This document shows, piece by piece, positions 1 to 36,450 of a stretch of 36,450 nucleotides of DNA. Positions within the stretch are counted from its first letter, which is position 1, and every line of letters starts with the position of its first letter. This DNA is from a virus, in the IMG/VR virus record IMGVR_UViG_3300048930_000252, positions 1 to 36,450 of that record; one strand, 5' to 3'. The position numbers were made by a program, and so were the translations under genes. Under the pieces are notes generated by a model, which did no database searches, was not told where the DNA came from, and saw nothing but the letters and a program-made list of their open reading frames with translations.

Positions 1-1
1 T

Positions 2-26
2 ATCACCTTTCCCCTCATGTGAAAAA
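2..26. repeat. Terminal direct repeat, left copy
   Basis: These 25 bases are identical to the last 25 bases of the window (36426-36450). Base 1 (t) does not match base 36425 (g), so the match does not begin at the very first base. The simplest reading is assembly overlap of a circular or circularly permuted genome. A real short terminal repeat is the alternative. Confidence 0.8.
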
Positions 27-94
27 TTCTCATTGTTGTGAAATCGCCCTGCTGGGCACTTCTAAGCCTCTGTTTTTATTGGTGGGGTGTAACT

Positions 95-445
95 ATGCCC
101 AGTCGTAAAATAGGGGCTCAGGCGAAGGGAAATGGGCTTTTCTCGGGCAATCCGCCGGAAGCCCCACCAGTTGACCGCAAGCGCGAGCTTGACATCGAGG
201 ATCTCGAGGCGAAAGTCAGGGCGCGCCGGATCGCCAACGCCACCCGCGAGGGGGTTTTGGTCGGGGCAGCTGATGCGGCGGCGGCGGCGGCTGCGGCTTT
301 GGGCGGCGTCCTTGACGCGATGACTGCGGAGCTTGACGACCTGGCCCAGCAGCTCGGTTGCGGGGTCGGGGAGCGGCGGCGCATATTGGGAGACTGGATG
401 GTGCGCCATTGCGCCAGGCTAGAGGAGTCCTACCGTGAGCACTAG
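95..445 (+). CDS. Probable terminase small subunit
   Basis: 116 aa. It lies directly upstream of the GpA-type large terminase and overlaps it by 11 bp, which is the position of the small, DNA-recognising packaging subunit in lambda-like phages. I chose ATG 95 because a purine-rich GGTGGGG lies about 7 nt upstream; an in-frame GTG at 38 is the longer alternative. The protein is charged and helical, with an arginine-rich segment near residues 28-50 (RKRELDIEDLEAKVRARR), an alanine run near 60-70, and a second helical half ending in GERRRILGDWMVRH. The RKRELDIEDLEAK stretch is like that of several small terminase subunits. No clear winged-helix motif can be read by eye, so the call rests mainly on position, size and character. 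Confidence 0.6.
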   Translation: MPSRKIGAQAKGNGLFSGNPPEAPPVDRKRELDIEDLEAKVRARRIANATREGVLVGAADAAAAAAAALGGVLDAMTAELDDLAQQLGCGVGERRRILGDWMVRHCARLEESYREH

Positions 446-2477
446 ACAGGTCGGCAGATCTATCTGCAAATTTCCAGGCTGCGGGAAACCTGTGCATGGC
501 TCTGGAGTCTGCCTCGCGCATTACCACCAGGCACGCCGGTACTCTGAGAAATCCGGCATCGCCTTTGAGTCTGCGGTTGCGTCCATCCTCATGGATGGCG
601 ATAGCCTGGATGTCGGAGGTCACGAGGACTACTCGGATCTAGGCATGGGGGTTGATCGATACTCAGAGATGCTGCGCCGTGAGTTGCACGCGACCATGGC
701 GCGCAGGATGGGAGATGCTGACCCGCTGGAGTGGACTACCTCGCGCATAACACTGCCCCCGGGCGATGGGTGGCGCGGGGATCGGCGCATTCATTGGGAG
801 TTATTTCCGCTGTTCGCTGAGATCCTGCGGTGGTGGGCTGACCCATCGGTGCGAGAGCTTTGCATACTAACCGCCACGCAGTCAGGCAAGAGCACCATTG
901 TGATAGCTTCGCTGGCGATGTCTGCTAATTTGAGTGGAGGCAATACTTTACTCATGCTACCAAGCGAGGCAATAAGGGAGAAGTATCCACGCACAAAGCT
1001 GCTTCCATGCTATGAGGGCTCTGATGTTGGGTTTTCCAGGACGGAGCAGGACGGCCAGATAATGCGCTGGAAGAACGGCACCTATACATGGCTGGCTTTG
1101 GGCTCGGTGCCATCTACGATGGCCGACACCTCTGGCGTGGTGGCTGCAATCTGTGATGAATTTGATGAGAATCTGCCAGGGCTAAAGCATGACCCCTACC
1201 GGCTTGTGGGCGACCGCATCCGCAATGCGGGGAATCGCTCAAAGATGGCGACCGTAGGCACCCCCCGCCGCACGGACAAAGGCGGACTCCAAGCGCGCTA
1301 TAACCTCATGCGCTCCTACTCCCCAGAGATGCGGTGCCCTGAGTGTGGCGAGTACCAGCAGTTTGAGCTTGAGCACATCGGATGGCCCTCTGGCATGACC
1401 GCGACCGAAGTGTTAGAGCAGGTCGCTGGATGGGCTGCTTGCCCTGGGTGTGGCTCACAGTTGGGAGATGATAAGCACCGCGAGATGGCGCTGAGTGCGC
1501 GCTTTAAATGCCTGAACCCTGAGCGCCCGATGTCTCGCCGCAGCGCAAGAATACCTGGCTGGTGTACGCTGCAAACGAATTGGAGCAGAGCGGCTTATGA
1601 GTGGCTGAGCGTACAAGATGACCCCATTGCACAGATCGGCTTTTGGAACTCGGTAGCGGCCATTGCCCGCGATGTCGGAAGCGACACATCCTCAAAGATC
1701 GAGACCCGCTACGCCAACCGCAAGGCAGGCCACATGCGCGGCCACGCGCCCAAGGGTTCGCAACTGCTCACCTTTGGCTGTGATGTGGGTGTGCGTACTC
1801 TCTGGTGGTGGTGCTGGGCTTGGGGGTCGCAGGGGCGTGTAGCCATGGTGGACGCTGGCGGCCTGCCTTATGGCGATGAGGCGAGCCGGACTATTGAGGC
1901 GGCGCGGGATGAGTTGTACGAGATCACTAAAAAGCTATCCGGCTCTACCGGGTTGCCGTTCCGTGGTGGGATTATTGACTCGGGCGACCAAGCGACAACG
2001 GTCTACGATCTATGCGTGTCGTGGCCTGGTGGCGGGTGGTTGCCTGCGCACGGATCCACCAAGACGCCAAACCTCTGGAGACTAGACAAGGTTGACCCAC
2101 TGCGCAAGCACCGGGGGCGCTGGGGTAATCTGCAACTGATCGGTCACCACACGCACCGACTGCAAGACCGGCTAGAGCACGCACTTACCAGGGACTACTC
2201 CAAGCCGCAAGGCTGCGCCCTAGTTAGCGACACGACCGACACGGAGCTGCTGCACCTCAGAAGCTGCGTGCGTGTTGAGCATCTACGCACCACCACATGG
2301 GACAAGGCATACAAGGGCGCGCCCGATCACATGCGAGACGCCGCTTGCCTCGCTATGCTGGCTGGCATTGTCGGGGAGAATGATCGGCTTGAGGATGTGG
2401 CGGAGGTTGAGAAGCCTGCGCCGAAGCCTGCGCCAAGACCAGCAAAAGCCGCAAGGCAAGTGAGCGATCGGCTATGA
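435..2477 (+). CDS. Terminase large subunit, GpA family, with N-terminal zinc finger
   Basis: 680 aa. This is the ATPase/nuclease that cuts and pumps DNA into the prohead. Visible motifs: Walker A TATQSGKST (about 146-154), Walker B-like VVAAICDEFDE (about 235-245), and a zinc ribbon CPECG...CPGCG near 300-340 as in GpA proteins. The nuclease half carries GCDVG and GGIIDSGDQ, the GpA-type acidic motifs. The start is GTG 435, with AGAGGAG seven bases upstream, overlapping the upstream gene. Residues 11-35 form an extra Cys/His knuckle (C-x4-C-x9-C-x3-H, then YHQARRY) of the kind usually seen in small phage DNA-binding proteins. The full length is somewhat larger than lambda gpA (about 641 aa). 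Overlap with the next gene is ATGA. Confidence 0.93.
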   Translation: MSTRQVGRSICKFPGCGKPVHGSGVCLAHYHQARRYSEKSGIAFESAVASILMDGDSLDVGGHEDYSDLGMGVDRYSEMLRRELHATMARRMGDADPLEWTTSRITLPPGDGWRGDRRIHWELFPLFAEILRWWADPSVRELCILTATQSGKSTIVIASLAMSANLSGGNTLLMLPSEAIREKYPRTKLLPCYEGSDVGFSRTEQDGQIMRWKNGTYTWLALGSVPSTMADTSGVVAAICDEFDENLPGLKHDPYRLVGDRIRNAGNRSKMATVGTPRRTDKGGLQARYNLMRSYSPEMRCPECGEYQQFELEHIGWPSGMTATEVLEQVAGWAACPGCGSQLGDDKHREMALSARFKCLNPERPMSRRSARIPGWCTLQTNWSRAAYEWLSVQDDPIAQIGFWNSVAAIARDVGSDTSSKIETRYANRKAGHMRGHAPKGSQLLTFGCDVGVRTLWWWCWAWGSQGRVAMVDAGGLPYGDEASRTIEAARDELYEITKKLSGSTGLPFRGGIIDSGDQATTVYDLCVSWPGGGWLPAHGSTKTPNLWRLDKVDPLRKHRGRWGNLQLIGHHTHRLQDRLEHALTRDYSKPQGCALVSDTTDTELLHLRSCVRVEHLRTTTWDKAYKGAPDHMRDAACLAMLAGIVGENDRLEDVAEVEKPAPKPAPRPAKAARQVSDRL

Positions 2478-2647
2478 GCGGCACCAGGAGACTGACGGAT
2501 ATAGACGCAATGCAGATCAGAGATGCCTACCGGGATTCTGGGCTGACCCTCGGGCAGTTGGCGGAGCTTTACGGCGTCTCTCATGTTGCTATCTGGCGGG
2601 TAATCCACGAGCGTACCTACAAAAAGGACTATCCCACCCGGATGTGA
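2474..2647 (+). CDS. Small helix-turn-helix protein
   Basis: 57 aa, starting in an ATGA overlap with the terminase stop. The sequence reads LTLGQLAELYGVSHVAIWRVIHERTY, a textbook resolvase/Hin-type helix-turn-helix: LGQLAELYGVS is the first helix and turn, HVAIWRVIH the recognition helix. There is no catalytic domain. Small HTH proteins next to terminase genes may help in DNA recognition for packaging or act as local regulators; which applies here cannot be told from the sequence. Confidence 0.7.
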   Translation: MSGTRRLTDIDAMQIRDAYRDSGLTLGQLAELYGVSHVAIWRVIHERTYKKDYPTRM

Positions 2648-2699
2648 TTTTATCATTGAATATTCCGCGCTTGGGTTCTGGGGTGTCTATTTTGTACGC

Positions 2700-2948
2700 A
2701 TGAGCACACCAGGCCCATGGCGCATTTATGCAGATAAGCTTGCAGCCGGCATCCAAGCGATGTCTATGGATCAGGCGCGCAAGCTGACTATCAACGATGC
2801 CAACGGTGTGGGTCAAACCTTTTCATCGCTTGAGTCCATCATGAAGGCCTACCGCATGGCCGAAGAGATGGCGCAAAAAGAGGATGCCGCCGCAGCCCGC
2901 GCTTCTGGCGCGTGGGGCTCCATAAAATTAACGCGGAACGGCAACTAA
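2700..2948 (+). CDS. gpW-like head-tail joining protein
   Basis: 82 aa between terminase and portal, the place of gene W in lambda-like phages. The protein is a short alpha-plus-beta polypeptide with a predicted beta segment (KLTINDANGVGQTFSS), a helix (LESIMKAYRMAEEMAQKEDAAAA) and a basic C-terminus. The size is close to lambda gpW (68 aa), and the strand ITDANG-like followed by a helix of spaced acidic residues fits that family. No strong Shine-Dalgarno is visible directly before ATG 2700. The stop shares one base with the portal start (TAATG). The family assignment is by position and pattern only. Confidence 0.55.
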   Translation: MSTPGPWRIYADKLAAGIQAMSMDQARKLTINDANGVGQTFSSLESIMKAYRMAEEMAQKEDAAAARASGAWGSIKLTRNGN

Positions 2949-4432
2949 TGATGTACGATAATGATGTGTACAAGGCCGCTAAATTTCCGTTCAACCGCAT
3001 TCCCGCCAGTGCGCGTATAGATGAAAATGTTTATCTTGAGCGTTACGGTAGCTTGCAGCGCATGCAAGACCGGGCCAAGCACCTCGGGCGCAACAATGTA
3101 GCGGTCAAGGCTTTGCAACATGTTATGACCGACTATGTTGTCGGCAATGCTGGCCCGACCCCTATTGGTGGTAACGAGGATCACCGGGCCGCATGGTTCT
3201 CTTGGTCTCGTGGCTACTGCGATGTGCAGGGCCGCCGCAACTTGGCTCAGATCCTTCGCGAGATAGTGTCCGCGTGGGTGTTGGGCGACATCCTTCTAGT
3301 GCTGACCGCTGACGACACACTACCACAAAACGCTATTCAGCAGCGTGTCAGCCTAGTAGACTCTGCGCGTGTTCGCACCCCTGGGGATTTCAAAAAGGAC
3401 GCGGACGGCACAGCGCGCACCCCTGGGGGTAGTGCCGTTGTGTTGGGTGTAGAGTTCGCGAAGTCCGGGCGCGAGATCGCCTACTGGGTAGCGCCTCGCT
3501 CCACAAAAGCAGGCTCCGGATGGAAAGACTTTCAGCGCGTTCCCTGCTATGATCCCACTACTGGCCGCTTTGTTTCTCGCCTGCTTCGCCGTCCTGATGG
3601 CGAGAGCGCAACTGCTGTTCGCTCTATCCCTATGTTCGCGGCTTGTATGCCAGAGCTTGAGGACTTGGCGCACTGCGCTGATGCTGCGGTACAGATGGCT
3701 ATCACAAGAAGTAAGTTGGGCCTGATCATCGGCACCGAAGAGCCCGACAATGTGCGGCGCGCTTTGGGTAATGGCGATAGCTCTGATCCGTTGACCGGAG
3801 TAGATGTTGAGGGTCGTGTCATTCAGTACGGTGCCGTGAGTGATGGCGCTGCGATGATAATGCCCTCGGCGACCACCGTGCACACCGTCTCGCACACCGG
3901 CAATATTGACATGGTTCAATTGATGAATCAGCAATGGAGGCACATGGCCGCTGCTGTGGATGTGCCTTTTGAGATTTGGCTGAGTAACTTTACAGGCGTG
4001 AGTTTTTCCAGCGGTAAGTTGAGCTATGACAAGTTCTACCGCAAGATCCACTCTTGGGTAGAAGCTCTTTCCATGACTGAGAAGGATTTGTACAACGCCA
4101 TCACCCTAGAAGCAGACTTGCTTGCTGGGCGCGCTCCTATTGTGGTTGGCGCTATGCGCTGGGTTGGCCCTGCTATTCCTGATCCTGATCCGAGCAAGTC
4201 ATGGACGGCTGACATTAACAGCCGTGAGGCTGCTTTGGAGAATTCAAGCGCCATCGTTGCGCGCCGTCATGGAATGGACTATAAAGAATTTTTAGAGCAA
4301 CGCAAGTCCGATCAGGATTTTGAAAAACTGATCTTGGGCACCGTGTCTACCGCCAAGCCTGTCCCTGTGGTGAATGGGGAAAAGGATGAAGAAGATCGCG
4401 ATGAGAAAGACGAAAAGGAAGGTGCCGAATGA
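2948..4432 (+). CDS. Portal protein, lambda type
   Basis: 494 aa. It forms the dodecameric ring at the capsid vertex through which DNA enters. The sequence fits the lambda-type portal family: an N-terminal YGSLQRMQDRAKHLGRNNVAVKALQHVMTD segment, the conserved pattern of unpaired-helix portals, then HRAAWFSWSRGYCDVQGRRN and a later IWLSNFTGVSFSSGKLSYDKF segment (compare the NYSS/S-R-A-L motif of lambda portals). The acidic, lysine-rich C-terminus (EKDEEDRDEKDEKEGAE) is a low-complexity tail. I chose ATG 2948, which overlaps the upstream stop as TAATG; an in-frame ATG at 2912 would add 12 residues. ATGA overlap with the protease gene. Confidence 0.9.
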   Translation: MMYDNDVYKAAKFPFNRIPASARIDENVYLERYGSLQRMQDRAKHLGRNNVAVKALQHVMTDYVVGNAGPTPIGGNEDHRAAWFSWSRGYCDVQGRRNLAQILREIVSAWVLGDILLVLTADDTLPQNAIQQRVSLVDSARVRTPGDFKKDADGTARTPGGSAVVLGVEFAKSGREIAYWVAPRSTKAGSGWKDFQRVPCYDPTTGRFVSRLLRRPDGESATAVRSIPMFAACMPELEDLAHCADAAVQMAITRSKLGLIIGTEEPDNVRRALGNGDSSDPLTGVDVEGRVIQYGAVSDGAAMIMPSATTVHTVSHTGNIDMVQLMNQQWRHMAAAVDVPFEIWLSNFTGVSFSSGKLSYDKFYRKIHSWVEALSMTEKDLYNAITLEADLLAGRAPIVVGAMRWVGPAIPDPDPSKSWTADINSREAALENSSAIVARRHGMDYKEFLEQRKSDQDFEKLILGTVSTAKPVPVVNGEKDEEDRDEKDEKEGAE

Positions 4433-5253
4433 TTCGCTACGGCCATTTACTAAGCCTGTATCAGTCCAGCGTGTGGGCTATTGACCCGATGACGCTTGAG
4501 GCTTTTGGTCGTGGGCTGCACATGGCTATGCGTGGCGAGATTCGCGCCGCTGATCCCGTGCGTGTTGCCCCCGCTCCCGCAAGCGTTGGCGTTGCTGTGA
4601 TCCCTATGTTCGGCGCTATCGGCAAGTACATGTCGCAGATGGAGCTTGATTGCGTGGGAGGTTGCGACCTCAACCGCGTATCTGCCACACTGCGCGCCGC
4701 TATTGACAACCCCGAAGTGGACGCCGTGCTGTTGCACATAAACTCCCCTGGTGGCGTTGTTACCGGCACGCCTGAGTTTGCGTCACTGGTAAAAGAACTC
4801 TCCAAAAAGAAGCCTATCTATGCCTACACCGACCAGATGATGGCAAGCGCCGCCTATTGGATTGGTGCCGCCTGCAATGCTATCATCGCTTCCCCCTCTG
4901 CCTCTGTCGGCTCTATCGGCGTCTATATGGCTTTGGTGGATCAGTCGCGGTACTTGGATAAGAAGGGCATTGATGTACACCTGATCCGTGCCGGACGGCT
5001 TAAAGGACTTGGTATGCCAGGCACATGGAACGACGAGGCCGCTGCGCATTTGCAAGCGAGCGTAGACGAGGTCTATGAGAATTTCACAGGCTGGGTGCGT
5101 CAGATGCGTGGTAATATCGCGGATGACACCATGCAGGGCCAGACTTTTTCCGCAGTCCGGGCGCGTGAGCTTGGGCTGATTGATGATGTGATGAACAGCG
5201 TTGAGGATGTGCTTAGCGGCATCGCCTTGGCGCACAACCAGGAGGGAAGATGA
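4429..5253 (+). CDS. Head maturation protease, S49 (SppA-like)
   Basis: 274 aa. It cleaves scaffold and capsid parts during head maturation, like lambda gpC. The crotonase-like fold is readable: VDAVLLHINSPGGVVTG (100-113), then QMMASAAYWIGAA with the predicted nucleophile Ser140, then SPSASVGSIGVY. Predicted base Lys192 lies in RAGRLKGLG. Ser and Lys are the catalytic dyad of S49 peptidases. The C-terminal RARELGLIDDV is also family typical. Unlike lambda gpC, the scaffold is not nested inside this gene but is a separate downstream gene. Confidence 0.9.
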   Translation: MIRYGHLLSLYQSSVWAIDPMTLEAFGRGLHMAMRGEIRAADPVRVAPAPASVGVAVIPMFGAIGKYMSQMELDCVGGCDLNRVSATLRAAIDNPEVDAVLLHINSPGGVVTGTPEFASLVKELSKKKPIYAYTDQMMASAAYWIGAACNAIIASPSASVGSIGVYMALVDQSRYLDKKGIDVHLIRAGRLKGLGMPGTWNDEAAAHLQASVDEVYENFTGWVRQMRGNIADDTMQGQTFSAVRARELGLIDDVMNSVEDVLSGIALAHNQEGR

Positions 5254-5747
5254 ATATCTTCGCCGCACAAAAGCGCCTGGCAGACTTGGAGCGAGCGCTC
5301 ACGGCTGCTGGGCTTGATCCCGAAGCCTGCCTTTCTGGTGGGGTTCTTGAAACAATGAAGGCCAAGGAATCAGAGATTGAGACCGCCGCCGCTGAGCTAT
5401 TGGCTGAGCAAGAGAAGCGCGCAGAGGATGCCGAGGCTGCGAAGGCTTTAGCTGAGTCCGCCGTGACCGCTATGCAGGCCGAGCTTGAGAAGGCAAAGGC
5501 TGATCTTGCCACTGCGCAGGAGCAGGCTAAAGAGTCCGCAGATCTCGCCGCTGCCACCGCTATCGAGTCGCTTGCTGCGATCCGTGGGGCGCAAGCTCCT
5601 GTGGTTGATGCGCAGGCAAATACAGAAGAGCAGTCCTTGCGCAAGCAATGGCTGGCTATCTCAGATCCGTTTGAGCGCGCCAAGTTTTTCGCACAACACA
5701 AGGCCGACATCAAGGCTGAAATCACCAACAAACAAGGGAGGGCCTAA
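5250..5747 (+). CDS. Probable capsid scaffolding protein
   Basis: 165 aa, between protease and major capsid protein, with ATGA and TAATG overlaps on its two sides. The middle (about residues 35-115) is an alanine/glutamate-rich coiled coil (KESEIETAAAELLAEQEKRAEDAEAAKA). A short C-terminal part with FERAKFFAQHKADIKAEI follows, as expected of a scaffold whose basic C-terminus contacts capsid protein. Position and composition support the call; scaffolds are too divergent to recognise by motif. Confidence 0.7.
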   Translation: MNIFAAQKRLADLERALTAAGLDPEACLSGGVLETMKAKESEIETAAAELLAEQEKRAEDAEAAKALAESAVTAMQAELEKAKADLATAQEQAKESADLAAATAIESLAAIRGAQAPVVDAQANTEEQSLRKQWLAISDPFERAKFFAQHKADIKAEITNKQGRA

Positions 5748-6901
5748 TGGCTACTTTCAACAATTCCGATCTCAAGGAGCACTCTGGCTTAGCCATTGAA
5801 GCTGCCTCAAAAATTCTGGCTCCGGTTGGTGCTTTCGCCAAGCGGGTGGTAACTGATCAGACCCACAAGGTCGGTCAGCAAATCATGGTGGATGTGGTGA
5901 GTGCTGCAAGCGCGGCCACCACATTTGACGAATCCAGCAACAACTACGGCACGGACAACGGCGCAGTGAGCACCGCGAAGCCCGTGACCCTGAGCAAGCC
6001 CATCAAAAGCACCTTCTCCATCGGCTTTGATGAGATGGGCTACGCGATGCGCCGCATGGGGACTGAGCCCAGTATTCTGGATCAGTTCTTCAAGACCCAC
6101 ACCGAGAGTGTGGCGATTGCTGCCATGAACAAAATTCAGGCGCAGATCCAGTTGCTCAACTTCGGTACTGGTATTAATGTCGGCGCATCCTCTGCGTTTG
6201 ATGTTGATCAGATGATTGATGTTCGCAAGGATTTCCGCAGTGCCTCCGGTGCAAATCGTTTTTGGGCCGTACTCAATGACGACTACTACGCCGCCCTGCT
6301 CAAGGATCTCAAGGTTCCCGGCGATGTCGGATTCCGTGATTCCTTGATCAATGGTTCTGTTCCCGGCATCGTTGGTTTTGAGCAGATCATTGAGACCAAC
6401 ATCTTGACCGCGAACTCTGAGAGCCGCGTTGGATTCGTGACTGACCAGACTGGTCTTGTTGTCGCTAACTACCTCATGGCACCCACCGATGAGGCGTTGG
6501 TTAACTTTGAAATGGCTGTTGATCCTTTGACCGGCTTGGTCATGGGTTACTCCTACTTCATGGACAAAGAGACCGAGCGCGTGTTCTTCACCGTTCGCAC
6601 TTCTTTGGATGTGGGCATTGGCCGCGTTGAAGGCTTGAAGTTGCTGGTATCTGCTGCGACCACCGTAGCGACCCCGACCTTCACTCCTGGTGCCGGTGCG
6701 TACTCTGAGGCCGTAGCGATCGCCACCGCCACCGCTGGCGCAACGATCTACTACACGATCAACGGCGACACCCCCACGACCGCCTCCACCTTGTACACCG
6801 GCCCCGTCACTCTGGCGGCCAGCGCGACCATCAAGGCGATCGCAGTCAAGAACGGTTACACCAACAGCGCCGTCGGCTCTGCTGCTTATGTTGTGAGCTA
6901 A
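5747..6901 (+). CDS. Major capsid protein with C-terminal Ig-like domain
   Basis: 384 aa. It is the main shell protein by position (after protease and scaffold, before a strong terminator) and by character. Residues 1 to about 302 are a capsid-like core (NNYGTDNG, STFSIGFDEMGYAMRRMG, FWAVLNDDYYAALLKDLKV, VGFVTDQTGLVVANYLM). From about 308 a separate domain follows: PTFTPGAGAYSEAVAIA, then GATIYYTINGDTPTTAS, TLYTGPVTLAASATIKAIAVKNGYTNS. This matches the chitobiase C-terminal (CHB_HEX_C/Fn3-associated) pattern seen in surface proteins. It is probably displayed on the capsid exterior as a built-in decoration that could bind carbohydrate. The two parts are in one open frame. Confidence 0.88.
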   Translation: MATFNNSDLKEHSGLAIEAASKILAPVGAFAKRVVTDQTHKVGQQIMVDVVSAASAATTFDESSNNYGTDNGAVSTAKPVTLSKPIKSTFSIGFDEMGYAMRRMGTEPSILDQFFKTHTESVAIAAMNKIQAQIQLLNFGTGINVGASSAFDVDQMIDVRKDFRSASGANRFWAVLNDDYYAALLKDLKVPGDVGFRDSLINGSVPGIVGFEQIIETNILTANSESRVGFVTDQTGLVVANYLMAPTDEALVNFEMAVDPLTGLVMGYSYFMDKETERVFFTVRTSLDVGIGRVEGLKLLVSAATTVATPTFTPGAGAYSEAVAIATATAGATIYYTINGDTPTTASTLYTGPVTLAASATIKAIAVKNGYTNSAVGSAAYVVS

Positions 6902-6907
6902 CCTCCT

Positions 6908-6936
6908 GCCGGGGGAGAACATCCCCCGGCTTTTTT
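6908..6936 (+). terminator. Rho-independent terminator after the capsid gene
   Basis: A perfect 8-bp stem GCCGGGGG/CCCCCGGC with a 7-nt loop (AGAACAT) is followed by six T. It starts six bases after the capsid stop codon. It would end or reduce transcription after the abundant capsid message. Confidence 0.93.
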
Positions 6937-6961
6937 CTCACTTTCACTTTAGGATTTTACT

Positions 6962-7246
6962 ATGAGCAAGCGTCAACATTTGATTGCGAAAAAGGCTGGA
7001 TCCCTTGTGGTGCTTACCCCGCCTGCTGACACCTTGGATGTGATCCGCTGGGCAAAGGGCGAGTACAACCGCCTGCGCGTTCTGCCTGACATGGGCGGGT
7101 ATTCTGAGCTGCACCTGAGCGAGACTTTCAAATTCTCGCAGTGCGAGCAACCTGCTATTGAGACCGAGCAGAAGACCGAGCAGAAGCCCGAGCAGAAGCT
7201 CGCACCCGCCAAGCCTGCCCGCAAGACCTCTCCTTTCGGAGTCTAA
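6962..7246 (+). CDS. Hypothetical protein, head-tail region
   Basis: 94 aa, the first gene after the capsid terminator, with TTAGGA about 8 nt before ATG 6962. The N-terminal 55 residues look folded (SLVVLTPPADTLDVIRWAKGEYNRLRVLPDMGGYSELHL). The C-terminus is a low-complexity linker with threefold TEQK/PEQK repeats followed by an alanine/lysine/proline-rich tail. Its place suggests a head completion or connector role, but I do not recognise a family. Confidence 0.65.
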   Translation: MSKRQHLIAKKAGSLVVLTPPADTLDVIRWAKGEYNRLRVLPDMGGYSELHLSETFKFSQCEQPAIETEQKTEQKPEQKLAPAKPARKTSPFGV

Positions 7247-7250
7247 AGCA

Positions 7251-7826
7251 ATGGGAGTGAAAAGCAACTTTGTGCAATGGCGCGGCCAAGTCAAGAAAGA
7301 CTTGGCGGCTATGTCTATGGGCCGTGATGAGGCTGTGCGCAAGTTGCTTTCGCTCATTGTTACTGAGGTTCGGCAAGATGGCTTTATCTCTTCCGCTGGT
7401 GCATACAACCCGCACAGAAAGCAATACAACCCATTCCCGGGCGCAACCATTCCTCGACGCCGTGGCGGTGGGAATATTTACCACCATTCCAAATTTGTGA
7501 ACCGCACGGGCGACCTAAAGCGCGGCTTCGCCGACCTCCGCTGGACTGGCAACACTGCAAGCAACGGCACCGACTTGCGCGCAGAGGTAACGGGATCTGG
7601 AAAGGGTGAGCTTGAGGTGATCGGCTACTCTGAGCGCATCCTACGATACCACCCTGTCAACCGCAAGACCGTGCATGTAATCGGTACAGGATCCGCGTCT
7701 CGCTCTGCTCGCTCTGATCGCGGCATAGTGCAGCGCGCAAGCCGCAAGGTATCCAGGGGATGGGCGGTGATGACAAAGAAAGCCATAGATGCCGGATTCC
7801 GCAAAGCTGGCGGAGGTATCCGATGA
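7251..7826 (+). CDS. Probable tail completion / minor tail protein
   Basis: 191 aa. ATG 7251 was chosen over an in-frame upstream start at 7158 because the upstream gene ends at 7246 and CGGAG precedes ATG 7251 at a sensible distance. The N-terminus is a helix (VKKDLAAMSMGRDEAVRKLLSLIVTEV), and the middle is glycine/basic rich (YHHSKFVNRTGDLKRGFADLRW), recalling neck or tail-completion proteins of the HK97 gp10 / lambda Z type that sit between connector and tail terminator. The RTGDLKRGF pattern (join, then R-T/S-G-x-L-x-x-S/G) is typical of that group. ATGA overlap with the next gene. Confidence 0.55.
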   Translation: MGVKSNFVQWRGQVKKDLAAMSMGRDEAVRKLLSLIVTEVRQDGFISSAGAYNPHRKQYNPFPGATIPRRRGGGNIYHHSKFVNRTGDLKRGFADLRWTGNTASNGTDLRAEVTGSGKGELEVIGYSERILRYHPVNRKTVHVIGTGSASRSARSDRGIVQRASRKVSRGWAVMTKKAIDAGFRKAGGGIR

Positions 7827-8332
7827 GTATCGCCAAGACCGCTCTAATCGGCAAAGATCTGCAAGACGCCATCATGCAGATCGCGACACCTTTTGACCTC
7901 ACAGGCGCACGCTTCCGCTTCGCATTGGGCGAGGATGAGACGCCTTCCGACCTCGCACCCTCTGAGCCTGTGGTTACGCTGTGGCTATCCACACCAGCCG
8001 CTGAGCAAGAGGCGATCACCATGACCTCGATGAGTGTGGGTGTTATTATTGGCCTTGCATTCAAAACGCTTCTAAATGATCCCGAGGATGTGAGCAGCTA
8101 CGACAATTTTTGCGAACGGCACAACGCGGCGGAAGCGGTGTTTGATGCCGTGCACCTACACCAATTGCTTGTGCAGGATGGCGAGACGGAGGCCCAAGCC
8201 TATCTCGTTGATGGGACTTTACAGCAAACTATCGGGAGTCTATCGGGTGTGCAGGAGATGGTGACTACTATCTCTACCCGGTTCTCCCTGCGCTATGAGA
8301 AATTTACCATAACCCAAGAGGTGACACCATGA
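7823..8332 (+). CDS. Probable tail terminator-like protein
   Basis: 169 aa. The start ATG 7823 overlaps the previous stop (ATGA) and is preceded by GGAGG. The gene order (completion protein, this gene, tail tube) matches where lambda U / tail terminator proteins lie, and the size is similar to U (131 aa). Readable content is mixed alpha/beta with no diagnostic motif: IATPFDLTGARFRFALGEDE, LLNDPEDVSSYDNFCERHNAAEAVFDAVHLHQLL. A function in closing the tail tube is an inference from position. Confidence 0.45.
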   Translation: MSIAKTALIGKDLQDAIMQIATPFDLTGARFRFALGEDETPSDLAPSEPVVTLWLSTPAAEQEAITMTSMSVGVIIGLAFKTLLNDPEDVSSYDNFCERHNAAEAVFDAVHLHQLLVQDGETEAQAYLVDGTLQQTIGSLSGVQEMVTTISTRFSLRYEKFTITQEVTP

Positions 8333-9504
8333 CCAGAGGAACGGATTTCGGCACCAAGTACGCCGCCAAATTTCAGAAGCAGTTGAACACGGTTGCCGCT
8401 GATCTCTATGGTGGCGCGAACACGGTGACTGTTGGCGCCGGGGATCAAATGCTTTTTGACTCCCTCGACATCACAAGCACCCCGGGATACTACGAGGACG
8501 CAAGCACCAACGGAACGCAGATCGCGACCGGTAAGCTCATTTCCGAGAAGCCTGTGGGCATCGCTGGCGCAACAAAGATTTACACCTATGGCATGGAGCG
8601 AATGCTCGTTGCTGCAGTGGGGTATTGCCGCCTTGACGCTCCCGCGACCGATGGCACTAGCTTCTGCCACTTGCTGGCCCTGCCCCCCAACGGAAAGGAT
8701 CAGCGCGCCTACACAACCGCAGAGGCGTCTGCTGCTGGCGTTGGCTACGATGCAGACGACCGGATCAATGCGTACATGACGATGGTGAAGTCTGACGGCG
8801 GGCCTGTGGACCTCATCGCCAAGAATGTCTCCATCAAATCCTTCTCGCTCAAGGCTGAGTCTAAAGGCCCCTTGATGCTGGAGTTCAACGGCACCGCAGA
8901 GACCGAAACGCGAGACGCGACCAAGGCCGCGCGCGCCGCTGTGACTATCGCCACTGGAACACAAGACGCATTCTACATGCTGCGCGACTTCCGCACGGCT
9001 GGTGGCACCACTGGCGTGATGGTCGGGCCCCCTGCATCTATGGAGGCTGTGGCCGCTCTGAGTTTCGCGGTAAATGTGGATTTCGGCCAAGCCGAGAACA
9101 TGGTGCCAACCGGAACTAGCAATGACGGACTTGCTCAAGCTGAGCCTGTGGCGACCGGCATGACCAAGGTTACGGTAGAGGTCAAGCGGTATCTGTACGA
9201 CACAGACAACCCCAAGACATGGGAGCAAGCTGGTACAGAGATCGCCTTCTCTGCCGAGGCTGTAAAAGGCTTGCGCGGTTTTGGCGTAGCCATCCGCTCG
9301 ATGCGCATTGACGCCGTTGAGATTGACCGGGCAGACGGCGGATCTATCACCATCACAGCTACCGCCTATGTCCCCACCGCCACGAGCGCGGCATTCACAA
9401 CCTTCCGCACTTTCAACTCTGTTGAACTTGCCAATCCTAACGATAGCGTCATGCTGGTAAAGATCATCTCCCCCGAAGATACTAACCAATTGAGGGCCGT
9501 ATGA
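8329..9504 (+). CDS. Major tail tube protein
   Basis: 391 aa, in the tail-tube slot directly before the tail-chaperone genes. It starts at ATG 8329 in an ATGA overlap. The protein is rich in beta-type segments with alternating T/V/I residues (TVTVGAGDQMLFDSLDITSTPGYYEDAST, MTKVTVEVKRYLYDTDNPKTWEQAG, GGSITITATAYVPTATSAAFTTF), as tail tube proteins are. It is longer than the 200-250 residues of many tube proteins, so it may carry an inserted surface domain in the middle. A long open frame on the opposite strand is a shadow. Confidence 0.6.
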   Translation: MTRGTDFGTKYAAKFQKQLNTVAADLYGGANTVTVGAGDQMLFDSLDITSTPGYYEDASTNGTQIATGKLISEKPVGIAGATKIYTYGMERMLVAAVGYCRLDAPATDGTSFCHLLALPPNGKDQRAYTTAEASAAGVGYDADDRINAYMTMVKSDGGPVDLIAKNVSIKSFSLKAESKGPLMLEFNGTAETETRDATKAARAAVTIATGTQDAFYMLRDFRTAGGTTGVMVGPPASMEAVAALSFAVNVDFGQAENMVPTGTSNDGLAQAEPVATGMTKVTVEVKRYLYDTDNPKTWEQAGTEIAFSAEAVKGLRGFGVAIRSMRIDAVEIDRADGGSITITATAYVPTATSAAFTTFRTFNSVELANPNDSVMLVKIISPEDTNQLRAV

Positions 9505-9899
9505 TCCGATTCTCTGCGCCTGCTGATGTGGTTTTCTCCCTGGGTGAGATGCGTGTGACATTCGCCGGGATCACCTCCCGCGATGTCATTGCGCTATCTA
9601 TGCGCAAGTTTGACATGCCCACTAAGCCCGAGATCATCAAGGGCAAGGAATACCAAGTCTATGATCTGGAGTCCGCCACCATGGAGCAGGCTTTGGCCTG
9701 GCTTAGTCGGGATGATGAGCTTCTCGCGCTCAAGCTGAAAAGCATTGAAGGCGTGGAAGGCATCCCAGAGACTATGACCGCAGAGGATAGGCTGGAGTTC
9801 GTGCGATTCCTTTACGAGATTGACGGATTCGGTCAGTGGAAAAACGACTACATCCTCGGATCTAAAAAAAAATCTGGAGAAGTGGTTAGCGGCGAGTGA
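9501..9899 (+). CDS. Tail assembly chaperone (G-like), short form
   Basis: 132 aa, between tail tube and tape measure, the position of lambda G. It starts at ATG 9501 overlapping the tube stop and ends at TGA 9897-9899. At 9864-9872 it carries nine consecutive A, read in this frame as three AAA lysine codons (122-124). Downstream, a second open frame continues to 10254 and overlaps it. As in the lambda G/GT system, the short form is presumably the abundant product and a minor fraction is extended by frameshifting to give the T extension. Readable: MTAEDRLEFVRFLYEIDGFGQW. Confidence 0.75.
   Translation: MIRFSAPADVVFSLGEMRVTFAGITSRDVIALSMRKFDMPTKPEIIKGKEYQVYDLESATMEQALAWLSRDDELLALKLKSIEGVEGIPETMTAEDRLEFVRFLYEIDGFGQWKNDYILGSKKKSGEVVSGE
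9864..9872 (+). promoter_or_regulatory. A9 slippery run, programmed frameshift site
   Basis: Nine A between TCT and TCT, decoded as AAA-AAA-AAA in the G frame. A -2 shift (or +1) puts ribosomes in the frame reading AAT CTG GAG AAG TGG, which stays open to 10254. A -1 shift would stop after five codons at TAG 9887-9889, so -1 is not productive. Loss of one A by polymerase slippage during transcription would give the same fusion. Confidence 0.75.
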
Positions 9900-10254
9900 G
9901 TTTTGGGAAGCGAGGTACTGCGATGATTGCCCTAGTGAAACAGAGGATTTTATTAAGGGCAAAGTCGCTTGCCTCGGGTGCGGCGTGTGCAAATATCTTG
10001 ACCATCCAAAGGCGGTTGACCTTGGCTTATCTGGAAACCCTAATTGGTATTTTGATCGTGGCGGCCTCGCTGAATTTTGGGAAGCGAGTAGCACGATTTT
10101 CGGGCTCTCTGATCCCGGTATTAAATTCTGCCCTTCGATCTCTGCTGCTTCCTTCTGGTCTGGTGAGGTCGCTATGGATGAGCGCGACTTTTGGGAATGC
10201 TTGGATCTCAGGCTTCGCCATGCGCGCAAGGAATGGCGAAAGAATCTCAAGTGA
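9871..10254 (+). CDS. T extension of tail chaperone (G-T fusion)
   Basis: About 127 codons read only after the shift at 9864-9872; the fused protein would be about 250 aa. The sequence begins NLEKWLAASEFWEARYC and has five cysteines in CDDC...CLGCGVC, giving a small metal-binding or iron-sulfur-like cluster. The frame also has a TTG at 9820, but that codon lies inside the G gene without a Shine-Dalgarno, so a frameshift product is likelier than independent initiation. The fusion would be the low-abundance chaperone that recruits tape measure protein, by analogy with lambda GT. Its C-terminal GEVAMDERDFWECLDLRLRHARKEW is helical. Confidence 0.7.
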   Translation, partial: NLEKWLAASEFWEARYCDDCPSETEDFIKGKVACLGCGVCKYLDHPKAVDLGLSGNPNWYFDRGGLAEFWEASSTIFGLSDPGIKFCPSISAASFWSGEVAMDERDFWECLDLRLRHARKEWRKNLK

Positions 10255-10266
10255 TGGCGGTGCGCT

Positions 10267-12261
10267 ATGTCTTTGAAATATGTTTTAGAAGTTGACGACA
10301 AAGGCACGCCGAAGGTAAAGGCGTTTGAGTCTGCTGCGAATCAAGCGGACAAAGCAGCGCGCAGAATGGGCGCGGGCATTGATCGCGCCGGGCAAAGCTC
10401 CGCCGCGTTGAAGTCCGTTATTGGTGGTCTCGTTGGTGCGCAGGGTGTGAGGATGCTCGTGCGCGGTGTGGGCGATACCATCGCCGCCTATGATAAGCAA
10501 ATCCAGGCAGAGACGCAACTCACCCGGGCGATGGGCTACCGCTCCGAGGCTCTGATAAAGCAAGCCAGCGCCTTGCAGCGGCTTACCACTTTCGGCGATG
10601 AGGAGACGATTGCAGCGCAGTCCCGCCTTGCGGATTATGTGGGAGAGGAAAAGCAGATTGCAAGGTTGATACCGCTGATCCAAGACTTTGCCACGAAGAA
10701 GGGTATGGACTTGGTGAAGGCTTCCGAGCTTGTGGGTAAGTCCATCGGCTCGGGCACCAACGCTTTGCAGCGGTACGGTATTGCTGTCAACATGACAGGC
10801 ACCGAAGCGCAAAAGACTGAGGAGCTGATAGCCAAGCTGGGCGCAGGGTTTAAGGGCTCTGCCGAGGCTGCTGCGCAGGCTGGCATGGGGCCGATTGTGC
10901 AATTCCAGAACGCTTTGGGAGACCTGAAAGAAGAGATAGGCAAAGGACTTTTGCCGATGATCTCAAAACTTGCGACCGAGTGGACGCAGTTTTTGCAGGA
11001 TCGCAGCGGTCAGAAGATGGTGCAGGAAAGCATCACCGCAAATGCTGAGCTTCTGCGCGTTGTCAACCTGGTAAACGATGCTCAAGCGAGTGTGCAGGCT
11101 ATTGAGTCTGACCTGATAATAGCACGGAGCGAGGGCGACCAGAAGCGTATCGCTAGTCTTGAGACTGACCTTGCGCACTGGACAAAGCGCGAGGCGGCAG
11201 CGCGCGAGCAGTACAACACGCTCAGAAATGAGAAGATCCAAAAGACTCAAGACGATGCCGCTGCAATCGCCGCCGCCGCCGCTGCTAAAGCTGCCGAGAA
11301 GAAGGCAATCAAAGACCTTGAGGAAGCGGAGCGCCGCCGGGCTGAGTCCGCAAAGCTGGCCGAGCAACAGCGCGCAGAGTGGGCGCGCACAACCGCAGCA
11401 CAACAGAAGGAAGCGAGAAAGAATTTACAGGACATGGTTGCCGAGGAAGAGCGCCGCGCCGCCATCAAGTCCGTGCATGGCGGGACAGAGGTCAGTCAAG
11501 CGCAGTACGAGGAAATGGTGGAGCGCGAAGAGATGATCCGTCAGCTACGCCTTGAGGCTATGGATGAGTTCGAGCGCAAGAGCGCAGAGGCTGAGATCCG
11601 CAGGCAGGAGCGGTTATTTATTGCTGGGGAGGATCAGAAAGCGCAGCACATGGCGGAGCTCGCCTACCGCGCTGAGATTGACCAGCTAGACGCAGAGCGC
11701 GCGGCGAAGAGTCAAGAGGCGCATCAAAAGGAAATGGACGCAATCCGCAATGAGCATCTTGCGCGCGTTGCTTCCAGCGCCTCCATGATGGGCTCGCTGT
11801 CTGCCCTCATGGGTGGACGCAAGAAAGCCAACGCCATCACCAAGGGGCTTCTGATTGGCGAGGCGTGGGCCAATACCTATGTCGCCGCAACTCGCGCCTT
11901 GGCGACCCCTCCCGCCCCTAATTATTTCGCGTTCGGTGCTGCGATGCTGCAAGGTGGCGTAGCTGCGCAGGGCATTAGTCAAAAGATGGTGGTCGGTGGA
12001 TTGCCTCGCGGACGCAATGCGGTCGTGCAAATGAACGAAGCGGGGCAAGAATTTGTAGGTAACGCCGGGATGACTCGCACGGTTGGCCGTGACTTTGTGG
12101 AGCGCGGTAACTCTGGTGCCACCCGGGAAGAGCTTGCGGAGCTGCTTGGCGGCCAGAGTCGCGGAGGTGTGACGGTGAATGTGTCCGGTGCTATTGGTTG
12201 GCGCATGATGGCCGAGGAAGTGATCCCGGCTATCAGGCAGCACGAAAGGAGCATGCGTTAA
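10267..12261 (+). CDS. Tape measure protein
   Basis: 664 aa, directly after the chaperone pair. It sets tail length and is carried inside the tube. The N-terminus MSLKYVLEVDDKGTPKVKAFESAANQADKAARR resembles tape-measure starts. A TMP core with TRAMGYRSEALIKQASALQ and GKSIGSGTNALQRYGI follows, then a long alanine/glutamate coiled coil (roughly 270-490). From about residue 503 a hydrophobic segment (SASMMGSLSALMGG, then LLIGEAWANTYVAATRALATPP) may serve in membrane passage. The length predicts a rather short tail compared with lambda gpH (853 aa). The stop overlaps the next start (TAATG). Confidence 0.9.
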   Translation: MSLKYVLEVDDKGTPKVKAFESAANQADKAARRMGAGIDRAGQSSAALKSVIGGLVGAQGVRMLVRGVGDTIAAYDKQIQAETQLTRAMGYRSEALIKQASALQRLTTFGDEETIAAQSRLADYVGEEKQIARLIPLIQDFATKKGMDLVKASELVGKSIGSGTNALQRYGIAVNMTGTEAQKTEELIAKLGAGFKGSAEAAAQAGMGPIVQFQNALGDLKEEIGKGLLPMISKLATEWTQFLQDRSGQKMVQESITANAELLRVVNLVNDAQASVQAIESDLIIARSEGDQKRIASLETDLAHWTKREAAAREQYNTLRNEKIQKTQDDAAAIAAAAAAKAAEKKAIKDLEEAERRRAESAKLAEQQRAEWARTTAAQQKEARKNLQDMVAEEERRAAIKSVHGGTEVSQAQYEEMVEREEMIRQLRLEAMDEFERKSAEAEIRRQERLFIAGEDQKAQHMAELAYRAEIDQLDAERAAKSQEAHQKEMDAIRNEHLARVASSASMMGSLSALMGGRKKANAITKGLLIGEAWANTYVAATRALATPPAPNYFAFGAAMLQGGVAAQGISQKMVVGGLPRGRNAVVQMNEAGQEFVGNAGMTRTVGRDFVERGNSGATREELAELLGGQSRGGVTVNVSGAIGWRMMAEEVIPAIRQHERSMR

Positions 12262-12707
12262 TGGCGACTATATTTACAGCGGTGCCGGGATCGGTGACGA
12301 TCACGCGCGGACTTTCGCAGACCTACGATTTTGGAAAAGAGCGATTGAATTACAGCACGATCTTGTTGCCATCTGGGAATATCTACACCTACGACCATGG
12401 GCCAACATTGAATCGCGGGATCCTAGAGTTTAGTTATGTGACATACGCAGAGGCCGAGGCGTTCCGCAATTGGCTCGTTAATCAAATCCGCTTTGCGATG
12501 ATGCCTTTCACAATCACCCCTGCCTCATGGGATGACATCGGGCGCGGCGAGGGCGTTGCATTAGGCGTCTGCCATTATGACGGCGAGCCTACGACCGCCG
12601 ATGTGATTAGACGGCGTGGACAGGCTGGCAAATTTGATATTCGTTTCCCTTATTTTAGCATTGATTTTGACACGGTGGGCATCCCTGCTGATGTTGTAGG
12701 AGGCTGA
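12261..12707 (+). CDS. Tail protein of unknown function, distal-tail position
   Basis: 148 aa. ATG 12261 shares its A with the tape-measure stop (TAATG) and has AAAGGAG nearby; an in-frame upstream ATG at 12198 is unlikely because it lies inside the tape-measure gene. The protein begins MATIFTAVPGSVTITRGLSQTYDFG and is beta rich with few charges. Genes right after the tape measure commonly encode tail tip or distal tail proteins, so this is a candidate tip component. No family recognised. Confidence 0.55.
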   Translation: MATIFTAVPGSVTITRGLSQTYDFGKERLNYSTILLPSGNIYTYDHGPTLNRGILEFSYVTYAEAEAFRNWLVNQIRFAMMPFTITPASWDDIGRGEGVALGVCHYDGEPTTADVIRRRGQAGKFDIRFPYFSIDFDTVGIPADVVGG

Positions 12708-12708
12708 C

Positions 12709-14856
12709 ATGGCGACCATCCCTAGTTTTCACAAGGCTGTGCATTTATTTGGGCCTTATGGCGCGGTGAATTTCGGCGAGCCTGTTGTTGGTGCGCTGGT
12801 TCAGCTCAAACTCAATTCCACTTTCTACACCCTGGCAAACGCTACCGGCACGAGCTTCTACGCGACCACTACGCCGATCCCTGCGGGGCGGTATGAGTTG
12901 TATGTGAATAGCAGCGTAGTACCGGACGCCTATGTAGAGGTCGGATCTGGTGAAGAGGCTGGGCTCGGGTATGAGGATGGTTCGCTGGTGGGTAGCTCTG
13001 CCATTAAGCGGACTCTGGTCAGTGCTGATTCGTACATGGTAGCGGATAACCCTGTGTTTACCGGCATCATGAACGGCGCTGATATTGTGCTGACTGGGAA
13101 TCTCGTGTCGGCTGCGCCCACGCAGGGCGGTCATGTGATAACGAGGGATTTTGCTTCGGCTAGCTATGTGCCTTATACCGGGGCGAATGCGAATGTGAAT
13201 TTGGGTGTGCGGACTCTAACCACTACAGGGGCCGTTACTGGTGGCGTGGTGACGGCATCCACTCGGCTTGTAAGCCCAGCGATTCGCCCCTCCAGCTCTT
13301 TCGTTGCAATCCAAAATGCAAGCGGTGCAACTATTGGGGAGCTTGGGCAGGATTCGGATTACTGCGAGTTTGATCTATTGCGTGCAAGGTTTTTACAAGC
13401 TAGACAGCAGATCCAAATATTTAAAAATGACTCCAACTACTCGTCTGCAAATCTTGGAGGCTTTATAAATGCGCTTGATGCTTCTGGCGGTTTCCTTCAA
13501 ATTTACGCCTATGGTGGGGGGTCAAATCAGGCTCATATCAATGTTGGCTACAAGGACGGGGGTGTAGCAAGCAAGTCTATTCAGTTTAATGTCGCGCCGG
13601 ATTCACTTTGGTATAACAATGACTTGATTGCGGTTAAAGGGGATTTAGGTAGCTATGTCCCCTACACTGGGGCAACCGCGAATGTTGATCTAGGCGTCCG
13701 CACCATCACCACTACCGGAGCCGTGAGCACTGGGGCTTTGACCGCCGCAGGATTGGTGTCAGCGAACGCAGGGATCGCCACCACTAAGGTAACGGCTACG
13801 GGATTATGCGGATTTAGCAAGCGCGAACTAAGCGCAACCCCTATAACATCCCCAGGAAACATATTTACACAGCAACAATGGGACACCCTGACGATTGGCG
13901 TTAATGACAAGTCTATCAGTGGTATTCGCTTTTTATCCCAGCGCGAAGCATCAACAACGAGCGTGGGCACAAGGCTGTTGCAGAATCTAGAGTCTTTTGA
14001 GATATGGACGGGTATAAGCTCTCAAGTAAAGGCACTCAGCTTATCGGATTCGGGACTTGTGACGGCTGGCGCAGGGCTTGCGGCGACTACGATCACGACA
14101 ACAAACGCCATCACTACTGCGTCCTCCATCATTTTCCAAAACAATCTAACAGGTGCTCAGTGGCAGTACGCGGGGGTTTTGCGTTTTGTCGCGCGTAGAA
14201 GTGGAGACAATTTTGAGCTGCTTGCCCGAAATGATGATGGTACGGCAAGAGATACACCCCTAACTATCCCCCGCGCAACAGAAGGGACGGCAACACTTAA
14301 CCGAGCCCTCACAGCCTCCGGCCTAATCACCGCCAATGGTGGGATAGCTGGGACAACGGCAACGATGACAGGTATGGTGTCCTCTGGGGGGTCAACATTT
14401 GGCGTTGATCAACCGTTTCTAAATCAACACACTACGCGCAAGGACTATGTTGATACGAAGGTTGCCCAAAGCTATGCGGCTACTGTTCCTTTTGTTGGCA
14501 CAAACAACTTCGATACAGGCAATGGGATTAGGGCACAATTCTTTGATGCTGCTACCGATTATATGTCGCTAAAGCTTCGCGCAAACAGCTACGAACTTCA
14601 CGCTTTTCAGTTTGCTGATGGTGTTTGGGGCGTAGCTGGCGGGCCTGATGGATCTATCGCGGCGGCAACATCTCTCACACTAAGCTCCGACCTTACAAAG
14701 ACAACTGGCGATCTTCAAATACCTGTAGATAAAGTATTTCGCATTGGCGAGGATGTAGACGGTTCGTGGCGGCTTGATGTGTCAGGCTCCCAACTCCTAA
14801 TCCAACAAAAGCAATCAGGGACTTGGGTAACAATAGGCGACTTTACAGGAGTTTAG
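12709..14856 (+). CDS. Tail fibre / receptor-binding protein candidate
   Basis: 715 aa. The long protein is glycine-, threonine- and alanine-rich with a beta-prone, repetitive body. The motif SYVPYTGA-x-ANV-x-LGVRT-x-TTTGAV occurs twice, near residues 152 and 315. It is typical of phage tail fibre and host-range proteins, where it marks repeating trimeric beta-helix parts. The N-terminus (MATIPSFHKAVHLFGPYGAVNFGEP) may anchor to the tail tip. The C-terminus (DGSWRLDVSGSQLLIQQKQSG) looks like a compact tip domain. The two motif copies differ at synonymous sites, so the duplication is old. Confidence 0.75.
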   Translation: MATIPSFHKAVHLFGPYGAVNFGEPVVGALVQLKLNSTFYTLANATGTSFYATTTPIPAGRYELYVNSSVVPDAYVEVGSGEEAGLGYEDGSLVGSSAIKRTLVSADSYMVADNPVFTGIMNGADIVLTGNLVSAAPTQGGHVITRDFASASYVPYTGANANVNLGVRTLTTTGAVTGGVVTASTRLVSPAIRPSSSFVAIQNASGATIGELGQDSDYCEFDLLRARFLQARQQIQIFKNDSNYSSANLGGFINALDASGGFLQIYAYGGGSNQAHINVGYKDGGVASKSIQFNVAPDSLWYNNDLIAVKGDLGSYVPYTGATANVDLGVRTITTTGAVSTGALTAAGLVSANAGIATTKVTATGLCGFSKRELSATPITSPGNIFTQQQWDTLTIGVNDKSISGIRFLSQREASTTSVGTRLLQNLESFEIWTGISSQVKALSLSDSGLVTAGAGLAATTITTTNAITTASSIIFQNNLTGAQWQYAGVLRFVARRSGDNFELLARNDDGTARDTPLTIPRATEGTATLNRALTASGLITANGGIAGTTATMTGMVSSGGSTFGVDQPFLNQHTTRKDYVDTKVAQSYAATVPFVGTNNFDTGNGIRAQFFDAATDYMSLKLRANSYELHAFQFADGVWGVAGGPDGSIAAATSLTLSSDLTKTTGDLQIPVDKVFRIGEDVDGSWRLDVSGSQLLIQQKQSGTWVTIGDFTGV

Positions 14857-14857
14857 T

Positions 14858-15316
14858 ATGGCGTTACAACTAATTTCAGCTGGCGATGTTGTTGCCCTAG
14901 GCTTTGACCCCGCAACAGGGGAGCGAGGCTTTCTAACCAAGATCGTGAACGGCACGGGTGCGGCATCTGTCAAGGGTGCTTTAGTATCCGCATCCACCAC
15001 GGCAGATAATCAGTACATCCACCAAGCCAATGAATTTGATACTATCGGCGTGGTGGCTGAGGCAGGTGTGGCCAATGGGTCGGCTACATGGATTTGGAAA
15101 AACGGATCAAGATGTCAGGTGCTTTTGAAGGACGGAGAATCTGCGACTCGCGGCTATTTGATGCTTGCCGCTGACACTGACGGCAGAGCGCGAAATGTGG
15201 CCGTCCCAAACAGTAATCCAGTTGTCGGGGAGCATTTCAAAGAAGTCGGCCATGTTTGCGAATCAAAATCATCTGGCACGAATGTGCTGGCTTTAACAGA
15301 CATTCATTTCAACTAA
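14858..15316 (+). CDS. Possible capsid decoration / cement-like protein
   Basis: 152 aa, one base after the fibre gene. It has no helical content to speak of and reads like small beta-barrel cement proteins (SAGDVVALGFDPATGERGFLTKIVNGTGAASVKGALVSAST, then GVVAEAGVANGSATWIWKNGSRCQVLLKDGESATRGYLMLAADTDGRA). The pattern of KG-x-LV-S, a cluster of GVVAEAG and DG-E-x-x-x-RGYL resembles DUF2190-type capsid or tail decoration proteins. Its location after the fibre gene instead of beside the capsid is unusual for a head decoration, so a fibre-associated role is also possible. Confidence 0.45.
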   Translation: MALQLISAGDVVALGFDPATGERGFLTKIVNGTGAASVKGALVSASTTADNQYIHQANEFDTIGVVAEAGVANGSATWIWKNGSRCQVLLKDGESATRGYLMLAADTDGRARNVAVPNSNPVVGEHFKEVGHVCESKSSGTNVLALTDIHFN

Positions 15317-15326
15317 AGAGCCCACC

Positions 15327-15590
15327 ATGACCAGAACACAAGCCCTAGCCCAGATCGAACACGGCCAAGCCCTAATCCGCGCAGGACAGGAGGCCATAGA
15401 CGCAGCGCAAAACGCACTTGCCCAGATTGACGCAGACGCAAGTCCCGAGGAACTGCAAGCCGCCCGATCTATGGGTATGGCTGCGCCTGATGAGATTGTG
15501 GAGGCGTTTTTGAAAAAGATAGCCACCGAAAAGGCTGCGCTGGACGCGGCTGAAAAAGCCAAATCCGAGTCCGTAGAAAAGGCCAAATAA
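15327..15590 (+). CDS. Small helical hypothetical protein
   Basis: 87 aa, rich in alanine, glutamate and lysine, almost certainly all alpha-helical with coiled-coil character (MTRTQALAQIEHGQALIRAGQEAIDAAQNALAQIDA, ending AEKAKSESVEKAK). It sits between the decoration-like gene and the putative holin, so it could belong to the tail or lysis module. No recognised family. A short intergenic stretch with weak GAG precedes ATG 15327. Confidence 0.6.
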   Translation: MTRTQALAQIEHGQALIRAGQEAIDAAQNALAQIDADASPEELQAARSMGMAAPDEIVEAFLKKIATEKAALDAAEKAKSESVEKAK

Positions 15591-15605
15591 ACCGATATTA
15601 CCCTT

Positions 15606-15911
15606 ATGGAGCAAGACCCCACCCACACCGAGCTGATACTAGGAGGCGTAGCTGCTGCCGTGGCTGCTGGTGTGGGGGCGTGGCGCAAATGGGGGCCAAA
15701 ACCCGTAGAGGAAAAACACGAGGTGAGTGAGCATGACTGCATACGAAAAACAGATATTGAGGGAATCCGTGCCAGACTTGAGGCGGGTGCAATCCGATTT
15801 GAGAGAATGGCTACGGAGATCGGACGATTACAGAGCGACTATGCAAGGCTCGCTGAGTGCGTCCGAGAGCTGGAAAAATCCCTTGCCCACCTGCTAGGGC
15901 GGTTGGATTGA
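15606..15911 (+). CDS. Putative holin-like membrane protein
   Basis: 101 aa with one N-terminal membrane segment (LILGGVAAAVAAGVGAW, about residues 10-26), an acidic extreme N-terminus and a positive patch right after (RKWGPK). By the positive-inside rule the long C-terminal coiled coil (FERMATEIGRLQSDYARLAECVRELEKSLAHLLGRL) would face the cytoplasm. It directly precedes a DUF1353 gene and an M15 endolysin, so a holin or other lysis function is inferred. It also resembles inner-membrane spanin shapes, but the predicted orientation argues against that. No good Shine-Dalgarno before ATG 15606. Confidence 0.5.
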   Translation: MEQDPTHTELILGGVAAAVAAGVGAWRKWGPKPVEEKHEVSEHDCIRKTDIEGIRARLEAGAIRFERMATEIGRLQSDYARLAECVRELEKSLAHLLGRLD

Positions 15912-16366
15912 ATCGCCACGATCCCATAAAGGTTCACAGCTTCCACATCCTCGGAAGCATACAAAGTACCAGACTGCGCCGCAGGTGGTACAAGATCACC
16001 GATTCCGTCACAATCGTTTTAGATACTAGCTGGGGGGTTATCCGCGTCCGTGTGCGCGCTGGATTTTGCTGCGATGGGCGAAGCGGTGGCGTTGCGGTGG
16101 ATTGGTTGTTTCCCAATTGGGGGAATCAAGACGAACGCGCCTGTGTCCTTGTGCATGATGCGCTTTTCTATGATCTTGGACTGAGCTTTGAGACCGCAAA
16201 CGAAATTCTAAGGCAAATGATCATACTCACAAAATACCCAGAGTGGCGCGCAAATCTGGTGCATTGGGGCGTGTCTGGATCAATAGGGCGCAAGGCTTTT
16301 GGCATGAACAACCCGCAGGATGAAGAGCTGCGGAAATACCTTGATCTGGATTGGGACGATGTCTAA
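15908..16366 (+). CDS. DUF1353-like protein of lysis cassette
   Basis: 152 aa starting at TTG 15908, which overlaps the stop of the holin-like gene (TTGA) and has AGGGCGG just upstream; an upstream GTG at 15857 would overlap deep into that gene. It shows the DUF1353 pattern of phage proteins: a beta-rich N-terminal half (YKITDSVTIVLDTSWGVIRVRVRAGFCCDGRS) followed by ERACVLVHDALFYDLGLSF and NEILRQMI. The family is common next to holins and endolysins in phages, but its reaction is unknown. It overlaps the endolysin gene by 8 bp. Confidence 0.75.
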   Translation: MNRHDPIKVHSFHILGSIQSTRLRRRWYKITDSVTIVLDTSWGVIRVRVRAGFCCDGRSGGVAVDWLFPNWGNQDERACVLVHDALFYDLGLSFETANEILRQMIILTKYPEWRANLVHWGVSGSIGRKAFGMNNPQDEELRKYLDLDWDDV

Positions 16367-16706
16367 CTTCCCCGACAAAGAACTTGCGTGCAAGTGCTGT
16401 GGCAAATTGCCCCCAGGCATCGCCCAACTACGCGAGCGCCTTGAGCGACTCCGCGAACTCGCTGGGGCTCCAATCATAGTCAACTCAGGCTACCGCTGCG
16501 GCGATCATAATAAGCGCATTGGTGGGGCTCCCAAATCCCGACACCTCATCGATGCCGCAGATATTCGCTGTCCTAAAGTACCGCTATCCAAACTATACCA
16601 GCTCTGCGAATCCGACCCCCTGCTTTCCTCTGGAGGGCTGGCACTCAAGCCGGGCTCTTTCCTGCACATTGACTGCGGGCCTAAACGACGGTGGGAATAC
16701 AAATGA
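16359..16706 (+). CDS. Endolysin, peptidase M15A type
   Basis: 115 aa. A zinc peptidase that would cut the peptide crosslinks of murein at the end of infection. Visible: LACKCCGKLPPG at the start, IIVNSGYRCGDHNKRIGGAPKSRHLIDAADI with zinc ligands His62 and Asp68, and FLHID with His103. These are the SGYR, SxH-x5-D and LHID-type signatures of the M15_3 family. No signal peptide or SAR segment is seen, so export through a holin is expected. I chose ATG 16359 (overlapping the upstream stop); an upstream in-frame start at 16320 would overlap the neighbour further. ATGA overlap with the next gene. Confidence 0.88.
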   Translation: MSNFPDKELACKCCGKLPPGIAQLRERLERLRELAGAPIIVNSGYRCGDHNKRIGGAPKSRHLIDAADIRCPKVPLSKLYQLCESDPLLSSGGLALKPGSFLHIDCGPKRRWEYK

Positions 16707-16951
16707 GACACCCCCTAGAAGTCCTTGCCGAACTCTACGCAACATTGAGAGATCAGTGCATAGAGCTTATGGCGCAGCACCAGAAAGACGGTGATCCCAC
16801 CACCCTTCGCAAGCGCCACGAGCTGGAGCAGATCTGGGATTTGGCAACCTCTACCGTGCCCGAGCACGACATGGACGCCATCGCTACAATGCTCGGCGTA
16901 CACGATCCCCACATTTTAACATTGCCTGACGACTTCAAAGAGTCTGAATAA
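16703..16951 (+). CDS. Small hypothetical protein after the endolysin
   Basis: 82 aa, starting in an ATGA overlap with the endolysin and preceded by GGTGGGAA. Helical and acidic (LEVLAELYATLRDQCIELMAQHQKDGD, then LEQIWDLATSTVPEHDMDAIATMLG). No membrane segment, so it is not a spanin or holin. It could be a lysis regulator or a tail gene, but there is nothing more specific in the sequence. Forty-two bases without a gene follow before 16994. Confidence 0.6.
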   Translation: MRHPLEVLAELYATLRDQCIELMAQHQKDGDPTTLRKRHELEQIWDLATSTVPEHDMDAIATMLGVHDPHILTLPDDFKESE

Positions 16952-16993
16952 ATTATTTTACCAACTCACCCCAAGCCAAACAAGGACGGCACC

Positions 16994-17392
16994 ATGAAAC
17001 AAGAACAGATTAAACTAATGGAAGTGCGAGCACGCCTCGCAAATATGGGTATCGCTGCCGGTGTGAAATGCACCAAGCTGCAATACGCCCTTTCCAAAAA
17101 TCGCCTCGCTTACCTCGCACTAACAGAACCGCTAAAAGTATTCGCCCGCACGGACGAAGAGACTGAACTCGCTACTCAGATCGCAGGCAAGGAGAGCATC
17201 CCCTACCCGAAAATGATTGAACTCATGCGCGCCGCAGATCAGCAAGAGATTGCGGACAAATTCCAAGGTGAATTTGATGCGCTGAGCGAGACGGTTGATG
17301 TGTCCACCTACACCGTCAAACCCGATGACCTCCCCAGCGACATTGATGGCTACTCGTTCCACGCCATTGAATGGGTAGTTGACTTTGCCTAA
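16994..17392 (+). CDS. Hypothetical protein upstream of the tail hub
   Basis: 132 aa, with a good AAGGACGG before ATG 16994. Helical N-terminal two thirds (IKLMEVRARLANMGIAAGVKCTKLQYALSKNRLAYLALTEPLKVF) and a small beta end (VSTYTVKPDDLPSDIDGYSFHAIEWVVDFA). Its end overlaps the presumed start of the large tail protein by about 14 bases, so the two are translationally coupled and may act together in the tail tip. No recognised family. Confidence 0.6.
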   Translation: MKQEQIKLMEVRARLANMGIAAGVKCTKLQYALSKNRLAYLALTEPLKVFARTDEETELATQIAGKESIPYPKMIELMRAADQQEIADKFQGEFDALSETVDVSTYTVKPDDLPSDIDGYSFHAIEWVVDFA

Positions 17393-20300
17393 CGCATTGT
17401 CAAAGCTCTACTACTGGGTAGAGCTTACCGCACCCGCCGAGGGCTGGATAGCTCCGGTGGGTGGCGTGTTTGCTGATGTGGAGTACATCGTTATCACCAA
17501 CGCGCAAATGTTTGTGCGTGATGCTGACGGCATTCTCACCGATATTGCCGCGCTTATGCCGAATAAATCCATCCTCAATCTTGGCATGGATTTGGGCAGC
17601 GTGTCGGACGGCTTTAGTGCGGGTATCATATCCTCGCCTATCTCCGACATCAAGACACTAAAAGGCCGCTTCTCTGGACTATGGCAAAGCGAAAGCATGG
17701 TCTCGAGAAATATATGGGAGTCCATCCGCGACCAGACCGAAGCCGATGGCAAAGTGTTCTCGCTTGCTGGCGCGCAGATTGAGGTTTACCAGTGCTCTGG
17801 GCACGCTCCAGGGCTATTGCATTTCGGTGGCGACCTTTGGCGCACCATCGGAGACAATGAGCCTGTGACCCTTGCAGCGGGCGACTATGCCTACCCAGAT
17901 ATAGCGCACCGCGTTATCCGTGGGCGCATCACAAGCGCGCAAGTGTCTGGCACGGAGATTAGTTTTGAGGCCGAGGATCTTGTGGCCGCTCTTGCTGAGC
18001 CCATCAGCACGACTACCACGCCAGTGCAAGGATCGGTAGAGGCTCAGGTGGTGCCCATTGTTATCGGCACACTAACGCCATCAGTAGACGATCCGCAAGC
18101 CCTGGTGCCGTTGGTGGCGACTGAGTACACCCGCGCCGCGAAGGTTTTCCGCTACGCTGATGAGGTGGAGTCCGACATAGCTACTGAGGTATTTTTCGTT
18201 GAGCGCGGTGGCAAGGTTGGCCGAGTTCGTGATATGGTTTTTAAGCAGTACGATGATCGCATAGTAACCGAGCCGGTGAAGACTACTAGGGATTTGGGCG
18301 GGGGATTGGTGGCTATATCCGGCACTACTGACACCGCGACATCTACAGCCAACCGCACTGCTTCTGAGGGTTTTGTTCTGGCTGTGGCTGAGCAGGCTTT
18401 TCTTATCCCAGAAGGCTCTGAAGATGCGATCACTCGCGACATTAGTATAACGCACGAACCGCCCATTATCCAGATCGGCGATGAGATTGTAAGGCTTGCT
18501 GGCAATGGCGACTATCCGCGCGCTGCGCAATTTGAGATGGTGGACGCGACCGGATTTGCAAACCCTGTGCCTTATACCGTAGTTCCGCATGAGCGCGGGC
18601 ACGCAGGCACAACGCCAGCGGAGCATCTGGCAGGAACTACGATGACGCGCCTGAACTCACAAGGCAATAATGACGGTACGCTGATACTCTGGCAAACTGC
18701 ACCGGACTATATACGAGAGTTTCGCAACCGGCGAAACCTTGATGCGCCTGCTGCTTTTGGCGATGCTAACAACGCTAAGCGCGCCGGAATCTCTGGATCC
18801 GTGGCTGGAGTGTTGAAAAACTCCGAGCGACTTGCATGGGGTGAGCTGACCACCGAACCACCTTTGATATTCTCCGCGCGTGATGTTGGGCCTGAGTTTT
18901 ATCCCGATGGCACCAAGCCGCACGATACTCAGCGATGGGCTTCCCGCTTGTGGACGCTAGGCTATTCCCCTGGTGATGGCGATGATCACTGGTTTAGCAA
19001 TACTGTTTTTAAAGACTACTGCGATGGGCGTTTTCAGATTCTTTGCCCCCCGCCGAAGGCTGACTATGGCGAGCTTGTGAAGATGTTGGAGCATTACTAC
19101 TCCGCATACGATGACGACAAAATTCCGCGCCCATGGGTGCAAGTACGCATCAAGGGGCGCGCAAGGATTCGCCGACAGGTGGGGGAGACCGCGCCGCCAC
19201 CGTCTATCGCGGATGCTGAGATTTGGAAGGGCGCTTTTGCTCTTGTGCGTGTTGAGGGTGGTGTTTTTGGCTTTGACATTGCTGGGCGCGCAAATCTTAT
19301 CTCAGGCCAATACCAGCCTTGGGGATTGTTTAACGATCCCAGGTTGATAGCCTACCTCCCAGGCGATGGCGTGCTAGACCTCCTGGAGTTTGACGAGACT
19401 AGATATATTGATGTGGCGAGCCTATCAGCTGACGATCTTTGGGTATCCCGCCGCCGTTCTGACGACCCCTACGAGGGCCTGATAGATACTGATAATCCCA
19501 TCCCCATCCGCATAGAGATAGAGACCAACGCCGTCTATCCTGGTGGTGAGATCGTGGGAACCCCTGGCAGCATCGCAGGACGCAAAAAGCATACAAGCGG
19601 CTCAGGCGTTGTATCTCCAGAGGTTGAGATAGATGCTATCGTAATCTCTTTCGTTACGCGCAAAGAGCTTGACAGGGGCGATCTACTCGTGCCCGCTGCT
19701 GGCGTTGCGTCCGCTGCCGTCTCTGGCGTGAGCGACCGAGCCGACATTGCCGCGCTTAGACTTGCTCAGCGCATCTATCCATCCATGAGCGTGACCCCTA
19801 TCGGTGGCACTCCATCAACGGCCACGCAGACAACGCTGCTGGCGCAAGGCCGGGTGCAGGACATCAAAGCAACTCCTAGAGGGATCGCTCGCGACATCGT
19901 GGCACCGACCCGCGCAAGACTGTACTATCGGGATGAGGGCGGGATCTACATCACCACCCTGATAGACTCAAGCTCTCGCACACTAGACGGCACTTTAGTG
20001 CATGATGATTTCCGCATAGGCGAGAATGGTCTGACTGACATTCGCTACTCCTACACGGATTCTCGCGACCTGATAACCGGCATAGAGATTGCCTACCGCA
20101 TGGACTCGCAGAACCGACCAGGGCGCACCATCCGCATCACGCACAACTCCGCAAGAGGTGACGATGGGCGAGATGTGGATCTGACCCAAGAGTTCATTCC
20201 CTCCATGGGTTTTGCTACCTCGGTGTCTGTGCTTTTCATGCAAGACCTTTTCGCCAAGGCGCTCGCTAAGCGGGGTTCTGAGTCCGTGTTGACGCTGACG

Positions 20301-20603
20301 GATAAATTCACCCGCACCACTGGGCAAGCATTCTCCCGCGCCCTGGACTCCGCAAGGATCCGCGCCGTTGAACTCGTTACCATCAAGGCCACGGCACCCG
20401 CCGACCCATGGCTATCCCGCGAAAAGCTCGCCACCTACGACCTCGGCAATGATCTGCGCGGCATCCTGCCGGATCGCATCATAGACTACCGAGGCGGTGT
20501 CGGGGTGATGGCAAAGCGCCGCTATATCTACGACCACTCGGTCGCTGAGCTGGCCGAGAAAAAACCAACCATAACCATCACTCTCCAGGAGCTCCCCAGA
20601 TGA
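17379..20603 (+). CDS. Large tail tip / baseplate hub protein
   Basis: About 1074 aa, the largest gene. Content is beta rich with few helices (YIVITNAQMFVRDADGILTDIAALM, NIWESIRDQTEADGKVFSLAGAQIEVYQCSG, EISFEAEDLVAALAEP). It has repeated modules like those of tail hub proteins and a C-terminal part with a NSARGDDGRDVDLTQEF stretch and a DKFTRTTGQAFSRALDSARIRAVELVTIKATAPADPW stretch. The size and location suggest the tip or baseplate structure that touches the cell. It has no obvious catalytic motif. The start is uncertain: TTG 17379 overlaps the previous gene; TTG 17385 and 17397 are alternatives. Confidence 0.65.
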   Translation: MTLPNALSKLYYWVELTAPAEGWIAPVGGVFADVEYIVITNAQMFVRDADGILTDIAALMPNKSILNLGMDLGSVSDGFSAGIISSPISDIKTLKGRFSGLWQSESMVSRNIWESIRDQTEADGKVFSLAGAQIEVYQCSGHAPGLLHFGGDLWRTIGDNEPVTLAAGDYAYPDIAHRVIRGRITSAQVSGTEISFEAEDLVAALAEPISTTTTPVQGSVEAQVVPIVIGTLTPSVDDPQALVPLVATEYTRAAKVFRYADEVESDIATEVFFVERGGKVGRVRDMVFKQYDDRIVTEPVKTTRDLGGGLVAISGTTDTATSTANRTASEGFVLAVAEQAFLIPEGSEDAITRDISITHEPPIIQIGDEIVRLAGNGDYPRAAQFEMVDATGFANPVPYTVVPHERGHAGTTPAEHLAGTTMTRLNSQGNNDGTLILWQTAPDYIREFRNRRNLDAPAAFGDANNAKRAGISGSVAGVLKNSERLAWGELTTEPPLIFSARDVGPEFYPDGTKPHDTQRWASRLWTLGYSPGDGDDHWFSNTVFKDYCDGRFQILCPPPKADYGELVKMLEHYYSAYDDDKIPRPWVQVRIKGRARIRRQVGETAPPPSIADAEIWKGAFALVRVEGGVFGFDIAGRANLISGQYQPWGLFNDPRLIAYLPGDGVLDLLEFDETRYIDVASLSADDLWVSRRRSDDPYEGLIDTDNPIPIRIEIETNAVYPGGEIVGTPGSIAGRKKHTSGSGVVSPEVEIDAIVISFVTRKELDRGDLLVPAAGVASAAVSGVSDRADIAALRLAQRIYPSMSVTPIGGTPSTATQTTLLAQGRVQDIKATPRGIARDIVAPTRARLYYRDEGGIYITTLIDSSSRTLDGTLVHDDFRIGENGLTDIRYSYTDSRDLITGIEIAYRMDSQNRPGRTIRITHNSARGDDGRDVDLTQEFIPSMGFATSVSVLFMQDLFAKALAKRGSESVLTLTDKFTRTTGQAFSRALDSARIRAVELVTIKATAPADPWLSREKLATYDLGNDLRGILPDRIIDYRGGVGVMAKRRYIYDHSVAELAEKKPTITITLQELPR

Positions 20604-20788
20604 TGCCAGGATACCGCACCGCCACGCCGCAAGACTGCGCCAGACCCGTATCAGTCGCCTTCCCAGGTGAGCTTCCGCGTGGTGGGTATAGCATCCTGCG
20701 TGAGGTGGACGGGCGCGCGCATGTGCAACGGCGCGGCGCGATGGGTGGCGCTATCGTTCCGTGGGAATGGGTTTTAGTCCGCTCCTGA
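20600..20788 (+). CDS. Small hypothetical tail-end gene
   Basis: 62 aa beginning with ATG 20600 in an ATGATG overlap with the hub gene and preceded by AGGAG. It contains an arginine/glycine-rich stretch (ELPRGGYSILREVDGRAHVQRRGAMGG) and ends PWEWVLVRS. It is the last gene of the rightward structural operon, 35 bases from the convergent minus-strand helicase. Function unknown. The strong Shine-Dalgarno and overlap argue that it is expressed. Confidence 0.55.
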   Translation: MMPGYRTATPQDCARPVSVAFPGELPRGGYSILREVDGRAHVQRRGAMGGAIVPWEWVLVRS

Positions 20789-20850
20789 TGGGGGCCTCGC
20801 GCATCGGTCTGCCGTCCACCGGATCAGCGCGGGGTGCCCCATCTTTTTTT
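20787..20850 (+). terminator. Terminator of the structural operon
   Basis: A long imperfect hairpin: GATGGGG (20787-20793) pairs with CCCCATC (20837-20843), enclosing CGCGC/GCGCG and CGGT/ACCG pairs. Seven T follow (20844-20850). It begins at the last base-pairs of the upstream stop codon and overlaps the end of the convergent helicase gene, so the T run is part of that gene's antisense strand. It would stop rightward transcription from running into the helicase. Confidence 0.7.
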
Positions 20851-22161
20851 GCGGATATTGTACCGGACATGCGCCCACCCTGGGGCGTGACCCCTGCGCC
20901 TCCCCAGCTCTATCCAGTCTGCAAGCACCCGGCACGCCTGCTCTTCTTTTTTTCGCTCCTTGCGCTGCGCCTCTGCGGACTCCGGCGAGTATGGCACCAG
21001 CTCACCGCCGAGCATAATCATGCGTTGCTTTTTAACCGGGTACACAAGGCCACACCGGGGGCAAGCTGGCGCACTCATATGGTAGCACCCGCACCGCTTA
21101 CACTTGCGATAGGATAGGCCCATATCATCGGGATTGGGTGGCCTGCGCTTGACCCCTGACAGGCTCCACTCGCGCTCCTCCTCGGCAATTCCCAAGCGCA
21201 GGCAGTTGCCTACCAGGTCAATGCACACAGCCTCCACCTTCCCAGCCGAGGGACGCAAGACGCGCCCAAGCTGCTGCATGTGCAAGCCCTGCGACTCTGT
21301 GCGCCGGGCAAGGATCGCCACGCCGAGGTTAGGGCAGTCAAAACCCTCCGAGATCAAGTCTTTTGACATCACAAACCGCAGGCGACCCGCTGCAAGCTCT
21401 GCGACCACCTCAGATCGCTCATTTGCTGGCATTGCCCCATAGAGCGCCCGCGCAGGGATTCCCGCCGCAGAGAACGCCGCAGCGCTTTGGATGGCGTCAT
21501 CCACTGAGCGCGCGAAATATACCCCTTGCATCCCCATGCCGTGCTTGCGGTACATCTCTATGGCGCGGTCTACCATGTGCCCACTCTCCAGTATCTCAGG
21601 AGGCACCCAGTAGGCAGCAGTGCAGAGGTGTCCCAGACGCATAAGATCGGACACTGAGGGGCCTAGTACAATAGCCTGGTAAATTTCCCCCAATCCTCTA
21701 TCATCGGCGCGGCATGGGGTGGCGGTGACGCCGAGGATCTTTGCATCAGGCGCAGCCCTGCACACAGCCGACCATTGCTCAGCTATCGTGTGGTGCGCCT
21801 CATCTATGATTATCAGGCTATACTGGCTCAGCGTGTCCATGTCCAACGACTGCGCAGAGCCTACGGCGATCCGTGCGCCGGGTACGCGCCAGCCTATCCC
21901 GCTGGAGACGGCTTCCGGGGCGATCATATCGGCGACTATGCCCAGCGAGTAAAGCGCGCGCCACGCCTGACCGAGCAACTCTTGGCGATGCACCACCACC
22001 AGTACGCGACCGGGCCAAGCCTGCGCGATGTGGGAAAAGCAGACGGTTTTCCCTGCACCTGTGGGCAGCACCCCAAGCACTGCTCGGTGATTGGCTAGGC
22101 TTTGGCAGACGCGAGAAATCCAGTCTTTTTGATAGTCTCGCAGCTCTATCTTTTGGGCCAC
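20824..22161 (-). CDS. SF2 DEAD/DEAH-box helicase with C-terminal zinc finger
   Basis: About 445 aa on the minus strand. Clear motifs: IELRDYQ at the N-terminus (Q-motif position), Walker A PTGAGKT, DEAH box IIIDEAHH, GVTATP, and motif VI QQLGRVLRP. A Cys4 zinc finger CKRCG...CPRCG sits near the C-terminus. Members of this UvsW/RecG-like/Res-III group act as DNA-dependent ATPases in replication or recombination. I chose GTG 22161 because the family usually begins near the RDYQ motif; a longer frame reaches 22281 but would overlap the HTH gene completely. It overlaps the HTH gene by 16 bp, so the two form one minus-strand operon. Confidence 0.85.
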   Translation of the reverse strand: MAQKIELRDYQKDWISRVCQSLANHRAVLGVLPTGAGKTVCFSHIAQAWPGRVLVVVHRQELLGQAWRALYSLGIVADMIAPEAVSSGIGWRVPGARIAVGSAQSLDMDTLSQYSLIIIDEAHHTIAEQWSAVCRAAPDAKILGVTATPCRADDRGLGEIYQAIVLGPSVSDLMRLGHLCTAAYWVPPEILESGHMVDRAIEMYRKHGMGMQGVYFARSVDDAIQSAAAFSAAGIPARALYGAMPANERSEVVAELAAGRLRFVMSKDLISEGFDCPNLGVAILARRTESQGLHMQQLGRVLRPSAGKVEAVCIDLVGNCLRLGIAEEEREWSLSGVKRRPPNPDDMGLSYRKCKRCGCYHMSAPACPRCGLVYPVKKQRMIMLGGELVPYSPESAEAQRKERKKEEQACRVLADWIELGRRRGHAPGWAHVRYNIRKKRWGTPR

Positions 22162-22349
22162 ACCACACCAGGGGCGAGGATTGTATCGACGCGGATTTTC
22201 GTTTCTTCGCGGGGTTGCTTTCCCGAGTAGAGCCACCCGCGCACGGTCTGAGGTGTGCATTGTAGCTGATCCGAGAGCCACTGCGCGAAACCGCGCACAC
22301 TCAGGCCTGAGCGTTTTATGTATTGGGGTAATTGGGCTTTTCTCGACAT
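22146..22349 (-). CDS. Cro-like HTH regulator
   Basis: 67 aa starting at ATG 22349 on the minus strand with AGGAAC upstream. A helix-turn-helix is readable in LSVRGFAQWLSDQLQCTPQTVRGWLYSGKQP. It is the first gene of a two-gene minus-strand operon with the helicase and lies divergent from the RecT-like gene, 99 bases away. A role as a repressor or switch controlling both directions is inferred from this position. No integrase or larger CI-type protein is nearby, so lysogeny is not indicated. Confidence 0.75.
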   Translation of the reverse strand: MSRKAQLPQYIKRSGLSVRGFAQWLSDQLQCTPQTVRGWLYSGKQPREETKIRVDTILAPGVVWPKR

Positions 22350-22448
22350 GTTGTTCCTGCTGTTAAAAACATTTTTAATAGGGGGCCACCCTGGAACCAA
22401 ATATATTATATTTATTTTCGGACGGTACAAAATATTATAGGAGGTACT
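22350..22448. promoter_or_regulatory. Divergent promoter/operator region
   Basis: Short A+T-rich gap between the minus-strand HTH gene and the plus-strand RecT-like gene. It contains a 15-nt perfect dyad (AAATATA-T-TATATTT, 22399-22413), a plausible operator for the HTH protein, and -10-like hexamers on both strands (TATTAT on plus about ten bases before the RBS; TATAAT on minus). -35 boxes are weak on both sides. AGGAGG precedes the plus-strand ATG. Confidence 0.5.
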
Positions 22449-23339
22449 ATGTCTAGCAATTTACCATCAATTTTCGCTCAGCCCGAGCAGTGGGAGATGA
22501 ATTTGAAAATGGCCACGCAGTTGTCAATGTCTGCTCTGGTGCCTACGAAATTTGCAGGCAAGCCCTGTGATGTGCTCGTGGCTATGGACATGGCGCGCCA
22601 GACTGGAATCGGCCCTATGGAGGTGATGGCTAATCTCGATGTGATTGAGGGGAAGCCAGAATGGAAGCCCGAGTATCTGGCTGGTAAAATCAATGCCTCG
22701 CGCCGCTTTGCCTCGCCCCTGCGCTACGAGTACGAGTCTTTGCCTGGTGGGGATTTTGTGCGCAAGACCCGCGACAAAACCGAGACGGTGGCGCTGGAGG
22801 AAAATCTCAGGTGCCGGGCCTATGCTACCGGCTTGGATGGCGAGCGCGTCAATGGGCCTTGGTTTAGCTACGCCATGGCTGTGGCTATGGGCCTTTGGAC
22901 TCGCGGGGGCTCTCAGTGGCCTTATAATGGCGAGGTGATGTTGTGGCACCGCGCCGCCGCCGCATTTAAGCGCATGCATGCGCCGGATATTCTGATGGAT
23001 GTTGGGGCTGGCGAGGATGTTGGCGGTGGCGGGGAACGCCCTGGATTTTTGGGGGAGGTGAAGCCATTGATTTTTACGCCAGAGGAGCGCCAGGTGGAGG
23101 ATGAGGTTGCTGATGGTGGCGACGCATTATCCCCCGCAGAGATTGAGGCAGACACGAACCCCCTGCAAGCCACCGACACCCCAACCCTCACCCCCGACCA
23201 GGTGGACTTCCTAGTAGCTCTGCAAGCTCTCAAGATTGGCCAGAATTGGGACGACCTGACCCAAAAGAACAAGGACAAAATTTCCAAAGATCCGCAAGCA
23301 TTTTTCAACGCGGTCGCCGCATGGAAATCAGCACAATGA
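22449..23339 (+). CDS. RecT-like single-strand annealing protein
   Basis: 296 aa, first gene of the rightward early operon, with a perfect AGGAGG. Signature stretch near the N-terminus: MSALVPTKFAGKPCDVLVAMDMARQTGIGPMEVMANLDVIEGKPEWKPEYLAGKINASRRF, matching the RecT pattern of SGLVP...GKPEDCLVAL-x-M-G-x-ELG-x-x-PMQA-x-x-NI-x-VI-x-GRP. Such proteins anneal single strands in phage recombination, usually with the exonuclease encoded next door, which is the case here. The C-terminal 80 residues are acidic and low complexity. ORF upstream in-frame extension to 22332 has no RBS. Confidence 0.75.
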   Translation: MSSNLPSIFAQPEQWEMNLKMATQLSMSALVPTKFAGKPCDVLVAMDMARQTGIGPMEVMANLDVIEGKPEWKPEYLAGKINASRRFASPLRYEYESLPGGDFVRKTRDKTETVALEENLRCRAYATGLDGERVNGPWFSYAMAVAMGLWTRGGSQWPYNGEVMLWHRAAAAFKRMHAPDILMDVGAGEDVGGGGERPGFLGEVKPLIFTPEERQVEDEVADGGDALSPAEIEADTNPLQATDTPTLTPDQVDFLVALQALKIGQNWDDLTQKNKDKISKDPQAFFNAVAAWKSAQ

Positions 23340-24511
23340 CGGCCCATCACCCAACGCTCGCACCATCCTCATGGCCTGCGATAATCCACTGCGGACACTA
23401 TCAGTCCCGCAACGACACCACTGACTCCAATAGCCACGGCACCGAGCAACACAAGCTCCTAGAGGACTATCTGCACTCCCGGGTGCGGCTCAAGGACGGC
23501 GACCCATCGCACCAGCAAATCGCATGGGCTGTGCGCGAGGTCTGCCGGATCGTTGGCATATCCGAGGCTGATCTTCTGCGCGGTATTCAGGCGGGTACAT
23601 GGCGCACTGAGCAGCGGATTGTGCTCGTGGATGAGGACTGGACGCTGCTAACCTTTGGCAGCGCCGACCTAGTGGGGCCTGACTGGATTTTTGATCTAAA
23701 GTCCCTCTACGGCGGCAAGGACGCCTATGAGCAGATGTGCGCCTATGCTCTGGGCGAGATGGATGCAAGGGGGTTAGATGAGATTTGCGTGGGTGTGGTA
23801 CACTCCGCGCTGCACAAATCCGAGTCCTATCTGATAACCCGCATGGATGCGCTGGCTGTGCGTGATGCCGTGATAGCGCGCCGCAAAAATCCAGGGCGAC
23901 CGCGCAAGAATGACCGCTGCACTTTTTGCTCTAAGCAAGTGGGGTGCTCTGAGTGGACGCAGTTGGCGCAGTCTATGCCAGTGCCAAGCGAGCCGATGTC
24001 TATCCGTGACGCCTGTGCGCTGTTGGATAAGCCTGTTGCTGAGTTGACAGAAGCCGACCGCTATCAGATCTCCGCCTTGGATCTCTGGCTTCGCTCCGCA
24101 AAGGGTTGGCTTGAGGTGACGCACGACCGCCTTAAAAAGATGGTTTTGGATGGTGTGGAGATACCGGAGATGAAGGTGGTGGAGCGCGCAGGGAAGGCAA
24201 AGGTCGATGATGTGGGCAAGGCGTTTGATCTGCTCAATGTCCCCACCTCTGTTTTTATGGCTGCTTGCGATCTTTCACTGCCAAAGATCACCAAAGAAAT
24301 GTCCGTGCAGGATTTGGAAAACGCATACAAACTCGCTGGATTGGACATCCCCGATGAGTTCTACGGCACAAAAGGAGGTTTCCTAAAATCAAAAATGGGC
24401 GCGGCTGTGAAGCTGCTTTTAAAGGATCATATCCAAATCGGGGCTCCCACGCAATCCGCTGGACGCCTGACCGAGGTGGAGTTAGCACAAAAGGAGGCTC
24501 AAGATGATTGA
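23336..24511 (+). CDS. DUF2800-like PD-(D/E)XK nuclease with Fe-S cysteines
   Basis: 391 aa, ATGA overlap with the annealase. The catalytic core is GSADLV (D) followed by WIFDLKSLYG (DLK), the PD-(D/E)XK arrangement of RecB/Cas4-type nucleases. Four cysteines, one near the N-terminus (IIHCGHYQS, Cys19) and three in CTFCSKQVGC, match the four-Cys iron-sulfur pattern of Cas4/AddB nucleases. The N-terminal TLAPSSWPAIIHC and GTEQHKLLEDYL fit DUF2800. It is likely the partner exonuclease for the RecT-like protein. A second in-frame ATG at 23321 would add five residues. Likely cytoplasmic recombination/repair complex. Confidence 0.8.
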   Translation: MTAHHPTLAPSSWPAIIHCGHYQSRNDTTDSNSHGTEQHKLLEDYLHSRVRLKDGDPSHQQIAWAVREVCRIVGISEADLLRGIQAGTWRTEQRIVLVDEDWTLLTFGSADLVGPDWIFDLKSLYGGKDAYEQMCAYALGEMDARGLDEICVGVVHSALHKSESYLITRMDALAVRDAVIARRKNPGRPRKNDRCTFCSKQVGCSEWTQLAQSMPVPSEPMSIRDACALLDKPVAELTEADRYQISALDLWLRSAKGWLEVTHDRLKKMVLDGVEIPEMKVVERAGKAKVDDVGKAFDLLNVPTSVFMAACDLSLPKITKEMSVQDLENAYKLAGLDIPDEFYGTKGGFLKSKMGAAVKLLLKDHIQIGAPTQSAGRLTEVELAQKEAQDD

Positions 24512-25001
24512 TTACAATCAGAATAGAAAAGTGGACGGCACTGTATTGGCTGGATCGCTGATAGAGGTCGGCAAGAGTGGCACAGTCTCGTACCGGATCG
24601 CGGTCAAGTGCGATGATGGGCAAACCGTCTTTGCTGATCTTTGGCTTGGTGAGGGCAGCGCAGAGCGCACCGCTGACACCATTCGCAAGGCGTTAGGCCA
24701 CTTGGATGAAGACATGCGCCAGCTACGCAATGAGGCGCAGTACAGGGGCGCGCGTGTCTCGCTGGTGATGCAGTGGGAAGAGTACGAAGGCAAGATGCGC
24801 GAAAAAGTGCAGTGGGTTAACCGCTTTGGCTCTGGCCCTGCTGCGATCAACGATGAGAAATTCGCAGCACTCAAGCAGAAAATCGGCGGCCTAGTCGCGC
24901 GCGCTGTGCGCACTGGGAATGCTTATGAGCCGCCTGTGCGGGTTGCATTGCCAGAGGATGATGCACCTGCACCCGCTGACTCTGACGACCTGCCATTCTG
25001 A
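24504..25001 (+). CDS. SSB-like DNA-binding protein
   Basis: 165 aa, ATGA overlap with the nuclease gene and GGAGG upstream. Readable: an N-terminal beta-rich half (VDGTVLAGSLIEVGKSGTVSYRIAVKC, VFADLWLGEGSAERTADTIRKAL) and a proline/acidic tail ending DSDDLPF. The last residues are the acidic-plus-Phe end of single-stranded DNA-binding proteins, which recruits partners. With annealase and nuclease genes upstream, a single-strand binding role in recombination is a good guess. No full OB-fold motif can be confirmed by eye. Confidence 0.65.
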   Translation: MIDYNQNRKVDGTVLAGSLIEVGKSGTVSYRIAVKCDDGQTVFADLWLGEGSAERTADTIRKALGHLDEDMRQLRNEAQYRGARVSLVMQWEEYEGKMREKVQWVNRFGSGPAAINDEKFAALKQKIGGLVARAVRTGNAYEPPVRVALPEDDAPAPADSDDLPF

Positions 25002-25003
25002 TT

Positions 25004-25423
25004 ATGCGCTCCGAGAACGACATCCACATGGAAATTCTCGGGGCGTTGTCTACTCTGCCGATCTCCGAGTGCTGGGCGTGGGATAACCGCGCCGTCGGCA
25101 CTTTTTTCACTGTCGGGGGTAGTTGTGTGCAATTCGGCATCAGGGGGCAGGCTGACATCATGGCACTGGTGCGCGGGGTGCTGGTCGGGATTGAGGTAAA
25201 ACGGTCTCGGGATTTGGAGCCCGACCCCCACCAGTGGGCCTGGGGCGAGATGCTGGAGGATGCCGGAGGCGTCTATATATGTGTCTGGAGTGCTGCGGGA
25301 GCACTGGCAGCGGTGCGGGGAATTGGCGAAATTGATGCAAAAAATGGATTTACAAAAAAGATTAAAAATATTTGTAAAAAGTTATTGACAGCGGGAGCCA
25401 TTAAATCTATCTTACTCTCATAA
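25004..25423 (+). CDS. VRR-NUC nuclease
   Basis: 139 aa. The motif GIRGQADIMALVRGVLVGIEVKRSRDLEPDPHQ shows the VRR-NUC catalytic arrangement: D in RGQADI, then E-x-K (IEVK), then Q (HQ). Such phage nucleases are often Holliday-junction or structure-specific enzymes and lie in replication/recombination operons. It starts at ATG 25004, two bases after the previous stop, without a strong Shine-Dalgarno. The C-terminal 40 residues are lysine rich. The downstream gap to 25460 contains a hairpin before the next RBS. Confidence 0.75.
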   Translation: MRSENDIHMEILGALSTLPISECWAWDNRAVGTFFTVGGSCVQFGIRGQADIMALVRGVLVGIEVKRSRDLEPDPHQWAWGEMLEDAGGVYICVWSAAGALAAVRGIGEIDAKNGFTKKIKNICKKLLTAGAIKSILLS

Positions 25424-25431
25424 CAGTAAAC

Positions 25432-25447
25432 GCCCCACGGGGCAAGG
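25432..25447 (+). promoter_or_regulatory. GCCCC-GGGGC hairpin abutting an AAGG ribosome site
   Basis: GCCCC-AC-GGGGC (25432-25443) followed directly by AAGG. The same arrangement, hairpin then AAGGA/AAAGGAG, occurs at 25706-25723 and 31823-31841. Possibly an mRNA 5' end stabiliser or translational element. Confidence 0.4.
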
Positions 25448-25459
25448 ATGGATAGAAAG

Positions 25460-25690
25460 ATGACAGCAGCAAGCAAAGCATTTGAAATTGGTAAGAGCTA
25501 CTGGACTCGCTCCGTTTGTGATGCTGATATGATCATTTCTATTACCGTAGCCAAGCGCACTTCTAAGTTTCTTACAACAACCGATGGTAAGCGCATGGGG
25601 ATTTCCATCTGGCAGGGTTTGGAGCTTGTTAAGCCTTGGGGCGTTTATTCAATGGCCCCAACCATCACGGCTGACAGGGTTTCAAACTGA
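25460..25690 (+). CDS. Small hypothetical protein
   Basis: 76 aa from ATG 25460 (MTAASKAFEIG). An ATG at 25448 in the same frame adds four residues, but the purine-rich AAGG would sit directly against it, whereas ATG 25460 has AAGGATGGATAGAAAG upstream. The protein is compact with short beta-like segments (SYWTRSVCDADMIISITVAKRTSKFLTTT). A similar small fold is common in phage accessory proteins but I recognise no family. It starts the accessory region. Confidence 0.6.
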   Translation: MTAASKAFEIGKSYWTRSVCDADMIISITVAKRTSKFLTTTDGKRMGISIWQGLELVKPWGVYSMAPTITADRVSN

Positions 25691-25705
25691 GTCTAAACCA
25701 AAGCC

Positions 25706-25723
25706 GCCCCCAAGGGGCAAGGA
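25706..25723 (+). promoter_or_regulatory. Second GCCCC-GGGGC hairpin before AAGGA
   Basis: GCCCC-CAA-GGGGC (25706-25718) directly followed by AAGGA (25719-25723), with ATG 25730 about six bases later. Same layout as 25432-25447. Confidence 0.4.
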
Positions 25724-25729
25724 CACCAA

Positions 25730-25945
25730 ATGCGATACCTAATACTACTCTCCCTAATCTCCTGCACAGCGCCCACGGCACCCCAGCAACGCGGCCCGCA
25801 GGCATACTGCTACACCTACGGCCCTATCTCCCGCCTAGTGTACGGCGAGCCCTGCGATGGGCTTGCCTGCCCTATGACCACCGCCAACGGCGAGACCATC
25901 GCCGTAGACAACCACTACCTAACAATGGAGGCATCATGCCGATAA
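25730..25945 (+). CDS. Small lipoprotein
   Basis: 71 aa. N-terminus MRYLILLSLISCTAPT has a positively charged start, a hydrophobic core and a lipobox LISC ending at Cys12, so it is predicted to be lipidated and held at the outer or inner membrane. The mature part has cysteines (YCYTYGP, PCDGLACP, ASCR) that could form disulfides. Phage lipoproteins of this size often act in superinfection exclusion or as outer-membrane spanins, but there is no adjacent inner spanin here, and the function is unknown. Overlaps the next gene by 10 bp. Confidence 0.7.
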   Translation: MRYLILLSLISCTAPTAPQQRGPQAYCYTYGPISRLVYGEPCDGLACPMTTANGETIAVDNHYLTMEASCR

Positions 25946-26097
25946 AGACCGCCATCATCACCGTGCGCGGCGTCACCCCTGACGAGGTGCGGCGGCTGAG
26001 GAATATCCAAGCGAGGAATTTCCCCCAGCACACCCGCGCAGGCTCTTACCTTGAGATCATGCGCGCAGGGATCGCTGCGCTGGAGGGGAAATGCTGA
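25936..26097 (+). CDS. Small ribbon-helix-helix-like protein
   Basis: 53 aa, with GGAGG five bases before ATG 25936. The pattern AIITVRGVTPDEVRRLRNIQARNF followed by SYLEIMRAGIAALEG reads as a beta strand and two helices, as in ribbon-helix-helix regulators. It overlaps both neighbours (10 bp upstream; ATG of the next gene in its stop). A DNA-binding role is a pattern-based guess. Confidence 0.55.
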   Translation: MPIKTAIITVRGVTPDEVRRLRNIQARNFPQHTRAGSYLEIMRAGIAALEGKC

Positions 26098-26222
26098 TGT
26101 ATGCTATCACCATCCTGTGCTTTTTAGTGCTGGCCTACAACCCCACCCACAAAGAAAAAGGCCAATGGAAAGCTATCCGCAAAGACGGACGCTGGCATTG
26201 CGTGAGGGGGGGAATGATATGA
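26097..26222 (+). CDS. Micro-protein with membrane segment
   Basis: 41 aa. The start TGATG overlaps the previous stop and the stop overlaps the pentapeptide gene's start. The N-terminus (MYAITILCFLVLAYNPTHK) is a hydrophobic membrane or signal-like stretch, followed by a basic, tryptophan-bearing tail (GQWKAIRKDGRWHCVRGGMI). The overlapping layout supports real translation. Function unknown. Confidence 0.5.
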   Translation: MYAITILCFLVLAYNPTHKEKGQWKAIRKDGRWHCVRGGMI

Positions 26223-27079
26223 CTGCGGACGAGCTGAAAGAAGCCTATTCCGAGGGAAAAAGATGTTTTTACGGGAGCGATCTCAGCGGGAGCGATCTCA
26301 GCGGGAGCGATCTCAGCGGGAGCAATCTCAGCGGGAGCGATCTCAGCGGGAGCGATCTCAGCGGGAGCGATCTCAGCGGGAGCAATCTCAGCGGGAGCAA
26401 TCTCCGCGGGTGCAATCTCAGCGGGAGCAATCTCAGCGGGATCGATCTCCGCGGGAGCGATCTCAGCGGGAGCAATCTCAGCGGGTGCAATCTCAGCGGG
26501 AGCGATCTCCGCGGGAGCGATCTCAGCGGGAGCAATCTCAGCGGGTGCAATCTCAGCGGGAGCGATCTCAGCGGGAGCAATCTCAGCGGGAGCGATCTCA
26601 GCGGGAGCAATCTCAGCGGGATCGATCTCCGCGGGAGCGATCTCAGCGGGTGCAATCTCAGCGGGAGCGATCTCAGCGGGAGCGATCTCAGCGGGAGCAA
26701 TCTCAGCGGGAGCAATCTCAGCGGGATCGATCTCCGCGGGAGCGATCTCAGCGGGTGCAATCTCATCAACGCAAAACACAATGACCGCGCGGTGGTTTGT
26801 GCACTATCATTCCCAGCCGCCTATGCGTATGATGTCCTCGCATTTTGCTACACGGACGGCTCTATATGGATTCGCATGGGCTGCAAGTTCCATAGCGTTC
26901 GCGAGTGGGGCGCGAATTGGTACAACAATTCAAGCCAATTCCCCAAAGATGCACCGCAGACCGAGCTACGCATGAGCGCATATCGCCATGCCGTACTCTC
27001 TGCGAATCACAAGCTCAAAGAGATGCAAGCGGAACACAAAATTAAACGCCTCCCAGGTGGGGCATGGAGAATATTATGA
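26219..27079 (+). CDS. Pentapeptide-repeat protein
   Basis: 286 aa, start ATG 26219 with a strong GGGGGGGAA. Residues 20-184 are 33 consecutive five-residue units of the form [S/C/I][D/N]L[S/R]G, an A(D/N)LXX-type pentapeptide repeat expected to form a square right-handed beta-helix of about eight coils. The C-terminal 100 residues are a separate domain (AYDVLAFCYTDGSIWIRMGCKFHSVREWGANWYNN) of a type seen in other phage pentapeptide proteins. Pentapeptide proteins can mimic DNA or bind gyrase, but no such partner is shown here. The uniform DNA repeat suggests recent expansion. Confidence 0.85.
   Translation: MTADELKEAYSEGKRCFYGSDLSGSDLSGSDLSGSNLSGSDLSGSDLSGSDLSGSNLSGSNLRGCNLSGSNLSGIDLRGSDLSGSNLSGCNLSGSDLRGSDLSGSNLSGCNLSGSDLSGSNLSGSDLSGSNLSGIDLRGSDLSGCNLSGSDLSGSDLSGSNLSGSNLSGIDLRGSDLSGCNLINAKHNDRAVVCALSFPAAYAYDVLAFCYTDGSIWIRMGCKFHSVREWGANWYNNSSQFPKDAPQTELRMSAYRHAVLSANHKLKEMQAEHKIKRLPGGAWRIL
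26276..26770 (+). repeat. 15-bp tandem repeat array, 33 units
   Basis: Thirty-three units of a 15-bp core (AGCGATCTCAGCGGG and close variants, with AAT, TGC or ATC replacing parts) encode the pentapeptides. Most copies are identical at synonymous sites, so the array expanded recently or is kept uniform by conversion. About 18 units have GAT and so carry GATC; the ATCGATC units add more. Long frames on both strands across this array are by-products of the repeat. Confidence 0.95.
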
Positions 27080-27174
27080 CCTACCCCGATGCGCCACTAT
27101 GGATGATGGGCATAGCCCTGCGTATCGGCCTAGCTCTGGCATGGGGCAAACCTGGAGGCGGAGACGATGATTGA
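27076..27174 (+). CDS. Very small hypothetical protein
   Basis: 32 aa, ATGA overlap with the pentapeptide gene. The sequence MTYPDAPLWMMGIALRIGLALAWG is hydrophobic and could span the membrane once, then a short acidic end (GGGDDD). The coupling to the neighbours on both sides (7-8 bp overlap with the next start) suggests it is translated. Function unknown; short length makes this call tentative. Confidence 0.4.
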   Translation: MTYPDAPLWMMGIALRIGLALAWGKPGGGDDD

Positions 27175-27292
27175 GCTACTGATAGCCGCATTTGGTGGCC
27201 TTTGGATGTTGCTTTTCCTTGCCTCGCTAATTGTATTTGGCGAGATCACAATTTTCCTTCTTAAACACTCACACAAACGGAGAACAAAATGA
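27167..27292 (+). CDS. Small membrane protein
   Basis: 41 aa, nearly all of it one long hydrophobic helix (IELLIAAFGGLWMLLFLASLIVFGEITIFLL) followed by a basic tail HSHKRRTK. It overlaps the previous gene by 8 bp and the next by 4 bp (ATGA). A single membrane helix with a positive cytoplasmic tail is expected. Could be a membrane anchor or small toxin-like peptide; nothing distinguishes these. Confidence 0.5.
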   Translation: MIELLIAAFGGLWMLLFLASLIVFGEITIFLLKHSHKRRTK

Positions 27293-28260
27293 CCAAGATT
27301 GAAACCATCATCACAACGGCCAAACTCCCAGAAGATAAGGCCATTGCACTGCGCACAAACTTTGCCGAGTTCCAAGCGGTCGCTGACGAATGGAAGGCCA
27401 AGGCCGATGCAATCATTGTCAACGGCCCAGAAGATAAGGCGCAGATCAAAGAGGCGCGGGAAGGCCGCTTATCCCTCAAAGGCAAGCGCGTAGAGATCGA
27501 GAAGCGGCGCAAGGCCCTAAAGGAAAACGCGCTCAAGGAAGGGCAGACCATTGACGCTGTTGCCAAAGCCCTAACCGCTCTGATCTCCCCCATTGAGGAT
27601 GCGCTTGAGGAAAAGGAAAAGATTGTTGAACGCATTGAGGCGCGGCGCAAAGAAGCATTGCGCACTGCTCGCGCAGCTATGGCCGCGCCTCTTGCTGAGT
27701 ACATCCCTGCTCTGGATTTCGCCACCCTGACGGAAGAAGATTTTGACCGTCTCATGGCGGGTGCTGAGTTACAGAAGGCCGCTGCCGAGAAGGCTGTTGA
27801 AGATGCGCGGATTGCCGCAGAAGCAAAGGCAAAGGCTGATGCAGAGGAACGCCAGCGGGTAGCTGCTGAGAATGCGCGACTAAGAGCAGAGGCCGAAGCG
27901 CAAGCCGCAGAGCTTGCCAAGGTGCAAGAGGCCGCACGGATTGAGCGGGAAGCTGCTGAAAAGAAAGCGCGTGAAGCCGCTGCGGAGATTGCCAAGGCAC
28001 AAGCCGAAGCTGAGCGGGTGGCGCGTGAAGCAAGGGAAGCCGAGGAAAAGAAAGCGCGTGAACTGGCAGAAGCAAAGGCCAAAGCAGATGCAGAAGCAAA
28101 GGCCGCAGCAGCAGCACCCGACAAGGAGAAGTTACTCGCCTTCGCGGATATGTTGGATGCGCTGGAAGTCCCTGCCTGCACTGAGCTTGCGGAGCTGTCT
28201 GGAAAGGTTGAAATCCTGATCTTGAAAGTTGTGAACCATATCCGCGAGGGTGTGAAATGA
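27289..28260 (+). CDS. DUF1351-like coiled-coil protein
   Basis: 323 aa, ATGA overlaps at both ends. The N-terminal third (MTKIETIITTAKLPEDKAIALRTNFAEF...EEAREGRLSLKGKRVEIEKRRKALKENALKEGQTIDAVAKALTALISPIEDALEEK) fits the DUF1351 phage family, found in recombination operons. The middle third is a long alanine/glutamate coiled coil (about residues 150-280). A short C-terminal domain (LLAFADMLDALEVPACTELAELSG) follows. The family's function is unknown but it goes with RecT-type annealases and SSBs, and this phage has both upstream. Confidence 0.65.
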   Translation: MTKIETIITTAKLPEDKAIALRTNFAEFQAVADEWKAKADAIIVNGPEDKAQIKEAREGRLSLKGKRVEIEKRRKALKENALKEGQTIDAVAKALTALISPIEDALEEKEKIVERIEARRKEALRTARAAMAAPLAEYIPALDFATLTEEDFDRLMAGAELQKAAAEKAVEDARIAAEAKAKADAEERQRVAAENARLRAEAEAQAAELAKVQEAARIEREAAEKKAREAAAEIAKAQAEAERVAREAREAEEKKARELAEAKAKADAEAKAAAAAPDKEKLLAFADMLDALEVPACTELAELSGKVEILILKVVNHIREGVK

Positions 28261-28730
28261 CCAAGCCCGAACTGACCAAAGAACAGATGAACGCCCTCCC
28301 TGAATCCACCCCGCTTGAGGTCATGAAAGCCATCGTAGACAACGGCGGCCCAGTGTGGGCGGTTGTGTGGGATTGCGACGGTAGGAGGCTAATACAATGT
28401 GCGCATGCGGTAAGTGTTTCAAGGGATGAGTTATTTCCGTTTGTCGCAAATAACAGCTGGAAACACGCCGCTCTAATCCCCGCAGTGCTCCCCGAGACCG
28501 TGCGACCGATGACATGGGGGGATGCTTGGGATATGGGGTTGTGGATTTTCAGCGGTGGGCCAGTATCCCACTCACACGCATATGTTCATCGGTTAGACAC
28601 CCGCATTGATGTGGATCAAAAATACTCCACCTCTCACCGAGGCCCCTGGTATCCCCCCGTAATGCCTGTTGGCCGCACGATGACAGGTGTCGAGTGGATG
28701 GAGTGGAGCGCAAAGAGGGGGGAGGGGTGA
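28257..28730 (+). CDS. Hypothetical protein
   Basis: 157 aa, in an ATGA overlap. Residues 20-60 (LEVMKAIVDNGGPVWAVVWDCDGRRLIQCAHAVSVSRDELF) and 90-115 (MTWGDAWDMGLWIFSGGPVSHSHAYVHRLD) look folded with several tryptophans. No known family by eye. The 3' end carries an extremely purine-rich run (GAGGGGGGAGGGG) that serves as the Shine-Dalgarno for the next gene. Confidence 0.6.
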   Translation: MTKPELTKEQMNALPESTPLEVMKAIVDNGGPVWAVVWDCDGRRLIQCAHAVSVSRDELFPFVANNSWKHAALIPAVLPETVRPMTWGDAWDMGLWIFSGGPVSHSHAYVHRLDTRIDVDQKYSTSHRGPWYPPVMPVGRTMTGVEWMEWSAKRGEG

Positions 28731-29152
28731 TGGACTACGATACATGGCGCACAAACGGCGCGACCCACGAATGCCCCCGAGGTGTCAGCTACTCCGATTC
28801 TGACGGCGATTGTGGATGTGCTTGCTGCGAGATTTGCGAGGCGCATTTTGCCGAGGATGACGAAAATCTGATCCCTTTTGATGGGTTGGATATTTGCAAA
28901 TCCTGCTTTGAAAAAGACCCGCACGGGGCAGCTTCTCGGGTGGATTCTTGGTATAAAAGCCGGGCATGGATAGACGAACGACTGGCCAAGCAGCAGACCC
29001 GCGACCTACTCCAGATGTGGGCAACCGCGCAGAAGCTACACCAGCAGTCCCAGGTTAATACCGATTTTTGCACACAAGCGATTGAGGCACGGAAGGATTT
29101 TGCACTCTACGCTATCTCGTTGTGTAAGGATTTCGGGATTGCGACAAACTGA
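28730..29152 (+). CDS. Cysteine-rich zinc-ribbon-like protein
   Basis: 140 aa, start ATG 28730 (TGATG) with an upstream GGAGGGG; a longer in-frame start at 28694 is unnecessary. It has a cluster CGCACCEIC and later CKSCF, so two CxxC pairs of a zinc knuckle. The second half is helical (WIDERLAKQQTRDLLQMWATAQKLHQQSQ). Function unknown; may bind nucleic acid. It ends the first accessory operon, 10 bases before the sigma70-like promoter. Confidence 0.6.
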   Translation: MDYDTWRTNGATHECPRGVSYSDSDGDCGCACCEICEAHFAEDDENLIPFDGLDICKSCFEKDPHGAASRVDSWYKSRAWIDERLAKQQTRDLLQMWATAQKLHQQSQVNTDFCTQAIEARKDFALYAISLCKDFGIATN

Positions 29153-29162
29153 CACATTAAAC

Positions 29163-29191
29163 TTGACCCCCTACCTAGTGAGTGCTAGATT
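29163..29191 (+). promoter_or_regulatory. Strong sigma70-like promoter
   Basis: TTGACC (29163-29168), 17-bp spacer, TAGATT (29186-29191), with TGC in front of the -10 giving an extended -10. It lies in the gap between 29152 and ATG 29217. Downstream lie the HNH-like gene, a zinc-ribbon gene and then the cassette array, with no terminator visible in between. Confidence 0.7.
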
Positions 29192-29197
29192 AGGGGG
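29167..29197. promoter_or_regulatory. Inverted repeat across the promoter, operator candidate
   Basis: CCCCCTA (29167-29173) and TAGGGGG (29191-29197) are perfect 7-bp complements. They are extended inward by CTAG on each side with a one-base asymmetry. The dyad covers the spacer and overlaps both the -35 edge and the -10 end, so a bound repressor would block the promoter. As RNA it could also form a hairpin. Confidence 0.45.
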
Positions 29198-29216
29198 AGT
29201 AACTAAAAGGAGACCC

Positions 29217-29570
29217 ATGTCATACCACACCAGACCAGGCGATTGCGTTATCTGCGGACGGCGAAACGAGGCCCCTGACGGGCTCAAGAGCAACAAAATA
29301 ATCCGCATTGACGGCAACCGCAAAAACACAGCACCCGAGAATACAATTTCAGTTTGCAAGAAACATCACGCCCAGGTGATGGAGAGCTTGGAGAGAAAGC
29401 AAGTCCCAACGGCCAAACCCAAGCCCACCAAAGATACCTGCATCAAGATTTTCAAAACCGCCACAGGTGCGTACAAAGTAATCGGGGTTTGTGGCCGTCC
29501 TGACATCCGCGCAGTGGAAAAGGCTGTGCTGGCGTGGGGACAGAAAGAGCGGTATGAGAGGTTGGTGTAA
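29217..29570 (+). CDS. HNH-like treble-clef protein with lost catalytic His
   Basis: 117 aa, ATG 29217 preceded by AAAAGGAG, first gene behind the promoter at 29163-29191. CVICGRRNE is followed by IRIDGNRKNTAPENTISVCKKHHAQV, which is very like an HNH endonuclease core (HHIDGNR-x-NN-x-PEN-x-x-x-LC-x-x-CH), with CxxC in the first part and C-x2-H(H) in the second. However the usual HH before IDGN is replaced by I and R, so it is probably not an active nuclease and may be a DNA-binding relic. The C-terminal 55 residues are basic with no recognised motif. Confidence 0.6.
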   Translation: MSYHTRPGDCVICGRRNEAPDGLKSNKIIRIDGNRKNTAPENTISVCKKHHAQVMESLERKQVPTAKPKPTKDTCIKIFKTATGAYKVIGVCGRPDIRAVEKAVLAWGQKERYERLV

Positions 29571-29571
29571 T

Positions 29572-29784
29572 ATGTCTAAGTTATTAGATGAAATGCCACA
29601 CAAATGTCCCTATTGTGGCGAGTCCATTAGGTACTCATCCTTTGGGACACCATTAGGCTATCGCTGCGGATCTGAGTTAGGGGTTTACCCGAGTACGGAG
29701 ATTGGAAAAAGATCACCGGCTTGTGTTGTAATCGCGGATTTGCGGCGAGAGCTGGCACTTTTGAAGGGTGAGAGGGTATTGTAA
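29572..29784 (+). CDS. Small zinc-ribbon protein
   Basis: 70 aa, ATG 29572 one base after the previous stop. CPYCGESI and a later C (GYRCGSELG) make a probable zinc ribbon, followed by a helix (VVIADLRRELALLKGE). It is the last phage-like gene before the cassette array. Its stop (29782-29784) begins a 10-bp dyad. The role is unknown; it may bind DNA or another protein. Confidence 0.55.
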   Translation: MSKLLDEMPHKCPYCGESIRYSSFGTPLGYRCGSELGVYPSTEIGKRSPACVVIADLRRELALLKGERVL

Positions 29785-29802
29785 TGCGCACGGTGCGCGT
29801 TA
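29782..29802. repeat. 10-bp inverted repeat at left edge of the cassette array
   Basis: TAATGCGCAC and GTGCGCGTTA flank a single G; a 10-bp dyad with one G-T type mismatch. It overlaps the preceding gene's stop codon and has no T run, so it is not a normal terminator. Its place, 28 bp before the first GTTAGGC, suggests an operator, a recombination element or a fold at the array edge. Confidence 0.5.
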
Positions 29803-29817
29803 TGCTGCAACAAAATG

Positions 29818-29836
29818 GCCTAATGGGTTGTTAGGC
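29818..29836 (+). repeat. Reduced core site, left boundary of the array
   Basis: GCCTAA (29818-29823) and TTAGGC (29831-29836) around TGGGTTG. This gives the R''-like and R'-like ends of an attC with the internal L''/L' stem missing. The crossover point G^TTAGGC (29830/29831) would be the left edge of the first cassette. Could be a deleted attC or the original insertion target. Confidence 0.55.
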
Positions 29837-29861
29837 GAACAAAAGGAACATTGAGGACGAT

Positions 29862-30104
29862 ATGAGAAAAATAACAATAGGCAATAGCCCAATTTCAAAG
29901 ACGATCTATGCTGGGCATCTGAACAAGAAAGGTAATATGTGGCTTGAAAAGCAAGATTGTACCATTGATGTTCTGGTTGCTACCGTACAACATTGCCTAA
30001 CTCATGGCGATCAAGTGATTACAAATGCAACCACAGGGAAGGTTGAATTTGAAATCAGTGTCAAGGACTGTCGCCTAACATCCGTTGGTGCTGACCAACT
30101 TTGA
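29862..30104 (+). CDS. Cassette 1 protein, small hypothetical
   Basis: 80 aa, start ATG 29862 with GAGGA five bases upstream, 31 bp after the cassette's left edge. Readable: MRKITIGNSPISKTIYAGHLNKKGNMWLEKQDCTIDVLVATVQHC, then KVEFEISVKDCRLTS. The NSPISKTIYAG-x-LNKKG start resembles a small phage/plasmid family of unknown role (DUF7446-like, from memory, not verified). The last ten residues (VGADQL) and the stop are encoded by the attC left arm. Being in a cassette, it would be expressed from an upstream promoter, here probably 29163-29191. Confidence 0.75.
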   Translation: MRKITIGNSPISKTIYAGHLNKKGNMWLEKQDCTIDVLVATVQHCLTHGDQVITNATTGKVEFEISVKDCRLTSVGADQL

Positions 30105-30150
30105 GAACCATAAATTGATGCAAAGTTGGCAGCACAACTTGGCGTTAGGC
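30073..30150 (+). repeat. attC site 1 (78 nt)
   Basis: R'' GCCTAAC (30073-30079) and R' GTTAGGC (30144-30150). The left arm GTTGgTGCTGaCCAACTTT pairs with the right arm AAAGTTGGCAGCACAAC. The left arm has two extra bases (g and a), the extrahelical bases expected of attC. Crossover between G30144 and T30145. Confidence 0.95.
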
Positions 30151-30173
30151 ATACAAAATAAGACGGGGAGTAT

Positions 30174-30380
30174 ATGTATATCCTAGTTAGAATCGGATTT
30201 AACGATACACGATCAAACGAAAAGGTATCAATCAAAAAGTCTGCTTTGGAAAAGACCCTAAAAGAGGAAGGGTACTATTGGTCAAGAAAAGCAAGCCGAT
30301 ATATTGACGACAAGAATTGTGGTATTGAAGGTGGCAGCGGTGTTGATTACATCATTGAAAAATGTGAAGAAATTAAATAA
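30174..30380 (+). CDS. Cassette 2 protein, small hypothetical
   Basis: 68 aa, start ATG 30174 with GGGGAG upstream, 30 bp after the cassette's left edge. Lysine- and glutamate-rich (MYILVRIGFNDTRSNEKVSIKKSALEKTLKEEGYYWSRKASRYIDDKNC). Unknown function. It ends eight bases before attC 2 and is the shortest cassette product. Confidence 0.7.
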   Translation: MYILVRIGFNDTRSNEKVSIKKSALEKTLKEEGYYWSRKASRYIDDKNCGIEGGSGVDYIIEKCEEIK

Positions 30381-30387
30381 AACCGAA

Positions 30388-30440
30388 GCCTAACAAGCGA
30401 TGAAGCCGATGCGAATGCACGGCTTATCTAGGCGTTAGGT
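30388..30440 (+). repeat. attC site 2 (53 nt)
   Basis: R'' GCCTAAC (30388-30394) and R' GTTAGGT (30434-30440). Stem GATgAAGCCG pairs with CGGCTTATC with one extra g on the left arm, loop around ATGCGAATGCA. Shorter than attC 1 and 3. Confidence 0.93.
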
Positions 30441-30473
30441 ACACAACCTTCGGTTGGATTGAGGAGAATACAA

Positions 30474-31283
30474 ATGGAACTAAATCGAATATACTGTGAA
30501 AACAATTTGGAAACGATGAAAAGGATGCCAGATAACTTTATTGACTTGACCGTAACTAGCCCGCCTTACGATAATTTAAGAACATACAATGGGTATTGCT
30601 TTGATTTTGAATCGGTGGCAAAAGAGCTTTATCGTGTGACGAAACTGGGCGGTGTTATTGTTTGGGTGGTTGGTGACGCTACTATAAAGGGTAGCGAAAC
30701 GGGAACCAGTTTCAAGCAAGCCCTGTTTTTCAAAGAATGCGGATTCGATTTGCATGATACAATGATATATGAGAAATCAGGAATGGCGTACCCTGACTCC
30801 ACCAGATACCATAATGTGTTTGAGTATATGTTTGTTTTCTCAAAAGAACAACCTAAAGCGATTAACTTGATAAAAGATCGAGAAAACAAATACAAAGGGA
30901 CGCTAGGTGGGAACAAGAGAGGAGGGCTTTGTAAAAGAGGGGATTACGGAGCACGATTTAATGTATGGAGATTTGCAAACGGTAGGGATAACTCATCGAA
31001 ATACAGAGAGGCGTTCCTCCATCCTGCAATATTTCCAGAACAATTAGCAAACGACCACATTATTTCGTGGTCAAATGAAGGCGATTTAGTCTATGACCCA
31101 TTTATGGGAAGCGGCACGACTGCAAAGATGGCTTTGATAAATAATCGCAAGTTTATCGGATCGGAAATAAGCCAAGAATACTGTGACATTGCAAACAAAA
31201 GAATCAATACATACCTAACAGACGTTGGTGCTGACAAGCCCAGAGACTTAGATGGATTATGCTGGGCTTGCAGCACAACTTAG
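30474..31283 (+). CDS. Cassette 3, DNA methyltransferase (N4/N6 class)
   Basis: 269 aa. ATG 30474 has GAGGAG about 9 bases upstream. Catalytic motif IV TSPPY (residues 28-32) comes before the SAM motif I DPFMGSGTT (about 208-216), the beta-type arrangement of N4-cytosine/N6-adenine methyltransferases. The opening MELNRIYCENNLETMKRMPDNFIDL is like CcrM-type/DpnA-type enzymes. Specificity cannot be read. It would methylate phage or host DNA, for protection or regulation. The last residues, from about TDVGADKPRDLDGLCWACSTT, are encoded by attC 3. No restriction partner lies nearby. The A+T-rich codon use differs from the phage genes. Confidence 0.93.
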   Translation: MELNRIYCENNLETMKRMPDNFIDLTVTSPPYDNLRTYNGYCFDFESVAKELYRVTKLGGVIVWVVGDATIKGSETGTSFKQALFFKECGFDLHDTMIYEKSGMAYPDSTRYHNVFEYMFVFSKEQPKAINLIKDRENKYKGTLGGNKRGGLCKRGDYGARFNVWRFANGRDNSSKYREAFLHPAIFPEQLANDHIISWSNEGDLVYDPFMGSGTTAKMALINNRKFIGSEISQEYCDIANKRINTYLTDVGADKPRDLDGLCWACSTT

Positions 31284-31291
31284 CGTTAGGC
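31213..31291 (+). repeat. attC site 3 (79 nt)
   Basis: R'' ACCTAAC (31213-31219) and R' GTTAGGC (31285-31291). Left arm GTTGgTGCTGaCAAGCCCAG and right arm CTGGGCTTGCAGCACAAC pair, with the same two extra bases as attC 1. The site overlaps the end of the methyltransferase gene. Confidence 0.95.
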
Positions 31292-31312
31292 TAATGCGAG
31301 GAAATGAAAACG

Positions 31313-31768
31313 ATGTTTTATCTATCAGTACCAAAACAAGTCAAGACAACGAACCATAACCGCCTAGAGATGACTGGAGGTGCGTGGTCGATGGATGCGC
31401 AATGTGGGGCAAAACCAAGATCAATGACTGCGCTGTATGACCTAATGCGAGGTTCTTGTTTTTGTGCTTATGGCGCTTTTGCTTTTTGCTCTAGTAAAGG
31501 TGATTGTAAAAACTGCAAAACAAGCCAATTTGCAGAATCCAAAGAAACCTTTTTTGGTGGCTATGATGCTCTATACATTCACGCACTAACCGACCCCCGA
31601 GGCGATAGAGACAAAACAAAAGAATTGATCGTAATGGTATCACCATACATAGATGAGATAGAGGCAAGCAAGCACTATTCAATGTGGTATAGCGCAAGCG
31701 AGGTTTCTAGGTGGAACGGAAAAACTAAAATGATTGGAAATGTTATTGAAATAAAACCCATAGCCTAA
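31313..31768 (+). CDS. Cassette 4 protein, cysteine-rich hypothetical
   Basis: 151 aa from ATG 31313, which has GAGGAA nine bases upstream; ATG 31304 in the same frame is too close to that site. Cysteines cluster in SMDAQCGAKPRS, GSCFCAYGAFAFCSSKGDCKNC, a likely metal site. Later FFGGYDALYIHALTDPRGDRDK and VSPYIDEIEASKHYSMWYSASEVSRW. No family recognised. The stop codon TAA is part of the R'' GCCTAAC of attC 4, so the gene fills its cassette exactly. Confidence 0.75.
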   Translation: MFYLSVPKQVKTTNHNRLEMTGGAWSMDAQCGAKPRSMTALYDLMRGSCFCAYGAFAFCSSKGDCKNCKTSQFAESKETFFGGYDALYIHALTDPRGDRDKTKELIVMVSPYIDEIEASKHYSMWYSASEVSRWNGKTKMIGNVIEIKPIA

Positions 31769-31817
31769 CAAACGATGTACCGACCACAGGAAGTGGCGAT
31801 ACATCTCAGCGTTAGGT
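31763..31817 (+). repeat. attC site 4 (55 nt), right end of the array
   Basis: R'' GCCTAAC (31763-31769) and R' GTTAGGT (31811-31817). Arms GATGTAcCGaCCAC and GTGGCGATACATC pair with one mismatch and one extra a. Crossover after G31811 marks the right edge. Confidence 0.92.
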
Positions 31818-31822
31818 CAACC

Positions 31823-31841
31823 GCCCACATGGGCAAAGGAG
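31823..31841 (+). promoter_or_regulatory. Third GCCC-GGGC hairpin before AAAGGAG
   Basis: GCCC-ACAT-GGGC (31823-31834) directly followed by AAAGGAG (31835-31841), eight bases before ATG 31849. It lies six bases after the last attC and resembles the units at 25432-25447 and 25706-25723. Confidence 0.45.
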
Positions 31842-31848
31842 AATCAAA

Positions 31849-32013
31849 ATGAGCGAGCAGATACGAATGAAAAACACACCAAAACAAATCATTGAGCGCA
31901 AGATAGACTTTCTAGGAAAACAGAAGCACAACGGCATTGTTTTCCAATACGCACAATACACCATCACGGTACTGCGGGACATACTAATAGAGATGGAGGG
32001 GGAGAAGTGTTAA
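31849..32013 (+). CDS. Small hypothetical protein
   Basis: 54 aa with AAAGGAG eight bases before ATG 31849. Basic first half (MSEQIRMKNTPKQIIERKIDFLGKQKHNG) then ILIEMEGEKC at the end. It follows the last attC and has no attC of its own, so it belongs to the phage side of the junction. Its 3' end (31989-32009) repeats a sequence present at the ends of the next two methyltransferase genes and carries the Shine-Dalgarno for the next GTG start. Confidence 0.6.
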   Translation: MSEQIRMKNTPKQIIERKIDFLGKQKHNGIVFQYAQYTITVLRDILIEMEGEKC

Positions 32014-32879
32014 TCAATGACCATTTCCAGAATTTCAAGGTCTACGGCATCCCTAAGGCGCAGCTAATTATTGCGGATATTCCGTACAACATTGGGAAAA
32101 ACGCCTATGGCTCTAATCCCGCTTGGTATGTGGATGGGGATAACAAGAACGGGGAGAGCTCACTAGCTGGTAAAGAGTTCTTTGATACTGACAAGGATTT
32201 CCGACCTGCTGAGTTCATGCATTTTTGTACAAAGATGCTACGCAAGGAGGGTAAGGAGCGCAACACAGCATCGTGTATGATTGTTTTCTGTGAGTTCTGG
32301 CAGCAATTCGTACTTAGAGAGTTGGCACAAAAACACGGCTTTGAAGGGTGTATAAATCTAGTGTTCCGTAAAAACTTTAGCGCGCAGGTGCTCAAGGCAA
32401 ATATGCGTGTTGTGGGGAATGCTGAATATGGGCTTTTGCTTTACAAGAATAAATTGCCTAAATTCAACAACAATGGAAAAATGGTATTCAATGTGATGGA
32501 CTGGGAATCTGACGAAAAAACCGAGCTTTTCAGGAAAATACATCCAACACAGAAACCCGTTAAGCTACTGGAAAGGCTGATTGAGATATTCACCGACCCA
32601 GGGGATGTTGTGATAGACCCGTGCGCCGGAAGCGGATCCACGCTGATCGCAGCCCTTAACATGGGGCGCAAGGCATACGGGTTTGAGATCAAAAAGAACT
32701 TCCACAAAGAAGCATCCGACTGGATTGAAACCCATAAGCGAGTGTTTTCTGAGGTGAGGGAATACGGGTTTTCAGAAACTCAATCAAAGCTAAAAGACCC
32801 GAATCAGGAGTTCCTTTTTTCCGCAACTGCTATGACCGACCTATTCCAATCACCCGCAGAGATGGAGGGGGAGAAGTGA
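32007..32879 (+). CDS. DNA methyltransferase, beta type (DIPY)
   Basis: 290 aa, GTG 32007 with GGAGGGGGAG upstream. Motif IV is D24-IPY (IIADIPYN, a DPPY variant), followed much later by motif I DPCAGSGST (about 204-212), the beta-class order for N6-adenine or N4-cytosine methylation. Also HPTQKPVKLLERLIE as in many phage and Dam-associated methyltransferases. The tail reads AMTDLFQSPAEMEGEK, a near-copy of the tail of the next gene. The sequence between the two genes is shared (GTGA overlap). Probably protects phage DNA or modifies transcription. Confidence 0.92.
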   Translation: MLINDHFQNFKVYGIPKAQLIIADIPYNIGKNAYGSNPAWYVDGDNKNGESSLAGKEFFDTDKDFRPAEFMHFCTKMLRKEGKERNTASCMIVFCEFWQQFVLRELAQKHGFEGCINLVFRKNFSAQVLKANMRVVGNAEYGLLLYKNKLPKFNNNGKMVFNVMDWESDEKTELFRKIHPTQKPVKLLERLIEIFTDPGDVVIDPCAGSGSTLIAALNMGRKAYGFEIKKNFHKEASDWIETHKRVFSEVREYGFSETQSKLKDPNQEFLFSATAMTDLFQSPAEMEGEK

Positions 32880-32881
32880 GC
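32834..32881 (+). repeat. Gene-junction repeat, copy A
   Basis: 48 nt almost identical (one mismatch) to 33949-33996: end of one gene, purine-rich Shine-Dalgarno and the GTGA overlap with the next start. A 21-nt part of it recurs at 31989-32009. Confidence 0.85.
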
Positions 32882-33994
32882 ATTCCAAAGATCCCATTCC
32901 CCTGGTTTGGCGGGAAGTCAAGGGCCGCTGAATTGATCTGGTTAAGAATTGGCTCGGACATTGGCAACTATGTGGAGCCCTTTTTTGGATCGGGTGCTGT
33001 GTGGTTTGCGCGCCCTAAAGATTTCTCAGGGTGGGCAACGGCAAACGATTTTGACGGGCTTGTTGTGAACTTTTGGAGGTCAATGAGATACGCGCCCGAA
33101 ATGACCGCAAAGGCGGCTTGTAATCCAGTCTTTGAGGCTGATCTACACGCTAGGCACTTGGCCCTAGTGAATGCCTCTGGGGGCCTTGCAGGGCGATTGA
33201 TGGCTGACCCTTACTACCATGAGCCTGAGCTTGCGGGGTGGTGGGCTTGGGGGGCTTGCGTGTGGATTGGTAGCGGGTGGTGTCGCGGGGATGGCCCTTG
33301 GCGGGCTGTGGCTGATTCCGAGGGCGTGGATGTGTTCAGCCTTGGCGATGGCGGCAGAGGCGTTAATCGGCAGTTGCCTCACCTTGGCGATGGCGGCATA
33401 GGCGTTAATCGGAAGTTGCCTCACCTTGGCGATGGCGGCAGAGGCGTTAATCGGCAGTTGCCTTACCTTGGCGATGGCGGCAGAGGCGTTAATCGGCAGT
33501 TGCCTCACCTTGGCAATGGCGGCATAGGCGTTAATCGGAAGTTGCAAGGAGACCGATTAGAGTGGATCACAGACTGGTTTTCCGACCTATCCAACCACCT
33601 CCAGCCCCTACGCCTTGCCTGTGGGGATTGGTCGCGGATTATGAGCGTTGGCACAATGACTAGAAACGGAATTGCAGGCGTATTGCTTGATCCCCCATAT
33701 AGCCAAACTGAACCCGTCTATGCTATGGATGGGAAAGAAATGGCCCCAGCGGTGCGGGAGTGGTGTGCTGAGAATGGAGGCAATCCGCAGCTAAGAATAG
33801 CCCTATGTGGCCACGAAGGGGAGCATAATTCCCTGGAGGCGATGGGGTGGACTGTGGAAACATGGGACAAGGCGGGAGGCTACCAGGGCGCGGATGATCG
33901 GGAGCGCATTTGGTTTTCGCCGCACTGCAAAAAACTAAACCCAGCCCAGACCGACCTATTCCAATCACCCGCAGAGATGGAGGGGGAGAGGTGA
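32876..33994 (+). CDS. D12-class adenine methyltransferase (Dam-like)
   Basis: 372 aa, GTG 32876 in a GTGA overlap. D12-class marks: FPWFGGKSRAAELIW at the N-terminus, NYVEPFFGSGAVWFARP (motif I with the ExFxGSG pattern) and LLDPPYS (Asp272). This group is the Dam family of N6-adenine methyltransferases. Residues 156-225 are an insertion of five near-identical 14-residue repeats (LGDGGRGVNRQLPH) in the region where such enzymes carry target recognition. The C-terminus ends KLNPAQTDLFQSPAEMEGER, with a QxDLF motif that fits the beta-clamp binding consensus. Function: modification of phage DNA. Confidence 0.92.
   Translation: MSIPKIPFPWFGGKSRAAELIWLRIGSDIGNYVEPFFGSGAVWFARPKDFSGWATANDFDGLVVNFWRSMRYAPEMTAKAACNPVFEADLHARHLALVNASGGLAGRLMADPYYHEPELAGWWAWGACVWIGSGWCRGDGPWRAVADSEGVDVFSLGDGGRGVNRQLPHLGDGGIGVNRKLPHLGDGGRGVNRQLPYLGDGGRGVNRQLPHLGNGGIGVNRKLQGDRLEWITDWFSDLSNHLQPLRLACGDWSRIMSVGTMTRNGIAGVLLDPPYSQTEPVYAMDGKEMAPAVREWCAENGGNPQLRIALCGHEGEHNSLEAMGWTVETWDKAGGYQGADDRERIWFSPHCKKLNPAQTDLFQSPAEMEGER
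33341..33550 (+). repeat. Five 42-bp in-frame tandem repeats
   Basis: Five consecutive 42-bp units encode LGDGG-[RI]-GVNR-[QK]-LPH. R/Q and I/K units alternate except between units 3 and 4, and the final unit differs (LGNGG...LQG). In-frame, so copy-number change does not break the gene. There are no unique spacers, so this is not a CRISPR. Confidence 0.95.
33932..33964 (+). repeat. Gene-end repeat shared with 34273-34305
   Basis: 33 nt identical to 34273-34305, the end of the next gene (encoding the NPAQTDLFQ tail). It also overlaps the junction repeat 33949-33996. Confidence 0.85.
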
Positions 33995-33996
33995 GC
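33949..33996 (+). repeat. Gene-junction repeat, copy B
   Basis: One mismatch from copy A (32834-32881) over 48 nt. Ends in the GTGA start overlap of the gene at 33991. Confidence 0.85.
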
Positions 33997-34317
33997 TTAG
34001 TAGAGCCAAACGAGTACGGAGTATATGTCCCACAGGAGGATATAACCGAGCACAGCAAAACCCATTTTGCCACTATCCATATCGCGCAATGTAACGACAT
34101 GGCATGGCGTTTTGGAATCCATGTGCAGGGAAAGCAGGGTAGATATCAAGGAACGGCTTTTTATCCAAGCATCCACGACAAGGGCTACGGAAGCCGTGAG
34201 GCTGCTATTGCCGCAGGGGTTGAATACATCTCTAGTACATTCGCAAAAGGGATTTGTGAGCAATTCTACGCCAAACTAAACCCAGCCCAGACCGACCTAT
34301 TCCAAGGGGGTGAGTGA
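33991..34317 (+). CDS. Small protein with QTDLF tail
   Basis: 108 aa from GTG 33991 in a GTGA overlap (a longer frame to 33910 lies inside the previous gene). Readable: HFATIHIAQCNDMAWRFGIHVQGKQGRYQGTAFYPSIHDKGYGSREAAIAAGVEYISS, a compact alpha/beta protein. The last residues are KLNPAQTDLFQGGE, the same QxDLF tail as its neighbours and a plausible sliding-clamp-binding motif. Family not recognised. Probably an accessory DNA-modification or replication factor. Confidence 0.6.
   Translation: MSLVEPNEYGVYVPQEDITEHSKTHFATIHIAQCNDMAWRFGIHVQGKQGRYQGTAFYPSIHDKGYGSREAAIAAGVEYISSTFAKGICEQFYAKLNPAQTDLFQGGE
34273..34305 (+). repeat. Gene-end repeat, copy C
   Basis: 33 nt identical to 33932-33964 at the end of the 33991-34317 gene. 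Confidence 0.85.
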
Positions 34318-34350
34318 TGGCTACCCTAACAATCAAATCAAAGGACTAAA

Positions 34351-35061
34351 ATGAATAATCTTTTCTGGGTAAAACTGCAACCCAACAAGCTGGTGGATAT
34401 TATGCTTTTGGACGATGTCGCCATGCTGATCCGCGTCAAATCGCTCTTTGCCGCACTGGTAAAGATGGAAAAAGGCATTGACCCTTTGGCTGACGAAATT
34501 ATAGATCAGCATGAGCAGGATCATGAGAAATTCTCCGAAATGGGGAAGAAGTCTGTTCAACGCAGGTTGAACGCAGGTTCAACGCAGGTTGAACCTAGGT
34601 TGAACCGCGTTAACATCGTTGAGCCTAGGTTGAACGCAGGTTCAAACCTAGGTTCAACGCAGGTTGAACCGCAGTTAAACGCAGGTTCAACGCTAGTTCA
34701 ACAGACTAGACTAGACAAGACTAGAGTAGACAAGACTACCACTACAGAGAGTGGTGGTGGTCGGGTTTTTGAGAAATGCAGAGTTTTGGGAGAGGGAGAA
34801 GTGCAGATTGACACCCCCGCCGGGAAGCGCACCGTAAGCTGCGATCCGGGCCTAGAAAAATTCGTTGCGGCCATCGGTGATGCGGTGAACCAACTGGACG
34901 ACCGGCAAGGCAACCGCGACCGGATCGGGCTAGTCGCTGAAGAGATGCTATCCGAGCTATCCGACCTCGTGCAGGACGGCACCCTGCACACCTCACAGGG
35001 TGAGCCGGTGAAATCCTACGCGGCGTATCTCAAGACCACTCTCAAAAAGCGCGCCCTATGA
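34351..35061 (+). CDS. Replication protein with origin-like repeats in its gene
   Basis: 236 aa, start ATG 34351 with AAAGGA eight bases before it. N-terminal FWVKLQPNKLVDIMLLDDVAMLIRVKSLFAALVKMEKGIDPLADEI is helical. The middle (about 68-130) is a linker encoded by the 11-bp iteron array at 34555-34702. The C-terminal half (ESGGG through LKTTLKKRAL) contains KFVAAIGDAVNQLDDRQGNRDRIGLVAEEMLSELSDLV. It precedes a DnaB-like helicase gene by an ATGA overlap, as lambda O (whose gene carries the origin) precedes P. An initiator role is therefore likely. No O-family sequence can be confirmed by eye. Confidence 0.6.
   Translation: MNNLFWVKLQPNKLVDIMLLDDVAMLIRVKSLFAALVKMEKGIDPLADEIIDQHEQDHEKFSEMGKKSVQRRLNAGSTQVEPRLNRVNIVEPRLNAGSNLGSTQVEPQLNAGSTLVQQTRLDKTRVDKTTTTESGGGRVFEKCRVLGEGEVQIDTPAGKRTVSCDPGLEKFVAAIGDAVNQLDDRQGNRDRIGLVAEEMLSELSDLVQDGTLHTSQGEPVKSYAAYLKTTLKKRAL
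34555..34702 (+). repeat. Iteron array, candidate replication origin
   Basis: Fourteen copies of a GTTSAAC-type unit start at 34555, 34566, 34577, 34588, 34599, 34609, 34618, 34629, 34640, 34652, 34663, 34674, 34685 and 34696, i.e. mostly 11 bp apart. Many share GGTTSAACGCA. Two 12-nt direct repeats TAGACAAGACTA follow at 34712 and 34727. Iterons inside an initiator gene are the lambda O/ori pattern. Confidence 0.75.
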
Positions 35062-36269
35062 GCGATCCGCAAACCGAGGCCGCTTGCCTCTCTGCCTGGG
35101 TCAACTCAGGCGAGAAGCCCAGCGGCATTACCGAGGACATGCTGACCCTATCGGCACACAAAGCCATCTATGCAGTGCTGTCCACCGGAGTGAGCGACCT
35201 GACTAGGCCGCAGATTGAGGCTATCGGGTGGACGCCGGCGCAGTGGATGGATCTGCGGGAGATCGCAAACGCGGACTACACCGGCTCACTGGCTCTCCAG
35301 CTGCGCCAAGAGCACGCAAGAGACGCTAAAGCCCACGAGCTGCGCGCCACGCTTGCCAGGCTATCAGACCCGCTTGATCCATGCGCTGAGCTGCTGGATA
35401 TAACTGACGACTCGCACATGTACCACGGCGAGTCTCTGGCCAAGGCATACGAGGATGAGATACCAGTGGGTAATCTCCGCACGAGCTTTGGCATGATGGA
35501 CGACATCTTTCGGCGCACCTTGCCGGGCGATGTTTGGACGCTGGCCGGGCGATCAGGCACCGGCAAGACCGCGCTGGCCCTGCACCTAATGGAGGGCGCT
35601 TGGCATGCGATGGGCTCAAGGTCGCTGTTCTTCTCGGTGGAGATGTCCTTGGGCGCGATCTGCCAGCGCATGCACGACATCGAGTTTTACCGGGCTAACG
35701 ACTGCGATGATGTGGAGTTTGTGCGTCATGCCTGCGATGAGAGTTGGGATCGTGTGGTGGAGGCGCGCGCATTCCGGAGATATGCCCCCGAGTGGCTGGT
35801 GGCGTGTGACCGCGGTTTTCATATCTCCCAGCTTGAGGCGCGGATCAGGTACGCCCGCAAGAAGCAGCAGATCGACATCGTGGCGGTGGACTATCTGCAA
35901 CTTATCGAGGGGTCAGGCAAGGATCGGCGTGAGCAGGTGTCGGGCATAGCGAGGATGCTTAAGCAGATCGCCAAATCCTCAGGCGTACTGGTGCTGAGCC
36001 TGTCCCAGCTATCGCGCGAGGCCAAGGACGGCACACTGCCCGTAGCGATCCACCACCTCAAAGAGTCCGGCGACATCGAGGAGGCAAGCGATGGCATCCT
36101 AGGGCTATGGCGCGGAGTGTCCAGCGACCATGTGTGGGTCGAGGACATCAAAAACCGCAGAGGCGGACACCATGGCGCCCGCCCGCTGCACCGCTGCGGC
36201 GTGTACTTCCGTGAGCCACGAGGCAATGAGGTCTATGCACAGGCCAAACAAAAGAGGATTTTCTCATGA
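35058..36269 (+). CDS. DnaB-like replicative helicase
   Basis: 403 aa, ATGA overlap with the upstream replication gene. It has a RecA-fold DnaB core: Walker A GRSGTGKT (164-171), ARSLFFSVEMSLG-like motif (about 188-198), DIVAVDYLQLI Walker B (about 273-283), LSLSQLSREAKD, and FREPRGNEVYAQAKQKR at the end. The N-terminal domain is shorter than in cellular DnaB (454-470 aa), as in many phages. It unwinds DNA at the fork and would be loaded by the upstream protein. Confidence 0.92.
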   Translation: MSDPQTEAACLSAWVNSGEKPSGITEDMLTLSAHKAIYAVLSTGVSDLTRPQIEAIGWTPAQWMDLREIANADYTGSLALQLRQEHARDAKAHELRATLARLSDPLDPCAELLDITDDSHMYHGESLAKAYEDEIPVGNLRTSFGMMDDIFRRTLPGDVWTLAGRSGTGKTALALHLMEGAWHAMGSRSLFFSVEMSLGAICQRMHDIEFYRANDCDDVEFVRHACDESWDRVVEARAFRRYAPEWLVACDRGFHISQLEARIRYARKKQQIDIVAVDYLQLIEGSGKDRREQVSGIARMLKQIAKSSGVLVLSLSQLSREAKDGTLPVAIHHLKESGDIEEASDGILGLWRGVSSDHVWVEDIKNRRGGHHGARPLHRCGVYFREPRGNEVYAQAKQKRIFS

Positions 36270-36425
36270 ATGTTTATAGATTGTTAATACTAAGAGGTGA
36301 ACGAATGAGCACTGGAATAAACTATCAACACCGCCTATCTATGCGAAAAGTGGCGAAATTTGCGCAAAAACGCCAAAATATTGATAAGTCGGTTAGGTTC
36401 TCCGGCGGGGGGCGAGGTCGTCGGG
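36270..36425. other. Region between helicase and terminase, expected packaging site
   Basis: In lambda-like phages with GpA terminases, the cohesive-end (cos) site lies just before the small terminase gene. This stretch and the adjoining first 94 bases fit that place. It holds a G-run (GGCGGGGGGCGAGG, about 36398-36411) and the inverted GTCGTCGGGATCACC. No cos sequence can be proved by eye. Confidence 0.35.
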
Positions 36426-36450
36426 ATCACCTTTCCCCTCATGTGAAAAA
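36305..36450 (+). CDS. Possible small gene running off the window end
   Basis: ATG 36305 with AGAGGTGA six bases upstream. The frame is open to the last base and, if the ends are joined through the 25-nt overlap, continues from base 22 to a stop at 106-108, giving about 75 aa (MSTGINYQHRLSMRKVAKFAQKRQNIDKSVR at the start). It would overlap the terminase small subunit start. The basic N-terminus could be DNA binding. Low coding confidence; the region could instead be the non-coding cohesive-end site. Confidence 0.3.
   Translation, partial: MSTGINYQHRLSMRKVAKFAQKRQNIDKSVRFSGGGRGRRDHLSPHVK
36426..36450. repeat. Terminal direct repeat, right copy
   Basis: Identical to 2-26. See the left copy. 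Confidence 0.8.

Follow-up and report, generated by a model that had tools for sequence, protein, structure and literature searches.

Integrons are the gene-trading system of bacteria. Clusters of attC sites lacking an integrase (CALINs) have also been described in phages: Qi et al. (2023) list 17 of them, several with methyltransferase cassettes, report that IntI1 recombines five of the six phage attC sites tested, and propose as a possibility that phages capture blocks of bacterial integrons (PMC9892861). In addition, the cryptic Shewanella prophage M16-3 carries a CALIN with its own attI site beside a complete integron (PMC9892861).

Herein, we analysed a stretch of 36,450 bases, called the window below, which comprises positions 1 to 36,450 of the possibly incomplete IMG/VR virus record IMGVR_UViG_3300048930_000252. 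Its cassette array resembles the published CALINs of TJE1, P12002L and PH101, which are integrase-less, attC-bounded clusters in tailed phages, some of them with N6/N4 methyltransferases (PMC9892861). In contrast to those cases, the family of attC sites and leaders seen here spans six phage lineages, three of which also have an attI-like border in common. M16-3 likewise has a CALIN within a phage genome, but it has a complete integron alongside, whereas no recombinase accompanies the array in the window phage. As in sedentary chromosomal integrons, similar attC families end small genes of mostly unknown function; unlike those integrons, the arrays are phage-borne, lack an integrase and are short, the longest found having five attC sites. 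The core sites, the hairpin layout and the repeat and spacing of the left border recall attI1 and attC of class 1 integrons, although the sequences differ and the attI role of 29799-29836 is putative.

The sequence-only reading had regarded such arrays as rare in phages. The rarity holds, but the phenomenon is not new, as phage CALINs have already been published (PMC9892861), and the window array alone adds another case to them. The new part is one attC and leader family, together with an attI-like platform, across unrelated phages; we found no prior report of either in the openly licensed papers that were searched.

attC sites, cassettes and phage backbone of the window

The attC sites were assessed with a covariance model, R1, for which integron integrase loci were collected from bacterial genomes and 16 bottom strands of the adjoining attC sites were aligned. 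The training set contained bacterial integron attC sites only, and phage sequence was kept out of it to avoid circularity. R1 was run without filters on both strands over the whole length of the window. Its four best matches were exactly the four sites noted from the sequence alone, all on the minus strand, and the next match reached 12 bits (E 0.4). Of 50 integron-bearing genomes, some of which contain R1 training sites, the model detected attC sites in 40. When applied to 172 kb from other phages, it matched two sites only, both in TJE1, for which attC sites have been published; the third of the three attC sites published for TJE1 was scored by R2, a phage-trained model. The features of the array are as follows, with cassette limits set by the crossover G|TTRRRY and with bits and E-values from R1.

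29799-29836, plus strand: left border, putatively attI-like; GTTATGCTGCA repeat, then GGCCTAA-N7-GTTAGGC; crossover between 29830 (G) and 29831 (TT)
29831-30144, plus strand: cassette 1, crossover to crossover, GC 0.42
29862-30104, plus strand: cassette 1 gene, DUF7446 protein, 80 aa, ending inside attC1 (PF24233, E=4e-15; phrog_1578)
30073-30150, minus strand (functional bottom strand): attC1, 78 nt; 34.4 bits, E=6e-7; fold z -5.3
30145-30434, plus strand: cassette 2, GC 0.39
30174-30380, plus strand: cassette 2 gene, 68 aa, no family above cut-off
30388-30440, minus strand: attC2, 53 nt; 33.6 bits, E=1e-6; fold z -3.7
30435-31285, plus strand: cassette 3, GC 0.41
30474-31283, plus strand: cassette 3 gene, orphan N6/N4 DNA methyltransferase, 269 aa, ending inside attC3 (PF01555, E=1e-45; PADLOC orphan MTase, E=4e-106)
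31213-31291, minus strand: attC3, 79 nt; 29.6 bits, E=1.1e-5; fold z -6.9
31286-31811, plus strand: cassette 4, GC 0.42
31304-31768, plus strand: cassette 4 gene, 154 aa, no family above cut-off
31763-31817, minus strand: attC4, right border of the array with crossover 31811|31812, 55 nt; 21.9 bits, E=1e-3; fold z -6.3

All four sites have exact core ends, RCCTAAC at R'' and GTTAGGC or GTTAGGT (GTTAGGY) at R', in agreement with the inverted pair R'' RYYYAAC and R' GTTRRRY. Folded as single-stranded DNA, each bottom strand gave a single imperfect hairpin, in which one arm carries one or two additional single bases, and no shuffled sequence folded equally well. Rfam, at its gathering threshold, gave no match in the window. 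With four attC sites on one strand within 1.75 kb, where at least two close sites make a CALIN, and with no match in any reading frame of this possibly incomplete record to either an integron integrase (TIGR02249) or a tyrosine recombinase of any kind (PF00589), the array is a CALIN; the intI gene of a complete integron is absent from the record. The sequence-only reading had described four attC sites with R''/R' cores and a stem with extra bases on one arm, and had called them an integrase-less attC cluster inside a tailed-phage genome; the independent bacterial model, the folds and the phage genes described below bear this out in full.

The array consists of four one-gene cassettes, all in the same direction. 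Only a few bases separate R' from the gene starts, which have a ribosome-binding site, and two of the reading frames run into their own attC sites, both of which are usual for integron cassettes. The DUF7446 protein of cassette 1 has relatives in Vibrio, Aeromonas and Salmonella phages, and in three other phages examined DUF7446 was a plain gene with no attC site nearby. A search for relatives of the 154-aa cassette 4 protein found none.

The window is a tailed phage genome in which the array is surrounded by genes for terminase, portal and tail. Matches were obtained for the large terminase, portal, tape measure, a RecT-like annealing protein, an exonuclease and a DnaB-like helicase, and phage genes continue on both sides of the array. 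The phage is probably virulent. The GC content of the array is 0.41 versus 0.55 for the rest of the record, of which it is the lowest-GC 2-kb stretch. Backbone relatives were sought in IMG/VR by way of the helicase or the terminase and none were found.

Two more DNA methyltransferase genes lie directly downstream of the array, outside the cassettes (32007-33994), the first with a low GC content of 0.45. A DNA helicase gene (phrog_16, E=1e-70) occupies 20824-22281 on the minus strand, opposite to most of the recognised genes. Repeats of the GTTCAACGCAGGTTGAAC type at 34555-34700, within the open reading frame 34351-35061 immediately ahead of the DnaB-like helicase gene, look like replication-origin iterons inside an initiator gene.

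Related arrays and array borders in other phages

Eight IMG/VR contigs matched an attC pattern taken from the window, and seven of them hold sites also scored by R1. The remaining contig, G005 (L094), had a single pattern match without support from the bacterial attC model, and was treated as chance. The seven array contigs represent five further phage lineages: G001; G002; G003; G004 with G006 and G007; and G008. R2 was trained on the window and contig sites, and its higher scores are not independent evidence. An exact 20-base attC motif, which is very strict, had no match in IMG/VR, and BLAST of the attC sites against plasmids and phages gave no matches. Since the IMG/VR scans used strict patterns, the attC family is probably undercounted.

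G004, G006 and G007 are more than 99% identical in long shared stretches and carry one unchanged array in three metagenomes. There is a distant relationship among G002, G003 and G004, and the window has in common with G003 a D12 methyltransferase (67% aa identity) and a DnaB-like helicase (43%); DNA similarity between the array-bearing lineages is otherwise sparse. Phage-family genes were recognised in G002 (large terminase), G001 (DnaB-like helicase) and G008 (SbcC-like nuclease subunit). Neither TIGR02249 nor PF00589 matched in the seven contigs, which may be fragments.

Despite the sparse similarity of the lineages otherwise, their attC sites reach identities of 98.75% over 80 nt (G002/G004), 96.6% over 59 nt (G002/G008) and 93% over 75 nt (window/G003). 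Cassette leaders also recur across lineages, namely TTAGGCTAATGCGAGGAA, TTAGGTACACAACCTTCGGTTGGAT and TTAGGCGAACAAAAGGAAC. The first of these is the leader of cassette 4 in the window and was found again in G001, G002, G003, G004 and G007, and the cassette 3 leader (30435-30469), a CAACCTTCGGTTG hairpin with a ribosome-binding site, was found again in G002 and G003. The cassette genes differ between lineages: N6/N4 methyltransferases occur in two more of them, besides a radical SAM protein, a weakly HNH-like protein, DUF7448 and unknowns. The GC content of the arrays is 0.38-0.42 regardless of that of the backbone (0.38-0.55).

The array starts were then compared. Two in G001 and one in G008 have about 155 bp in common at 80-92% identity; the second G001 start was called from its border and leader only, no attC site being found before the contig end, and as both contigs come from the same metagenome the two finds are not fully independent. 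The similarity stops exactly at the G|TTAGG crossover. Identity after the R box is 50-52%, near background, and the sequence further upstream is also unrelated. The shared platform lies, in oriented contigs, at:

G001, 55809-55963: shared platform
G008, 11270-11426: shared platform

At the G004 array start, the last ~50 bp of this platform are recognisable, with a score reached by none of 2000 shuffles. A single border followed by different first cassettes, with the change at G|TT, is as predicted by integrase insertion at an attI-like platform, and we regard the G001/G008/G004 border as a candidate attI-type capture platform. Several TTATCCGG-type repeats lie within the G001/G008 platform, and similar repeats adjoin the attI site of the bacterial locus L068, but they occur in too few further loci to carry much weight.

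The left border of the window differs from this platform. It is attI-like in sequence, and its role as attI is unproven. Its motif at 29799-29836 occurs nowhere else in the window, against 0.06 occurrences expected when one mismatch is tolerated. The GTTAYGCNGCA repeat and its spacing are as in class 1-type attI sites, the N at position 8 having been allowed only after the phage sequence had been seen. Local alignment to the attI site of a bacterial integron (L059) gave p=0.007 with five references tried, a weak likeness.

Proposed cassette exchange and its alternatives

We consider it about two chances in three that the window array is an integrase-less cassette array in a probably virulent tailed phage that takes cassettes from a common pool by means of an integrase acting in trans. 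Each cassette would be a promoterless gene with its own leader, ribosome-binding site and terminal attC site; being oriented like the surrounding phage genes, the cassettes are presumably read from phage promoters. When phage DNA becomes single-stranded in replication or recombination, the attC bottom strand could fold into its hairpin, and cassettes would be excised by an integron integrase that the host, or some other element, provides in trans. Insertion would follow at G|TTRRRY sites, preferentially at the attI-like platform on the left border. One pool of cassettes of about 40% GC may serve unrelated phages, its cargo being genes of use to a phage, for example those for orphan DNA methyltransferases, HNH proteins and DUF7446/DUF7448 proteins. 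What we infer is that the cassettes recombine in trans, that the border acts as attI, which way the cassettes were transferred, and that they are expressed and of benefit.

The sequence-only reading had already proposed that cassettes are traded through a host integrase in trans, and the proposal stays an inference here too. It gains indirect support from the same attC family and leaders with other genes elsewhere and from the platform that ends at the crossover base; the published recombination of phage attC sites by IntI1 (PMC9892861) also fits it. Against a strong form of it are the unchanged array of G004, G006 and G007, the left border of the window, which departs from the G001/G008/G004 platform and is weakly attI-like, the fact that no empty, rearranged or polymorphic version of the window array was seen, and the outcome of the bacterial searches, in which neither an integrase source nor a host was found. 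A search pattern for phage-like attC sites matched none of 369 genomes of one bacterial class, and the very strict exact 20-base attC motif had no match in 85,000 genomes of all species. In the same attempt to place the host by phage-like attC sites, R2 peaked at about 50 bits in ordinary bacterial integrons (50 integron-bearing genomes). The bacterial search, which took in 369 genomes from a single class, 50 integron-bearing genomes and one exact motif, leaves room for a donor integron, the likely ultimate source of the cassettes.

Alternatively, host chromosomal integron blocks (attI with cassettes) may have entered the phages by illegitimate or homologous recombination and then been plainly inherited without any movement; Qi et al. 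raise such capture as a possibility (PMC9892861). Near-identical attC sites with different genes are also expected of the chromosomal integron of one host clade, which makes block capture possible, and the uniform GC content of about 40% in all arrays, like the constancy of the array in G004, G006 and G007, fits it. However, borders common to different phages stop exactly at the crossover base and are followed by different first cassettes, and the attC sites and leaders are related but non-identical in unrelated phages of different GC. On balance, we consider passive capture unlikely, though deserving of serious weight.

Short intergenic hairpins are common in phages and two of the four sites overlap gene ends, so the hairpins might be ordinary terminators or regulatory elements that resemble attC by chance; given the complete R''/L''/L'/R' layout, to which the bacterial attC model gives E-values down to 6e-7, the exact core ends at every site, a consensus terminator scan that reported none of the four, and the same attC family in other phages, this is very improbable. 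Least probable of all is a bacterial integron piece misjoined into a phage contig, which a single metagenomic contig with an abrupt GC change at the array might suggest but which conflicts with the phage genes on either side, the same-family arrays within other phage contigs and the one lineage (G004, G006 and G007) assembled with the same array from three metagenomes. Both readings were rejected on the flanking-gene, architecture and other-phage evidence.

Returning to exchange in trans, a broader version is tentative: several unrelated phage lineages may keep an integrase-less integron platform and swap counter-defence and other cassettes via the host integrase, as a phage-level integron network. 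If so, unrelated, probably virulent phages with a common pool and platform would be users and carriers of integrons, and methyltransferases and other accessory genes would be swapped by site-specific instead of chance recombination. Part of phage mosaicism would then have a mechanism that can be tested, and cassettes would have a route between bacterial lineages. Since the shared border ends at the crossover base, the cassette-pool idea is directly testable.

Further features of the array-bearing contigs

Pairs of an IS607-like recombinase and a TnpB-like protein are encoded near arrays in G008 (L112, 13425-16008) and in G001 (oriented 47257-49802), and G001 opens with 105 bases that recur without mismatch in G008. 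In G004 (L106, 4465-4753), two attC sites flanking one cassette contain an identical 46-nt stretch, about 190 nt apart, and the outer of the two has lost part of its core sites. G001 also encodes a 1424-aa ribonucleotide-reductase-like protein (oriented 40768-45042), which, going by sequence alone, appears to contain two intein-like insertions.
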